Assembly (NCBI GenBank): GCA_020249865.1
Contig: JADCEV010000016.1
Location: forward strand, 1 to 46,209
Length of the DNA: 46,209 bases
Direction: 5' to 3'
Source of the DNA: Roseomonas sp.
GTDB taxonomy: Bacteria; Pseudomonadota; Alphaproteobacteria; Acetobacterales; Acetobacteraceae
Part shown: positions 1-46,209 of the stretch, piece after piece
Layout of the letters: the number at the start of each line of letters is the position of its first letter
Numbering within the stretch: position 1 is the first letter of the stretch
The notes under the pieces: generated by a model
Database searches by the model: none
What the model was told of the DNA's origin: nothing
Seen by the model: only the letters and a program-made list of their open reading frames with translations
Made by a program: the position numbers and the translations under genes

Positions 1-3000
1 AAGGATCGTGTTATTGCCTGCCCCAGCATTCACGCTGTCGGCATCCGCCCCATCGCCGGCATCAATCGAATCATTGCCGCCGCGGCTTATGATCGAATCC
101 GCACCCGCGCCGCCAAATAAATACTGTGCGCTACCAGCGCTGGGGTCCACAGAGATGTCGTCGTTGCCGCCTTCACCATATATGGTGTTGGAACCAAGAC
201 CAGCATTCACCGTGTCGTTGCCATCGCCCGCCAGGATGCTGTCCGCGCCGGAGCTCGACAAAATACTGTCGGCGCCGTTGCCGCCGGACAGCACGTCGCC
301 GGTTCCGCCATCGATGGCGATGATCGTGTCGTTATCATCCCCGCCGAGGACGGTATCGGCGCCTGTGGCGGCATTGATCGAATCAGCACCGCTGCCGCCA
401 TCGATGGAATCGTTGCCATTGTTGGCCTCGATGATGTCGTTGCCGAGGCCGCCGATGACGGTGTCGGCGCCGTCCCCGGCGATAATCGTGTCGTTGTCGT
501 TGCCGCCATCCAGGCTGTCATTTTCCGTGCCGGCGGCGATGCTGTCGTTGCCGTCACCGCCCGTGACCGTGTTTATGCCATTACCAGCGTTGATCGTGTC
601 AGCGCCAACCCCACCATCGATGCTGTCCGCGCCGGAGCTCGACAAAATACTGTCGGCGCCGTTGCCGCCGGACAGGACGTCGCCGGTTACGCCAGCGGTG
701 GCGATAATCGTGTCATTATCATCCCCGCCGAGGACGGTGTCGGCGCCAGCGCCGGCATCGATCGAATCGGCACCCATGCCGCCATCGATGCTATCCGCGC
801 CGCTGCCGGCGATCAGGGTATCGTTGCCGCCCCAGCCAAGAACGGTGTTGGCGCCATTGCCGGCGTTCACGCTGTCATCGCCAGCGCCGGCATCGATGCT
901 GTCGTTGTGCCCGCCGGCTATCAGGGTATCATTGCCATCCCAGCCAAGGACCGTATTGGCGCCATCGGCGGCGTTCACGCTGTCATCACCGATGCCGGCA
1001 TCGATGCTGTCCACGCCCCCGGTGGCGAACAGAGTATCATTGCCGCTCCCGCCAAGAACAGTGTTGTTGTTAGCGCCAGCGTCCACCATGTCATCGCCGG
1101 AGCCCGCATCAATGCTGTCATTGTTCCCGCCGGCGATCAGGGTATCATTCCCGCCCCAGCCAATGATCGTATTGTTGTTAGCGCCAGCGTCCACCCTGTC
1201 ATCGCCGGAGCCAGCATCAATCGAGTCAGCGCCGGCGCCGCTGATGATCGTATCCGCACCATTGCCGCCGAAGAGCTGATTGTTGCTGTTCGTAACAGTG
1301 GTGACGGCGGTGATGCTGTCGTTACCGTCCTCACCGTAAACAGTGTTGTTGCCAGTGCCAGCGACTACCTGGTCATCGCCGGATCCGGCATTGATGCTGT
1401 CATTTTGTGCACCGGCGATCAGGGTATCATTACCGTCCCCGCCAAAGAGCGTGTTATGGCCAGCGCCGCCATCTAGCAGATTGGCAAGGCTGTCGCCCAG
1501 GATGCTGTCATTGCTGCTGCCGCCAAGGACGTTCTCGATTCCCGTCAGGCTGTCATTGCCATCTGCGCCGGAACTGGTGCCGGCGTTCAGGTTGACCGTG
1601 ACCGCGCCCGTGGCGTTCGCGTAGCTGGCCCAATCCGTGCCAGCACCACCAATCAGCGTATCGTTGCCGGCACCGCCTTGCAGGTTGTCATTGCCAGCGC
1701 CACCATCGAGAAGATTGGCATTGGTGTCGCCGATCAGCGTGTCATCGTTATTCGTGCCTACCACGCCTTCGATGCTGATCAGCGTGTCATTGCCGCCGCC
1801 GCCGGTGGTCTGGAAACCGCCTGTATTGGCTAAATTGACAGAAACTGCACTGCCGGCAATGGCGTAACTAATCAGGTCATTTCCGGAACCACCGTCCAGA
1901 CTGTCATTTGAAGGGCCACTGTACACAAAGTCATCACCAGAGCCACCCAAAATCGTAGCCGCTCCAACGAACACACCAAGCGTATCATTGCCGTTGCCGC
2001 CATCGAAGAACCCTGAGGCGCCAAAAGCAAAGTCATTGCCATCCTCGCCATAGACAGTCCCCGCGCCAATATTGACAACAACGTTGTCGTTGCCATTACC
2101 GCCATAAACCAGAGAATTTTCGTTGGTGTTGACCGCGTCGTCGCCTGCCCCAGCAAATATCGTATCATTGCCAGCGCTAGCCCCGCCGCCATTAAGCCTA
2201 TCATTACCACCGCCACCATCCAGGAAATTCGCGTTGACATCGCCGACGATGCTGTCATCGCCATTACCGCCAAGGACGTTTTCAAACCCAGTCAGGATAT
2301 CGTTGCCATGCGCGCCGGAGCTTGAACCCGCGGACAGGTCCACGGTGACAGCCGTGGCAGCGCCCTGGTAGCTGACCCAGTCGATGCCATTGCCACCATT
2401 CAGATCGTCGTCGCCGCCGCCGCCAACTACCGTATCATTTCCGGCACCTGCTTCAACAATGTCTATCCGCGTAGCATGGCCGACAATACTATCATTTCCG
2501 GCAGCTGAATCTTCGCCCTGATCGCCGTAAAAGAAAGTCATCATGGCAGTGGAGGCCGAATTCGCAACCAGCGTATCGCTGCCTTCATCACCGTACAGTA
2601 GAACCATGCCCCCGGGGCTATTGCCACCGATCACACTGTCATCGCCGGCGCCCCCGCGAATTTCGACAAGAAAGACACCGCTACCACCAATGACGGTATC
2701 GGCACCGCCACCGCCATCCAATCTACCGTGCTTAGTCGAAGTGCCGCCGAGCAGAGAGTCATTGCCGTCGCCGCCCAATGCCCAGCCACCAGATGCTGTG
2801 CCGAGGTTTATGGTGTCGGCACCATCATCGCCATAATACTGCTGGGCTACGCCCGCACCAAAGAAGCTGTCAGCACCATTGCCACCATACATTCTGGCGT
2901 TATCTGGACCGCCACCAATGAGAGTATCGTTGAAGCCACTGCCAAGAACGTTTTCGATCCCCGTCAGGCTGTCATTGCTATCCGCGCCAGCGCTACTGCC

Positions 3001-6000
3001 CGCGCCAAGATTGACCGTGACTGCGCCGCCAGCATTCGCGTAACTCGCCCAATCGGTGCCATTGCCGCCAATCAGCGTGTCATTACCAAGACCACCACCC
3101 AGCGTATCATTGCCATTTCCGCCATCAAGCACATTGGCTTGGCTATCGCCCAGGATACTATCATCGCCATTGCCACCCAGGACATTTTCAATCCCTGTGA
3201 GGCTATCAACACCATCCGCACCGGCGCTGGCGCTCAAGCTCAGGCGCACCGTAACGCTGCCGGCGGCATTCGCGTAGCTGGCCCAGTCAGCGCCATTGCC
3301 GCCAATTAAAGTGTCATTGCCGGCGCCACCATTCAGCGTGTCATCGCCGTCGCCCGCATCCATAGTTTCAGCAGCCGCAGAACCGAACAGGCTGTCACTA
3401 TTCGCGCCACCTTCAAGGTACTGCCCTTCACCACCACCGGCGGCCAGCGTGTCATTGCCGGCACCGCCACGAAGGCTCTGGTAAAGGGAGGCACTGCTAA
3501 CGAGACTATCATTACCATCGCCACCGTCACCGCCGCGGCCTTGGGCATCCCCTAGCGCGATGGTGTCGTTGCCGATGCCACCATAAAACGCGACCATTGC
3601 GCCATTGCCGATTCCAAGACCGGCTATGCTGTCGTCGCCCTCTCCGGCTTGCACTTCAATATCGGTTGAATTGCCCACCGCGATTGTGTCATTGCCACTA
3701 CCCGCCAGAATGCGCGGCATATTCATCTGGTCTAGCCAGATACTGTCATTGCCCGAGCCGCCGCCATAGTTAAAGGGGCCACTGAAAAACCCTGATGCGG
3801 AAATCGTATCGTCGCCACCCTCGCCTTCCACGAAGGAAGCGGAGGTCACCTGAATACTGTCATTTCCTTCACCGCCGAAGTAATTCAAGCGACTTGATGT
3901 GCCGCTGATCAGCGTATCATCACCACCGTCGCCGCGAATGCTGCTAGAAGGGAAAGGGGGAACATCAGAAGCGTCAAAGGATCCACCGCCAACCAGGCTG
4001 TCATTGCCTTCGCCACCGGAAAGATTATCGAGCAAGGCATCATTATCATTGCCCGCAAGCAGCGTATCCGCGCCGTTACCGCCAACCAGGCTGTCCCTGC
4101 CCGTAGCCGCGATCAGGTAGTCATCATTAGCGCCGCCATCCACCGTGTCATTGCCGGCGCCGCCATCAAGCCAGTCATTGCCGGCTCCGCCAAGCAAGCT
4201 GTCATCGCCGACTGCCGAGGGATTATCCGGCTGATCACCAAAAAGCGACTGATTGCCACCGCCACCTGCAACCAGCGTATCGTTCCCTGCCCCGCCATAC
4301 CCTTCTTGGGTGCCACTGCTTCCGGTTGTCAGGCTGTCATGGTCATTGCCGCCCTGAAGGATACTATATTCCGACGTGCCGGCCACAAGTGTATCATTAC
4401 CGTCGTCGCCCCGGAGGTTGTTGACGCCCGGATCAGAACCGCCGACCAAGCTGTCATTACCGTTGCCGCCCCATACGTCGGAATTGAACGCCCCACGGGA
4501 AACTATGGTATCATTGCCATCCTGGCCTTGCAGCACCTCAGCCTGGCCATAGAGGAAAAACGGTCCACCCCCCACTGAGCCTATAATGCTATCGTCGCCA
4601 ATGCCGCCACGTATATCTGGATTGAAACCATTACCGACTAAAATCGTGTCATTGCCGTTGCCAGCATCGATGAATTCTATTAGTTCTTCATCAATATAGC
4701 CATTGCCGCCGACGATACTGTCGTTATCGTTGCCGCCGATAAGGCGATTGACGCCATTGACGCCGCCAACAATGGTGTCATCGCCATTGCCACCATCAAT
4801 GGTGTCATGGCCATTTCCGCCAATCAGGACATTGGCAAGGCTGTCACCCAGGATAGTATCGTTACCCGCGCCACCACGGATGTTTTCAATCCCTGTCAGG
4901 CTGTCATTGCCATGCGCGCCGGCGGTTGCGCCTGTGACAAGGTTAACCGTGACGGCAGCTGTACCGGCAGTTTCGTAACTTGCCAGATCAATTCCATCAC
5001 CGCCGATCAAGGTATCGTTTGAGCCACCACCAATAAAAAAGTCATTACCGCTACCGCCATCAAGCCAATCAACCGCGCCGCCAAAAAGTGAATCATTACC
5101 TCCTTCACCAAAAATCGAATCGTTTCCGGCGGCGCCATCCAAATAGTCATCGCCGTTACCGCCGATAATCACATTAGCGGCGGAATTACCAACGAAAGAA
5201 TCATTGAAGGAACCAAGGATGATGTTTTCAATACCGGAGAGCGTGTCACGTTCGTTGTTAGCCAGCCCGATCCCACCAGAGCCAAAGCCACCCGAGATGG
5301 TATCAATGGCATTCGCGTAGTTCGCCCAATCCGTCCCATTGCCGCCAACCAGGGAGTCATTGCCAGTGCCACCAATCAGCGTGTCATCGCCATTGCCGCC
5401 ATCCAGCGTGTCATTACCGGCAGCGCCGTTAAGGATATTGGCAAGGCTATCGCCCAGGATAGAATCGGCGCCGCCAGTGCCATGAACATTCTCAATTCCC
5501 GCCAGGCTGTCATTACCTGCAGTCCCTGTCACCCGCCCGGTCGCAAGATTGGCCTGAATAGAGGATCCGCTCGTAAACTGATCACTGTAAAACACCCAGT
5601 CATTGCCAGCGGCACCAATCAAGCTGTCATTACCGCCGCGGCCCATCAGCGTATTGGCAACGCCATCGCCAATCAGCGTGTCATTGAAAAAGCTGCCGTA
5701 GACCCCTTCAATGCTGACCAGTGTGTCATTGCCGGCGCCGACGGTAGTTTGAAAACCGCCGTCATTAGCCAGATTGACTGAAACCCCGGTGGAAGAAAAT
5801 GCATAGAAATAGTCAACAATATCATTGCCTTCACCACCCACCAGACTATCGTGACCGAAAGTGGTAAGCGAGTTGCTACTTGAGTGAAGGGTGTCATTAC
5901 CACCGCCCCCGATCAGCGTATAATTGCCGGCGCCGCTGTTGACCAGAAGCTCATCATCACCCTCACCGCCATCAAGGTAAGCAGACTCGGATGAAATGAT

Positions 6001-7635
6001 TTGGATAAGGTCGTTGCCACCTTGGCCATAGACGGTATTGTTGTGGCTGACAGAGGCAATGACGAAATCTACGCCATCGCCAGCAAAAACCAAGTTACTG
6101 CCGCGGCCAACAGTGATGGTATTTCCAAGACTGTCGCCGATAATGGTATCATTGAAGTCGCCGCCCAGGACATTTTCGATGCCACTCAGGATGTCATTGC
6201 CGTCCGCGCCGGCGCTGCTGCCATTGGCAAGATTAACCGTGACACCGCCTGTTGCATGGGCGTAGCTGGCTTGATCAATGCCTTCACCGCCAATCAGCGT
6301 GTCATTGCCAAGCCCACCATCGAAGACGTTGTTAAGGCCATCACCCAGAAAGCTATCAGCACCATTGCCGCCACGAATATTTTCAATTCCCGCCAGGCTG
6401 TCATTGCCATCCGCACCGGAACTGCGGCCAGTGACAAGATCAACCGTGACAGCGCCTGTTGCATGGGCGTAGCTGGCTTGATCAAAGCCTTCACCGCCAA
6501 TGAGCGTGTCATTGCCAAGCCCACCATCGAAGGCATTGGCAAGGCTATCACCCAGAAAGCTGTCAGCGCCATTGCCGCCACGAATATTTTCAATTCCTGC
6601 TAGGCTGTCATTGCCATCCGCACCGGAACTGCGGCCAGTGACAAGATCAACCGTGATAGCCTCGGTGGCATTAATGTAGCCGGCCCAGTCCGTCCCATCG
6701 CCGCCAACCAGGGAGTCATGGCCCAAGCCACCAATCAGCGTGTCATTGCCATTGCCGCCAGCCAGCGTATCATTGCCGTTGCCGCCAGTCAGCAGATTCG
6801 CGACACTGTCACCCAGGATGCTGTCATTCCCAGCGCCGGCCACGACATTTCCGACACCAGAAAAAGTATCGTTAAAGGCACTTCCTTCGACCCACTCCAC
6901 CGAAACCAAGCTGTCATTGCCATCCGCGCCGGAGGCATTGCCGTTCCCGAGTGAATTCAGAAGAACACTGACACCGCCGCCGGCATTCGCGTAACTCGCC
7001 CAATCCGTGCCATTGCCGCCAATGAGCGTGTCATTGCCGGTTCCGCCATCCAGGCTGTCATTGCCGTCGCCGCCATCCAGGCTGTCATTGTTGGTGCTGC
7101 CCAGCAGGCTGTCATTATCGTTGCCGCCTACGAGGCGCTGATTGCTGCCTACGCCCGCAACCAGCGTGTCATCCCCAGCATCGCCATAGAGGGTCTGATT
7201 AAGGCCGTTCCCGCCCACCAAGCTATCGGCATCATTGCCGCCATAGTCTTCCTTTAAGTTACCCGCGCCCGCGAACAGCGTGTCATTCCCAGCACCGCCA
7301 TAAAGCAGCGCACCAACTCCATTCCCGCCCACCAAGCTATCGGCATCGGCGCCGCCATCGAGGGTCTGATTGATGAACCCGACCTCGCCCGCCACCAGCG
7401 TGTCATTCCCGGCACCGCCTAGCAGCGAATCACTGTTCCCGTCGCCAGCGATCAGGCTGTCATTACCAGCGCCACCATCCAGCGTGTCGCTGTCAGCGCC
7501 ACCATCCAGAATATCATCGCCGCCAATGCCGAGAATGCTGTCATTACCGCCCTGGCCAAGGACTGAGTCGTTAGCGACGGTGCCGGCAAATGTTTCGTTG
7601 CCCGGGCCGAGAACTGTCTCAACGAAGCCACTCAT
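1..7635 (-). CDS. Giant RTX-type calcium-binding repeat protein, C-terminal part off the window
   Basis: The minus frame starting at ATG 7635 stays open to base 1, giving at least 2545 codons with no stop; the C-terminus lies beyond the left edge. The start is supported by a GAGGGAG ribosome binding site 7 nt upstream. The protein opens MSGFVETVLGPGNETFAG, with no signal peptide, and moves straight into GGxGxDxLx nonapeptides that fill nearly all of the visible part. Such repeats form calcium-binding parallel beta-rolls in proteins exported by type I secretion, so an extracellular or surface role is likely. About 13 longer cassettes of the type xVTVxLxxGxxSGADGNDxLxxIENVxG lie between about 1.5 and 7.0 kb. 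No protease, lipase or adhesin domain is visible. The C-terminal secretion signal and any secretion genes would be outside the window. Family is certain; function (adhesin, S-layer-like, other) is open. Confidence 0.93.
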   Translation of the reverse strand, partial: MSGFVETVLGPGNETFAGTVANDSVLGQGGNDSILGIGGDDILDGGADSDTLDGGAGNDSLIAGDGNSDSLLGGAGNDTLVAGEVGFINQTLDGGADADSLVGGNGVGALLYGGAGNDTLFAGAGNLKEDYGGNDADSLVGGNGLNQTLYGDAGDDTLVAGVGSNQRLVGGNDNDSLLGSTNNDSLDGGDGNDSLDGGTGNDTLIGGNGTDWASYANAGGGVSVLLNSLGNGNASGADGNDSLVSVEWVEGSAFNDTFSGVGNVVAGAGNDSILGDSVANLLTGGNGNDTLAGGNGNDTLIGGLGHDSLVGGDGTDWAGYINATEAITVDLVTGRSSGADGNDSLAGIENIRGGNGADSFLGDSLANAFDGGLGNDTLIGGEGFDQASYAHATGAVTVDLVTGRSSGADGNDSLAGIENIRGGNGADSFLGDGLNNVFDGGLGNDTLIGGEGIDQASYAHATGGVTVNLANGSSAGADGNDILSGIENVLGGDFNDTIIGDSLGNTITVGRGSNLVFAGDGVDFVIASVSHNNTVYGQGGNDLIQIISSESAYLDGGEGDDELLVNSGAGNYTLIGGGGNDTLHSSSNSLTTFGHDSLVGGEGNDIVDYFYAFSSTGVSVNLANDGGFQTTVGAGNDTLVSIEGVYGSFFNDTLIGDGVANTLMGRGGNDSLIGAAGNDWVFYSDQFTSGSSIQANLATGRVTGTAGNDSLAGIENVHGTGGADSILGDSLANILNGAAGNDTLDGGNGDDTLIGGTGNDSLVGGNGTDWANYANAIDTISGGFGSGGIGLANNERDTLSGIENIILGSFNDSFVGNSAANVIIGGNGDDYLDGAAGNDSIFGEGGNDSLFGGAVDWLDGGSGNDFFIGGGSNDTLIGGDGIDLASYETAGTAAVTVNLVTGATAGAHGNDSLTGIENIRGGAGNDTILGDSLANVLIGGNGHDTIDGGNGDDTIVGGVNGVNRLIGGNDNDSIVGGNGYIDEELIEFIDAGNGNDTILVGNGFNPDIRGGIGDDSIIGSVGGGPFFLYGQAEVLQGQDGNDTIVSRGAFNSDVWGGNGNDSLVGGSDPGVNNLRGDDGNDTLVAGTSEYSILQGGNDHDSLTTGSSGTQEGYGGAGNDTLVAGGGGNQSLFGDQPDNPSAVGDDSLLGGAGNDWLDGGAGNDTVDGGANDDYLIAATGRDSLVGGNGADTLLAGNDNDALLDNLSGGEGNDSLVGGGSFDASDVPPFPSSSIRGDGGDDTLISGTSSRLNYFGGEGNDSIQVTSASFVEGEGGDDTISASGFFSGPFNYGGGSGNDSIWLDQMNMPRILAGSGNDTIAVGNSTDIEVQAGEGDDSIAGLGIGNGAMVAFYGGIGNDTIALGDAQGRGGDGGDGNDSLVSSASLYQSLRGGAGNDTLAAGGGEGQYLEGGANSDSLFGSAAAETMDAGDGDDTLNGGAGNDTLIGGNGADWASYANAAGSVTVRLSLSASAGADGVDSLTGIENVLGGNGDDSILGDSQANVLDGGNGNDTLGGGLGNDTLIGGNGTDWASYANAGGAVTVNLGAGSSAGADSNDSLTGIENVLGSGFNDTLIGGGPDNARMYGGNGADSFFGAGVAQQYYGDDGADTINLGTASGGWALGGDGNDSLLGGTSTKHGRLDGGGGADTVIGGSGVFLVEIRGGAGDDSVIGGNSPGGMVLLYGDEGSDTLVANSASTAMMTFFYGDQGEDSAAGNDSIVGHATRIDIVEAGAGNDTVVGGGGDDDLNGGNGIDWVSYQGAATAVTVDLSAGSSSGAHGNDILTGFENVLGGNGDDSIVGDVNANFLDGGGGNDRLNGGGASAGNDTIFAGAGDDAVNTNENSLVYGGNGNDNVVVNIGAGTVYGEDGNDFAFGASGFFDGGNGNDTLGVFVGAATILGGSGDDFVYSGPSNDSLDGGSGNDLISYAIAGSAVSVNLANTGGFQTTGGGGNDTLISIEGVVGTNNDDTLIGDTNANLLDGGAGNDNLQGGAGNDTLIGGAGTDWASYANATGAVTVNLNAGTSSGADGNDSLTGIENVLGGSSNDSILGDSLANLLDGGAGHNTLFGGDGNDTLIAGAQNDSINAGSGDDQVVAGTGNNTVYGEDGNDSITAVTTVTNSNNQLFGGNGADTIISGAGADSIDAGSGDDRVDAGANNNTIIGWGGNDTLIAGGNNDSIDAGSGDDMVDAGANNNTVLGGSGNDTLFATGGVDSIDAGIGDDSVNAADGANTVLGWDGNDTLIAGGHNDSIDAGAGDDSVNAGNGANTVLGWGGNDTLIAGSGADSIDGGMGADSIDAGAGADTVLGGDDNDTIIATAGVTGDVLSGGNGADSILSSSGADSIDGGVGADTINAGNGINTVTGGDGNDSIAAGTENDSLDGGNDNDTIIAGDGADTVIGGLGNDIIEANNGNDSIDGGSGADSINAATGADTVLGGDDNDTIIAIDGGTGDVLSGGNGADSILSSSGADSILAGDGNDTVNAGLGSNTIYGEGGNDDISVDPSAGSAQYLFGGAGADSIISRGGNDSIDAGDGADADSVNAGAGNNTIL
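238..747. repeat. Two copies of a ~125-bp unit 384 bp apart inside the RTX gene
   Basis: Bases 238-363 and 622-747 are nearly identical, including the run gtccgcgccggagctcgac. The 384-bp displacement equals 128 codons, so the frame is kept. It reflects duplication of a block of RTX nonapeptides. Confidence 0.8.
811..1242. repeat. Four tandem 108-bp units in the RTX gene
   Basis: Units begin at 811, 919, 1027 and 1135, each opening with a variant of gatcagggtatc. The period is exactly 108 bp, or 36 residues (four nonapeptides). The first two units are the most alike; a fifth, degenerate unit can be followed from 1243. On the coding strand each encodes a block with the pattern NTVLGWGGNDTLI. 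Confidence 0.85.
6247..6660. repeat. Tandem pair of nearly identical 207-bp units in the RTX gene
   Basis: Units 6247-6453 and 6454-6660 differ at only a small number of bases. The 207-bp period is 69 codons, in frame. Each unit carries one full cassette (VTVDLxTGRSSGADGNDSL, then AGIENIRGGNGADSFLG). The high identity suggests a recent duplication or gene conversion. Confidence 0.88.
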
Positions 7636-7720
7636 GGCAAAACTCCCTCAACGGCGGCATTCGCATTTTTAATGGGCTGGTCCGCTTTGCCCGAGCATAA
7701 GGTTGCTAGCCAGGAATGAG

Positions 7721-7739
7721 ACCGCCGAGGTATGGCGGT
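7721..7739. other. Inverted repeat in the RTX gene leader
   Basis: ACCGCC (7721-7726) and GGCGGT (7734-7739) form a 6-bp stem with a 7-nt loop in the presumed 5' leader of the RTX mRNA. There is no T-run, so it is not an obvious terminator. It could be a leader hairpin or a chance palindrome. Confidence 0.35.
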
Positions 7740-7820
7740 GTCTTCGACTGCTACTTTGCCACGTAAGCCTTTCCGAAGGCCTACTAACCACAGCCCGACA
7801 GCTGTTCTTTTCACCCAATC

Positions 7821-7849
7821 ATTCTCGGTAATTTTTGGTTAAGAATCAA
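7821..7849 (-). promoter_or_regulatory. Candidate sigma-70-like promoter for the RTX gene
   Basis: On the minus strand, TTGATT (7849-7844) and GAGAAT (7826-7821) are separated by 17 bp, each matching the consensus at four of six bases. The stretch 7636-7972 between the RTX start and the racemase gene has no credible gene and is visibly more AT-rich than its surroundings. This is the best promoter match I see there, but it is weak. Confidence 0.25.
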
Positions 7850-7972
7850 GTGAAAATCAGGCAACACGTAAACAAACCCAATAAATTCTTATGTCGAGCG
7901 CCAAAGACAACAGTAAAGTTGATTGCTTTCGGAACCACACAACTTTGGGTTGTTTTTTAGCTTTGCGTCTTG

Positions 7973-8626
7973 CTATCCGCGCGCAGCCACCACCGCCAGA
8001 ATGGCTTGCGCCGCCGCCGCCTGGCTGGGTTCAATCACCGGCACACCAGAAGCATCTTCAGCTGCTGCGCGGTGATGCGCCATGCCGGCACAACCCAGGA
8101 TTACACTCTCTGCGCCCAAAGCGGCTAATTCCCGCGCAACTTCCTGGATGCGCGCGCGCGGTGCCGCCGGGTCAGTCAGTACTTCCATATCCAGATTAAG
8201 CGCGACGGAAGCAACCATGCGCGCCTCCACCCCCATGCTTTGCAGGACGCGGCGCTGGCGCGGCTTGGATTTGTCGGTGAAGGCGATCATGCCGAAATTC
8301 TCGGCGCGGTTCAGCGCGGCGGCGATGGAACAGCGCAAGGGGCCGAAAACGGGCTTGTCGGTCACCATGCGCACGGCCTCGATCCCGGGGTCGGAAACGC
8401 AGCCGATGATATAGGCATCAGCGGGTTCGGCGGCGACGCGGCGGCAAAGCGGCTCGGCCACGCCATACCAATCCCGCCAGGTGATGATGGCGGGCGGGCC
8501 TTCTTCCAGCCGGGTCACGTCAATCCGCGGCAGGCCGGGGGCGGCGAAGGGGGCGATGGCGGCGGCAATGCCATCCGTGCAGCTTACGCTGCAATTCGGG
8601 TTGATCAGCAGGATGCGTTCATTCAT
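7973..8626 (-). CDS. Asp/Glu/hydantoin racemase family protein
   Basis: 217 residues, ATG at 8626. It opens with the family's N-terminal pattern (LLINPNCS), has a first active-site cysteine region (IIGCVSDPG, about residue 75) and a second cysteine region (ILGCAGM, about residue 180). Two such cysteines act as acid and base in cofactor-independent racemases of this family, which includes hydantoin and allantoin racemases, aspartate and glutamate racemases and maleate isomerases. Length fits hydantoin-racemase-like members. No hydantoinase or carbamoylase gene lies nearby, so the substrate is unknown. It is divergent from the DUF983 gene and shares the strand of the RTX gene, 337 bp upstream of its start. 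Confidence 0.85.
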   Translation of the reverse strand: MNERILLINPNCSVSCTDGIAAAIAPFAAPGLPRIDVTRLEEGPPAIITWRDWYGVAEPLCRRVAAEPADAYIIGCVSDPGIEAVRMVTDKPVFGPLRCSIAAALNRAENFGMIAFTDKSKPRQRRVLQSMGVEARMVASVALNLDMEVLTDPAAPRARIQEVARELAALGAESVILGCAGMAHHRAAAEDASGVPVIEPSQAAAAQAILAVVAARG

Positions 8627-8742
8627 GAATGTTATGCTGCATCCTTGGGCAGGAAAGGTGCAAGCCGTGCTTGATCAGGCGGCACTTCAGGCCTATTGCT
8701 GCGCTGCACAACGCTGGGTTTGCCCGGCGAGGATTGGAAAAC

Positions 8743-9177
8743 ATGCGTTGGGAACCGGATCGCACGGCGCCTGCCTTGCCCTATCAGCCGCCGAGTGCGC
8801 GCGATGGGCTATTGCGTGGCTTGAAGGGGCTTTGCCCGGTCTGCGGGAAGGGGCGGCTTTTTGCGGGGTTTCTGCGCGTGGCGGATAAATGCGAAAGCTG
8901 CGGCGCGCCCATCGGGCGGCTGCGCGCTGATGATGCGCCGCCCTATTTCACCATCATGATCACGGGGCATGTGTTGGTGCCGCCTGTTCTGTGGATCGAA
9001 AGGGCTTATATGCCGCCGATCTGGCTGCATATGGTGATCTGGCTGCCGCTATTCGCCATTATTTGCACGCTGCTGCTGCGGCCCATCAAGGGTGCCGTGC
9101 TTGGCTGGATGATGCGCCTTGGCATGACGGGTGATGAGGGCGGCGTGGTGCTGCGGGGTGGCAAGCCGGATGCCTGA
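8743..9177 (+). CDS. DUF983 family membrane protein
   Basis: 144 residues from ATG 8743, chosen over an upstream in-frame start because it is preceded by AGGA and because the segment before it is not family-like. The N-terminal part has GLCPVCGKGRLF and a second pair CESCGAP, a likely four-cysteine zinc-binding knuckle. It is followed by DDAPPYFTIMITGH and two hydrophobic segments (about residues 70-90 and 95-115), so it is an inner-membrane protein. This architecture is typical of DUF983, a family of unknown biochemical role that is common in alphaproteobacteria. The stop overlaps the start of the UPF0262 gene (9170), suggesting translational coupling. Confidence 0.85.
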   Translation: MRWEPDRTAPALPYQPPSARDGLLRGLKGLCPVCGKGRLFAGFLRVADKCESCGAPIGRLRADDAPPYFTIMITGHVLVPPVLWIERAYMPPIWLHMVIWLPLFAIICTLLLRPIKGAVLGWMMRLGMTGDEGGVVLRGGKPDA

Positions 9178-9640
9178 ACAGCGCCTGATCCGCGTTGAAT
9201 TGCCCGAAGAAGCGCCGGCCCCTTCGGCCTATGCTGAGGCTGATCGGCGCCAGGCGATTGCGGATTTGCTGCACCATAACCGCTTCGACCCTGCGGGCCT
9301 GCCGCGCGGGCCTTATGTGCTGGGGCTTGCCGTGCGCGAAGGCCGGTTGGTGTTCGATATCCGCAATGAAGGGGGCGAGACATTGCACGTGCTTGCCCTG
9401 GCCCTTGGCCCCTTCCGCCGCCTGATCAAGGACTACCACATGGTGGTGGAAGCGCATGAACAGGCGGTTGCGGAAAGCGGGCCGGAGAGCCGCGTGCAGG
9501 CGATAGATATGGGCAGGCGCGGGCTGCATAATGAAGGTGCGGAATTGCTGCGCGCGCGGCTTGAAGGGCGCGTCGCGCTGGATTTCGACACGGCGCGGCA
9601 GTTGTTCACGCTGGTCTGCGCGTTGCATCAGCGTATTTGA
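9170..9640 (+). CDS. UPF0262 family protein
   Basis: 156 residues, start ATG 9170 overlapping the end of the DUF983 gene. The sequence matches the alphaproteobacterial UPF0262 family: RLIRVELPEE at the start, an internal RGPYVLGLAVREGRLVFDI segment, LALGPFRRLIKDYHMV in the centre, and RRGLHNEGAELLRARLEG near the end. It is cytoplasmic and has no known catalytic motif; function is unknown. The pairing with DUF983 suggests co-expression. Its last 13 bases overlap the end of the convergent epimerase gene. Confidence 0.85.
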   Translation: MPEQRLIRVELPEEAPAPSAYAEADRRQAIADLLHHNRFDPAGLPRGPYVLGLAVREGRLVFDIRNEGGETLHVLALALGPFRRLIKDYHMVVEAHEQAVAESGPESRVQAIDMGRRGLHNEGAELLRARLEGRVALDFDTARQLFTLVCALHQRI

Positions 9641-10527
9641 AGTTTTGTCAATTCAGCTGAGAGAGAAACCGGCGCGGTGAAGCCGACTTCGCGCCTGAGC
9701 CGCCCGGTATGCGCCACCATATAGGGCGGTTCATTCGGCCGATCAGGCAAAGCGCCCAGCCGCAGCAGATAGGGTCGGCCAGTAATTTGCGCGATCAGCC
9801 GCGCCATGGCGGCAATGCTGATCGGTGCGCCAGAGGCGATATTGACCGGCCCGGTAACATGGCTTGCTGCCAACGCCACAATGGCCGCGGCGGCGTTTTG
9901 GGTGCTGATGAAATCACGCACCGGTCGGCCGGAAGAACATGGCGCTTCGCGGCCTGCTCGGAGTGCGATCATGATGGAAGGCACCAGCCGCGCAGGGTTT
10001 TCGCCCTCACCGAACAAATGAAACAGCCGCGCCCAAGTCACGCTGAAACGCGCGCGCGCTTCGGCCATTTCCGTGAGGCGCCGCGCCAGCGCTGCCTTGG
10101 CTTCGCCGTAAGGTGTGGCGGGGGCGATGGGCCGTGTTTCCGGCCAGGGATAAGCGTCATCACCTGCTTCGGTGGCATATTCAGCGCAGGTGCCAATGCC
10201 CACGAAGCGCCGCGTGCCGGCCTCTGCGGCATAGGCCGCAAGCGCGGTGGAAGCTTCCAGCCAATCGGTATTTTCCGGCGCGGTCCAGAAGCGCCCATGC
10301 GCAACATACCAGGCGGTATGGATGATGATGTCGGGGCGGATATCCCTGATCAGGCGTTGTGCGTCATCCTGGTGCAGCAAATCAACCTGATGCGCGGTCA
10401 TGCCGGGCGTGGTGGGTGAAGCGTTGCGCGCCGTGATGTGTGTTTCAAATCCGCGCGCTTGCAGCAGCGCCGGGATATGCCGCCCAATAAAACCTGTCGC
10501 CCCCGTGACCAGAACGCGTTCAGCCAT
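9628..10527 (-). CDS. NAD-dependent epimerase/dehydratase family protein (extended SDR)
   Basis: 299 residues. The Rossmann motif GATGFIG is at residues 8-14 and the catalytic YGEAK (YxxxK) at about residue 143, preceded by GIGTCAEY. RPVRDFIST follows in the sugar-binding half. It belongs to the extended SDR group acting on nucleotide sugars (epimerase, 4,6-dehydratase or 4-reductase). It is the last gene of a minus-strand operon with an RmlC-type epimerase (8-bp overlap) and a TPR-GT41 protein. It therefore probably makes or reduces the activated deoxysugar used by that transferase, as RmlD follows RmlC in dTDP-rhamnose synthesis. The exact reaction cannot be read from sequence. Confidence 0.8.
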   Translation of the reverse strand: MAERVLVTGATGFIGRHIPALLQARGFETHITARNASPTTPGMTAHQVDLLHQDDAQRLIRDIRPDIIIHTAWYVAHGRFWTAPENTDWLEASTALAAYAAEAGTRRFVGIGTCAEYATEAGDDAYPWPETRPIAPATPYGEAKAALARRLTEMAEARARFSVTWARLFHLFGEGENPARLVPSIMIALRAGREAPCSSGRPVRDFISTQNAAAAIVALAASHVTGPVNIASGAPISIAAMARLIAQITGRPYLLRLGALPDRPNEPPYMVAHTGRLRREVGFTAPVSLSAELTKLQIR

Positions 10528-11050
10528 GGATCAAGGGCCAGGCATTGTCGCGCGCCGAAATCACCTTGGGCTCGGCCGGCCAGGCAATGCCGAAAGCGGG
10601 ATCATTCCAGCGCACCCCGCGCGCAAGGGTGGGCGCATAGGGCGTGTCAATCAGATATTCCACCACGGCATCGTCCGTGAGGCTGAGGAAGCCATGCGCA
10701 ATGCCCCGCGGCAAGAAGACGGCATTGTTCCTGCGGCTATCCAGCGTAATTGCGATGTGGCGCAAATGGCTTGGCTGATCGGCGCGCAAATCCACCAGCA
10801 CATCAAACACCGCACCGCGCACGCAGCGGATCAGCTTCTGTTCTTCCGCGGGTGCCACTTGAAAATGCATGCCGCGCAAGGTGTGCTTCAGCGTGTTTTC
10901 CGAAAGGCTCGCCTGGATCGGCGTGAAGTCAATGCCGGCGGCGGTAAAACTTTCCCGGCACCAGCTACGCAGAAAGGCGCCGCGTTCATCGCGCGCGGGG
11001 CTCGCTTCAATGCTGATGATTCCGGGAATGGCGGTTTCGGTAAAAATCAC
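10520..11050 (-). CDS. rfbC: dTDP-4-dehydrorhamnose 3,5-epimerase family protein (RmlC-like)
   Basis: 176 residues, the usual length. Key RmlC signatures are present: FxxRWxRES-like start (FLRSWCRESF), LRGMHFQ with the catalytic His, EQKLIRCVRGAVFDVLVDLR, and GIAHGFLSL. The C-terminal part has YAP..ARGVRWNDPAFGIAWP. The enzyme epimerises C3 and C5 of a dTDP-4-keto-6-deoxyhexose. Its ATG overlaps the stop of the upstream TPR-GT41 gene by four bases (ATGA), so the two are translationally coupled. rfbA, rfbB and rfbD are not present here and would have to be elsewhere in the genome. Confidence 0.88.
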   Translation of the reverse strand: MIFTETAIPGIISIEASPARDERGAFLRSWCRESFTAAGIDFTPIQASLSENTLKHTLRGMHFQVAPAEEQKLIRCVRGAVFDVLVDLRADQPSHLRHIAITLDSRRNNAVFLPRGIAHGFLSLTDDAVVEYLIDTPYAPTLARGVRWNDPAFGIAWPAEPKVISARDNAWPLIHG

Positions 11051-13425
11051 AAGGCGCAGACCTCGGCCGCCTTGTCGTAAAACGCCTTGCCAAAGCGCGC
11101 GGGCTGGCCAAGCGGCATGGCGCGGATCATGTCGCGCAGGCCATGGCGCAGCACGCGCCGGCGCGGCGCATCGGCAGCCAATTCAGCGGCTTTTTCGATA
11201 TAATCTTCAATGCTGAAGGTGGCCATATCGCCAATGCCGGCATTGGACAGGTTGGAATAGGAAAGCCGCTCAGCAAAGCCTGGCCCCACCAGGGAAACGC
11301 AGGGCACGCCCATCCAGATGCTTTCGCAGGTGGTGGTGCCGCCCACATGCGGCAGCGTATCAAGCGAGATATCCATCTTGTTGTAATGCGGCAAATGCTT
11401 GCCGCGCACGCCGACAAATTCAATCCGATCCGGGTCCACATCTCGTGCGGCGAAGGCAGCGCGCGTGTTTTCCAAAAAGGATGGCCCGCCCGCTTCGGGG
11501 CGGATGAAGATGAAATGCGAATTGGGCACGCGGCGCAGTACGGCAGCCCAGGTATCAATGCAAAGCTTAGTGTATTTATAGGGATTATTCGCCGTGCCGA
11601 AAGTGACATAGCCGCGCCGATCCTCGGGGATTTCCAGATCAATCGGCACTTCATAAAAGCCAAGCCGGCCACCCACCGTCACCCAGGTTTCCGGCAATTC
11701 GAACGGTTTTTCGATCAGCAGGCGCGGGTCTTCCGGCTTGATATAGGGGTCCACCAGAATGTAATCGATCGTCTCCAGCCCCGCCGAATGCGGATAGCCA
11801 AGCCAACTGCCACCCAGCCGCGCGGGGCGATAAGCCATGACTTCCAGCTTGTTCATGGCCGTGCTGCCGCCCAATTCAAACAGCAAGTCAAGATTATCCT
11901 TGGCGATATCAGCCGCCACCTGATCATCCGGCCGATACGGCCACCAGCGGAAATTCGTGGATTTTTCAAGCTCCGCCTGAATGACGTCGCGTTCCCCCTC
12001 ATAAAAGGAATAGCAAAACACCTCAAAGCGGTCGCGGTCATAGGCTTCAAGCAGTGGCATGCAGAAATAGGTGACCGGGTGGTTGCGCAAATCGCTCGAC
12101 AGAAATCCGATGCGCCATTTGCGCGGCATATGCAGCGCGGGCGCAGGCGGCAGAGGCTTGATGCGCTTCTGCACGCCACGGCCCCAATTGCGGTGCCATT
12201 CCACAATGCCGATGCGTTCTTCCAGGCTATGCACCTGGCCCAATTCGTAATGGACGGAAGAATGCCTCCCTTCCGCCTGCCAATACGGCAGCAATGAGGG
12301 GATGGAACCGGTCGCCTCCAATTGCTCCAGATCCATCACGCGTTGGAAAACTGTGCGCAAGGAACGCGAATTGCGCGCGACCTGATCTGGGTGGCGCTTC
12401 ATGAAATCCAGCGAAAGCCGATAGGATTCCTCCAAATGCGCCGCCTCACTGTCATAGCGGCTGCGAGAGAGGCTTTCGATATAGGCGGATTGCACATCAG
12501 CCGCATCGGGATTTGCCTCATGCGCGCGTTTCAGCGCCTCATTCGCCAGGCGCCGATCACCATCGCCCGCCATGCGGGACAGGAAAAGATTGGCCTGCCT
12601 ATCGCCCGGGTCTTCGGCCAGAATGCCATCAATCACGGCGCGGGATTCCTCGCGCCGGCCAAGGCGCAGCAGCATGCGCGCATGCATGACATCAAGCGTG
12701 CGGTCGCCCTGGCGGAATTGCCGCGCGCGCGCCACCACGGGGATGGCGGCTTCGATATCGCCGGCATCAATCAACAGCCCCATCAGATCCTGCAGCGTAT
12801 TCTGATCCTTGGGCTGGAATTCAAAGGCCTTCAGGAAGCTTGCGCGCGCGGCTTCGGCATTGTTCAGGACACGCTGCATACGCCCAAGCAGGCGCCATAA
12901 TTCGCCATTGCGCGGGTCAAGCCGGACAGCGCCCTGAAAGGCCTCGGCGGCGGCGGCGTAATTGCCGCGCGCTTCTTCCGCATTGCCCAGATTCTGCCAG
13001 GGGGATGGGTTTTTCGGTTCCAGCCTTTGCGCGGCCTTCAGCGTGGCAATCGCTTCATCATGGCGCCCGGCGCGCTTCAGCATGACGCCCAGCAGATTGG
13101 TCAGCGCGAAATCCTTGGGCTTACGCGCCTGTACCGGCGCGACAAGGTCAGCCGCTTCGGCGTGGCGCCCGGCAGCGGACAGCGCCAGGGCATAGGGGGT
13201 GCAAATCGCCGCCACCGGCACGCCATGGGCCAAGGCCTTTGCAAAGGCGTCCGCAGCCTCCCCATGGCGGCCTGTGCCGGCCAGCAGGGCCGCCAATTGC
13301 TGCCAGGCCGCGCCATTGGCGGGCTGTTCCGCAAGCCGCGCGCGGAGGGTTTCTTCCAGCCGCGCCTGATCGGCCGGGGCAAGCGAAGTCTGGGCCGGTT
13401 TGGCCGGGCGAGGCTTTTGCCGCAT
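11047..13425 (-). CDS. TPR-repeat protein with GT41 (OGT/SPINDLY-like) glycosyltransferase domain
   Basis: 792 residues from ATG 13425; an in-frame TTG at 13446 would add seven residues. Residues about 20-330 are a run of tetratricopeptide repeats (for example NPSPWQNLGNAEEARGNYAA). The C-terminal half matches the O-GlcNAc transferase/SPINDLY catalytic domain: WRIGFLSSDLRNHPVTYF, LGYPHSAGLETIDY, GTANNPYKYTKLCIDTW and VGGTTTCESIWMGVPCVSL. These enzymes transfer a sugar from a nucleotide donor to Ser/Thr of proteins, with TPRs choosing the target. With RmlC-like and SDR genes in the same operon, a deoxysugar donor is plausible. Bacterial relatives often modify flagellin or surface proteins; the target here is unknown. 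Confidence 0.88.
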   Translation of the reverse strand: MRQKPRPAKPAQTSLAPADQARLEETLRARLAEQPANGAAWQQLAALLAGTGRHGEAADAFAKALAHGVPVAAICTPYALALSAAGRHAEAADLVAPVQARKPKDFALTNLLGVMLKRAGRHDEAIATLKAAQRLEPKNPSPWQNLGNAEEARGNYAAAAEAFQGAVRLDPRNGELWRLLGRMQRVLNNAEAARASFLKAFEFQPKDQNTLQDLMGLLIDAGDIEAAIPVVARARQFRQGDRTLDVMHARMLLRLGRREESRAVIDGILAEDPGDRQANLFLSRMAGDGDRRLANEALKRAHEANPDAADVQSAYIESLSRSRYDSEAAHLEESYRLSLDFMKRHPDQVARNSRSLRTVFQRVMDLEQLEATGSIPSLLPYWQAEGRHSSVHYELGQVHSLEERIGIVEWHRNWGRGVQKRIKPLPPAPALHMPRKWRIGFLSSDLRNHPVTYFCMPLLEAYDRDRFEVFCYSFYEGERDVIQAELEKSTNFRWWPYRPDDQVAADIAKDNLDLLFELGGSTAMNKLEVMAYRPARLGGSWLGYPHSAGLETIDYILVDPYIKPEDPRLLIEKPFELPETWVTVGGRLGFYEVPIDLEIPEDRRGYVTFGTANNPYKYTKLCIDTWAAVLRRVPNSHFIFIRPEAGGPSFLENTRAAFAARDVDPDRIEFVGVRGKHLPHYNKMDISLDTLPHVGGTTTCESIWMGVPCVSLVGPGFAERLSYSNLSNAGIGDMATFSIEDYIEKAAELAADAPRRRVLRHGLRDMIRAMPLGQPARFGKAFYDKAAEVCAL

Positions 13426-13581
13426 GCGGCGGATCGAATCCCTCAATGGCGTGACGTTGGGATTACTGGTCTATCACCCGTCCTTGCCCTTGGCCAAACC
13501 GAAAGCCCTTTGGCGACTCGGCAGGCGCGTTGTTTCCCGCCGCGTGCCCCGGTATGGTCGCGGCGAATCAGGGAACAAGAC

Positions 13582-15564
13582 ATGAACGATCTTTTCGGTC
13601 GCGGAGGTCCTCGGAAGGGGGGGGCCGGGCAGCAGGATGGCTATTCCGCCAAGGATATCGAAGTGCTGGAGGGGTTGGAGCCCGTCCGCCGCCGCCCCGG
13701 CATGTATATTGGCGGCACGGATGAAAACGCGCTGCATCATCTGGCGTCCGAGATCATTGATAACGCGATGGATGAGGCCGTGGCCGGCCATGCCGACCGC
13801 ATTGAGGTAACGTTGGAAGCCGATAACTGGCTGACCGTGCGCGATAATGGCCGCGGCATTCCGGTGGACCCGCACCCGAAATTCCCGAAGCTCAGCGCGC
13901 TGGAAGTGATCCTGACCACGCTGCATTCGGGGGGCAAATTCTCCGGCAAGGCCTATGACACTTCGGGCGGCTTGCATGGTGTCGGTTCATCGGTGGTGAA
14001 TGCGCTGTCCGAACGGATGGAGGTTGAGGTCGCGCGCGACCGCACGCTGTTCACTCAGGTCTATTCGCGCGGCAAGGCGATCACGAAGCTGAAGGATGCG
14101 GGCGCGGTGCAAAACCGTCGCGGCACGACCATTCGCTTCAAGCCGGACCCGGAGATTTTTGGCAAGCACGCCTTCCGCCCGGAACGCTTGTATCGTTTCT
14201 GCCGGTCCAAGGCGTATTTGTATCGCGGTGTCGAAATCCGCTGGTCTTGCGATCCCGCGCTAATCAAGGATGAAACACCCGCGCAAGCCGTGCTGCATTT
14301 TCCGGGGGGGCTTTCTGACTTTCTCACCGCCGCGCTGGAAGGCCGGCCCACCGTGGTGCCCGCTGCCTGGTCGGGCGATGCGGAATTTCCCGAAGGTGCG
14401 GGGCGGGTTGAATGGGCGGCAAGCTGGGTGGAACGCGGCGATGGGTTTCTGAACACCTATGCCAATACCATCCCAACGCCGCAGGGCGGCACGCATGAAG
14501 CGGGCTTCCGTACGGCACTGGTGAAGGGCTTGCGCGCCTATGGTGAGCTCAAGAAGGAAAAGCGCGCTGCCAACGTAACAGCGGAAGATTTGCTTGGCCC
14601 CATTGCGGGCATGCTTTCGGTCTTTATCCGCGAACCGCAATTCCAGGGTCAGACGAAAGACAAGCTCACCAGCCCGGAAGCGGCGCGGTTGGTCGAAATG
14701 GCGTTGCGTGATCATTTCGATCATTGGCTGGCTGGGGATCCGGCGAATGCTGATAATCTCCTCGCCTTCGCGATTGAACGCGCGGAGGAAAGGCTGCGCC
14801 GCCGTGCCGAGAAAGACACGCCGCGCAAGACCGCAACACGCAAGCTGCGTCTGCCCGGCAAGCTTTCCGATTGCGCACGCGAAAGTGCGGATGGGACGGA
14901 GCTTTTCCTGGTGGAGGGCGATTCCGCCGGCGGCTCCGCCAAACAGGCGCGCGACCGTGAGACCCAGGCCGTGTTGCCGCTGCGCGGCAAGATCCTGAAT
15001 GTCGCCAGCGCCAGCGTGGAAAAGCTGCGCCAGAATCAGGAATTGAAGGATCTGATCGAAGCGCTGGGGTGTGGCGTGGGGGATCGGTTTGACATCGCCA
15101 AGCTGCGCTATGGGCGCGTTGTGATCATGACGGATGCGGATGTGGATGGCGCGCATATCGCCGCCCTTTTGCTGACTTTCTTTTATCGCGAATTGCCGGA
15201 ATTGGTGCGGCAGGGCCGCGTGTTTCTGGCGCAGCCGCCGCTTTATCGCCTGCAAGCGGGCGGAGTTTCGGTTTATGCCATGGATGATGCGGATCGCGAA
15301 CGCGTCTTGAAGGCGCGGTTCAAATCCAACCAGAAGGTCGAAGTCAGCCGCTTCAAGGGGCTGGGCGAAATGCCGCCCGCAGCGCTCAAGGAAACCACAA
15401 TGGACCCGAAGAAGCGCACGCTGCTGCGCGTTATGCTGGCACCTGAAGATCGTTCCTTCACCAGTGAAAGAGTGGAAGAATTGATGGGAAGGCGTCCCGA
15501 ATTGCGCTTCCGCTTCATTCAGGAAAATGCCGGGCGCATCGCTGCCGAGGCGCTTGACGCGTAA
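13582..15564 (+). CDS. parE: DNA topoisomerase IV subunit B (ParE)
   Basis: 660 residues from ATG 13582, preceded by AGGGA. The GHKL ATPase domain has EIIDNAMDEA, VRDNGRGIPV and GLHGVGSSVVNALS. The transducer region follows, then the TOPRIM domain with EGDSAGGSAKQARDR and DADVDGAHIAALLL. The end (SRFKGLGEMPP, then MDPKKRTLLRV) is typical of type IIA topoisomerases. At 660 residues without the long GyrB insert, ParE fits better than GyrB. It acts with ParC to decatenate chromosomes. It is divergent from the GT41 operon and convergent with the ABC exporter, with only six bases between the two stops. Confidence 0.93.
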   Translation: MNDLFGRGGPRKGGAGQQDGYSAKDIEVLEGLEPVRRRPGMYIGGTDENALHHLASEIIDNAMDEAVAGHADRIEVTLEADNWLTVRDNGRGIPVDPHPKFPKLSALEVILTTLHSGGKFSGKAYDTSGGLHGVGSSVVNALSERMEVEVARDRTLFTQVYSRGKAITKLKDAGAVQNRRGTTIRFKPDPEIFGKHAFRPERLYRFCRSKAYLYRGVEIRWSCDPALIKDETPAQAVLHFPGGLSDFLTAALEGRPTVVPAAWSGDAEFPEGAGRVEWAASWVERGDGFLNTYANTIPTPQGGTHEAGFRTALVKGLRAYGELKKEKRAANVTAEDLLGPIAGMLSVFIREPQFQGQTKDKLTSPEAARLVEMALRDHFDHWLAGDPANADNLLAFAIERAEERLRRRAEKDTPRKTATRKLRLPGKLSDCARESADGTELFLVEGDSAGGSAKQARDRETQAVLPLRGKILNVASASVEKLRQNQELKDLIEALGCGVGDRFDIAKLRYGRVVIMTDADVDGAHIAALLLTFFYRELPELVRQGRVFLAQPPLYRLQAGGVSVYAMDDADRERVLKARFKSNQKVEVSRFKGLGEMPPAALKETTMDPKKRTLLRVMLAPEDRSFTSERVEELMGRRPELRFRFIQENAGRIAAEALDA

Positions 15565-15574
15565 CGCGCGTTAC
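15561..15574. other. 14-bp perfect palindrome carrying both convergent stop codons
   Basis: GTAACGCGCGTTAC is a perfect palindrome. It includes the parE TAA on the plus strand and the TAA of the ABC exporter on the minus strand. There is no T-run on either side, so an intrinsic terminator is not clear. Confidence 0.5.
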
Positions 15575-17313
15575 CCAGCAAAAGCCTGGGTACGCACCAG
15601 CCGCGCATAAAGCCCATCGGCAGCCATCAATTCCTGATGATTGCCCTGTTCCACCGCGCGGCCGGCTTCCATCACCACAATGCAATCCGCATCGCGCACG
15701 GTTGCCAGGCGATGCGCAATCACCAGCGTGGTGCGGCTTTGCCGGACCCGCGCCAGCGCTTCCTGCACCAACGCCTCATTTTCCGCATCCAAGGCGCTGG
15801 TCGCTTCATCCAGCAACAGCACGCGCGGATCACGCAGTAGCGCACGCGCAAGCGCCAGGCGCTGGCGCTGCCCACCCGATAGCCGATTACCGCCGGGGCC
15901 GAGTTCCGTCTGATAGCCCGCCGGCAAGGCGCTGATGAAATCATGCGCGGCGGCAGCACGGGCGGCGGCTTCAACCTCGGCCGCCGTCGCCCCCGGCCTG
16001 CCACAGGCGATATTGGCGAAGGCAGTGTCTTCGAAAATCACCGCATCCTGGCCGACATAGGCGAGCGAATCGCGCAAGGCTTCAAGGGTAATGGCGCGGA
16101 TATCCACACCATCCAGCAAGACGCGCCCTTCCGTCACATCATAAAGCCGCGGCACCAGGGCAAGGGCGGTGGATTTGCCGGCGCCGGATGGGCCGACAAG
16201 TGCGACTGTCTGGCCCGGTTCGGCGGTGAAACTAAGGCCCGATAGTGCTGCATCCGGCACGCCTTCATAGCGAAAGCCCACCGCATCAAAGGCAATGCGC
16301 CCACCGCCCGCCGGAAGTGCTGCGGGGCTTGCGGGGCTCGTGATCCGGCGGGGTGTGTCAACCACGCCGAAAACCCGCGCGAGGCCAGCCAAACCTTCCT
16401 GCAACGCCGCATTCAAGGACCCGAGCGCGCGCACCGGCCGCGCGGCAATCAGCACCGCGGCGACAAAGCCGGTGAATTCGCCAATGGTGCCCTGCCCGCT
16501 CGCGACCCGATAGCCAACCGCGAAAAGCACCGCGGCCACCGCCAAGCCGCCCAGCACTTCCAGCATGGGATCAAGCGAAGCGCGCGTGCGTTGGATGGCG
16601 AAAACACTCTCCCGCAGGCGGGTGAACAGCGTATTGGCGCGCGCTTCCTCGGCCGCTTCCAGCCGATAGCTGCGCACCACCCGCGCCGCGCCAAAACTTT
16701 CCGTGAGCCGCGTGGCCGCATCCCCCACGCGATCCTGCATACCGCCGGAGGCGCGGCGGATGCGCTTGCCAAGCTTCAGGATCGGTACCACGGCGATTGG
16801 GTAAAGCAGTGCCGCGATCAAGGACATTTGCCAATCAAGCCAAAGCATGGACCCGATCAGGCCAATCAGGGTCAGCACATCGGCGATGGCATTGATGGAT
16901 CTTTGCAGCGCTTCGCGGATCAGCCCGGCATCCGTGGTGAAGCGCGCGGCATGGCGCGCCGGCGCATCCCGCGCCACATCGGCAAGATCCGCCCAGGTGA
17001 GCGCCTTGAACAAATCGCGCTGCAGGTTTTCCACGACCCGCAGCACCACGGATTGAATGGCCACCGCCTGGCCGAATTGCGCCAAGGCTTTCAGCGATGT
17101 CACCAGAATGATGACGCCGGGAATGAGCCAGAGCACGCGCTGATCGCCCGCCGTGAACAGGTCAAAGGCCTGCTGGATGACGATGGGGTAAAGCGCGGTG
17201 GCGCCGGAGACGCCAAGCGTGCAGAGCAGCGCCAGCAGGATGCCCCTGCCATGCTGACGGACATAATCGCGCCAAAGCCGAAGCGTCAGCCCGCGGGTGG
17301 AGGTATCATTCAT
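15571..17313 (-). CDS. ABC transporter, MsbA-like permease-ATPase fusion
   Basis: 580 residues from ATG 17313; an in-frame ATG at 17364 would add 17. The N-terminal half holds about six membrane segments (residues about 25-300) of the exporter type. The C-terminal ATPase has Walker A GPSGAGKST, signature LSGGQRQRLALARALL, Walker B VLLLDEATSALD and the H-loop in VIAHRLATV. Architecture and length fit homodimeric half-exporters such as MsbA (lipid A flippase) and relatives that export lipids, peptides or drugs. There is no accessory gene to define the substrate. It converges on parE. Confidence 0.88.
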   Translation of the reverse strand: MNDTSTRGLTLRLWRDYVRQHGRGILLALLCTLGVSGATALYPIVIQQAFDLFTAGDQRVLWLIPGVIILVTSLKALAQFGQAVAIQSVVLRVVENLQRDLFKALTWADLADVARDAPARHAARFTTDAGLIREALQRSINAIADVLTLIGLIGSMLWLDWQMSLIAALLYPIAVVPILKLGKRIRRASGGMQDRVGDAATRLTESFGAARVVRSYRLEAAEEARANTLFTRLRESVFAIQRTRASLDPMLEVLGGLAVAAVLFAVGYRVASGQGTIGEFTGFVAAVLIAARPVRALGSLNAALQEGLAGLARVFGVVDTPRRITSPASPAALPAGGGRIAFDAVGFRYEGVPDAALSGLSFTAEPGQTVALVGPSGAGKSTALALVPRLYDVTEGRVLLDGVDIRAITLEALRDSLAYVGQDAVIFEDTAFANIACGRPGATAAEVEAAARAAAAHDFISALPAGYQTELGPGGNRLSGGQRQRLALARALLRDPRVLLLDEATSALDAENEALVQEALARVRQSRTTLVIAHRLATVRDADCIVVMEAGRAVEQGNHQELMAADGLYARLVRTQAFAG

Positions 17314-17514
17314 GTTGCGCCGCTTATAGCCCCGGATGGGAATGTTGCCATGAGGGGCTTGCATAGACGGGCGCGCAGTGATAGTTCTTGTTATGTTCCT
17401 GTTTGGCGCGGACGGATCCCCATTTTGCCACGCCAGCCCAGTGAGTTCGGGGGAAGGACTGTCCTTCCCCCGCCCTCTCTTGCGCGCCTTGCTCCCGTCT
17501 TGCAGGTTGCCCGC

Positions 17515-18042
17515 GTGTTGAATGCGCTCCGCCGCCACGCCTCGCTCGTGGTCATTTCCCTGATCGCCGTGACCGCCGGGTTTGCGACCTTGCAGCTCAG
17601 GGGTGCGGATACCTTCATGGCAGCGCTTTGGCATGCCTGGGACTTGTTCCTGTTCATCGTGCCATCCCTCGTGGCGGGGCTGCTGCTGGCCGCAGCACTG
17701 CGGCAATTGCTCTCCCCGGATGCGCTGGCGCGCTGGATGGGGGCGGAAAGCGGGATTTTTGGCCTGTTCATCGCAACGCTGGTCGGCACGCTTTCGCCGG
17801 GCGGCCCCATGGCCGCCTTTCCGCTGGTGCTGGTGCTGGCGGGTGCCGGGGCGGATCGGGGCGCGCTGGTCGCCTTCATCCTCGCCTGGTCGCTGAATGG
17901 CTTTCAGAAATTGCTGGTCTATGAGGCGCCGCTACTCGGCCTTGATTTCGCGCTGCTGCGCACGCTGATCACCTTTCCCATGCCGATGATCGCTGGCTGG
18001 ATCGCGCGGCGCGTGCCGATTGTGTGGGAGCCGCCGAAATGA
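17515..18042 (+). CDS. Permease half-gene A (predicted permease, ArsP/DUF318-like)
   Basis: About 175 residues from GTG 17515 (AGG 9 nt upstream); TTG 17518 is an alternative, and no ATG is available. It is very hydrophobic, with about four to five membrane segments. It carries the motif GTLSPGGPMAAFPLVLVLAG, which resembles the glycine-proline-rich signature of the ArsP/DUF318 predicted permeases. The last codons overlap the start of the next gene (ATGA), and that gene carries a second copy of the same motif. The pair therefore looks like one permease divided into two half-length polypeptides. Substrate unknown. Confidence 0.72.
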   Translation: MLNALRRHASLVVISLIAVTAGFATLQLRGADTFMAALWHAWDLFLFIVPSLVAGLLLAAALRQLLSPDALARWMGAESGIFGLFIATLVGTLSPGGPMAAFPLVLVLAGAGADRGALVAFILAWSLNGFQKLLVYEAPLLGLDFALLRTLITFPMPMIAGWIARRVPIVWEPPK

Positions 18043-18554
18043 GCGGACCGCAAATCATCCTTTGGGTCATTGCGCTGGCGGTATGGGCGCTGTGCATGCG
18101 CCGCGGCATGCCCCAGGCGCGGCGTGCGGTGGCCGAGACCAATCGCGGCTTTTGGCGCATCCTGCCCATGTTCTGCGTGGCGCTGCCGATGGCAGCGTTC
18201 TTGTCGGAGCTTGTGCCGGCCGATATCGCAACCGCCTGGCTTGGCGATGATTCTGGGCTTTCAGGGATTATGATCGCGTCCTTGGCGGGCGGCATCATGC
18301 CGGGCGGGCCGTTCGTGACCTTTCCGCTGGTGATCACCTTCAGCAAGGCGGGTGCGGGCGTCGCGCAAATGACCGCGCTGCTGACTGCCTGGTCGGTCTA
18401 TGCGCTGCACCGGATTTTGACGTGGGAATACCCGGTGCTGGGTTGGCGCTTTGTAGCGCTGCGCTTGGCGTCGTCCTTTTTCCTGCCGGTGCTGGCGGGC
18501 TTGATCATGCAGGCGCTGCTGCCGGTTTTTGCAATCAATCTCGCGGCGCCTTGA
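18039..18554 (+). CDS. Permease half-gene B (predicted permease, ArsP/DUF318-like)
   Basis: 171 residues, ATG 18039 overlapping the stop of the previous gene by four bases. It is hydrophobic throughout, with about four membrane segments and the motif GGIMPGGPFVTFPLVITFSK, parallel to the PGGPMAAFPLV motif of half-gene A. Ordinary members of this family are a single chain of 300-350 residues with two such halves. Here the halves are separate but tightly coupled, so they probably form a heterodimer. It is followed 49 bp later by the RibD-type reductase gene on the same strand. Confidence 0.72.
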   Translation: MSGPQIILWVIALAVWALCMRRGMPQARRAVAETNRGFWRILPMFCVALPMAAFLSELVPADIATAWLGDDSGLSGIMIASLAGGIMPGGPFVTFPLVITFSKAGAGVAQMTALLTAWSVYALHRILTWEYPVLGWRFVALRLASSFFLPVLAGLIMQALLPVFAINLAAP

Positions 18555-18603
18555 AGCAAGGATGCTCTGGCGCAGCCCGCCGCGCTCAGGCATTTAGGCG
18601 CCG

Positions 18604-19389
18604 ATGGAACCCGCCACCACCGCCGCCGATTGGTCAGCCCTGCTCGCGCTGCGCGATGGTGCGGGCGCGACCCTGCCCGCTGGCCCGCTTGCCGCGCTGT
18701 TTGGCCCGGTGCTGGCGCCGCCCTCGGCCCCAGATGGCTGCCGGGTGATCGGGCGGCTCGCGCAAACACTCGATGGCCGGATCGCCACCGCAGCCGGATC
18801 AAGCCAATGGATCGGCGGCCCGGGCGATATCCTGCATACGCATCGGCTGCGCGCCCTTTGCCACGCCGTGGTGGTCGGCGCGGGCACGGTGCGCCATGAC
18901 AATCCGCGCCTCACCACCCGCGAAGTGCCGGGGCCGGACCCGCTCCGCGTGGTGCTGGATACGGATCGCAAACTCTCCACCGATTACGGTATTTTCCAGA
19001 GCGGGCCACCGACCCTGCTGGTCTGCGCCGCCGATGCCGGCGGGGCCGAGCATCATGGCCAGGCCCAGGTGCTGCGCCTGCCGCGCGTTGCTGGCGGAGG
19101 TCTCGCCATCCCGCCCTTGCTCGCCGCACTCAAGGCACGCGGGGCCAGCCGGATTTTTGTTGAAGGCGGCGGGCTCACGGTCTCGCGCTTTTTGGCTGCA
19201 GGGTGTCTCGATCGGCTGCATGTCACCGTGGCCCCCGTGCTGCTCGGTTCCGGCATTCCCGCTTTTACCTTGCCGGAAGTGGCACGCATCGCCGATGGGC
19301 TGCGCTTTACCTGGCGCGTGCATGATATCGCGCCCGATATCCTGATTGATGCCGCGCTGGATCGCGCCAAGCCTGGGGGTCCTGCATGA
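18604..19389 (+). CDS. RibD C-terminal-domain (dihydrofolate reductase-like) reductase
   Basis: 261 residues, ATG 18604. It matches the reductase half of RibD: IGRLAQTLDGRIAT, VVVGAGTVRHDNPRLTTRE, and IFVEGGGLTVSRFLAAGCLD near the end. The deaminase half is absent. RibD-type reductases use NADPH to reduce the ribosylamino group of a pyrimidine intermediate in riboflavin synthesis; stand-alone copies often act on related pyrimidines or pterins in secondary pathways. The stop overlaps the start of the MDR gene (ATGA), and three more genes follow without gaps. A dedicated biosynthetic role in this cluster is therefore more likely than housekeeping riboflavin synthesis. Confidence 0.82.
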   Translation: MEPATTAADWSALLALRDGAGATLPAGPLAALFGPVLAPPSAPDGCRVIGRLAQTLDGRIATAAGSSQWIGGPGDILHTHRLRALCHAVVVGAGTVRHDNPRLTTREVPGPDPLRVVLDTDRKLSTDYGIFQSGPPTLLVCAADAGGAEHHGQAQVLRLPRVAGGGLAIPPLLAALKARGASRIFVEGGGLTVSRFLAAGCLDRLHVTVAPVLLGSGIPAFTLPEVARIADGLRFTWRVHDIAPDILIDAALDRAKPGGPA

Positions 19390-20369
19390 CCAAAGCGCGC
19401 GCCTTATGGACGATTGCCCCCGGCGTGGCGGAACTCCGCACTGAAACCCTGCCCGCGCGCGCGCCGGATCAGGTGCTGGCGCGCATGTTGGCATCGGGCA
19501 TTTCGCGCGGCACGGAACGGCTGGTGCTGGCGGGCAAGGTGCCAGAGAACCAATGGGGCGTGATGCGCTGCCCCTTGCAGGCCGGCGATTTCCCCTTCCC
19601 GGTGAAATATGGCTACAGCGGCGTGGCGCGCGTCATTGAAGGCCCCGCCGATCTGCAAGGCCGCCGCGTGTTTTGCCTTCATCCGCATCAGGATGTCTTC
19701 CTTGCCCCTGCGTCCATGTGCATCGCGATCCCGGATGCGGTGCCCGATACCCGCGCCGTACTCGGCGCCAATATGGAAACCGCGCTGAATATCCTGTGGG
19801 ATGCTGAGCCACTGGCCGGAGAGCGCGCCTTGGTCATCGGCGCCGGCGTGGTCGGGCTGCTGGTGGCCTATCTGCTCGCGCGCATCCCGGCCATGACGGT
19901 GACGATCATTGACCCCGACCCATCGCGCCGCGCCATTGCGGAACACTTCGGCGTGGCTTTCGCCGCCCCGGAAGCCGCACCGGGCGATCAGGAATTGATC
20001 ATCCATGCCAGCGCCAACCCCGCCGGGCTCCGCCAAGCCCTGCACTGCGCAGCGTTTGAAGCGCGGATCATCGAAGCCTCCTGGTTCGGCGCGCAGGACG
20101 TGGCCTTGCCTTTGGGTGAGGCCTTCCATTCCCGTCGCCTGCGCCTGATTTCAAGCCAGGTTGGTGCGGTGGCCCCCGCCATGCGCGGGCGGCGCAGCTT
20201 TGGTGAGCGCATGGCCCAGGCGCTTGGCCTGCTGGCGGACCCGGCCCTGGAAGCCCTGATCGGCCCGGCCACTTCCTTCGATGATTTGCCCCAAGCGATG
20301 CCCAGCTTGCTCAACCCTGCCCCCGGCATGCCGGCGCCGCTTTGCCCGCTGGTGACCTATGGTGCATGA
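19386..20369 (+). CDS. MDR-family dehydrogenase lacking zinc ligands (BchC-like)
   Basis: 327 residues, ATG 19386 overlapping the RibD-like gene. It is a medium-chain dehydrogenase: a GroES-like N-terminus with ASGISRGTERLVLAGKVP, then a nucleotide-binding motif ALVIGAGVVGLLVAYLL (about residue 145) and TIIDPDPSRR. The cysteine that binds catalytic zinc in alcohol dehydrogenases is replaced in GISRGTE, and the four-cysteine structural zinc loop is missing. The GISxGTE pattern is shared with BchC-type enzymes that oxidise a hydroxyethyl side chain. A similar oxidation or reduction on a ring-bound side chain is plausible here but unproven. Confidence 0.8.
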   Translation: MTKARALWTIAPGVAELRTETLPARAPDQVLARMLASGISRGTERLVLAGKVPENQWGVMRCPLQAGDFPFPVKYGYSGVARVIEGPADLQGRRVFCLHPHQDVFLAPASMCIAIPDAVPDTRAVLGANMETALNILWDAEPLAGERALVIGAGVVGLLVAYLLARIPAMTVTIIDPDPSRRAIAEHFGVAFAAPEAAPGDQELIIHASANPAGLRQALHCAAFEARIIEASWFGAQDVALPLGEAFHSRRLRLISSQVGAVAPAMRGRRSFGERMAQALGLLADPALEALIGPATSFDDLPQAMPSLLNPAPGMPAPLCPLVTYGA

Positions 20370-20399
20370 AGCGCCGAACCGCACAGGATAGACCCCGCC

Positions 20400-20816
20400 A
20401 TGTTCAGCCTGACCGTTGTTGATCACGTCATGATCGCCCATTCCTTCCGCGGCGCAGAATTCGGCCCTGCCCAGCGCCTGCATGGCGCGACCTTCATTGT
20501 GGAGGCAGAGTTCCGCGCGCCGAAGCTCGATCCGCTCAATCTGCTGGTGGATATCGCCGCCGCCAAGGTGGAACTGCGCCACATTCTGGATGGTTTCGAT
20601 TATCGCAACCTGGATGCGGAACCGATTTTCGCTGGACAGAACACCACGACCGAATATCTTTGCCTGCATATCCATCGTTGCCTGTCGGCTGCGCTGGCTG
20701 AGGGCAAGCTCGGCGCCGGCGGCAAGGCCGTGACGGGCCTTAAGGTGCTGCTGCGCGAAAGCCATATCGCCTGGGCCGCCTATGAAGCCGCACCGGGTGA
20801 GGAGCCGGCGGTTTGA
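20400..20816 (+). CDS. 6-pyruvoyl-tetrahydropterin synthase/QueD-like protein with altered active site
   Basis: 138 residues, ATG 20400. The fold signatures are clear: IAHSF (His14), RLHGATFIVEAEF (His28), LVDIAAAKVELRHILDGFDYRNLD, NTTTEYLCLHI and a C-terminal LLRESHIAW whose Glu matches the pterin-anchoring residue. Against the E. coli QueD pattern, the third zinc histidine of HGH is Ala30, the catalytic Cys position is Ala24 (no Cys lies between His14 and His28), and the catalytic-triad His of LDH is Tyr68. Binding of a pterin-like ring may be kept while the normal lyase chemistry is lost or changed. It sits between the MDR and GT4 genes. Confidence 0.83.
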   Translation: MFSLTVVDHVMIAHSFRGAEFGPAQRLHGATFIVEAEFRAPKLDPLNLLVDIAAAKVELRHILDGFDYRNLDAEPIFAGQNTTTEYLCLHIHRCLSAALAEGKLGAGGKAVTGLKVLLRESHIAWAAYEAAPGEEPAV

Positions 20817-21853
20817 GCATCTACCTTCTCGTTCCCGCGCCCTTCAGCGCGATTTCCGGCGGCTATATCTATGATCGCCGCATGGTCGAAGGGCTCAGCG
20901 CGCTCGGGCAGGAAGTGCGCGTGGTGGAATTGGCCGGGCGCCATCCCTTCCCGGATGAAGCGGCGACCGAAGCGGCGCGCACTGCCTTGGCCGAAATCCC
21001 CGCCGATGCGCGCATCGTGATTGATGGGCTCGGCTTGCCAAGTTTCCTGCCTCTGGCCGATGAATTGACCCGCCGCGGCGCAACGGCGCTGATCCATCAC
21101 CCAACCGCGCTTGAACCCGGTGCCCCGGAAGGTCAGCGCGAGGCCTTGAAGGCCGCCGAACGCGTGTTGTTCAGCGCTTGTGTGCGCGTCATCACCACAT
21201 CCACCCCAACCGCGCGGGATTTGCCGGAAGGATTTGGCGTCGATGCCGCGCGCATCAGCGTAATTGAACCAGGCACTGATGCGGCGGCACGCGCGGTGGG
21301 TTCCGCCGGCCCTGGCTGCGCCATTCTGAGTGTTGGCATGCTCGTGCCACGCAAGGGGCATGATGTGCTGCTCCGCGCACTCGCGCGGCTCACGGATCTT
21401 GAATGGTCGCTCGCCATTGCGGGCGATGCCACGCGCGATCCCGTGCATGCCGATGGGCTGCGGGCGCTGGCCGCCGAGCTTGGCCTTGCGCAGCGCGTGC
21501 GCTTTCTGGGCGCGCTGCCGGATGCGGCTTTGGATGCGGAATATGCGCGCGCTGATCTTTTCGCCCTCGCCACGCGTTATGAAGGCTATGGCATGGCGGC
21601 GGCTGAAGCGATGGCGCGCGGCCTGCCGATGGCGATCACTGCCGGCGGCGCGATTGCCGAGATTGTGCCGGAAGATACCGCCGTGGTGGCGGCGGTGGAT
21701 GACCACAACGCGCTTTCCCGCGCCATGCGTCGGCCAGTTTTCGACACAGGCTTGCGCGCCGCGATGGCCGAAGCTTCCTGGCGCGCGGGCCAGGCCTTGC
21801 CGCGCTGGCCGGACCGCGCCGCCGCTTTCCTGAAAGCTCTTGATCATGGCTGA
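20813..21853 (+). CDS. Glycosyltransferase family 4 protein
   Basis: 346 residues starting at TTG 20813, which overlaps the stop of the QueD-like gene; no nearby ATG fits better. The N-terminal half has the GT-B donor/acceptor pattern SAISGGYIYDRRMVEGL. The C-terminal half has ILSVGMLVPRKGHDVLLRAL, RVRFLGALPDAALDAEYARA and the donor-site run TRYEGYGMAAAEAMARGLP. Retaining GT4 enzymes of this type transfer sugars from nucleotide donors. With RibD-like, QueD-like and methyltransferase neighbours and no polysaccharide genes, the acceptor is more likely a small heterocycle than a glycan. The 3' end overlaps the methyltransferase start by 8 bp. Confidence 0.85.
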   Translation: MSIYLLVPAPFSAISGGYIYDRRMVEGLSALGQEVRVVELAGRHPFPDEAATEAARTALAEIPADARIVIDGLGLPSFLPLADELTRRGATALIHHPTALEPGAPEGQREALKAAERVLFSACVRVITTSTPTARDLPEGFGVDAARISVIEPGTDAAARAVGSAGPGCAILSVGMLVPRKGHDVLLRALARLTDLEWSLAIAGDATRDPVHADGLRALAAELGLAQRVRFLGALPDAALDAEYARADLFALATRYEGYGMAAAEAMARGLPMAITAGGAIAEIVPEDTAVVAAVDDHNALSRAMRRPVFDTGLRAAMAEASWRAGQALPRWPDRAAAFLKALDHG

Positions 21854-22721
21854 AAGCTTTGATGGTGATTGGCTCGATCTGCGTGAGCCTTATGACGCCG
21901 CAGCGCGCAATCCCGAATTGGCCGCGATGCTCGCAGCATCCCTGCCGGCACGGCCGCGCCTGCTTGATCTTGGCGCGGGCACGGGCAGCTTGCTCCGCTG
22001 GCTTGGGCATTTCATCGGGCGCGCGCAAAGCTGGACCTTGGTGGATAGCGATGCCGAATTGATCTCCCGCGCTTTTGACACCATTGCCGAAAGGGCCGAG
22101 GCGGTGGATTGGGCCGTGACGCAACCAGGTCGCAGCGCGATGCTGGTACATGCGCCGCGTGGCGCCTGGCGCATTGAAGCGATCCTGGCTGATCTTGCCG
22201 CCGCGCCGGCCAATCTGCCTCTGGAACGCGTGGATGCGGTGGTCAGCACCGCACTTTGTGATCTGGTCTCGCGCGGTTGGGTGGAAGCCATGGCCGCTGC
22301 CTGCGCCGCGCGGCGCCTGCCCTTCTATGCCGCGCTGAATGTGACAGGGCGCGAACGTTTCACCCCGCCGCACCCCGCCGATGCGCTGGTCGCGCGCGGC
22401 TTTCGCCGTGATCAGGCGCGCGACAAGGGTTTTGGTGGCGCATCGCTCGGGCCGCAGGCACCGGCCGTGATGGCGGAAGCCTTTGCCGCACATGGCTATG
22501 CCATTCATCGCGCGCCAAGTGATTGGGTGGTGGATCGCCGCGCCCGCGCCTTTACCCGCGCCATTGCCGATGGCCATGGCATGGCCGCCATCGGCTGGGA
22601 AAGGCGCGGCAGTGACGCCATTCTGGATTGGCTGGACCTGCGGCGCGACCAGGCTGATGCCGGGCAGCTTGCCGTGCGCATCGGTCATCAGGATTTCCTC
22701 GCACTTCCTCCTGCAAGGTAG
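21846..22721 (+). CDS. SAM-dependent class I methyltransferase
   Basis: 291 residues from ATG 21846, overlapping the GT4 gene. Motif I is RLLDLGAGTGSLLRWL at about residues 38-53, followed by the acidic residue in WTLVDSD. The middle has VDAVVSTALCDLVSRGWV and the C-terminal half WERRGSDAILDWLDLRR. It is a soluble Rossmann-type methyltransferase; the substrate is not evident. Being last in the RibD-MDR-QueD-GT4 run, it could methylate the ring or the sugar of the pathway product. Only six bases separate it from otnK, so read-through into the tetronate genes is likely. Confidence 0.82.
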   Translation: MAESFDGDWLDLREPYDAAARNPELAAMLAASLPARPRLLDLGAGTGSLLRWLGHFIGRAQSWTLVDSDAELISRAFDTIAERAEAVDWAVTQPGRSAMLVHAPRGAWRIEAILADLAAAPANLPLERVDAVVSTALCDLVSRGWVEAMAAACAARRLPFYAALNVTGRERFTPPHPADALVARGFRRDQARDKGFGGASLGPQAPAVMAEAFAAHGYAIHRAPSDWVVDRRARAFTRAIADGHGMAAIGWERRGSDAILDWLDLRRDQADAGQLAVRIGHQDFLALPPAR

Positions 22722-22727
22722 TTTCAC

Positions 22728-23987
22728 ATGCCTCTTTTGCTTGGCTGCATCGCGGATGATTTCACGGGGGCGACGGACCTCGCGAATACGTTGGTCAAAG
22801 GCGGCATGACTGCCGTGCAGGTGATTGGCGTGCCGACCGGTCCCTTGCCGGAAGCCGATGCCGTGATCATCGCGTTGAAATCACGCACCGCGCCGGTTGG
22901 CGAAGCGGTGGCGCAATCCCTGGCGGCTTGTGATGCGCTGCTGGCCGCAGGTGCCAAACAGATTTTCTGGAAATATTGCTCGACCTTTGACAGCACGGAT
23001 CAGGGTAATATCGGACCGGTCGCGGATGCGCTGCTGAAGCGCCTGGGTTCGGGCTTTGCTCTCGCGTGCCCCGCCTTTCCGACCAATGGGCGCACGATCT
23101 ATTTGGGCCATCTTTTCGTCGGCAATGCGCTGCTGAATGAAAGTGGCATGGAAAACCATCCGCTGACGCCGATGACGGATGCCAATCTGGTGCGCGTGCT
23201 TGGCCGGCAGACCGATGGCGCGGTGGGCCTCGTGCCCTTCAGCACCATCGAACAAGGCGCTGCCGCCACGCGCCAAGCCATGATGCGCCTGGCGGAACAG
23301 GGCCGGCGTTACGCGATTGTGGATGCGGTGACGGATCAGCATTTGCTCGCGATTGGTGAAGCGGCGGCGCAACACGCGCTCATCACCGGTGGTTCCGGCG
23401 TGGCGATGGGCCTGCCCGAAAATTTCCGCCGCGCTGGCTTGCTGCTGGCGCGCGGCGATGCCGCAAGCCTGCCGCCCATGCAGGGTATGGCAGCAGTGGT
23501 GGCGGGCTCCTGTTCGCGGGCGACACTCGGGCAAATTGGCCTCGCGCGCGATCACGTACCGGTCTTGGAATTGGATGCGCTGGCCACACCCGATGCGGCG
23601 GCACTCGCAGCCCAGGCGCTGGATTGGGTGGCAGGCAAATTGGCCGCCGATCGCCCGGTGGTGATTGCCGCCAGCGCGCCGCCGGAAAAGGTTACCGCAT
23701 TGCAGGCGAAGCTTGGCCGCGATGCTGCCGGCGCCTTGATCGAAGCCGCCATGGCCGCGATTGCGGAAGGGCTGGTCGCACGCGGCGTGGGGCGCTTGGT
23801 CGTTGCAGGTGGCGAGACTTCCGGCGCTGTCGTGCAGCGCCTGGGTGTCACGGCGCTACGTATCGGGCCCGAGATTGATCCAGGCGTGCCCTGGACTTTT
23901 GCCGAACCACGCGGGCTGCATCTGGCGCTCAAATCCGGCAATTTCGGCGCGCGTGATTTCTTCCTGAAGGCGTTCGACCATGGATGA
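22728..23987 (+). CDS. otnK: 3-oxo-tetronate kinase (OtnK)
   Basis: 419 residues, ATG 22728, the usual family length. It begins LLLGCIADDFTGATDLANTLV, the DUF1537/four-carbon acid sugar kinase signature. It continues with WKYCSTFDSTDQGNIGPV and PAFPTNGRTIYLGHLF, and ends with VVAGGETSGAVVQRLG and LALKSGNFGARDFF. OtnK phosphorylates 3-oxo-tetronate (from D-threonate or D-erythronate oxidation) at C4, and the product goes to OtnC. The 3' end overlaps otnC by 8 bp. The isomerase OtnI and a tetronate dehydrogenase are not in the window. Confidence 0.92.
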   Translation: MPLLLGCIADDFTGATDLANTLVKGGMTAVQVIGVPTGPLPEADAVIIALKSRTAPVGEAVAQSLAACDALLAAGAKQIFWKYCSTFDSTDQGNIGPVADALLKRLGSGFALACPAFPTNGRTIYLGHLFVGNALLNESGMENHPLTPMTDANLVRVLGRQTDGAVGLVPFSTIEQGAAATRQAMMRLAEQGRRYAIVDAVTDQHLLAIGEAAAQHALITGGSGVAMGLPENFRRAGLLLARGDAASLPPMQGMAAVVAGSCSRATLGQIGLARDHVPVLELDALATPDAAALAAQALDWVAGKLAADRPVVIAASAPPEKVTALQAKLGRDAAGALIEAAMAAIAEGLVARGVGRLVVAGGETSGAVVQRLGVTALRIGPEIDPGVPWTFAEPRGLHLALKSGNFGARDFFLKAFDHG

Positions 23988-24612
23988 GGCCGCGCTACGC
24001 ACACAACTCGCCGCCCTTGGTGCCTCGCTTTTTGCGCGCGGCTATTCGGTTGGGACAGCCGGGAATATCAGCGTGCGCCTGCCGGATGGGTTTCTGATGA
24101 CGCCGACCAATTCCTGCCTTGGCCGGCTGGATCCCGCGCGCATCTCCAAGCTCGCGCCGGATTTTTCGCATGTGTCGGGCGACAAGCCATCCAAGGAAGT
24201 CTTCATGCATCGCGCGGTGCTAACCGCGCGGCCTGATGCGGGCGCGGTGGTGCATTTGCATTCGACGCATGCCACCGCCATTGCTTGTCTTGCCGAACCG
24301 GGGGAAGTCGCGCCCATCCCGCCGCTGACACCTTATTTCGTGATGCGCGTCGGGCGGCTTTTGCCGGTGACCCGCTATTACCGCCCGGGCGATGGGGCGA
24401 TGGAAAACGACATCCACGAAGCCGCCAAGAGCGCCAAGGCCGTACTGCTGGCCAATCACGGCCCGGTGGTTTCAGGCCGCACTTTGGAAGATGCGGTGCA
24501 TGCGGCAGAGGAATTGGAAGAAGCCGCACGCCTTGCGCTGCTGCTACGCGGTGCTGGCGCGCGCAGCCTGACGCCCGCGCAGGTTGATGATTTGCTGAAC
24601 ACCTTCGGTTGA
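23980..24612 (+). CDS. otnC: 3-oxo-tetronate 4-phosphate decarboxylase (OtnC), class II aldolase family
   Basis: 210 residues, ATG 23980 inside the end of otnK. It shows the class II aldolase/adducin pattern: GTAGNISVRLPDGFLMTPT, a catalytic acid in KPSKEVFMH, zinc histidines in AVVHLHSTHA, and a third in LLANHGPVVSG. OtnC decarboxylates 3-oxo-tetronate 4-phosphate to dihydroxyacetone phosphate, feeding glycolysis. Coupling to otnK by overlap makes the assignment firm. Confidence 0.92.
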   Translation: MDEAALRTQLAALGASLFARGYSVGTAGNISVRLPDGFLMTPTNSCLGRLDPARISKLAPDFSHVSGDKPSKEVFMHRAVLTARPDAGAVVHLHSTHATAIACLAEPGEVAPIPPLTPYFVMRVGRLLPVTRYYRPGDGAMENDIHEAAKSAKAVLLANHGPVVSGRTLEDAVHAAEELEEAARLALLLRGAGARSLTPAQVDDLLNTFG

Positions 24613-24615
24613 CCC

Positions 24616-24951
24616 ATGTGGATCATGATCGCTGCGCCCTATACCAGCGGTGGCGCCGATGCTGCTTTGCGCGCCGCGCGCCTTGCTGAAATGAACCAGG
24701 CCGCACTCGCCATCCTCAGGCTTGGTCATGTGCCGGTGATTGGCGTGAATATGGCGCTGCCCATCATCGCGGCGGCTGAGGGCGATGTGTTTGACGAAGT
24801 GATGATGCCGCTCTCACTCGCCCTGGCTGAACGCTGCGATGCCGTGCTGCGGCTGGGTGGCCCAAGCCAGGGCGCGGATCAGGAAGTCGCGCGCTTCAGG
24901 CAGGCGGGTAAGCCGGTCTTCCATACCCTGGCGGAAATCCCGCGAGCGTAG
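24616..24951 (+). CDS. Small DUF4406-like (nucleoside 2-deoxyribosyltransferase-like) protein
   Basis: 111 residues, ATG 24616, three bases after otnC. It begins MWIMIAAPYTSGG, contains a repeated small-residue pattern and a central ILRLGHVPVIGVNMALP. It continues with CDAVLRLGGPSQGADQEVARF and ends with KPVFHTLAEIP. This resembles the short DUF4406 relatives of nucleoside 2-deoxyribosyltransferases, which have a Rossmann-like fold that binds nucleotide or sugar ligands. It is probably cytoplasmic and co-transcribed with otnKC, so a link to sugar acid breakdown is possible. The last 81 bases have a diverged copy at 25720-25800. Confidence 0.6.
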   Translation: MWIMIAAPYTSGGADAALRAARLAEMNQAALAILRLGHVPVIGVNMALPIIAAAEGDVFDEVMMPLSLALAERCDAVLRLGGPSQGADQEVARFRQAGKPVFHTLAEIPRA

Positions 24952-24972
24952 CGGACATCACCGCCCCTTCTC

Positions 24973-25359
24973 TCACGTCTGATTATCGACACTCACCGCA
25001 TGCTCACGCAACCATGCCGCAAGCCGGTCATGGCTGAAGGACCTGCCTTCCAGATTGTCGATGAAAAAACGATAAAGCGTCATGGAATCCGGCCTGATCG
25101 CGTAGCCATTGATTGCGAGAAAGGTGATCATGCCCGCCACGGCGACACGCTTATTGCCGTCAACAAAGGGATGGTTCATGGCCAGGCTCTCCCACAGAGC
25201 CGCGGCTTCCTCGATCACATCCTCATAATACCCCGTTTGCGGACGATAGAGCGCGGCCTCAAGCAGCCCAAAATCACGCACGCCATAGGCGCCGCCATAG
25301 CGCTTGATCTGGTCGTGATGAATGGCCAGGATCTCAATGATGGTCAGGTAATCCGTCAT
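24973..25359 (-). CDS. Doc/Fic-family toxin (death-on-curing type)
   Basis: 128 residues, ATG 25359. The Fic core HPFVDGNKR is at residues 63-71, close to the Doc variant rather than the AMPylating HPFxxGNGR. The N-terminal IHHDQIKRYGGAYGVRDFGLLEAAL and the end SHDRLAAWLREH also fit Doc. P1 Doc phosphorylates elongation factor Tu and stops translation. The ATG overlaps the stop of the upstream antitoxin gene by four bases, the normal order for such modules. It lies antisense to the surrounding otn-PHP genes, so it looks like an inserted module. Confidence 0.88.
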   Translation of the reverse strand: MTDYLTIIEILAIHHDQIKRYGGAYGVRDFGLLEAALYRPQTGYYEDVIEEAAALWESLAMNHPFVDGNKRVAVAGMITFLAINGYAIRPDSMTLYRFFIDNLEGRSFSHDRLAAWLREHAVSVDNQT

Positions 25360-25586
25360 TCAGCGAGCTTTGCGTAGAGCTCTGCATATTTCTCGTGGGT
25401 GGCCTCATAGGCCGCCATGACATGCGCGCGCGGGCGGGCGCGCTGGCGCTTTTCAATCAGATCGGAAAGCGCCTCATCAACCAGCGCTTGCAATTGGCGC
25501 CCCTCGCTTTTGGCGAGGTTGCGCAGCGCAACGAGGGTTTCGGATCTCACCTGGGTGGCGAATTTTTCACGGGTTGGATCGGCCAT
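25356..25586 (-). CDS. Antitoxin partner of the Doc-type toxin (ribbon-helix-helix-like)
   Basis: 76 residues, ATG 25586. The N-terminal part (REKFATQVRSETLVALRNL, then AKSEGRQLQALVDEALSDLI) looks like a ribbon-helix-helix DNA-binding domain. The charged C-terminal tail (AAYEATHEKYAELYAKLAE) probably binds and masks the toxin. It is not of the classical Phd type. The promoter region holds three TCATGATC boxes, as expected for an autoregulated toxin-antitoxin operon. Confidence 0.78.
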   Translation of the reverse strand: MADPTREKFATQVRSETLVALRNLAKSEGRQLQALVDEALSDLIEKRQRARPRAHVMAAYEATHEKYAELYAKLAE

Positions 25587-25615
25587 GTGTCACCCTCCTT
25601 CTCGCCTCAGCGATA

Positions 25616-25653
25616 TCATGATCTGTCATGATCCATCAAGTTTTGTCATGATC
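25616..25653 (-). promoter_or_regulatory. Candidate antitoxin operator: three TCATGATC boxes
   Basis: TCATGATC occurs at 25616-25623, 25626-25633 and 25646-25653. Start-to-start spacings are 10 and 20 bp, one and two helical turns, so all lie on the same face of the DNA. TCATGA is itself palindromic. The boxes lie 30-67 bp upstream of the antitoxin ATG, where repressor binding would control the module. Confidence 0.6.
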
Positions 25654-25719
25654 GCGCAGGGTTTCTCGCCCAGCCCCTCTCACCGGCCATGCATAAAGGC
25701 GCTGTCCGGTTGCCTGATC

Positions 25720-25800
25720 AAGGCAGATCAGGAAGTCGCGCCCTTCAGGCATGTGGGCAAGACAGTCTATGCTGCGCTGGCGGATATCCCGCCCGCCTGA
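25720..25800 (+). pseudogene. Remnant of a second copy of the DUF4406-like gene (3' end only)
   Basis: The last 26 codons before the TGA at 25800 read ADQEVAPFRHVGKTVYAALA-type sequence. They match the end of the 24616-24951 gene (ADQEVARFRQAGKPVFHTLA) at 16 of 26 residues, with the stop in the same place. The rest of the gene is missing upstream, where the toxin-antitoxin module lies. It is best read as the leftover of a tandem paralogue or duplication broken by the module. Confidence 0.65.
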
Positions 25801-25815
25801 GTGAAGGAGAACCCG

Positions 25816-26718
25816 ATGCAGCTTGATCCCGTCTTTGCCGCGCCGGGGCGCTTCCTCAAGGGCAATATCCATACCCATTCCACTCTTTCTGACGGCCAAC
25901 GCGCGCCAGAGGATGTAGTGGAGACCTATCGCCGTGGCGGCTATGATTTCATGGCGCTGACCGATCATTTCATGGCGCGCTACAATTTCCCCATCGCCGA
26001 TACGCGCCGCTTTCGCGCCCCTGGCTTCACCACGCTGCTGGGGGCTGAGGTGCATGCGCCGGCGACCTCACTTGGAGAGATCTGGCACATCTTGGCGGTC
26101 GGACTGCCGCTGGATTTCGCGCCAACGCCGCCCGAGGAAAATGGCGCGGCGCTGGCGGCGCGTTGCGCCGATGCGGGCGCCTTTGTCGCCATTGCCCATC
26201 CCGGCTGGTATGGGCTGACGGCAGATGATGGGCATAGCATCGCAGCCGCGCATGCCGTTGAGATCTACAACCACACCAGCCAGGTGCGCACCGATCGTGG
26301 CGGCGGCGCCTTTCTGGCGGATCGGCTGCTCACTGATGGCAGGCGCCTCTCCCTGATTGCGGTGGATGACGCGCATTTCGCCTGTGAGGATTGGTTCGGC
26401 GGCTGGGTCATGGTGAAGGCCACAGAAAATGAACCGGAAGCGCTGCTCGCTGCGCTCAAGGCTGGGCATTTCTACGCTAGCCAGGGTCCGCGCATTGAGG
26501 GCATTCTTTGGGGCGAAGATAGCGTTGAGGTGCAGTGCAGCCCGGCCGCCAGCATCATGGTGCTCGGGCGCGGGTCATCCGCAGCGCAAGCGGTGGCGCC
26601 CTTGCAGACCAGGGCCGTGCTGCCGCTTGAAAAGCTGCGCGATGGCGGCTTTGCGCGCGTTGTGGTGGCGGATGCGGCGGGCAAGCGCGCCTGGTCCAAT
26701 CCGCATTTCTTTAGGTGA
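25816..26718 (+). CDS. PHP-domain metal-dependent phosphoesterase
   Basis: 300 residues. ATG 25816 is chosen because AAGGAG lies 7 nt upstream; the in-frame GTG at 25801 falls before that site. The PHP motifs are present: GNIHTHSTLSDGQRAPEDV with the HTH metal pair, FMALTDHF, VAIAHPGWYGL, and AVDDAHFACEDWFGG near residue 190. PHP proteins bind up to three metals and hydrolyse phosphate esters such as nucleoside or sugar phosphates. It lies downstream of otnKC on the same strand, with the toxin-antitoxin module between, and may have belonged to the same operon. Substrate unknown. Confidence 0.85.
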   Translation: MQLDPVFAAPGRFLKGNIHTHSTLSDGQRAPEDVVETYRRGGYDFMALTDHFMARYNFPIADTRRFRAPGFTTLLGAEVHAPATSLGEIWHILAVGLPLDFAPTPPEENGAALAARCADAGAFVAIAHPGWYGLTADDGHSIAAAHAVEIYNHTSQVRTDRGGGAFLADRLLTDGRRLSLIAVDDAHFACEDWFGGWVMVKATENEPEALLAALKAGHFYASQGPRIEGILWGEDSVEVQCSPAASIMVLGRGSSAAQAVAPLQTRAVLPLEKLRDGGFARVVVADAAGKRAWSNPHFFR

Positions 26719-27171
26719 TGATGATTTGGTTGATGTCAAACTTCTCTGACGCCCAAGTTTTTGGATAAGCCGCACTGCCCGGGCTAGTGGTCCGGTCGCT
26801 GCTGTCGGTTCCGGAGAGCAGCGTAAATCGGCCCATTAAAACCAGGGCCAGTGGTGCGCGGGGGCAGGTTTGGATCGCGAAAGGTCAGCATAAATCCCAC
26901 CACCAGGGCCAATTGCGCACCCTGCGGACAAGGTGACCGCGCATCCAGGCGCAACCTAAAGAGCCCCCATCGCGGCTTTCATGATGGCTTAAGCCTTGGG
27001 TCATCGGGTGCTGCGAAAATGGGCAGACCACGGTGCTGACGTGATGCACCGCATAAGGATTTCTTAATCCGGAACAGCAAAAGAATTTTGCCTCTCAATT
27101 CTCCTGGTCACCTTTCAGCAAGGACAATGCCTGCACAATGGCACAGTCTCAAGAAAGGAGAACGCCAACAA
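26719..27171. other. Gene-free 453-bp interval with a short repeated motif
   Basis: No convincing gene is seen on either strand. The word accagggcca occurs at 26841-26850 and 26902-26911, each time followed by a similar TG-GCGC tail. Minus-strand fragments read as short broken peptides that I cannot assign. It could be a decayed mobile element. The promoter of the chemoreceptor gene should lie in the right-hand part; AAAGGAG at about 27154-27160 is its ribosome binding site. Confidence 0.4.
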
Positions 27172-28848
27172 ATGCGCCTAAGAATTGCTCCCCTTTTGCT
27201 CACCATTCTTGCGGTGATTGGCACGGTGAATGCAGGTGCCGCCATCTATGCCTGGGTGTCCATGCGCCACAATGCGCAGAGCTTCACCGAAATCAAGACT
27301 AATGCCGTGGCGCCGCTGATTGATCTCAAGGCCTTATCCGATGCTTATGCGGTATTTGTCGTGGACGCGTCGCACAAGATCCGCAATGGCAACTTCACTT
27401 GGGAAGAAGGTGCAACAAGCCTTGCCGATGCGGTAAAGAACATCAACCGCGCCTGGTCAGCGCTGACCCAGGCCCAATTGCCGCCCAGCGTCCAGGAAGC
27501 CTTTGCCCAGGCGCGCGAACGCCGCGCCCCGGCTGAACAGGTCACGCAAGATCTGGTGCGCATTGCGGCGGCGAAGAACAGTGCGCAGCTTGAACAGCTG
27601 ATCAAGGAACGGCTTTATCAGGCGATTGACCCCTTCACGGAATCGATCGGCGGCATGATGGATACCATCGTGGCCGAAACCAATGACAAAGTTGCCAATG
27701 AGGTGACCTCCGTTACCCAGGCAACGCTGATCATCTTGCTGATGGGGCTTTTCTCGCTCGCGGCGCTGATTGCTGCCGGCTGGGTTGTGCTTGCCCGTGT
27801 CACTCGTCCGCTTGGCCAGCTTGCCTCTGGCATGGAAAAAATGTCGAAGGGCGATCTTTCCAAGGAATTCCAAGGCACGGAACGCCATGACGAAGTGGGC
27901 GAAATGGCCCGCGCCGCGACCGTCTTCCGCGAAGGCCTGATCGAGGCTGAGAAGCTGCGCGCCGCAGAAGCGACACGCGGGGCGGAAATGGAAGCGGCGC
28001 GCCGTGCTGCCATCCAAAGCATAGCGGGTGATCTGGATCGCGCGGTTGGCCAATCGGTCAGCACACTTTCTGAGAGCACTTCGATGCTGGTGCAGGAAGG
28101 GACCAAGGTTGCCTCCGTCACGGATGCGACGCTGGCCCAGGCGCGTTCTGCCGCGCATGAAGGAACGGAAGCCAATCACGGCATCCAATCCGTCTCGGCG
28201 GCGGCTGAGGAGCTCACCGTTGCGATTTCCGAAGTCTCCAACCGCGTGACCGCCGTGGCGCAAACCGCGCGCGGTGCGGCGGAACAGGCAGATCGCGTGA
28301 GCAGCCTGGTGGATGGGCTGAATGCGGCATCCGTGCGCATCAATGATGTCACAGGGCTGATCGGCACCATCGCCGCGCAGACCAATCTGCTGGCGCTCAA
28401 TGCCACAATCGAATCTGCCCGTGCCGGTGAGGCTGGCAAGGGCTTCGCGGTGGTGGCCTCCGAAGTGAAGAACCTGGCCGCGCAATCGGCCAAGGCGACC
28501 GAGAGCATCCAGACCGAAATCGGTGCCATGCAGAATATCATCGGCGATGTGGTGGGCGTGATTGGCGATATCGTCGCGCGCATCAGCCAGTTGGATGGCG
28601 AGAACACCGCCATTGCCGCAGCGGTCGAAGAACAATCCGCCACCACGGCGGAAATCGCCTCAAGCCTGCGCAATGCCGCCAAGGCAGTGGATGGGCTGGA
28701 AGGCTCCATCGGCCGCGTCTCCGGCATGGCGGAAGATGCCGGCAAGGCGATGGGCAGCATCACAGTGGCCAGCCGTACCGTGGCGGATGAGGCGGTACAG
28801 CTGCGTGAAGCGACCCAGGCGCTGATCAAGCGGCTGCAAGCGGCCTGA
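27172..28848 (+). CDS. Methyl-accepting chemotaxis protein
   Basis: 558 residues from ATG 27172, preceded by AAAGGAG; an upstream in-frame start exists but precedes that site. The first membrane segment is at about residues 4-28. A four-helix-bundle-like periplasmic sensor covers about 30-185, the second membrane segment about 188-212, and HAMP about 213-265 (with [20 protein letters not shown]). The signalling domain has the conserved hairpin tip [20 protein letters not shown], then [19 protein letters not shown]. It senses a periplasmic ligand and controls CheA. There is no CheB/R pentapeptide tether at the end. A strong terminator follows. Confidence 0.93.
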
Positions 28849-28872
28849 TCGGACTTTTCCGGTCAAACCAAG

Positions 28873-28905
28873 GGCGGCGGTCCTGCCAGGGCCGCCGCCT
28901 TTTTT
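28873..28905 (+). terminator. Intrinsic terminator after the chemoreceptor gene
   Basis: GGCGGCGG (28873-28880) pairs with CCGCCGCC (28892-28899) around an 11-nt loop and is followed by six T (28900-28905). It is a classic strong rho-independent terminator 25 bp after the stop. Confidence 0.92.
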
Positions 28906-29001
28906 GCGTCCGCCGCCAGGGGCTGCAACGCCCCCTCTGGTGGCATTGCGCTAATTTTCCTATATCCAAAGCCCTCAGCGCTTGCGCATGCAGCAGAATG
29001 A

Positions 29002-29080
29002 GGCAGGGTCGGATCAGGCTGGGGATGGCCGAATCCTTACGGTGACTGTGGCAAGAAAGTCACCACACTGTGGCCCTGCC
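29002..29080 (+). ncRNA. Candidate structured RNA: closing stem with two internal hairpins
   Basis: GGCAGGG (29002-29008) pairs with CCCTGCC (29074-29080); with two G-U pairs the closing stem reaches about 10 bp. Inside lie a hairpin of GGAT/ATCC plus GGCT/GGCC (29011-29036, loop GGGGAT) and a perfect 7-bp hairpin GGTGACT/AGTCACC (29041-29064). The element sits in the gene-free stretch between the chemoreceptor terminator and the CHAP gene. I recognise no known riboswitch or small RNA. Strand is assumed from the downstream gene. The rest of 28906-29263 shows nothing else I can name. Confidence 0.3.
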
Positions 29081-29263
29081 CCATTTTCGCCAAAAGCAGC
29101 AGAATGTATTCCTATAATCCTTCTTCCTCAGCAGCCCCTTTGAGCAAATCACGCCAGATTTCACCAAGTTACAGCCATCTCACTTGTTCCCGAGCGCGTC
29201 GGAAGCTTACCTCCCCCATCAGAACGCAAGAACGTCACGTCTAACAGGGGGCTTTTTAAAGAG

Positions 29264-30055
29264 ATGAGGACAAGCAGGCTTGTCGCGACCGCTTTTGTCG
29301 CCCTTGGTGTCGTGTTGGTGTCGAGCCAAGCCGGCGCCAGCCAACCGAATGCGCAACCTGCCGCCCAGCGTCAGCAGGCCGCCAAGCCCGCCACGGCGCG
29401 GCCCGCCAATCAGGCGCAGCCCAATCGTCAAGCCCCTCGTCCAGCCGCCGTCCAGGCGCAGCGCGTCAGCACCAATCAGGCGGCCCAGGCTGCGCGCCGA
29501 CCACAGACGCAAGCGCAGCGCATAGCCCATGCCAATCCGGGCGGCATTTCCTGCGTGCCCTATGTGCGCCAGGCCACCGGCATGGCGATTCGCGGCAATG
29601 GTGGCGATTGGTGGCATAACGCGGCGGGTCTCTATGCGCGCGGCCATACGCCCGAACCCGGCGCCATCATGGCCTTTGCGCGCACGGGCCAGATGCGCTC
29701 CGGCCATGTCGCCGTGGTGCAGGAAGTGATCAGCGCGCGTGAGGTGTTGATCCATCACGCCAATTGGGCCGGCCCGGGCATTCGTCGCGGGACGATCATG
29801 CAGGATGTGTCGGTGATTGACGTGTCCCTGAACAATGACTGGTCCGCGGTCCGGGTGCAGGTTGGGCGCGATCAGGAAAGCCTGGGGCGCATCTACCCAA
29901 TCCAGGGCTTCATTTATGACCGGCCGGATAATGGCTATGTCCGCACCGCCGCGACCCCGCGGCCCGGCGGTCAGCTTTTGGCCAATGCGCGTTCGCTCCG
30001 CCCCGATGATGTGCGCGGCTTTGAAGAAGTGGCGCAGGCGCCGGCGCGCCGCTGA
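29264..30055 (+). CDS. Secreted CHAP-domain (cysteine amidohydrolase/peptidase) protein
   Basis: 263 residues, ATG 29264 with AAAGAG just upstream. A signal peptide covers about residues 1-26 (hydrophobic VATAFVALGVVLV, cut after an AGA-like site). Residues about 27-90 are a low-complexity Gln/Ala/Pro/Arg-rich linker. The CHAP domain follows, with the catalytic Cys in GGISCVPYVRQATG, the His in RSGHVAVVQEV and the later HHANW. CHAP enzymes cut peptidoglycan amide bonds or act on glutathionyl compounds. Export to the periplasm with a cell-wall role is likely. It stands alone, convergent with dinB. Confidence 0.85.
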   Translation: MRTSRLVATAFVALGVVLVSSQAGASQPNAQPAAQRQQAAKPATARPANQAQPNRQAPRPAAVQAQRVSTNQAAQAARRPQTQAQRIAHANPGGISCVPYVRQATGMAIRGNGGDWWHNAAGLYARGHTPEPGAIMAFARTGQMRSGHVAVVQEVISAREVLIHHANWAGPGIRRGTIMQDVSVIDVSLNNDWSAVRVQVGRDQESLGRIYPIQGFIYDRPDNGYVRTAATPRPGGQLLANARSLRPDDVRGFEEVAQAPARR

Positions 30056-30058
30056 CGC

Positions 30059-31345
30059 CTAATTGTCATCGCACTTGGCCGGCGCTGGTTTCGCCCTAAA
30101 ACCGCGCCCGGCCATCACCGCATCCTCCCCAAAGCGCGCGCGCAAGGCCTCCATCGCCTTCCAGCGCGCGGCCCGGCGGGGGGCCTCCGGGTCCGCCAGA
30201 TCGCCCCGATCCGCCTGATCCGCCGGGGCCAGGGGCTGGGCGCCAATGCCAATCAGGCGGAACGCCGTGCCATCGGCCTCCTTCTGCAAAAGCGGCCGGG
30301 CGGCGGCGAAAATCACCTCCGGCAATAGGCTTGGCTCCGCGAGGCGCTGGGATCGGGTGCGCAGCGCGAAATCCGCTGTTTTCAGCTTCAGCACCACGCC
30401 ACCCGCCGCCAGCCCCTTCTCCTTGAGCCGACGCGCGAGTTTTTCACACATCCGCCAAAGCGGTGCCTCCAGCGCGGCCAGCGTCGCCATATCCGTATCA
30501 AAGGTGGTTTCGGCGCTGATGCTTTTGGTCTCCCGGCTTGGGTTGACCGGGCGGTCATCCTCACCCCGCGCGCGCGCCACCAAGGCCGGGCCATCGGCGC
30601 CGAAACGGGCCAAGGCAGCGCGGGCATCAAGCGCGGCCAATTGCCCAAGGCGCACAAACCCCGCCGCAGCCAGGCGCTTCGCCATGGCCGGCCCCACACC
30701 CGGCAGCACCGCGACCGATTGCGGCGCCAGCCAGGCGGCGGCTTCCCCCCTGCCGATCACGGCAAAGCCCCTCGGCTTGTCGCGTTCGGCGGCGAGCTTC
30801 GCCATCAGCCGGTTCGCCGCCAAGCCGACTGAAACGGTCACCCCCACCTCGCGCTCCACCGCCAGTGCGAAGCGCGCCAGCACGGCGGCGGGGGGCGCAT
30901 TGTGCAAAGCCTCAGTGCCGCGCAGATCAAGCACTGCCTCATCTATTGAGAGCGGCTGCACGAGGGGGGTGAGGGCTTCCATCATGGCGCGGATGCGCGC
31001 CCCTTCGCGGGCGTATTTCGCCATATCGGGCTTGATCACCACCGCATCAGGGCAGGCAGCGCGCGCCTTGAACATGGGCATGGCGCTGCGCACGCCCGAT
31101 AGCCGCGCGATATAGCAACAGGCTGCGACCACGCCGCGCGTGCCGCCGCCCACAATCACCGGGCGGGTCGCCAATTCTGGCCGGTCGCGTTTTTCGACGC
31201 TGGCATAGAAGGCATCGCAATCAATATGCGCGAACGTCAGGCGGAACAGGTCAGGATGGGCGATAACACGCCTGGAACCACAGGCCGGGCAGCGCATGAA
31301 ATCCTCGGCCGCGTGATGGAAGCAATCGCGGCAAAGTGCGGGCAT
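30059..31345 (-). CDS. dinB: DNA polymerase IV (Y-family) with N-terminal zinc ribbon
   Basis: 428 residues, ATG 31345. It starts with CRDC and CPACG (Cys5, Cys8, Cys19, Cys22), a small zinc ribbon absent from E. coli DinB. The Y-family core follows: HIDCDAFYASVEKRD, VAACCYIARLSGVRSAMPM, PLSIDEAVLDL with the catalytic Asp-Glu, and the helix-hairpin-helix VLPGVGPAMAKRL. In SIDEAVLDL the usual aromatic after Ala is Val. It performs error-prone translesion synthesis. It is the last gene of a minus-strand run ROK kinase - membrane protein - dinB, with three bases to the gene before it. I see no clear LexA box. Confidence 0.92.
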   Translation of the reverse strand: MPALCRDCFHHAAEDFMRCPACGSRRVIAHPDLFRLTFAHIDCDAFYASVEKRDRPELATRPVIVGGGTRGVVAACCYIARLSGVRSAMPMFKARAACPDAVVIKPDMAKYAREGARIRAMMEALTPLVQPLSIDEAVLDLRGTEALHNAPPAAVLARFALAVEREVGVTVSVGLAANRLMAKLAAERDKPRGFAVIGRGEAAAWLAPQSVAVLPGVGPAMAKRLAAAGFVRLGQLAALDARAALARFGADGPALVARARGEDDRPVNPSRETKSISAETTFDTDMATLAALEAPLWRMCEKLARRLKEKGLAAGGVVLKLKTADFALRTRSQRLAEPSLLPEVIFAAARPLLQKEADGTAFRLIGIGAQPLAPADQADRGDLADPEAPRRAARWKAMEALRARFGEDAVMAGRGFRAKPAPAKCDDN

Positions 31346-31348
31346 GGT

Positions 31349-31738
31349 CTAGCGCCTGAGCCACGGCATGGCGGCGAAACACGCCAGCAGCACCGCGTAA
31401 ATTACACCCTCGAAGCTCGCGAAATGCGCCAGCCATTCTTCGGGCGAAAGGCCGCGCATCGCGCGCGTCATGGCGATTTCCGCGCCAATCAGCAGCACCA
31501 GGCCAAAGACGCCCATCAGCAGGCGCCCGCCCGATTTCGGCGGAATGCCAAAGCGGCGCGCGATCAGCGGCGCGAAATGGAAAATGGCGGCGAGCATGGG
31601 GAGAGCCTCAAGCGCACTCGCCACCGCCACGCCAAGGCGTGGCGCCAACAGCAATTCCCGTGTCGCGCCCAGCAAAAAGCCGATCACGTAGAGCAGTAGA
31701 AAATAGACCGCCCCAGCTTTGAAGGCGCGCGCGATCAT
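31349..31738 (-). CDS. Small hydrophobic membrane protein, unknown function
   Basis: 129 residues from ATG 31738, which overlaps the stop of the ROK kinase (ATGA). About four membrane segments are visible: AVYFLLLYVIGFLLGA, ALEALPMLAAIFHFAPLIA, LLMGVFGLVLLIGAEIAM and VIYAVLLACFAAMPWL. The charged pattern between segments 3 and 4 (SPEEWLAHFASFEG) is distinctive, but I do not recognise the function. Its position between a sugar kinase and dinB gives no strong hint. Confidence 0.75.
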   Translation of the reverse strand: MIARAFKAGAVYFLLLYVIGFLLGATRELLLAPRLGVAVASALEALPMLAAIFHFAPLIARRFGIPPKSGGRLLMGVFGLVLLIGAEIAMTRAMRGLSPEEWLAHFASFEGVIYAVLLACFAAMPWLRR

Positions 31739-32625
31739 GGCGCATCCCAAAGCCGTGCGGCGCCGAAAACGCCGGAGGAATCGCCATGCTTCGCCTGCAC
31801 CACAGGCGTACGCGCCACATCGCCAAAGCCATGCCGCGCCATCAGCCCCGGCACTTCCCGATAAAGATGCGCCATATTGGACAGGCCGCCCCCCAGCACG
31901 ATCACATCGGGATCCAGGATATTCGCAATCATCGCCAAGGCCCGCGCGAGCCTGTCCGCATGTCGCGCCAAGGCCGCTTGCGCGCCTTGATCCCCCGCCG
32001 CCGCGCGTTCCGGCAAGCCAGACGCATCACGCGCCCCCGGCCCATCGCAATCCGCTGCCAAGGCAGGGCCGGACAGGAAGGTTTCCAGACAGCCATGCTG
32101 GCCGCACCAGCAGCGCGGGCCCGGAAACTCCTCAGGCCGCATCCAAGGCAAGGGCACATGGCCCCATTCGCCGCCCGTGCCATTCGGCCCATCCAGAATG
32201 CGCCCCGCCGAGACAATCCCGGCACCGGTCCCCGTGCCGATGATCACCGCGAATACGGTATTGTAGCCCGCGCCGGCGCCATCGGCGGCTTCACTCATCG
32301 CCAGGCAATTCGCGTCATTGCTGATGCGCACGGCGCGGCCAAGCAAAGCTTCCAGATCCTGCTTCAAGGCGCGGCCATTCAAGGCCTGGGAATTGGCATT
32401 GCGCACCAGACCGGTCACGGGGCTCAGGCTGCCGGGAATGCCGATGCCGATGCTGCCCTGCGCGCCCAGCCGCGCCTCGGCATCCCGCACCAAATCGGCG
32501 ATGGTCGCCAAAACGCCGTCATAGGCGGCGGGGCTTGCGCGGCGTTCGCGCAGCAGTACGGCGCCATCATCGCCAAGGGCCACGATTTCTGTCTTGGTGC
32601 CGCCCAGATCAATGCCGAGTTTCAT
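31735..32625 (-). CDS. ROK-family sugar kinase (fructokinase/glucokinase-like)
   Basis: 296 residues from ATG 32625 (MKLGIDLGGTKTEIVAL). The phosphate-binding DLGGTKTE is at the N-terminus, NDANCLAMSEA carries the catalytic Asp, and IIGTGTGAGIV follows. The zinc-binding ROK signature is present as GHVPLP then CWCGQHGCLETFLSG. It phosphorylates a hexose with ATP; family members with this pattern are often fructokinases, mannokinases or N-acetylglucosamine kinases. No HTH domain, so it is an enzyme rather than a ROK repressor. First gene of the run with the membrane protein and dinB. Confidence 0.88.
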   Translation of the reverse strand: MKLGIDLGGTKTEIVALGDDGAVLLRERRASPAAYDGVLATIADLVRDAEARLGAQGSIGIGIPGSLSPVTGLVRNANSQALNGRALKQDLEALLGRAVRISNDANCLAMSEAADGAGAGYNTVFAVIIGTGTGAGIVSAGRILDGPNGTGGEWGHVPLPWMRPEEFPGPRCWCGQHGCLETFLSGPALAADCDGPGARDASGLPERAAAGDQGAQAALARHADRLARALAMIANILDPDVIVLGGGLSNMAHLYREVPGLMARHGFGDVARTPVVQAKHGDSSGVFGAARLWDAP

Positions 32626-32705
32626 GCTATTAGTCTTGGTCAAGGCAAGGCAGCGCCGCAAGCCTGAACTGGCGGTGATGCGCAAGCCATGGTGGAAGAG
32701 AACGC

Positions 32706-32945
32706 ATGAGCGAGACGATTCTGGATGTGAAGGGCCTGACCTGCCCCTTGCCGGTGCTGAAGGCGAATAAGGCCTTGCGCGGCATGGCGGGCGGGGCGCG
32801 GTTGACCGTTCTGGCGACCGACCCGGCCTCGGTTGCGGATTTCAACGCTTTTTGTCGGGAAACCGGCCATGCGCTGCTGGCCTTTTCCGAAGATCAGGGC
32901 AGCTATCGCTTCGTGATCCGCAAGCGCGACGACACGCCGGCATGA
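32706..32945 (+). CDS. TusA-like sulfurtransferase protein
   Basis: 79 residues, ATG 32706. The TusA/SirA signature GLTCPLPVLKANKAL places the sulfur-carrying cysteine at residue 13. The remainder (VLATDPASVADFNAFC, then GHALLAFSED) fits the two-layer fold. Such proteins pass persulfide sulfur to tRNA thiolation, molybdenum cofactor or sulfur oxidation enzymes. It overlaps the HDAC-family gene by four bases. Confidence 0.87.
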   Translation: MSETILDVKGLTCPLPVLKANKALRGMAGGARLTVLATDPASVADFNAFCRETGHALLAFSEDQGSYRFVIRKRDDTPA

Positions 32946-33871
32946 GCGTGCTGATCCTGACCCATGCCGCCTGTGTGGCGCATGATCCCGGCCCGCATCA
33001 CCCGGAATGCCCGGACCGTTGGCGCGCCATAACGCGCGCCCTGGAAGCGGAAGCCTTCAGCACCCTGCCGCGCGCCGAAGCGCCGCGCGCCACGCGCGAA
33101 CAAATCCTGCGCGTGCATCCGGAAGCCTATCTGGACGCCATTATGGAGTCGGCACCCGCCGAGGGTGATCGCGTGGCACTCGATGCCGATACCATCCTCT
33201 CCCATGGCAGTATCGAAGCTGCCTTGCGGAGTGCCGGCGCGGCAGTGGCGGCGGTGGATGCGGTCTGCACCGGGCCGATCCGCCATGCCTTTTGCGCCAC
33301 ACGCCCGCCTGGCCATCACGCTGAACCAGCGCGCCCCATGGGGTTTTGCGTCTTCGCCAATGCCGCCATTGCCGCGCGCCATACCCAGGCCGCGCATGGG
33401 CTGAAGCGCGTGGCGGTTGCGGATTTCGATGTGCATCATGGCAATGGCACGCAAGCCTGTTTTGAGGCTGACGCATCGCTGATGCTCGCGTCATCCCATC
33501 AATGGCCGCTTTACCCCGGCACCGGTGCGCCGCAGGAACGGGGGGTGGGCAATATCTTCAACGCGACGCTGCCGCCGGGCGCCGATGGCGCGGCGTTTCG
33601 TGCCGTATGGGAAAGGCTGTTGCTGCCTGCGCTCGATGCCTTCGCGCCTGAATTGCTGATCATCTCGGCCGGGTTTGACGCGCATGTGGCGGACCCGCTG
33701 GCGCAGTTGCGGCTGACGGAGGCGGATTTCGCCTGGATCACCGAAGAACTTTGCGCATTGGCCGCGCGCCATGCCGAAGGGCGCGTGGTTTCAGTGCTGG
33801 AAGGCGGCTATGATCTTTCTGCGCTTGGTTCGTCTGTTGCCGCCCATGTCCGCGCGCTGAAGCTCAATTAG
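32942..33871 (+). CDS. Histone deacetylase family protein (acetylpolyamine amidohydrolase-like)
   Basis: 309 residues, ATG 32942 overlapping the TusA-like stop. The arginase/deacetylase fold signatures are clear: HHPECPDRWRAI, RPPGHHAEPARPMGFCVFAN with the His pair, VADFDVHHGNGTQ with zinc ligands Asp and His, ISAGFDAHVADPLAQLRL with the second zinc Asp, and LEGGYDLSAL. It is a zinc deacetylase of the class II-like bacterial group, acting on acetylated small molecules or lysines. In many alphaproteobacteria this gene stands directly before xseB-ispA-dxs; here a Bug gene lies between. Confidence 0.9.
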   Translation: MSVLILTHAACVAHDPGPHHPECPDRWRAITRALEAEAFSTLPRAEAPRATREQILRVHPEAYLDAIMESAPAEGDRVALDADTILSHGSIEAALRSAGAAVAAVDAVCTGPIRHAFCATRPPGHHAEPARPMGFCVFANAAIAARHTQAAHGLKRVAVADFDVHHGNGTQACFEADASLMLASSHQWPLYPGTGAPQERGVGNIFNATLPPGADGAAFRAVWERLLLPALDAFAPELLIISAGFDAHVADPLAQLRLTEADFAWITEELCALAARHAEGRVVSVLEGGYDLSALGSSVAAHVRALKLN

Positions 33872-33932
33872 CCCTTGCGCGGGACTGCCCCGCACCCCCA
33901 AATCCCAGCAGCACATAACAAAGAGGTCCGCC

Positions 33933-34901
33933 ATGCGTCGCCGTCATCTTCTTGCCGCCCTGCCTGCTGCGGCGTTAGCGCCACGCCTTGCCGCCGCGCA
34001 GGAATGGCCGCCCAGCCCGGTGCGCGCCATTGTGCCCTTCGCCCCTGGCTCCGCGACCGATACCGTCGCGCGCGTCTTTACCGAGAAAATGCGCGAAACC
34101 CTGGGCCAGAATGTGGTGGTGGAAAACCGCGCCGGCGCCAATGGGCTGATCGGGGCCGAAGCCGTGGCCCGCGCCACGCCCGATGGCCTGACCGTGCTGA
34201 TCGGCACCAATTCCACCAATGCCGCCGCAGGCGCCCTGTTCAAGCGCGTGCCCTTTGATGTGGAAACCGCCTTCATCCCGGTCTCGACCCTCGGCTCCGT
34301 GCCGCTGCTGGTCGCGGTGCGCGCCGAATCGCGCTGGCAGAATTTGGCCGAGCTGCTGGCCGAGGCGAAAACCAAGCCCGAGGGCATCACCTATGCCTCC
34401 GCGTCGTCCTCTCAGCAGGTTTCGACCGAGCTGATGGCGCATATGGCGGGGGTGAAGATGCTCCGCGTGCCCTATCGCTCCTCGCCCTTGGCGGTGCAGG
34501 ATTTGCTGGCGGGGCGGGTTGATCTTTTCGTGGCGGATCAATTGGTTATCCTGCCGCAGGCGCGCGAAGGGAAGCTCCGCATCCTTGGCATCACATCGCC
34601 CCAGCGTTCGGCCATGCTGCCGGAAATCCCAACGGTGGCCGAGGCCGGCAATCTGCCTGGCTATCAGATCACCGCCTGGTTCGGCCTTTTCGTACCCGCC
34701 GGCACGCCCGCCCTTGCAGTTTCCCGCCTGAATGCGGCCGTGCGCCGCGCCGGGGAACAGGCTGATTTGCGCGAAAGACTGTCTTCCGGCTTCGGCATGG
34801 TGGTTTCCACCTCCACCCCGGAAGAGGCCGCTGCCTTTGTCAAATCCGAGACCCAGCGCTGGACCTCGGCCATTCGCACCGCCGGCATCGAACCGGAATA
34901 G
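33933..34901 (+). CDS. Tripartite tricarboxylate transporter substrate-binding protein (Bug/TctC family)
   Basis: 322 residues, ATG 33933 with AAAGAGG upstream. A signal peptide is seen at the start (MRRRHLLAALPAAALAPRLA, cut near AAAQ), with an arginine-rich head that may allow Tat export. The mature part shows Bug features: IVPFAPGSATDTVARVFTEK, VVENRAGANGLIGAEAVARA, GITYASASSSQQVSTELM, RVPYRSSPLAVQDLLAGRVD and AWFGLFVPAGTP. These periplasmic proteins bind carboxylic acids for TctAB or act as sensors. No TctA/TctB partner is adjacent; such orphans are very numerous in Acetobacteraceae and Burkholderiales. Confidence 0.9.
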   Translation: MRRRHLLAALPAAALAPRLAAAQEWPPSPVRAIVPFAPGSATDTVARVFTEKMRETLGQNVVVENRAGANGLIGAEAVARATPDGLTVLIGTNSTNAAAGALFKRVPFDVETAFIPVSTLGSVPLLVAVRAESRWQNLAELLAEAKTKPEGITYASASSSQQVSTELMAHMAGVKMLRVPYRSSPLAVQDLLAGRVDLFVADQLVILPQAREGKLRILGITSPQRSAMLPEIPTVAEAGNLPGYQITAWFGLFVPAGTPALAVSRLNAAVRRAGEQADLRERLSSGFGMVVSTSTPEEAAAFVKSETQRWTSAIRTAGIEPE

Positions 34902-34934
34902 ACTTCTCCACATAAGTAAGGCTAGGCTGACAGT

Positions 34935-35195
34935 ATGGCACGTACACCAAGCGAGACAGCGGAGCCGCCGCCGTCCGATATCGCCGCCCTTTCCTTCGAG
35001 CAAGCGCTCGCGGAGCTTGAGGGAATTGTGCGCGAATTGGAAAGCGGCAAGGGCGCGCTTGAAGCCTCGGTCACCGCCTATCAACGCGGTGCGGCGCTGA
35101 AGCGCCATTGTGAGGCGAAGCTCGCGGAAGCGGAGCAGAAAATCCAAGCCATTGTGGATGGGCCAGCCGGGCCATCCTTGCGAGACGTGGAATAG
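34935..35195 (+). CDS. xseB: Exodeoxyribonuclease VII small subunit (XseB)
   Basis: 86 residues, ATG 34935. The family pattern LSFEQALAELEGIVRELESG, then LEASVTAYQRGAALKRHCE, is complete and forms two long helices. XseB binds the XseA large subunit to form the single-strand exonuclease VII. It is followed 8 bp later by ispA. Confidence 0.93.
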   Translation: MARTPSETAEPPPSDIAALSFEQALAELEGIVRELESGKGALEASVTAYQRGAALKRHCEAKLAEAEQKIQAIVDGPAGPSLRDVE

Positions 35196-35203
35196 AGCGC
35201 CGC

Positions 35204-36109
35204 ATGGCTGATACCGCCCAAGCCCTTGCATCAGCCATGGCAGCGGCGGCTGCCGAAATTGATCGCGCGCTGGATGCGCTGATCCCGCCGCCGGAGGGCG
35301 ATGAGGCGCGGCTGTTTGAAGCCATGCGCTATGCCAGCATGGGGGGCGGCAAAAGGCTGCGCGGTTTTCTGGTGCTGGAAGGTGCCGCGCAATTCGGCGT
35401 GGCGCGTGAAGCGGCGCTGCGCGTGGCGGCAGCGATTGAAATGCTGCATGCCTATTCGCTGGTGCATGATGATCTGCCCTGCATGGATGATGATGATCTG
35501 CGCCGCGGCAAACCCACCGTACATCGCGCCTTTGATGAGGCAACCGCCGTGCTGGCGGGTGATGCGCTGCAAACCCAGGCCTTTCTGGTCCTGAGCGAAG
35601 CCGACACGCACCCTGATCCCGCCGTGCGGGCGGAACTCTGTCGCGCCTTGGCGCGCGCGGCCGGGGCGCGCGGCATGTGCGGCGGGCAGATGCTGGATAT
35701 GCTGGCGGAAGAAGCGGGTCGGCCCTTGGAAGAGGCTGAAATCGGCCGGCTGCAATTGCTGAAGACCGGCAAGCTGATTGAATTTTCCGCCGAAGCCGGC
35801 GCCATTCTTGGCAAGGCGCCGATCCAGCTGCGCCATGCGCTTTCCGCCTATGGCCGCGATCTGGGTGCGGCCTTTCAGATTGCCGATGATGTGCTGGATG
35901 CGACCGCATCAGCCGAGGAAACCGGCAAGCGCACCGGCAAGGATGCCGATGCGGGCAAGGCCACTCTTGTTGGGCTTTTGGGGCTGGAGCGCGCCAGGTT
36001 GCAAGCGGAACGGCTTGCTGCCCAGGCGCAGGATCATCTGGATGCTTTCGGGGAAGCGGCGGCGCATTTGCGCGCGCTCGCGGATTACACCATCGCGCGG
36101 AGAAGCTGA
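35204..36109 (+). CDS. ispA: Farnesyl diphosphate synthase (polyprenyl synthetase family)
   Basis: 301 residues, ATG 35204. The first aspartate-rich motif DDLPCMDDDDLRRGKPT and the second, DDVLDATAS, bind magnesium-diphosphate. GGGKRLRGFLVL and MCGGQMLDML are also conserved. It condenses isopentenyl diphosphate with allylic diphosphates to C15. It abuts dxs with no gap and follows xseB, the standard alphaproteobacterial order. Confidence 0.93.
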   Translation: MADTAQALASAMAAAAAEIDRALDALIPPPEGDEARLFEAMRYASMGGGKRLRGFLVLEGAAQFGVAREAALRVAAAIEMLHAYSLVHDDLPCMDDDDLRRGKPTVHRAFDEATAVLAGDALQTQAFLVLSEADTHPDPAVRAELCRALARAAGARGMCGGQMLDMLAEEAGRPLEEAEIGRLQLLKTGKLIEFSAEAGAILGKAPIQLRHALSAYGRDLGAAFQIADDVLDATASAEETGKRTGKDADAGKATLVGLLGLERARLQAERLAAQAQDHLDAFGEAAAHLRALADYTIARRS

Positions 36110-38029
36110 ATGAACCGTCCTGTCACACCGCTGCTGGATCGCGTGACCATTCCAAGCGATTTGCGGAACTTCTCTGGCGATCAATTGAAACGCCTGGCCG
36201 AAGAATTGCGCGCCGAGACCATTGATGCGGTGTCCGTCACTGGCGGGCATCTTGGCGCATCACTTGGCGTGGTGGAACTCACCGTCGCGGTGCATGCGAT
36301 TTTCGACACGCCGCATGACCGGCTGATCTGGGATGTCGGGCATCAGGCCTATCCACACAAGATTTTGACCGGGCGGCGCGATCGCATCCGCACGCTGCGC
36401 CAAGGCGGCGGGCTTTCCGGCTTCACCAAGCGGAGTGAGAGCGAATACGACCCCTTCGGCGCCGCGCATTCCTCCACCAGCATTTCCGCCGGGCTTGGCA
36501 TGGCGATTGGCAGCCAATTGCAGGGCAAGGAACGCAATGTCATCGCCGTGATCGGCGACGGGTCCATGAGTGCCGGCATGGCTTATGAAGCCATGAACAA
36601 TGCCGGCGCATCCAAGGCCAATCTGATTGTCATCCTGAACGATAATGACATGTCCATCGCCCCACCCGTGGGCGCGATGAGTGCTTATCTGTCAAAGCTG
36701 ATTTCATCACGCCCTTTCCTTTCCTTGCGCGATATGATGGCGCGCTTGGCCAAGCGCTTCCCCGCACCCTTGGAACGCGCGGCGCGGCGTGCCGATGAAT
36801 ACGCGCGCGGGCTGCTGACGGGCGGCACGCTGTTTGAGGAATTGGGCTTTTATTACGTCGGGCCGGTGGATGGGCATGATCTGGACCATTTGCTGCCCAT
36901 TCTGCGCAACCTGCGTGATCGGGATCAGCAAGGCCCGATCCTGCTGCATGTGGTGACGCAAAAGGGCAAGGGTTATGCGCCGGCGGAATCCGCGCCCGAC
37001 AAGTATCACGGCGTGGTGAAGTTCAATGTCGTCACCGGCGAACAGGCCAAGGCACCGCCCGGCCCGCCTTCCTTCACCAAGGTCTTCGCCAATGCGCTGA
37101 TCGCGGAAGCGGAAGCTGATGAACGCATTGTCGCCATCAATGCCGCCATGCCATCCGGCACCGGGCTTGATTCATTCGCCAAGAAATTCCCGCGCCGGAG
37201 TTTTGATGTCGGCATCGCCGAACAGCATGCGGTGACGTTTGCGGCGGGGCTCGCGACCGAAGGGCTCAAGCCCTTTTGCGCGATCTATTCAACCTTCTTG
37301 CAGCGCGCCTATGACCAGATCATGCATGATGTCGCGCTGCAATCCTTGCCGGTGCGCTTTGGCATGGACCGCGCGGGCTTGGTGGGCGCAGATGGCGCAA
37401 CCCATGCAGGGTCTTTCGATATCGCCTATCTCGGCTGCCTGCCCAATATGGTGCTGATGGCCGCCGCCGATGAGGTGGAGCTGATGCATATGGTCGCGAC
37501 CTCGGCCGCGATTGATGATCGGCCTTCCGCCTTCCGCTATCCGCGTGGTGAGGGTTTTGGCCTGGAATTGCCCAAGCGCGGTTCAGTGCTGGAAATTGGC
37601 AAGGGCCGCGTACTGCGCGAAGGCACTGCGATTGCGATCCTGTCCTATGGGGCGCGCTTGCAGGAATGCCTGAAGGCAGCTGATGAATTGGCAACCCATG
37701 GGCTTTCCTGCACGGTTGCCGATGCGCGCTTCGCCAAGCCGTTGGATACCGCGCTGGTGGAACGGCTTGCGCGGGAGCATGAGGTGCTGATCACGATTGA
37801 AGAAGGCTCCATGCTCGGCTTCAGCGGCATTGTGATGCATCATCTGGCGACGCGCGGGCTGATGGATCGTGGGCTGAAAATTCGCCCCATGTGCCTGCCG
37901 GATGTCTTCATTGATCATGATGCGCCGCGCAAGCAATATGATCAGGCGGGGCTCAATGCGCCGCATATCGTGGCGACGGCGCTTGCCGCCCTTGGCAAGG
38001 CGGAGATGCACTTGCCCGCACGGGCGTGA
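36110..38029 (+). CDS. dxs: 1-deoxy-D-xylulose-5-phosphate synthase
   Basis: 639 residues, ATG 36110 directly after the ispA stop. The thiamine diphosphate domain has [20 protein letters not shown] with a downstream NDND. The second domain has [18 protein letters not shown] and [19 protein letters not shown]. The C-terminal domain runs to the end (LTIEEG-type [13 protein letters not shown]). It joins pyruvate and glyceraldehyde 3-phosphate in the first step of the MEP isoprenoid route and is coupled here to ispA. The gene that often follows in alphaproteobacteria (tlyA-like) is absent; the next genes are on the other strand. Confidence 0.95.
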
Positions 38030-38033
38030 CGCA

Positions 38034-38807
38034 TCAGCCGCGCCACATCCCCCCGCCATCCACATCCACTACCGTGCCATTCACATAAACGCCGCGCGGG
38101 CTTGCCAGGAATACCGCTAAATCGGCGATTTCGCTTGACTCAATCGGGCGGTTGAAGGGCAGGCCAGTGATGGTTTCCGCCCAGCGTTCCTCATCGCCGA
38201 ATTTCAGCTTCGCATTGACGCGCGCCTGGGTGATCATGCGATCGGTCTTGGTCACCGCAGGATTGATGCCAACAACCTTCACGCCATTGGCCTGCGTTGC
38301 CGCACCCAAAGCCTGGGTGAAGGCAATCAAAGATGCATTGCCCGCGCCGCCGCAAATATAGCCCGCTTTGGGTGAACGCCCGGCCATGCCGATGATGTTC
38401 ACCACCGCCCCGGCCTTGCGCGCTTCCATCGCCGGCAGATAGAGCTGGCAGAGATGAATGTAGCCAAAGACCTTCAGGCTCCAGGCTTCCTGCCAACGCT
38501 GGATGGAAATATCCTGCAAGCGCCCGGATGGAATGGCGCCGGCATTATTCACCAGCACATCAATATCCGGAAAGGCGGCATGCAGCCTTTCGCGTTCCTC
38601 AACCCGCGAAAGATCGGCGGCGAGGGTTTCAACGCGCACCTGCGCAAGCGCGCGCACCTTATCGGCGGCGGTTGCGAGTGCCGCCGCATCGCGCGCTGAA
38701 AGCACAATATCGCAGCCCTCCCGCGCGAAGGCTTCCGCACAAGCAAGCCCAATGCCTTTTGATCCACCCGTGACAAGCACACGCTTGCCGGCAAGCTGCA
38801 TATCCAT
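38034..38807 (-). CDS. Short-chain dehydrogenase/reductase with non-canonical active site
   Basis: 257 residues from ATG 38807; a GTG at 38813 overlapping the previous stop is an alternative. The cofactor motif TGGSKGIGLACAEAF and NNAGAIPSG are normal. Where classical SDRs have YxxxK, this protein has YICGGAGNASLIAFTQAL: aligned on the following helix, the Lys position is Asn and the Tyr position Gly, with a Tyr three residues earlier. A subfamily with the YICGxAGN pattern exists, so this is likely inherited rather than damage. The end VNGTVVDVDGGGM is typical. It is coupled to the TPP enzyme gene upstream; substrate unknown. Confidence 0.85.
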   Translation of the reverse strand: MDMQLAGKRVLVTGGSKGIGLACAEAFAREGCDIVLSARDAAALATAADKVRALAQVRVETLAADLSRVEERERLHAAFPDIDVLVNNAGAIPSGRLQDISIQRWQEAWSLKVFGYIHLCQLYLPAMEARKAGAVVNIIGMAGRSPKAGYICGGAGNASLIAFTQALGAATQANGVKVVGINPAVTKTDRMITQARVNAKLKFGDEERWAETITGLPFNRPIESSEIADLAVFLASPRGVYVNGTVVDVDGGGMWRG

Positions 38808-38809
38808 GG

Positions 38810-40348
38810 TCACACCACCAATTCAATGAGGAAGGGGCCAGGGCGCGCAAAGCTTTGGCTCATCATGTCTGCCACCTGATCAAGCGTGGTCGCTTGCGCG
38901 GCTTCCACGCCCATGCTCTCGGCCATTTTCACCCAGCCGATATCAGGATTGCCGAGATCCATCATATCCATCGCCGTGCGGCCCGGATTGGCGCCGACAT
39001 TGCGGTATTCGCCAAGCAGGATCGCGTATTTGCGATTGGAAATGATCACGGTGGTCACCGGCAGCTTTTCGCGCGCCTGAGTCCAAAGCGATTGCACCGT
39101 ATACATGGCCGAACCATCGGCCTGCATATTGATCACGCGCCGACCACCGCCACCAACCGCGGCACCGGTCGCCAAGGGCATGCCGCAGCCAATGGCGCCA
39201 CCTGTGATCTGCAACCAATCATGCGGCGGCGCGTTATGGGTTTCGGGGAAGAAGCCGCGACCGTAGGAGACACTTTCATCCGCAATGATCGCATCTTCCG
39301 GCATCAGCGCACCCAATACACGCGCAAGCCCCTCCGGCGTTGGCGCGCCGCGCACCACTTCCGGGCGCGGGCCGCGATCCGGGATGGCAATGGCGGGCGC
39401 GTTCAATTCCGCCGCCAGCGCGGCCAAGGCCATTTCGGCATTCTGTTCATAGCGCGTCAGCACATGCACTTCGGCATTGGGCGGGTAATGCAGCGAAGGC
39501 TTGCCCGGATAGCCGAAGAAGCCGACCGGCGCCTTGGCATTCACCAGGATCAGATGCTCCACCCATTTCAGCGCATCCACCGCCTGGTCCACGTAATAGG
39601 GTACGCGTTCAAGGGCGATGCGCCCGCGCCCGCGCTGGGTGCGACCGTTGGAGCCCTCAGCCATCAGCCGCGCGCCGGTTGCCTGCGAAATCCGATAGGC
39701 GTGAAGCTGCGCGCCTTCACGGAGGCTCGGGCCGCCCAGCAGGATCAGCACATTCTTCTTCTCGCGCAGGATGCGCGCGGCATTGCGAATGGCATGCGGG
39801 TCCGCTTCCGGCACGGCGGGCACGGGCAGGGCGGGCGCCACCACGCCGCCATCATTCCAGGCGGTATCGGCAGGCAGGATCAGCGTCGCGATCTGGCCGG
39901 GTGAGGTCCGCGCGGCTTGCACGGCCACGGCGGCATCCGCCCCCACCTTGGTTGAATCGGTTGATGTCCTCACCCAGGCGGAAACGCCGCGGGCGAAGCC
40001 TTCGGTATCGGCGGTCAGCGGCGCGTCATAGGGGCGGTGATAGGTCGCGTGATCGCCGGTGATATTCACAATGCCGGACCGGGCGCGGCGCGCATTATGC
40101 AGATTGGCCAAACCGTTAGCGAGGCCCGGGCCGCAATGGAGCAAGGTGCAGGCCGGCTTTTCCGCCATGCGCCAATAGCCATCCGCCATCCCGGTCACGA
40201 CATTTTCCTGCAGGCCCAGCACGCAGCGCATACCGGGGATCCGGTCCAGCGCTGCCACGAAATGCATTTCACTTGTGCCTGGATTGGAGAAACAAACATC
40301 AACCCCACTACCTATGAGTGTATGGACCAGGCTTTCCGCACCATTCAT
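38810..40348 (-). CDS. Thiamine-diphosphate enzyme, acetolactate synthase large subunit/benzoylformate decarboxylase-like
   Basis: 512 residues from ATG 40348, chosen because GGAGAG precedes it and because the frame upstream is not family-like. The pyrimidine domain has FSNPGTSEMHFVAAL and LQENVVTGMADGYWRM with the glutamate that activates TPP. The C-terminal domain has GGAIGCGMPLATGAAVG, then ADGSAMYTVQSLWTQAREKL and SNRKYAIL. It belongs to the acetolactate synthase/benzoylformate decarboxylase superfamily. No regulatory small subunit is nearby, so true acetohydroxyacid synthase activity is unlikely; a 2-oxo acid decarboxylase or carboligase is more probable. It is coupled to the SDR gene, suggesting sequential steps. 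Confidence 0.85.
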   Translation of the reverse strand: MNGAESLVHTLIGSGVDVCFSNPGTSEMHFVAALDRIPGMRCVLGLQENVVTGMADGYWRMAEKPACTLLHCGPGLANGLANLHNARRARSGIVNITGDHATYHRPYDAPLTADTEGFARGVSAWVRTSTDSTKVGADAAVAVQAARTSPGQIATLILPADTAWNDGGVVAPALPVPAVPEADPHAIRNAARILREKKNVLILLGGPSLREGAQLHAYRISQATGARLMAEGSNGRTQRGRGRIALERVPYYVDQAVDALKWVEHLILVNAKAPVGFFGYPGKPSLHYPPNAEVHVLTRYEQNAEMALAALAAELNAPAIAIPDRGPRPEVVRGAPTPEGLARVLGALMPEDAIIADESVSYGRGFFPETHNAPPHDWLQITGGAIGCGMPLATGAAVGGGGRRVINMQADGSAMYTVQSLWTQAREKLPVTTVIISNRKYAILLGEYRNVGANPGRTAMDMMDLGNPDIGWVKMAESMGVEAAQATTLDQVADMMSQSFARPGPFLIELVV

Positions 40349-40502
40349 TGCCGACTCTCCACTTGGCGTTTCTGGGCGCAGCCTGCGCCGAGGGGCGGCT
40401 TCGGGCAAGATGGGGCACTTGTCATGCGGTAATTTCGCCGTAATTTGCCGCCAGAAGTAACAATGCGGTGACGAAAACCGCCTCTGGGGGAGCTTTCCGG
40501 TC

Positions 40503-42767
40503 ATGCCTCGTTTGGCCGTTGCCTTTTTTGCGTCGGGCTTTGCTGCGCTGCTGTGTCAGATCGTCTGGCAGCGGATGCTCGGCATTTTTGCCGGCTCTGA
40601 CACGATTTCTGCAGCACTTGTCGTGGGCGCCTTTCTGGCCGGGCTTGGCATTGGTTCGATCATTGGCGCCAAGATCGCCGATCGCATCACGCCCGCGCGC
40701 GCGCTGATCGGCTTCGCGCTGGCGGAAACCGGCGTCGGCATTTTCGCCGTGCTGTCCAAGGCTTTTCTTTATGATTGGCTGGCGACCGATCTGGCCGGGG
40801 TGGTGGATGACCCGGCGATGATCTTCGCGCTCTGCTTCGCGGGGCTTGTGCTGCCGACCACGCTGATGGGCGCTTCCCTGCCGCTTTTGGCGCGCGCTGT
40901 CTCGACCGCTTTGGACACGGTGGCAGAGCGGATTGGCCTGCTTTACGGGCTGAATACCTTCGGCGCCGGGCTTGGTGCGCTGCTGGGTGGCTGGTTTCTG
41001 GTCGGTAATCTTGGCTTTGTCGGCGCGCTTTGGCTGGCCGCGGGCTTGGAGATTTTCGCCGCCATCCTGGCGCTGTCGCTGCTGCCGCAGCTGCGTGGCG
41101 TACCCCTGCCCGCGCCGAGCCCCGCCGCCAAGGCCGGCGATGCGCCCTTTGGCAGCCTGCCGCTCTGGTGCTTTTTGGTGTTCCTGTCGGGCTATGTGAT
41201 TGTGGCGCTGGAAATCCTTTGGGTCCGCATCATGGGCCAGGTTGGGCAATACCACGCCTATCTTTTCCCGACCGTGCTTGGGATTTTCCTGCTGGCCGAT
41301 GGGCTTGGCATGGCCTTCGCAGCCCGCATGGTCCGCCACCTGAAGGACCCGCGCCCGGCCTTTTTCATCACCCAGGGTGCCGGATTTGTCCTGGCGGTGG
41401 TCCTGCTGGCCGCGCTTTGGATTGCCATGCCGCTTTGGCCGATTGCCGATCTGATGGCGGTGGATCATTCGCGGCTGCATGGCGGGGCGCTGGCTATGAT
41501 GATCTTCCTGGCCTTGCTGGTAGTGGGGCCGCCATCCTTCCTGATTGGCATGACCTTCGCCTTTGTGCAGCGCGCCGTGCAGCAGGATTTGGCGAGTGTC
41601 GGCACGCGGGTTGGTTGGGTGCAATTGGCCAATATCGCCGGCAATGCGGCGGGGTCCATTTTCACCGGCCTGATTACGCTGCATTTTCTGGGTACGGCGG
41701 GCACGCTCAAGCTTCTGGCCGCGCTTTCGTTGCTGCTGCTGCTGGGCTGGCTTTGGCATGGCGGCTGGCGCCGGCCGGTGGAAGGCGGGCTTGCCATCGC
41801 CTCCGCGCTCGCGCTGCTGGTCATTCCGGGCAATGCGGGGCTTTGGTCGCGCATGCATGCGGAAGGCCCGGGCAATATGGTGGCCTGGGCGGAAGATCGT
41901 TCAGGCGTGGCGTTTTTCCGCGACAGCAAGGGCGCGGATGGCGTGGCGGAAGGCCCCTTCTTCATTCAGGGCTTCAGCCAGGGGCGCATTCCCTTCCTGT
42001 CCATTCACCAATTCCTGGGCGCGGTTGGGCCGCTGATCCATCCTGATCCGAAAAATGTGCTGGTGATTGGGATTGGCAGCGGCGGGACGCCCTGGGCCGC
42101 GGGCATTCGCCCGGAAAGCCAGATTCGCGCCATTGAATTGGTGGCGCCTGTGCTGACGGCGCTGGAAGAAATCGGCCAGCATTACCCGGATGGCCCCATC
42201 GCGCGCATGTTCAAGGACCCGCGTTGGCAGATGGAATATGGCGACGGGCGGCGCACGCTGGCCAAGGAAGACCGGCGCTACGACATTATTGAAGCCGATG
42301 CGATTCTGCCGCAGGGCTCACATTCCGGCCTGCTCTATAGCGCGGAATTCATCGAACAGGCGCGACGCCGTTTGGCGCCGGGCGGCCTTTACATTCAATG
42401 GACCCCGACGCAGCGCGCGGTGCAGACCTTCGCTGCCGTCTTTCCCCATGCGCTATTGCTGATGCCAGCGGGGGTCATGATCGGATCGAATGAGCCGATT
42501 CCCTTCGACCCGGCGAAGCTTGCGGCGGAATTCGCCAAGCCTGCGCATATCGCGCATTTGCTTGCCGGCAATCGGGAGTTCAGCGATTGGCCAAGCCTTT
42601 TCGCCGGCACGCCGCTGCAATGGCTGCCCGGGCAGAAGCGGGAAGAGGCACCACTCACGGATGTTTTCCCGCGCGATGAATTCTACATCAATAATCCTGG
42701 CCATGGCACGGATTATTATGTGCGCAGCCGGAACGCTTCGGGGCAGCGCCGCGCGGCGGTGGAATAG
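40503..42767 (+). CDS. Fused MFS-like transporter/spermidine synthase-like protein
   Basis: 754 residues, ATG 40503 with GGGGGAG upstream. About 12-14 membrane segments fill residues 1-450 (start AVAFFASGFAALLCQIVWQR, later NTFGAGLGALLGGWFLVG). The soluble C-terminal part has the SAM/decarboxy-SAM-binding motif NVLVIGIGSGGTPWAAGIRP, then MEYGDGRRTLAKEDRRYDII. In spermidine synthases the catalytic aspartate lies in a D-S/T-x-D-P loop; here the segment is IEADAILPQGSHSGLLYSAE, so classical aminopropyl transfer is doubtful. Such fusions are widespread and little studied. It is divergent from the TPP enzyme gene. Confidence 0.85.
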   Translation: MPRLAVAFFASGFAALLCQIVWQRMLGIFAGSDTISAALVVGAFLAGLGIGSIIGAKIADRITPARALIGFALAETGVGIFAVLSKAFLYDWLATDLAGVVDDPAMIFALCFAGLVLPTTLMGASLPLLARAVSTALDTVAERIGLLYGLNTFGAGLGALLGGWFLVGNLGFVGALWLAAGLEIFAAILALSLLPQLRGVPLPAPSPAAKAGDAPFGSLPLWCFLVFLSGYVIVALEILWVRIMGQVGQYHAYLFPTVLGIFLLADGLGMAFAARMVRHLKDPRPAFFITQGAGFVLAVVLLAALWIAMPLWPIADLMAVDHSRLHGGALAMMIFLALLVVGPPSFLIGMTFAFVQRAVQQDLASVGTRVGWVQLANIAGNAAGSIFTGLITLHFLGTAGTLKLLAALSLLLLLGWLWHGGWRRPVEGGLAIASALALLVIPGNAGLWSRMHAEGPGNMVAWAEDRSGVAFFRDSKGADGVAEGPFFIQGFSQGRIPFLSIHQFLGAVGPLIHPDPKNVLVIGIGSGGTPWAAGIRPESQIRAIELVAPVLTALEEIGQHYPDGPIARMFKDPRWQMEYGDGRRTLAKEDRRYDIIEADAILPQGSHSGLLYSAEFIEQARRRLAPGGLYIQWTPTQRAVQTFAAVFPHALLLMPAGVMIGSNEPIPFDPAKLAAEFAKPAHIAHLLAGNREFSDWPSLFAGTPLQWLPGQKREEAPLTDVFPRDEFYINNPGHGTDYYVRSRNASGQRRAAVE

Positions 42768-42788
42768 ACGCGCGGTAATGGGCCTTCT

Positions 42789-43058
42789 CTACATCCCCAG
42801 TGCGCGGCGATAGAGATCGAGCAGCGTTTCCTGTTCTTCCACTTCCGCCGGTTCCTGCTTGCGCAACCGGATCACCGCGCGCAGCACCTTCACATCAAAG
42901 CCTGCTGATTTCGCTTCTGCAAAAATATCCTTGATGTCGCTGGATAGCGCCTTTTTTTCTTCTTCCAGGCGCTCGATTCGTTCCACGATGGACCGCAGCC
43001 TTTCGCCGGCGATGCCGCCGACCTCGGTGGTTTCCTGCTTGCTCGGCGCCTGGGCCAT
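42789..43058 (-). CDS. DUF2312 family protein (GapR-like nucleoid-associated protein)
   Basis: 89 residues from ATG 43058, preceded by GAGGAA. A longer form from ATG 43112 would touch the DUF1244 stop (TGATG) and add 18 residues. The core GGIAGERLRSIVERIERLEE, then KALSSDIKDIFAEAKSAGFD and VKVLRAVIRLRKQ, is the DUF2312 signature: a long helix followed by a short helical dimer element. Caulobacter GapR, of 89 residues, encircles overtwisted DNA ahead of replication and transcription forks. It is downstream of DUF1244, a common alphaproteobacterial pairing near pyruvate kinase genes. Confidence 0.9.
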   Translation of the reverse strand: MAQAPSKQETTEVGGIAGERLRSIVERIERLEEEKKALSSDIKDIFAEAKSAGFDVKVLRAVIRLRKQEPAEVEEQETLLDLYRRALGM

Positions 43059-43111
43059 TCTGCGTTCCTCAGTGTGAAGGCCAGACGCTTTAGCTTTAGG
43101 TGCGCGTGCCA

Positions 43112-43420
43112 TCAATGTTGCCCCTGCCCGGAAGCTGCGAATTTCGCCTTCTGTTCGGCGCTCGCTTCCTTCTGATACTGCGCCTGCCATTCCTTATAGG
43201 GCATGCCGTAAATGATCTCCCGCGCTTCCGGGTCGGTCAGCGGCAAGCCCTTTTCCTCAGCGGCGGCGCGATACCATTTGCTCAGGCAATTCCGGCAGAA
43301 GCCGGCAAGATTCATCATATCTATATTCTGCACATCGGGGCGTAAGCGCAGATGTTCCACCAGCCGGCGGAAGGCGGCGGCTTCCAGCTCTGTCTGGGTT
43401 GCCTTGTCAATCTCGGGCAT
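43112..43420 (-). CDS. DUF1244 family protein
   Basis: 102 residues from ATG 43420, with a perfect GGAGG 7 nt upstream; longer in-frame starts were rejected for that reason. The sequence has AAAFRRLVEHLRLRPDVQNI, the invariant MMNLAGFCRNCLSKWYRAAA with two cysteines, and REIIYGMPYKEWQAQYQ. This is the complete DUF1244 pattern, a small helical alphaproteobacterial family of unknown role. The C-terminus is a charged tail. It is coupled to the GapR-like gene and divergent from glycerate kinase. Confidence 0.88.
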   Translation of the reverse strand: MPEIDKATQTELEAAAFRRLVEHLRLRPDVQNIDMMNLAGFCRNCLSKWYRAAAEEKGLPLTDPEAREIIYGMPYKEWQAQYQKEASAEQKAKFAASGQGQH

Positions 43421-43502
43421 GAGGACCTCCTGAAGCTTTCGTCGCCATAGATGGCCCATTCGGCGCGACTTCGCCATACTGGTTCCCAAAAGGATATTCG
43501 CC

Positions 43503-44783
43503 ATGGCCTTTACCGATGCATCCGCCCGCGCCGCGCTCCGCCAGGTGTTCGACGCAGCCATTGCCAGCGCCGATCCGCGCCAGGTGCTGGCGCGGCATTT
43601 GCCGGAACGCCCGCGCGGGCGGGTCATTGTGCTCGGCGCCGGGAAATCCGCCGCCGTGATGGCTGCGGCGGTGGAGGCCGCCTGGCCCGATGCCCCGATC
43701 GAGGGGCTGGTCGTGACCCGCTATGCCCATGGCTACCCAACGCGGCGGATCAAGGTGCTGGAAGCCTCTCACCCCGTGCCGGATGCGGCGGGGGCCAAGG
43801 CCGCGGCGGCATTGCTGGAAGCGGCGCGCGGCGCGGGGGCGGATGATCTGGTGCTGTTCCTGGTCTCGGGCGGCGGGTCTTCGCTGACGACGCTCCCCGC
43901 CCCCGGTCTGACGCTGGAGGAGTTGATTGTGGTGAACAAGGCGCTGCTCGCTTCCGGCGCCACCATCCATGAAATGAACTGCATTCGCCGGCATCTTTCC
44001 GCCTTTTCCGGCGGGCGGCTGGCCACCGCCGCCCATCCTGCGCGCGTGGTGACGCTGGCGATTTCCGATGTGCCGGGGGATGACCCGAGTGTGATTGCCT
44101 CCGGCCCCACCGTGCCGGACCCTTCAAGCTTCGCCGATGCGCGGGCTTTGGTCGCGCATTACGGCATGCAGCTACCATCAGCGGTGATGGCGCATCTGGC
44201 CGCCGGCGCGGAGGAAAGCCCGAAGCCCGGTGATCCGCGCCTAGGCACACCGGATTATCGCTTCATCGCCACCCCCGCCATGGCCCTGGAAGCCGCCGCC
44301 ACTGCCGCGCGCGTGCTTGGCCTGACGCCCTTGATTCTGGGCGATGCCTTGGAAGGGGAGGCACGGGAATTGGGCACCGCGCTCGCCGGTATCGCGCGGT
44401 CCGCCGCAACCCATGGCCACCCCTTGCCCGGCCCGGCCATTCTGCTTTCGGGGGGCGAGACGACGGTCACCATCCGCAGCCCCAAGCCGGGACGCGGCGG
44501 GCGGAATGGCGAATGCCTGCTCGGCTGCGCGCTGGCCTTGGCCGGAACCCCCGGCATTTGGGCGCTGATGGGCGATACGGATGGGATTGATGGGTCAGAG
44601 GATAATGCCGGCGCCATCGCCACCCCGGACACGCTGGCCCGCGCCCGCGCCGCCGGGCTTGATCCGCGCGCGTTATTGGCGGGGCATGACAGCTACCGGC
44701 TGTTCCAGACGCTGGGCGATCTGGTAGTGACGGGGCCGACGCTCACCAATGTGAATGATTTTCGCGCGCTTTTGGTGGCTTAA
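43503..44783 (+). CDS. Glycerate 2-kinase (class II, GckA/TtuD type)
   Basis: 426 residues, ATG 43503. The DUF4147 N-terminal domain has VIVLGAGKSAAVMAAAVE and ASHPVPDAAG. The central part has LFLVSGGGSSLTTLPAPGLT and VVTLAISDVPGDDPSVIASG. The C-terminal part has PAILLSGGETTVTI, then GRGGRNGECLLG, and LMGDTDGIDGSEDNAGA. It makes 2-phosphoglycerate from glycerate with ATP. Its product is two steps above pyruvate, and the next gene is pyruvate kinase 65 bp downstream, so the pair suggests a glycerate or tartronate route into pyruvate. Its TAA stop lies inside an AT-rich inverted repeat. Confidence 0.9.
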   Translation: MAFTDASARAALRQVFDAAIASADPRQVLARHLPERPRGRVIVLGAGKSAAVMAAAVEAAWPDAPIEGLVVTRYAHGYPTRRIKVLEASHPVPDAAGAKAAAALLEAARGAGADDLVLFLVSGGGSSLTTLPAPGLTLEELIVVNKALLASGATIHEMNCIRRHLSAFSGGRLATAAHPARVVTLAISDVPGDDPSVIASGPTVPDPSSFADARALVAHYGMQLPSAVMAHLAAGAEESPKPGDPRLGTPDYRFIATPAMALEAAATAARVLGLTPLILGDALEGEARELGTALAGIARSAATHGHPLPGPAILLSGGETTVTIRSPKPGRGGRNGECLLGCALALAGTPGIWALMGDTDGIDGSEDNAGAIATPDTLARARAAGLDPRALLAGHDSYRLFQTLGDLVVTGPTLTNVNDFRALLVA

Positions 44784-44844
44784 CTTTTAAAAATTAAGTC
44801 ACGCGGATTTTGGGTAGCATCTTAACTTAATTTTGCTAAGATGC
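44779..44844 (+). promoter_or_regulatory. Candidate operators upstream of the HTH-pyruvate kinase gene
   Basis: Perfect arms GCATCTTA (44817-44824) and TAAGATGC (44837-44844) flank 12 nt and end 4 bp before the ATG at 44849. A second inverted repeat, CTTAACTTTT/AAAAATTAAG (44779-44798), has one mismatch. The word CTTAACTT recurs at 44779 and 44821, 42 bp (four helical turns) apart. The stretch is strikingly AT-rich for this genome. Autoregulation by the encoded HTH domain is the natural guess. Confidence 0.5.
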
Positions 44845-44848
44845 CGCC

Positions 44849-46209
44849 ATGCGTGACCCAGCCCTTGAAGCCCTTCTCGCCCGGCGCGGCACCGTCAAGC
44901 AGATCGCCGCCGCCCTGGGCATCTCCACCGCCGCCGTTTCCCAATGGAAGCGCATCCCTGAGGATCGTGTTCCGGAAATCGCCAAAGCGCTGAACCTGCC
45001 GCCCGCAAGCCTGCGGCCTGATCTGGCGCCCACCCCACCCCATTCTGAACCAAGCACAGGAGCGCCCCGCATGGTGGCCCGCCCCGTTCTGCGCCGCCGG
45101 CGCCGTACCAAAATCATCGCAACCCTCGGCCCCGCCAGCAGCAGCGCGGAGATGATCGAAAAGCTCCACCGCGCCGGGGCGGATATCTTCCGGCTCAATT
45201 TTTCCCATGGCAGTCATGAGGACCACGCCGCGCGCATCGCCACCATCCGCGCCGTGGAGGCCAAGGTGGGCCGCCCCATCGGCATTCTCGCCGATGTGCA
45301 AGGGCCGAAGCTGCGCGTCGGACGCTTTCAGGCCGGGCGGGTGCAGTTGCAATCGGGCCAGAGCTTCAAGCTTGATCTGAACCCAACCCCCGGCGATGCC
45401 AGGCGGGTAAATCTGCCGCATCCGGAAATCATCGCCGCGGCGCAAATCGGCACCACGCTGTTGTTGGATGATGGCAAGCTTAGGCTGCGCGTTACCCACA
45501 AGCGCCCGGATCATCTGGAGACCCAAGTGGTGGTGGGCGGCCCGCTTTCGGACCGCAAGGGGGTTAATGTGCCCGATGTGGCGCTGCCCATCCCGGCGCT
45601 GACGGAAAAGGACCGCGCGGACCTTGCCTTCGTGCTGGATCAGGGCGTGGAATATATCGGCCTGTCCTTCGTGCAACGCCCGGAAGATGTGGCGGAAGCC
45701 AAGGAAATCGCCGCCGGGCGCGCCTGGATCATGGTGAAGCTCGAAAAACCCCAAGCGCTTGAAAACCTTGATGCCATCATGGCGCTCACTGATTGCGTGA
45801 TGGTCGCACGCGGCGATTTGGGCGTGGAATTGCCCCCGGAAGAAGTGCCACTCGCGCAAAAGCGCATCGTGCGCACCGCCCGCGCCCTCGGCAAACCCGT
45901 TGTCGTGGCAACGCAAATGCTGGAAAGCATGATCACTGCGCCCAGTCCAACACGCGCAGAAGTGTCCGATGTCGGCACCGCCGTATTCGATGGCGCGGAT
46001 GCGGTGATGCTCTCGGCCGAGACCGCCGCCGGGCAATACCCTTATGAGGCGGTGAATATGATGGACCGCATTGTGGCGCGGGTTGAACAGGACCCGGATT
46101 GGCGCCGCCTGACCGATGCGGCACGCCCACCGCCCGAGCATTCCAGCGCCGGCGCCATCGCAACCGCCGCGCGCCAGGTGGGCGAGACGATCGAAGCCGA
46201 GGTGATTGC
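44849..46209 (+). CDS. pyk: Helix-turn-helix domain fused in frame to pyruvate kinase; C-terminus off the window
   Basis: The frame from ATG 44849 runs without a stop to the right edge (at least 453 codons). Residues 1-62 are a Cro/YdaS-like HTH: VKQIAAALGISTAAVSQWKR, then IPEDRVPEIAKALNLPPASL and RPDL. A Pro/Ser-rich linker (63-74) leads into pyruvate kinase: RTKIIATLGPASSS, FRLNFSHG, MVARGDLGVELPPEEVPLAQ, VVVATQMLESM and VMLSAETAAGQYP. The C-terminal regulatory domain is only begun. A second in-frame ATG at 45071, with GGAG 8 nt upstream, would give a kinase of ordinary N-terminus. Both a fusion and a free kinase may therefore be made. Kinase identity is certain; use of the upstream start is inference. 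Confidence 0.85.
   Translation, partial: MRDPALEALLARRGTVKQIAAALGISTAAVSQWKRIPEDRVPEIAKALNLPPASLRPDLAPTPPHSEPSTGAPRMVARPVLRRRRRTKIIATLGPASSSAEMIEKLHRAGADIFRLNFSHGSHEDHAARIATIRAVEAKVGRPIGILADVQGPKLRVGRFQAGRVQLQSGQSFKLDLNPTPGDARRVNLPHPEIIAAAQIGTTLLLDDGKLRLRVTHKRPDHLETQVVVGGPLSDRKGVNVPDVALPIPALTEKDRADLAFVLDQGVEYIGLSFVQRPEDVAEAKEIAAGRAWIMVKLEKPQALENLDAIMALTDCVMVARGDLGVELPPEEVPLAQKRIVRTARALGKPVVVATQMLESMITAPSPTRAEVSDVGTAVFDGADAVMLSAETAAGQYPYEAVNMMDRIVARVEQDPDWRRLTDAARPPPEHSSAGAIATAARQVGETIEAEVI
45059..45062 (+). promoter_or_regulatory. Internal ribosome binding site before the pyruvate kinase domain
   Basis: GGAG is followed after 8 nt by ATG 45071, in frame with the upstream HTH. By contrast the ATG at 44849 has only a weak AAG-type match before it. 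The site decides whether an unfused kinase can be made from the same message. Confidence 0.55.

Follow-up and report, generated by a model that had tools for sequence, protein, structure and literature searches.

The window, that is, the whole 46,209-nucleotide stretch of Roseomonas sp. DNA analysed here, closes with a gene in which a Cro/YdaS-type HTH domain is read in frame with a pyruvate kinase (PK). From sequence comparisons, we consider this HTH-PK gene (pyk) a probable bifunctional trigger enzyme: its product would repress its own transcription, an HTH-less kinase would be made from an internal start and, in Neoroseomonas-type species, the protein would act on pckA as well. Two defining traits of a trigger enzyme can be recognised, an enzyme and a DNA-binding domain joined in one conserved polypeptide and a putative cognate operator at the predicted target promoter. 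The locus contains the following features.

43503..44783, + strand: glycerate 2-kinase type gene (DUF4147-MOFRL), upstream of pyk
44784..44798, + strand: O2, distal operator-like site CTTTTAAAAATTAAG, seven of eight consensus bases, 50 nt before the ATG
44826..44840, + strand: O1, proximal operator-like site CTTAATTTTGCTAAG, 8 nt before the ATG
44837..44842, + strand: putative -10 box TAAGAT overlapping O1, proposed from relatives, with a predicted transcription start at about the A of the ATG at 44849
44849..46209, + strand: HTH-PK reading frame, 453 stop-free codons from MRDPALEALL, cut by the contig end
44858..45013, + strand: Cro/YdaS-type HTH domain, residues 4-55, with recognition helix region ISTAAVSQW
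45029..45079, + strand: flexible linker, residues 61-77 (pLDDT <50 in the model of L004, a nearly identical full-length relative; pN/pS about 0.6 at residues 59-80)
45058..45073, + strand: internal SD AGGAG and ATG (Met75, 45071), putative start of an HTH-less PK
45101..46054, + strand: PK barrel domain, residues 85-402 (PF00224, 376.7 bits)

The original prediction held that an HTH and a PK share one stop-free frame and that standard PKs begin only after the head, and both points are borne out. All 453 codons are open, the head and the barrel are each recognised by their domain models, and the general PK models begin to match the fused protein only at residues 82-85. PF14549 (P22_Cro) scores 36.0 bits on residues 1-74 and 32.2 on the whole protein against a gathering cut-off of 30.2; PF15943 (YdaS toxin) gives 31.7 bits with the 74-aa fragment and 27.4 with the whole protein, the latter below its cut-off of 30, and the match to NF046037 ('carph-isopro') is also below that model's cut-off. 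Because the domain sits in a kinase-length frame in 68 genomes (see below), we say that the protein contains a P22 Cro domain, not that it is a stand-alone Cro protein. It resembles the P22 Cro/YdaS/'carph-isopro' regulators in scoring above the PF14549 cut-off, in matching PDB entries 1rzs and 3bd1, and in having a palindromic site near the start of its own gene; unlike them, its head is the N-terminal domain of a housekeeping enzyme and not a small phage protein.

The kinase portion has the full-length core of bacterial PKs. L004, in which PK_C follows the barrel, scores 507.1 bits at full length with the TIGR01064 equivalog model (cut-off 306.4), and its best solved matches, among the matches listed, are 7oo1 and 7ueh. 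What sets it apart from these PKs is that no PDB sequence among the best 60 of 102 matches aligns upstream of L004 residue 78. Across the best 80 of 94 loci from a one-genome-per-species scan, RGDLG, ATQML and DVQGPK are present in all 80 and R[LMI]N[FCM]SHG in 79, the exception being RLNLTHG in L186; we take RLNFSHG and the three other motifs to be the catalytic motifs of pyruvate kinase. Complete relatives (n=31) are 544-555 aa long. The own genome holds a single match to the fused protein at E <=0.001, and this is its sole PK match. Many relatives have the same C-terminal sequence ahead of pyk as that of the glycerate-kinase type upstream gene; the gene at 43503..44783 matches the NCBIfam glycerate 2-kinase models, but below their cut-offs. 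Farther upstream in the window, positions 40503-42767 form a single frame that joins an MFS-like membrane half to a spermidine-synthase-like half.

The fusion is widespread. In a first survey, the fused protein was searched in 146 genomes, 35 of them of the same genus (own genome included). It has a match in 136, beginning at query residue 1 in 40, 33 of them among the 35 of the same genus and 7 in other genera; because 33 of 35 same-genus genomes match from residue 1, the fusion is not a product of chance. The two same-genus exceptions are G018, where the match starts at the contig start, and G028, which has no match. A search with an HTH profile gave some match in 169 of 397 sampled family genomes, and in 68 of them, from 13 genera, the HTH scores E <1e-28 in a frame of 446-594 aa. 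Below those 68 genomes the scores drop sharply to standalone copies and other fusions. The original prediction had proposed looking for the same frame in related genomes, with a stop codon or frameshift between HTH and kinase as the observation that would count against it. The frame was found, conserved as one polypeptide: HTH and kinase are read through without a stop or frameshift in 47 of the 47 genomes read, the remaining 21 of the 68 being assigned from frame length and score. Relatives without the HTH do exist, and they have no head at all.

The one-genome-per-species scan, whose set partly overlaps the 397-genome sample, gives the same picture. All 80 loci (best 80 of 94) have the HTH within a frame of kinase length, 79 of them with a strict PK motif in that frame; L186 is also a PK from its sequence. 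Most are labelled as Roseomonas-like Acetobacteraceae or as broad bins, with labels that include Roseomonas, Falsiroseomonas, Neoroseomonas, Plastoroseomonas, Belnapia, Siccirubricoccus, Roseococcus, Roseicella and Humitalea among others, and two metagenome bins are labelled Asaia. Across the class, 8 of 289 genomes have a match at E <=1e-8, own included. The seven others are frames of 79-328 or 588 aa, and none of those read (L332, L333, L334) is a PK. Among the matches listed from open PMC papers, we found no published account of an HTH-pyruvate kinase.

Examination of the DNA before pyk reveals a 15-bp palindrome, CTTA-N7-TAAG, often with a second copy about 41 bp upstream of the proximal one. 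In the 100-nt upstream regions of 37 fused loci there are 52 perfect CTTAN7TAAG sites, compared with 0-2 for each other spacer length (3-6, 8-11), and their position is nearly fixed, with the near site ending 8-9 nt and the far site 46-50 nt before the ATG. The palindrome is absent from 13 of 13 unfused relatives (up to 250 nt upstream). Among the best 80 of 94 loci, 112 sites lie within 75 nt of the start, versus 0.11 in shuffles, and three loci have none; at the O1 position all eight consensus bases are kept in 67 loci, seven in 7 and six or fewer in 6, and at the O2 position the corresponding counts are 44, 16 and 20. The upstream repeats of the original prediction are thus conserved operator-like palindromes that co-occur with the HTH, which favours the role in gene control that it had proposed. 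The two half-sites are separated by about one helical turn, as would suit an HTH dimer. Spacing between O1 and O2 ranges from 37 to 42 bp (41 in 25 of the 35 loci with two perfect sites); because this phasing is not strict, looping by one tetramer is no more than speculation.

We also searched the whole sequences of 397 genomes for pairs of perfect sites separated by 18-36 nt, with the reversed pattern as a control. The pair occurs in 27 genomes (control, one genome), and in 25 of the 27 it lies directly before the MRD start of an HTH-PK gene; since the pattern was derived from pyk itself, these counts test specificity and are not an independent discovery. With its imperfect O2, the own genome does not appear in this set. 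Of the two pairs found elsewhere, L056 and L057, the former is some 500 bp away from a standalone relative of the HTH, in G329, that has five sites, two of them overlapping, within about 510 bp.

The position of O1 suggests how the protein may act on its own gene. In 47 non-redundant loci with O1, matches resembling TTGACA are enriched upstream of the TAAGnT in O1 at a spacer of 17 (z 6.4) and of 18 (z 3.3), although the same scan gives an unexplained z of 3.5 at the meaningless spacer of 23. The long-form ATG lies 23-24 nt from the start of O1 in 45 of 47 loci, where transcription would start, and has an SD-like word before it in just 3 of the 47. Because the proximal site overlaps the likely -10 box, this arrangement implies autorepression and a leaderless long form, a reading that is weaker for the window itself: the -35 element seen in relatives is not evident there, and a strict sigma-70 promoter scan returned nothing in the window or in L150. 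We predict that the Cro-like heads bind CTTA-N7-TAAG as a dimer of heads within a presumed kinase oligomer. HTH-PK would thereby occupy O1, over the -10 box, and O2, about 41 bp upstream, and pyk transcription would be repressed in a negative autoregulatory loop, with the mRNA for the long form leaderless or nearly so.

Sites away from pyk are few. The own genome has five perfect sites (reversed control, 37), one of them at pyk; the others show no conserved target, and none of the five adjoins pckA. Two further window-subclade genomes, G020 and G007, have four and five sites with one each at pyk. A search of 16 Neoroseomonas-type genomes for all perfect CTTAN7TAAG yielded 60 sites, 2-5 per genome: 32 at pyk (two in each of the 16), 14 upstream of pckA, the gene for PEP carboxykinase (none in G003 and G016), 4 in an oxidoreductase spacer, 1 at malic enzyme (G029), 3 within a coding stretch that is conserved, and 6 at other places. 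At pckA the site is found 163-179 nt ahead of the gene start, within the 3' end of another gene that is presumably HugZ-like; in all 14 genomes it is read there as TTC TTA ... GTA/TTA AGC GAT, the sites having been picked by the pattern. In 13 pyk genes of this group, none of 575 leucines is encoded by TTA and none of 770 valines by GTA. The use of rare codons at the pckA site, together with a V/L exchange that keeps TAAG, argues for selection on the DNA. When the 300 nt upstream of pckA were read in 22 of the 30 loci taken from 46 matches, a perfect site was present in 7 of 9 Neoroseomonas-type loci and in 0 of 13 loci outside that group, one of which, L281 (G349), has a 7-of-8 near-match. 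These patterns suggest that in Neoroseomonas-type species HTH-PK very likely also acts at the site upstream of pckA.

Several observations concern the other sites. In two loci read, L244 (1527-1538, - strand) and L246 (1478-1489), a second inverted repeat, AACCGnACGGTT, lies 11 nt ahead of the palindrome associated with pckA. In 4 of the 16 Neoroseomonas-type genomes (L249, L261, L317, L325) a site lies between divergent genes for an FAD-dependent oxidoreductase and a substrate-binding protein. The three sites in a conserved coding stretch, xylose-isomerase-like by eye, were taken as coding coincidence. An OmpA-like gene was considered as a second target, a site lying 67 nt before it in the own genome, and was rejected: in 13 of 30 loci 20 starts were recognised (some seen twice), and the 19 besides that of the own genome lack a site within 250 nt. 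Its occurrence as a divergent neighbour in g153 genomes looks incidental. OmpA-like paralogs also stand in tandem in the own genome (G000:C60:13760-18806; L213, L237).

In a rival reading, the kinase would gate the head: PEP, ADP/ATP or sugar phosphates bound to the kinase would switch the HTH on or off DNA and make pyk and pckA responsive to the state of the PEP-pyruvate node. We regard this as a serious possibility that falls short of probable. It agrees with the conservation of the kinase motifs in the 80 loci (best 80 of 94), with the pckA site of 14 among the 16 Neoroseomonas-type genomes, pckA encoding the opposing enzyme at PEP, with the single malic enzyme site in G029, and with the precedent of PutA (PMC8249747); however, a flexible linker of 17 residues could uncouple the domains, and outside the Neoroseomonas-type group the loci read lack a perfect pckA site. 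A more elaborate version, which we hold only tentatively and think somewhat unlikely, makes PK a sensor-regulator of the PEP-pyruvate node, in which a mixed oligomer of HTH-PK from a leaderless message and PK subunits from the internal start would read PEP and nucleotides with its kinase domain and, through CTTAN7TAAG, set transcription of both pyk, on the glycolytic side, and pckA, for the gluconeogenic enzyme that opposes it.

The history of the fusion bears on a more modest reading, in which a captured phage Cro cassette only autoregulates transcription and the kinase, merely tagged, gains nothing. A tree built from the kinase domains of 41 rows groups the 31 fused sequences with 4 unfused ones (G069, G055, G081, G078) in one clade with support 100/100, and it requires four label changes in all. 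Since the fused rows do not form one clade, losses must be assumed, and the simplest reading of the tree is one gain of the head followed by several losses. The same four unfused members also lack the palindrome, and such lineages, with neither HTH nor operators but with an unfused PK, speak for the passive reading. So do several standalone Cro-like relatives that, read by eye, have TTA-N7-TAA shortly before their own ATG. Yet the fused state is held in 13 genera though one stop codon would split it, and one group has an additional conserved site at pckA; on balance a passive tag is plausible without being the probable explanation.

Returning to the trigger-enzyme reading, we examined whether the head itself is maintained, computing pN/pS on 51 fused coding sequences. 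In the window subclade and the Neoroseomonas-type subclade, respectively, the values are 0.15 and 0.29 for the HTH, 0.06 and 0.13 for its residues 12-38, 0.60 and 0.56 for the linker, and 0.04 and 0.15 for PK; across all 51 sequences they are higher (HTH 0.42, PK 0.21). The HTH is under purifying selection. Linker indels are whole codons that keep the frame, and the MRD start is conserved. An AlphaFold2 monomer of L004 (41 alignment rows; mean pLDDT 79.9) has helices at residues 4-10, 15-23, 27-31, 38-48 and 52-55, forming a five-helix head block with pLDDT 77-86, followed by residues 61-77 at <50 and then the kinase. These data bear on the idea that another transcription factor recognises CTTAN7TAAG and that the fused HTH is a relic. 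Although sites and HTH could have been co-inherited, residues 12-38 are strongly conserved, the sites are missing from all 13 unfused relatives, and among scored candidates the fused PK is the sole HTH-profile match in 7 of the 8 Neoroseomonas-type genomes of the 397-genome sample (G029 has one more), and we consider a relic very unlikely.

The original prediction also noted an internal SD and ATG, which are present (AGGAG at 45058-45062, Met75 ATG at 45071), and proposed from them that fused and unfused forms may both be made. In the Met75 column of the 51 sequences there are 41 ATG and 2 TTG, and an SD-like word precedes 35 of the 41 ATGs, compared with 77 of 602 other in-frame ATGs. Within the six codons before Met75, glycine is encoded by GGA in 36 of the 44 glycine-bearing sequences versus 0.76 expected, a tally that counts sequences and not events because the rows are related; elsewhere GGA makes up 1.8 % of glycine codons. 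The preference is visible in each of three groups tested (17/17, 6/9 and 13/18). The preserved internal SD makes two products likely in most lineages, and an HTH-less kinase is probably also translated from the same message there. It is not obligatory: the eight remaining sequences have no ATG, GTG or TTG at this position, and the proposal of two forms thus stands for most lineages and not for all; the genomes of L018, L028, L029 and L033 are among those that lack the internal SD. That the protein truly begins at Met75, with the HTH stretch untranslated or a chance frame, is extremely unlikely, for although most sequences keep the internal SD and ATG, and SD-like words are rare at the long-form ATG, the HTH codons are under purifying selection, the linker indels stay in frame, the MRD start is conserved and 8 of 51 sequences have no start codon at position 75.

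How does HTH-PK compare with known systems? The E. coli trigger enzymes named in one account (PMC8249747) include BirA, NadR, PepA, PutA and PyrH, and PutA is described there as binding nowhere but in the spacer that separates its own gene from putP. HTH-PK resembles these in being an enzyme that is predicted to double as a transcription factor by binding DNA. It differs in that no pyruvate kinase is among the E. coli examples just listed (PMC8249747), and in having a P22-Cro/YdaS head and a probable HTH-less form from an internal start. The nearest kinase-derived case that we met is BzdR, in which, according to the abstract of PMC3602430, an HTH is fused to a shikimate-kinase-like domain whose kinase activity is lost. 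Both proteins thus combine an HTH head with a kinase-derived domain; in HTH-PK, however, the kinase motifs are intact and the protein is the sole PK match in its genome. PK is a central flux-controlling enzyme, and a form that binds DNA directly would tie glycolytic state to gene expression in one protein. The system is also unusually testable, offering one protein, a defined and rare 15-bp site, relatives without head and sites, and a likely HTH-less isoform.

Similar heads occur on other proteins. In L130:1511-2647 (G267), a YdaS/Cro-type HTH is in frame with a CysD-like protein (a PAPS_reduct domain was found; the CysD label is by eye), and four more genomes, G077, G336, G171 and G083, have frames of 376-393 aa with an HTH match that may be of the same kind. 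L127, L128, L129, L333 and L334 have the HTH fused to a TorD/nitrate-reductase-delta-like chaperone (PF02613 was found for L129, the others being assigned by eye), and L332 (G104:C86) has it fused to what by eye is an NAD(P)HX-repair-like bifunctional enzyme, with GTAAG/CTTAC repeats preceding the ATG. The presence of the same heads on CysD-like, TorD-like and NAD(P)HX-repair-like proteins suggests that Alphaproteobacteria have repeatedly grafted autoregulatory Cro heads onto housekeeping proteins. In L118, L120, L121, L125 and L126, the HTH precedes a conserved tail of the type EKARRWLEENREAI...NRWVEENGLPLAEYRMF, which may be an antitoxin-like C-terminus.
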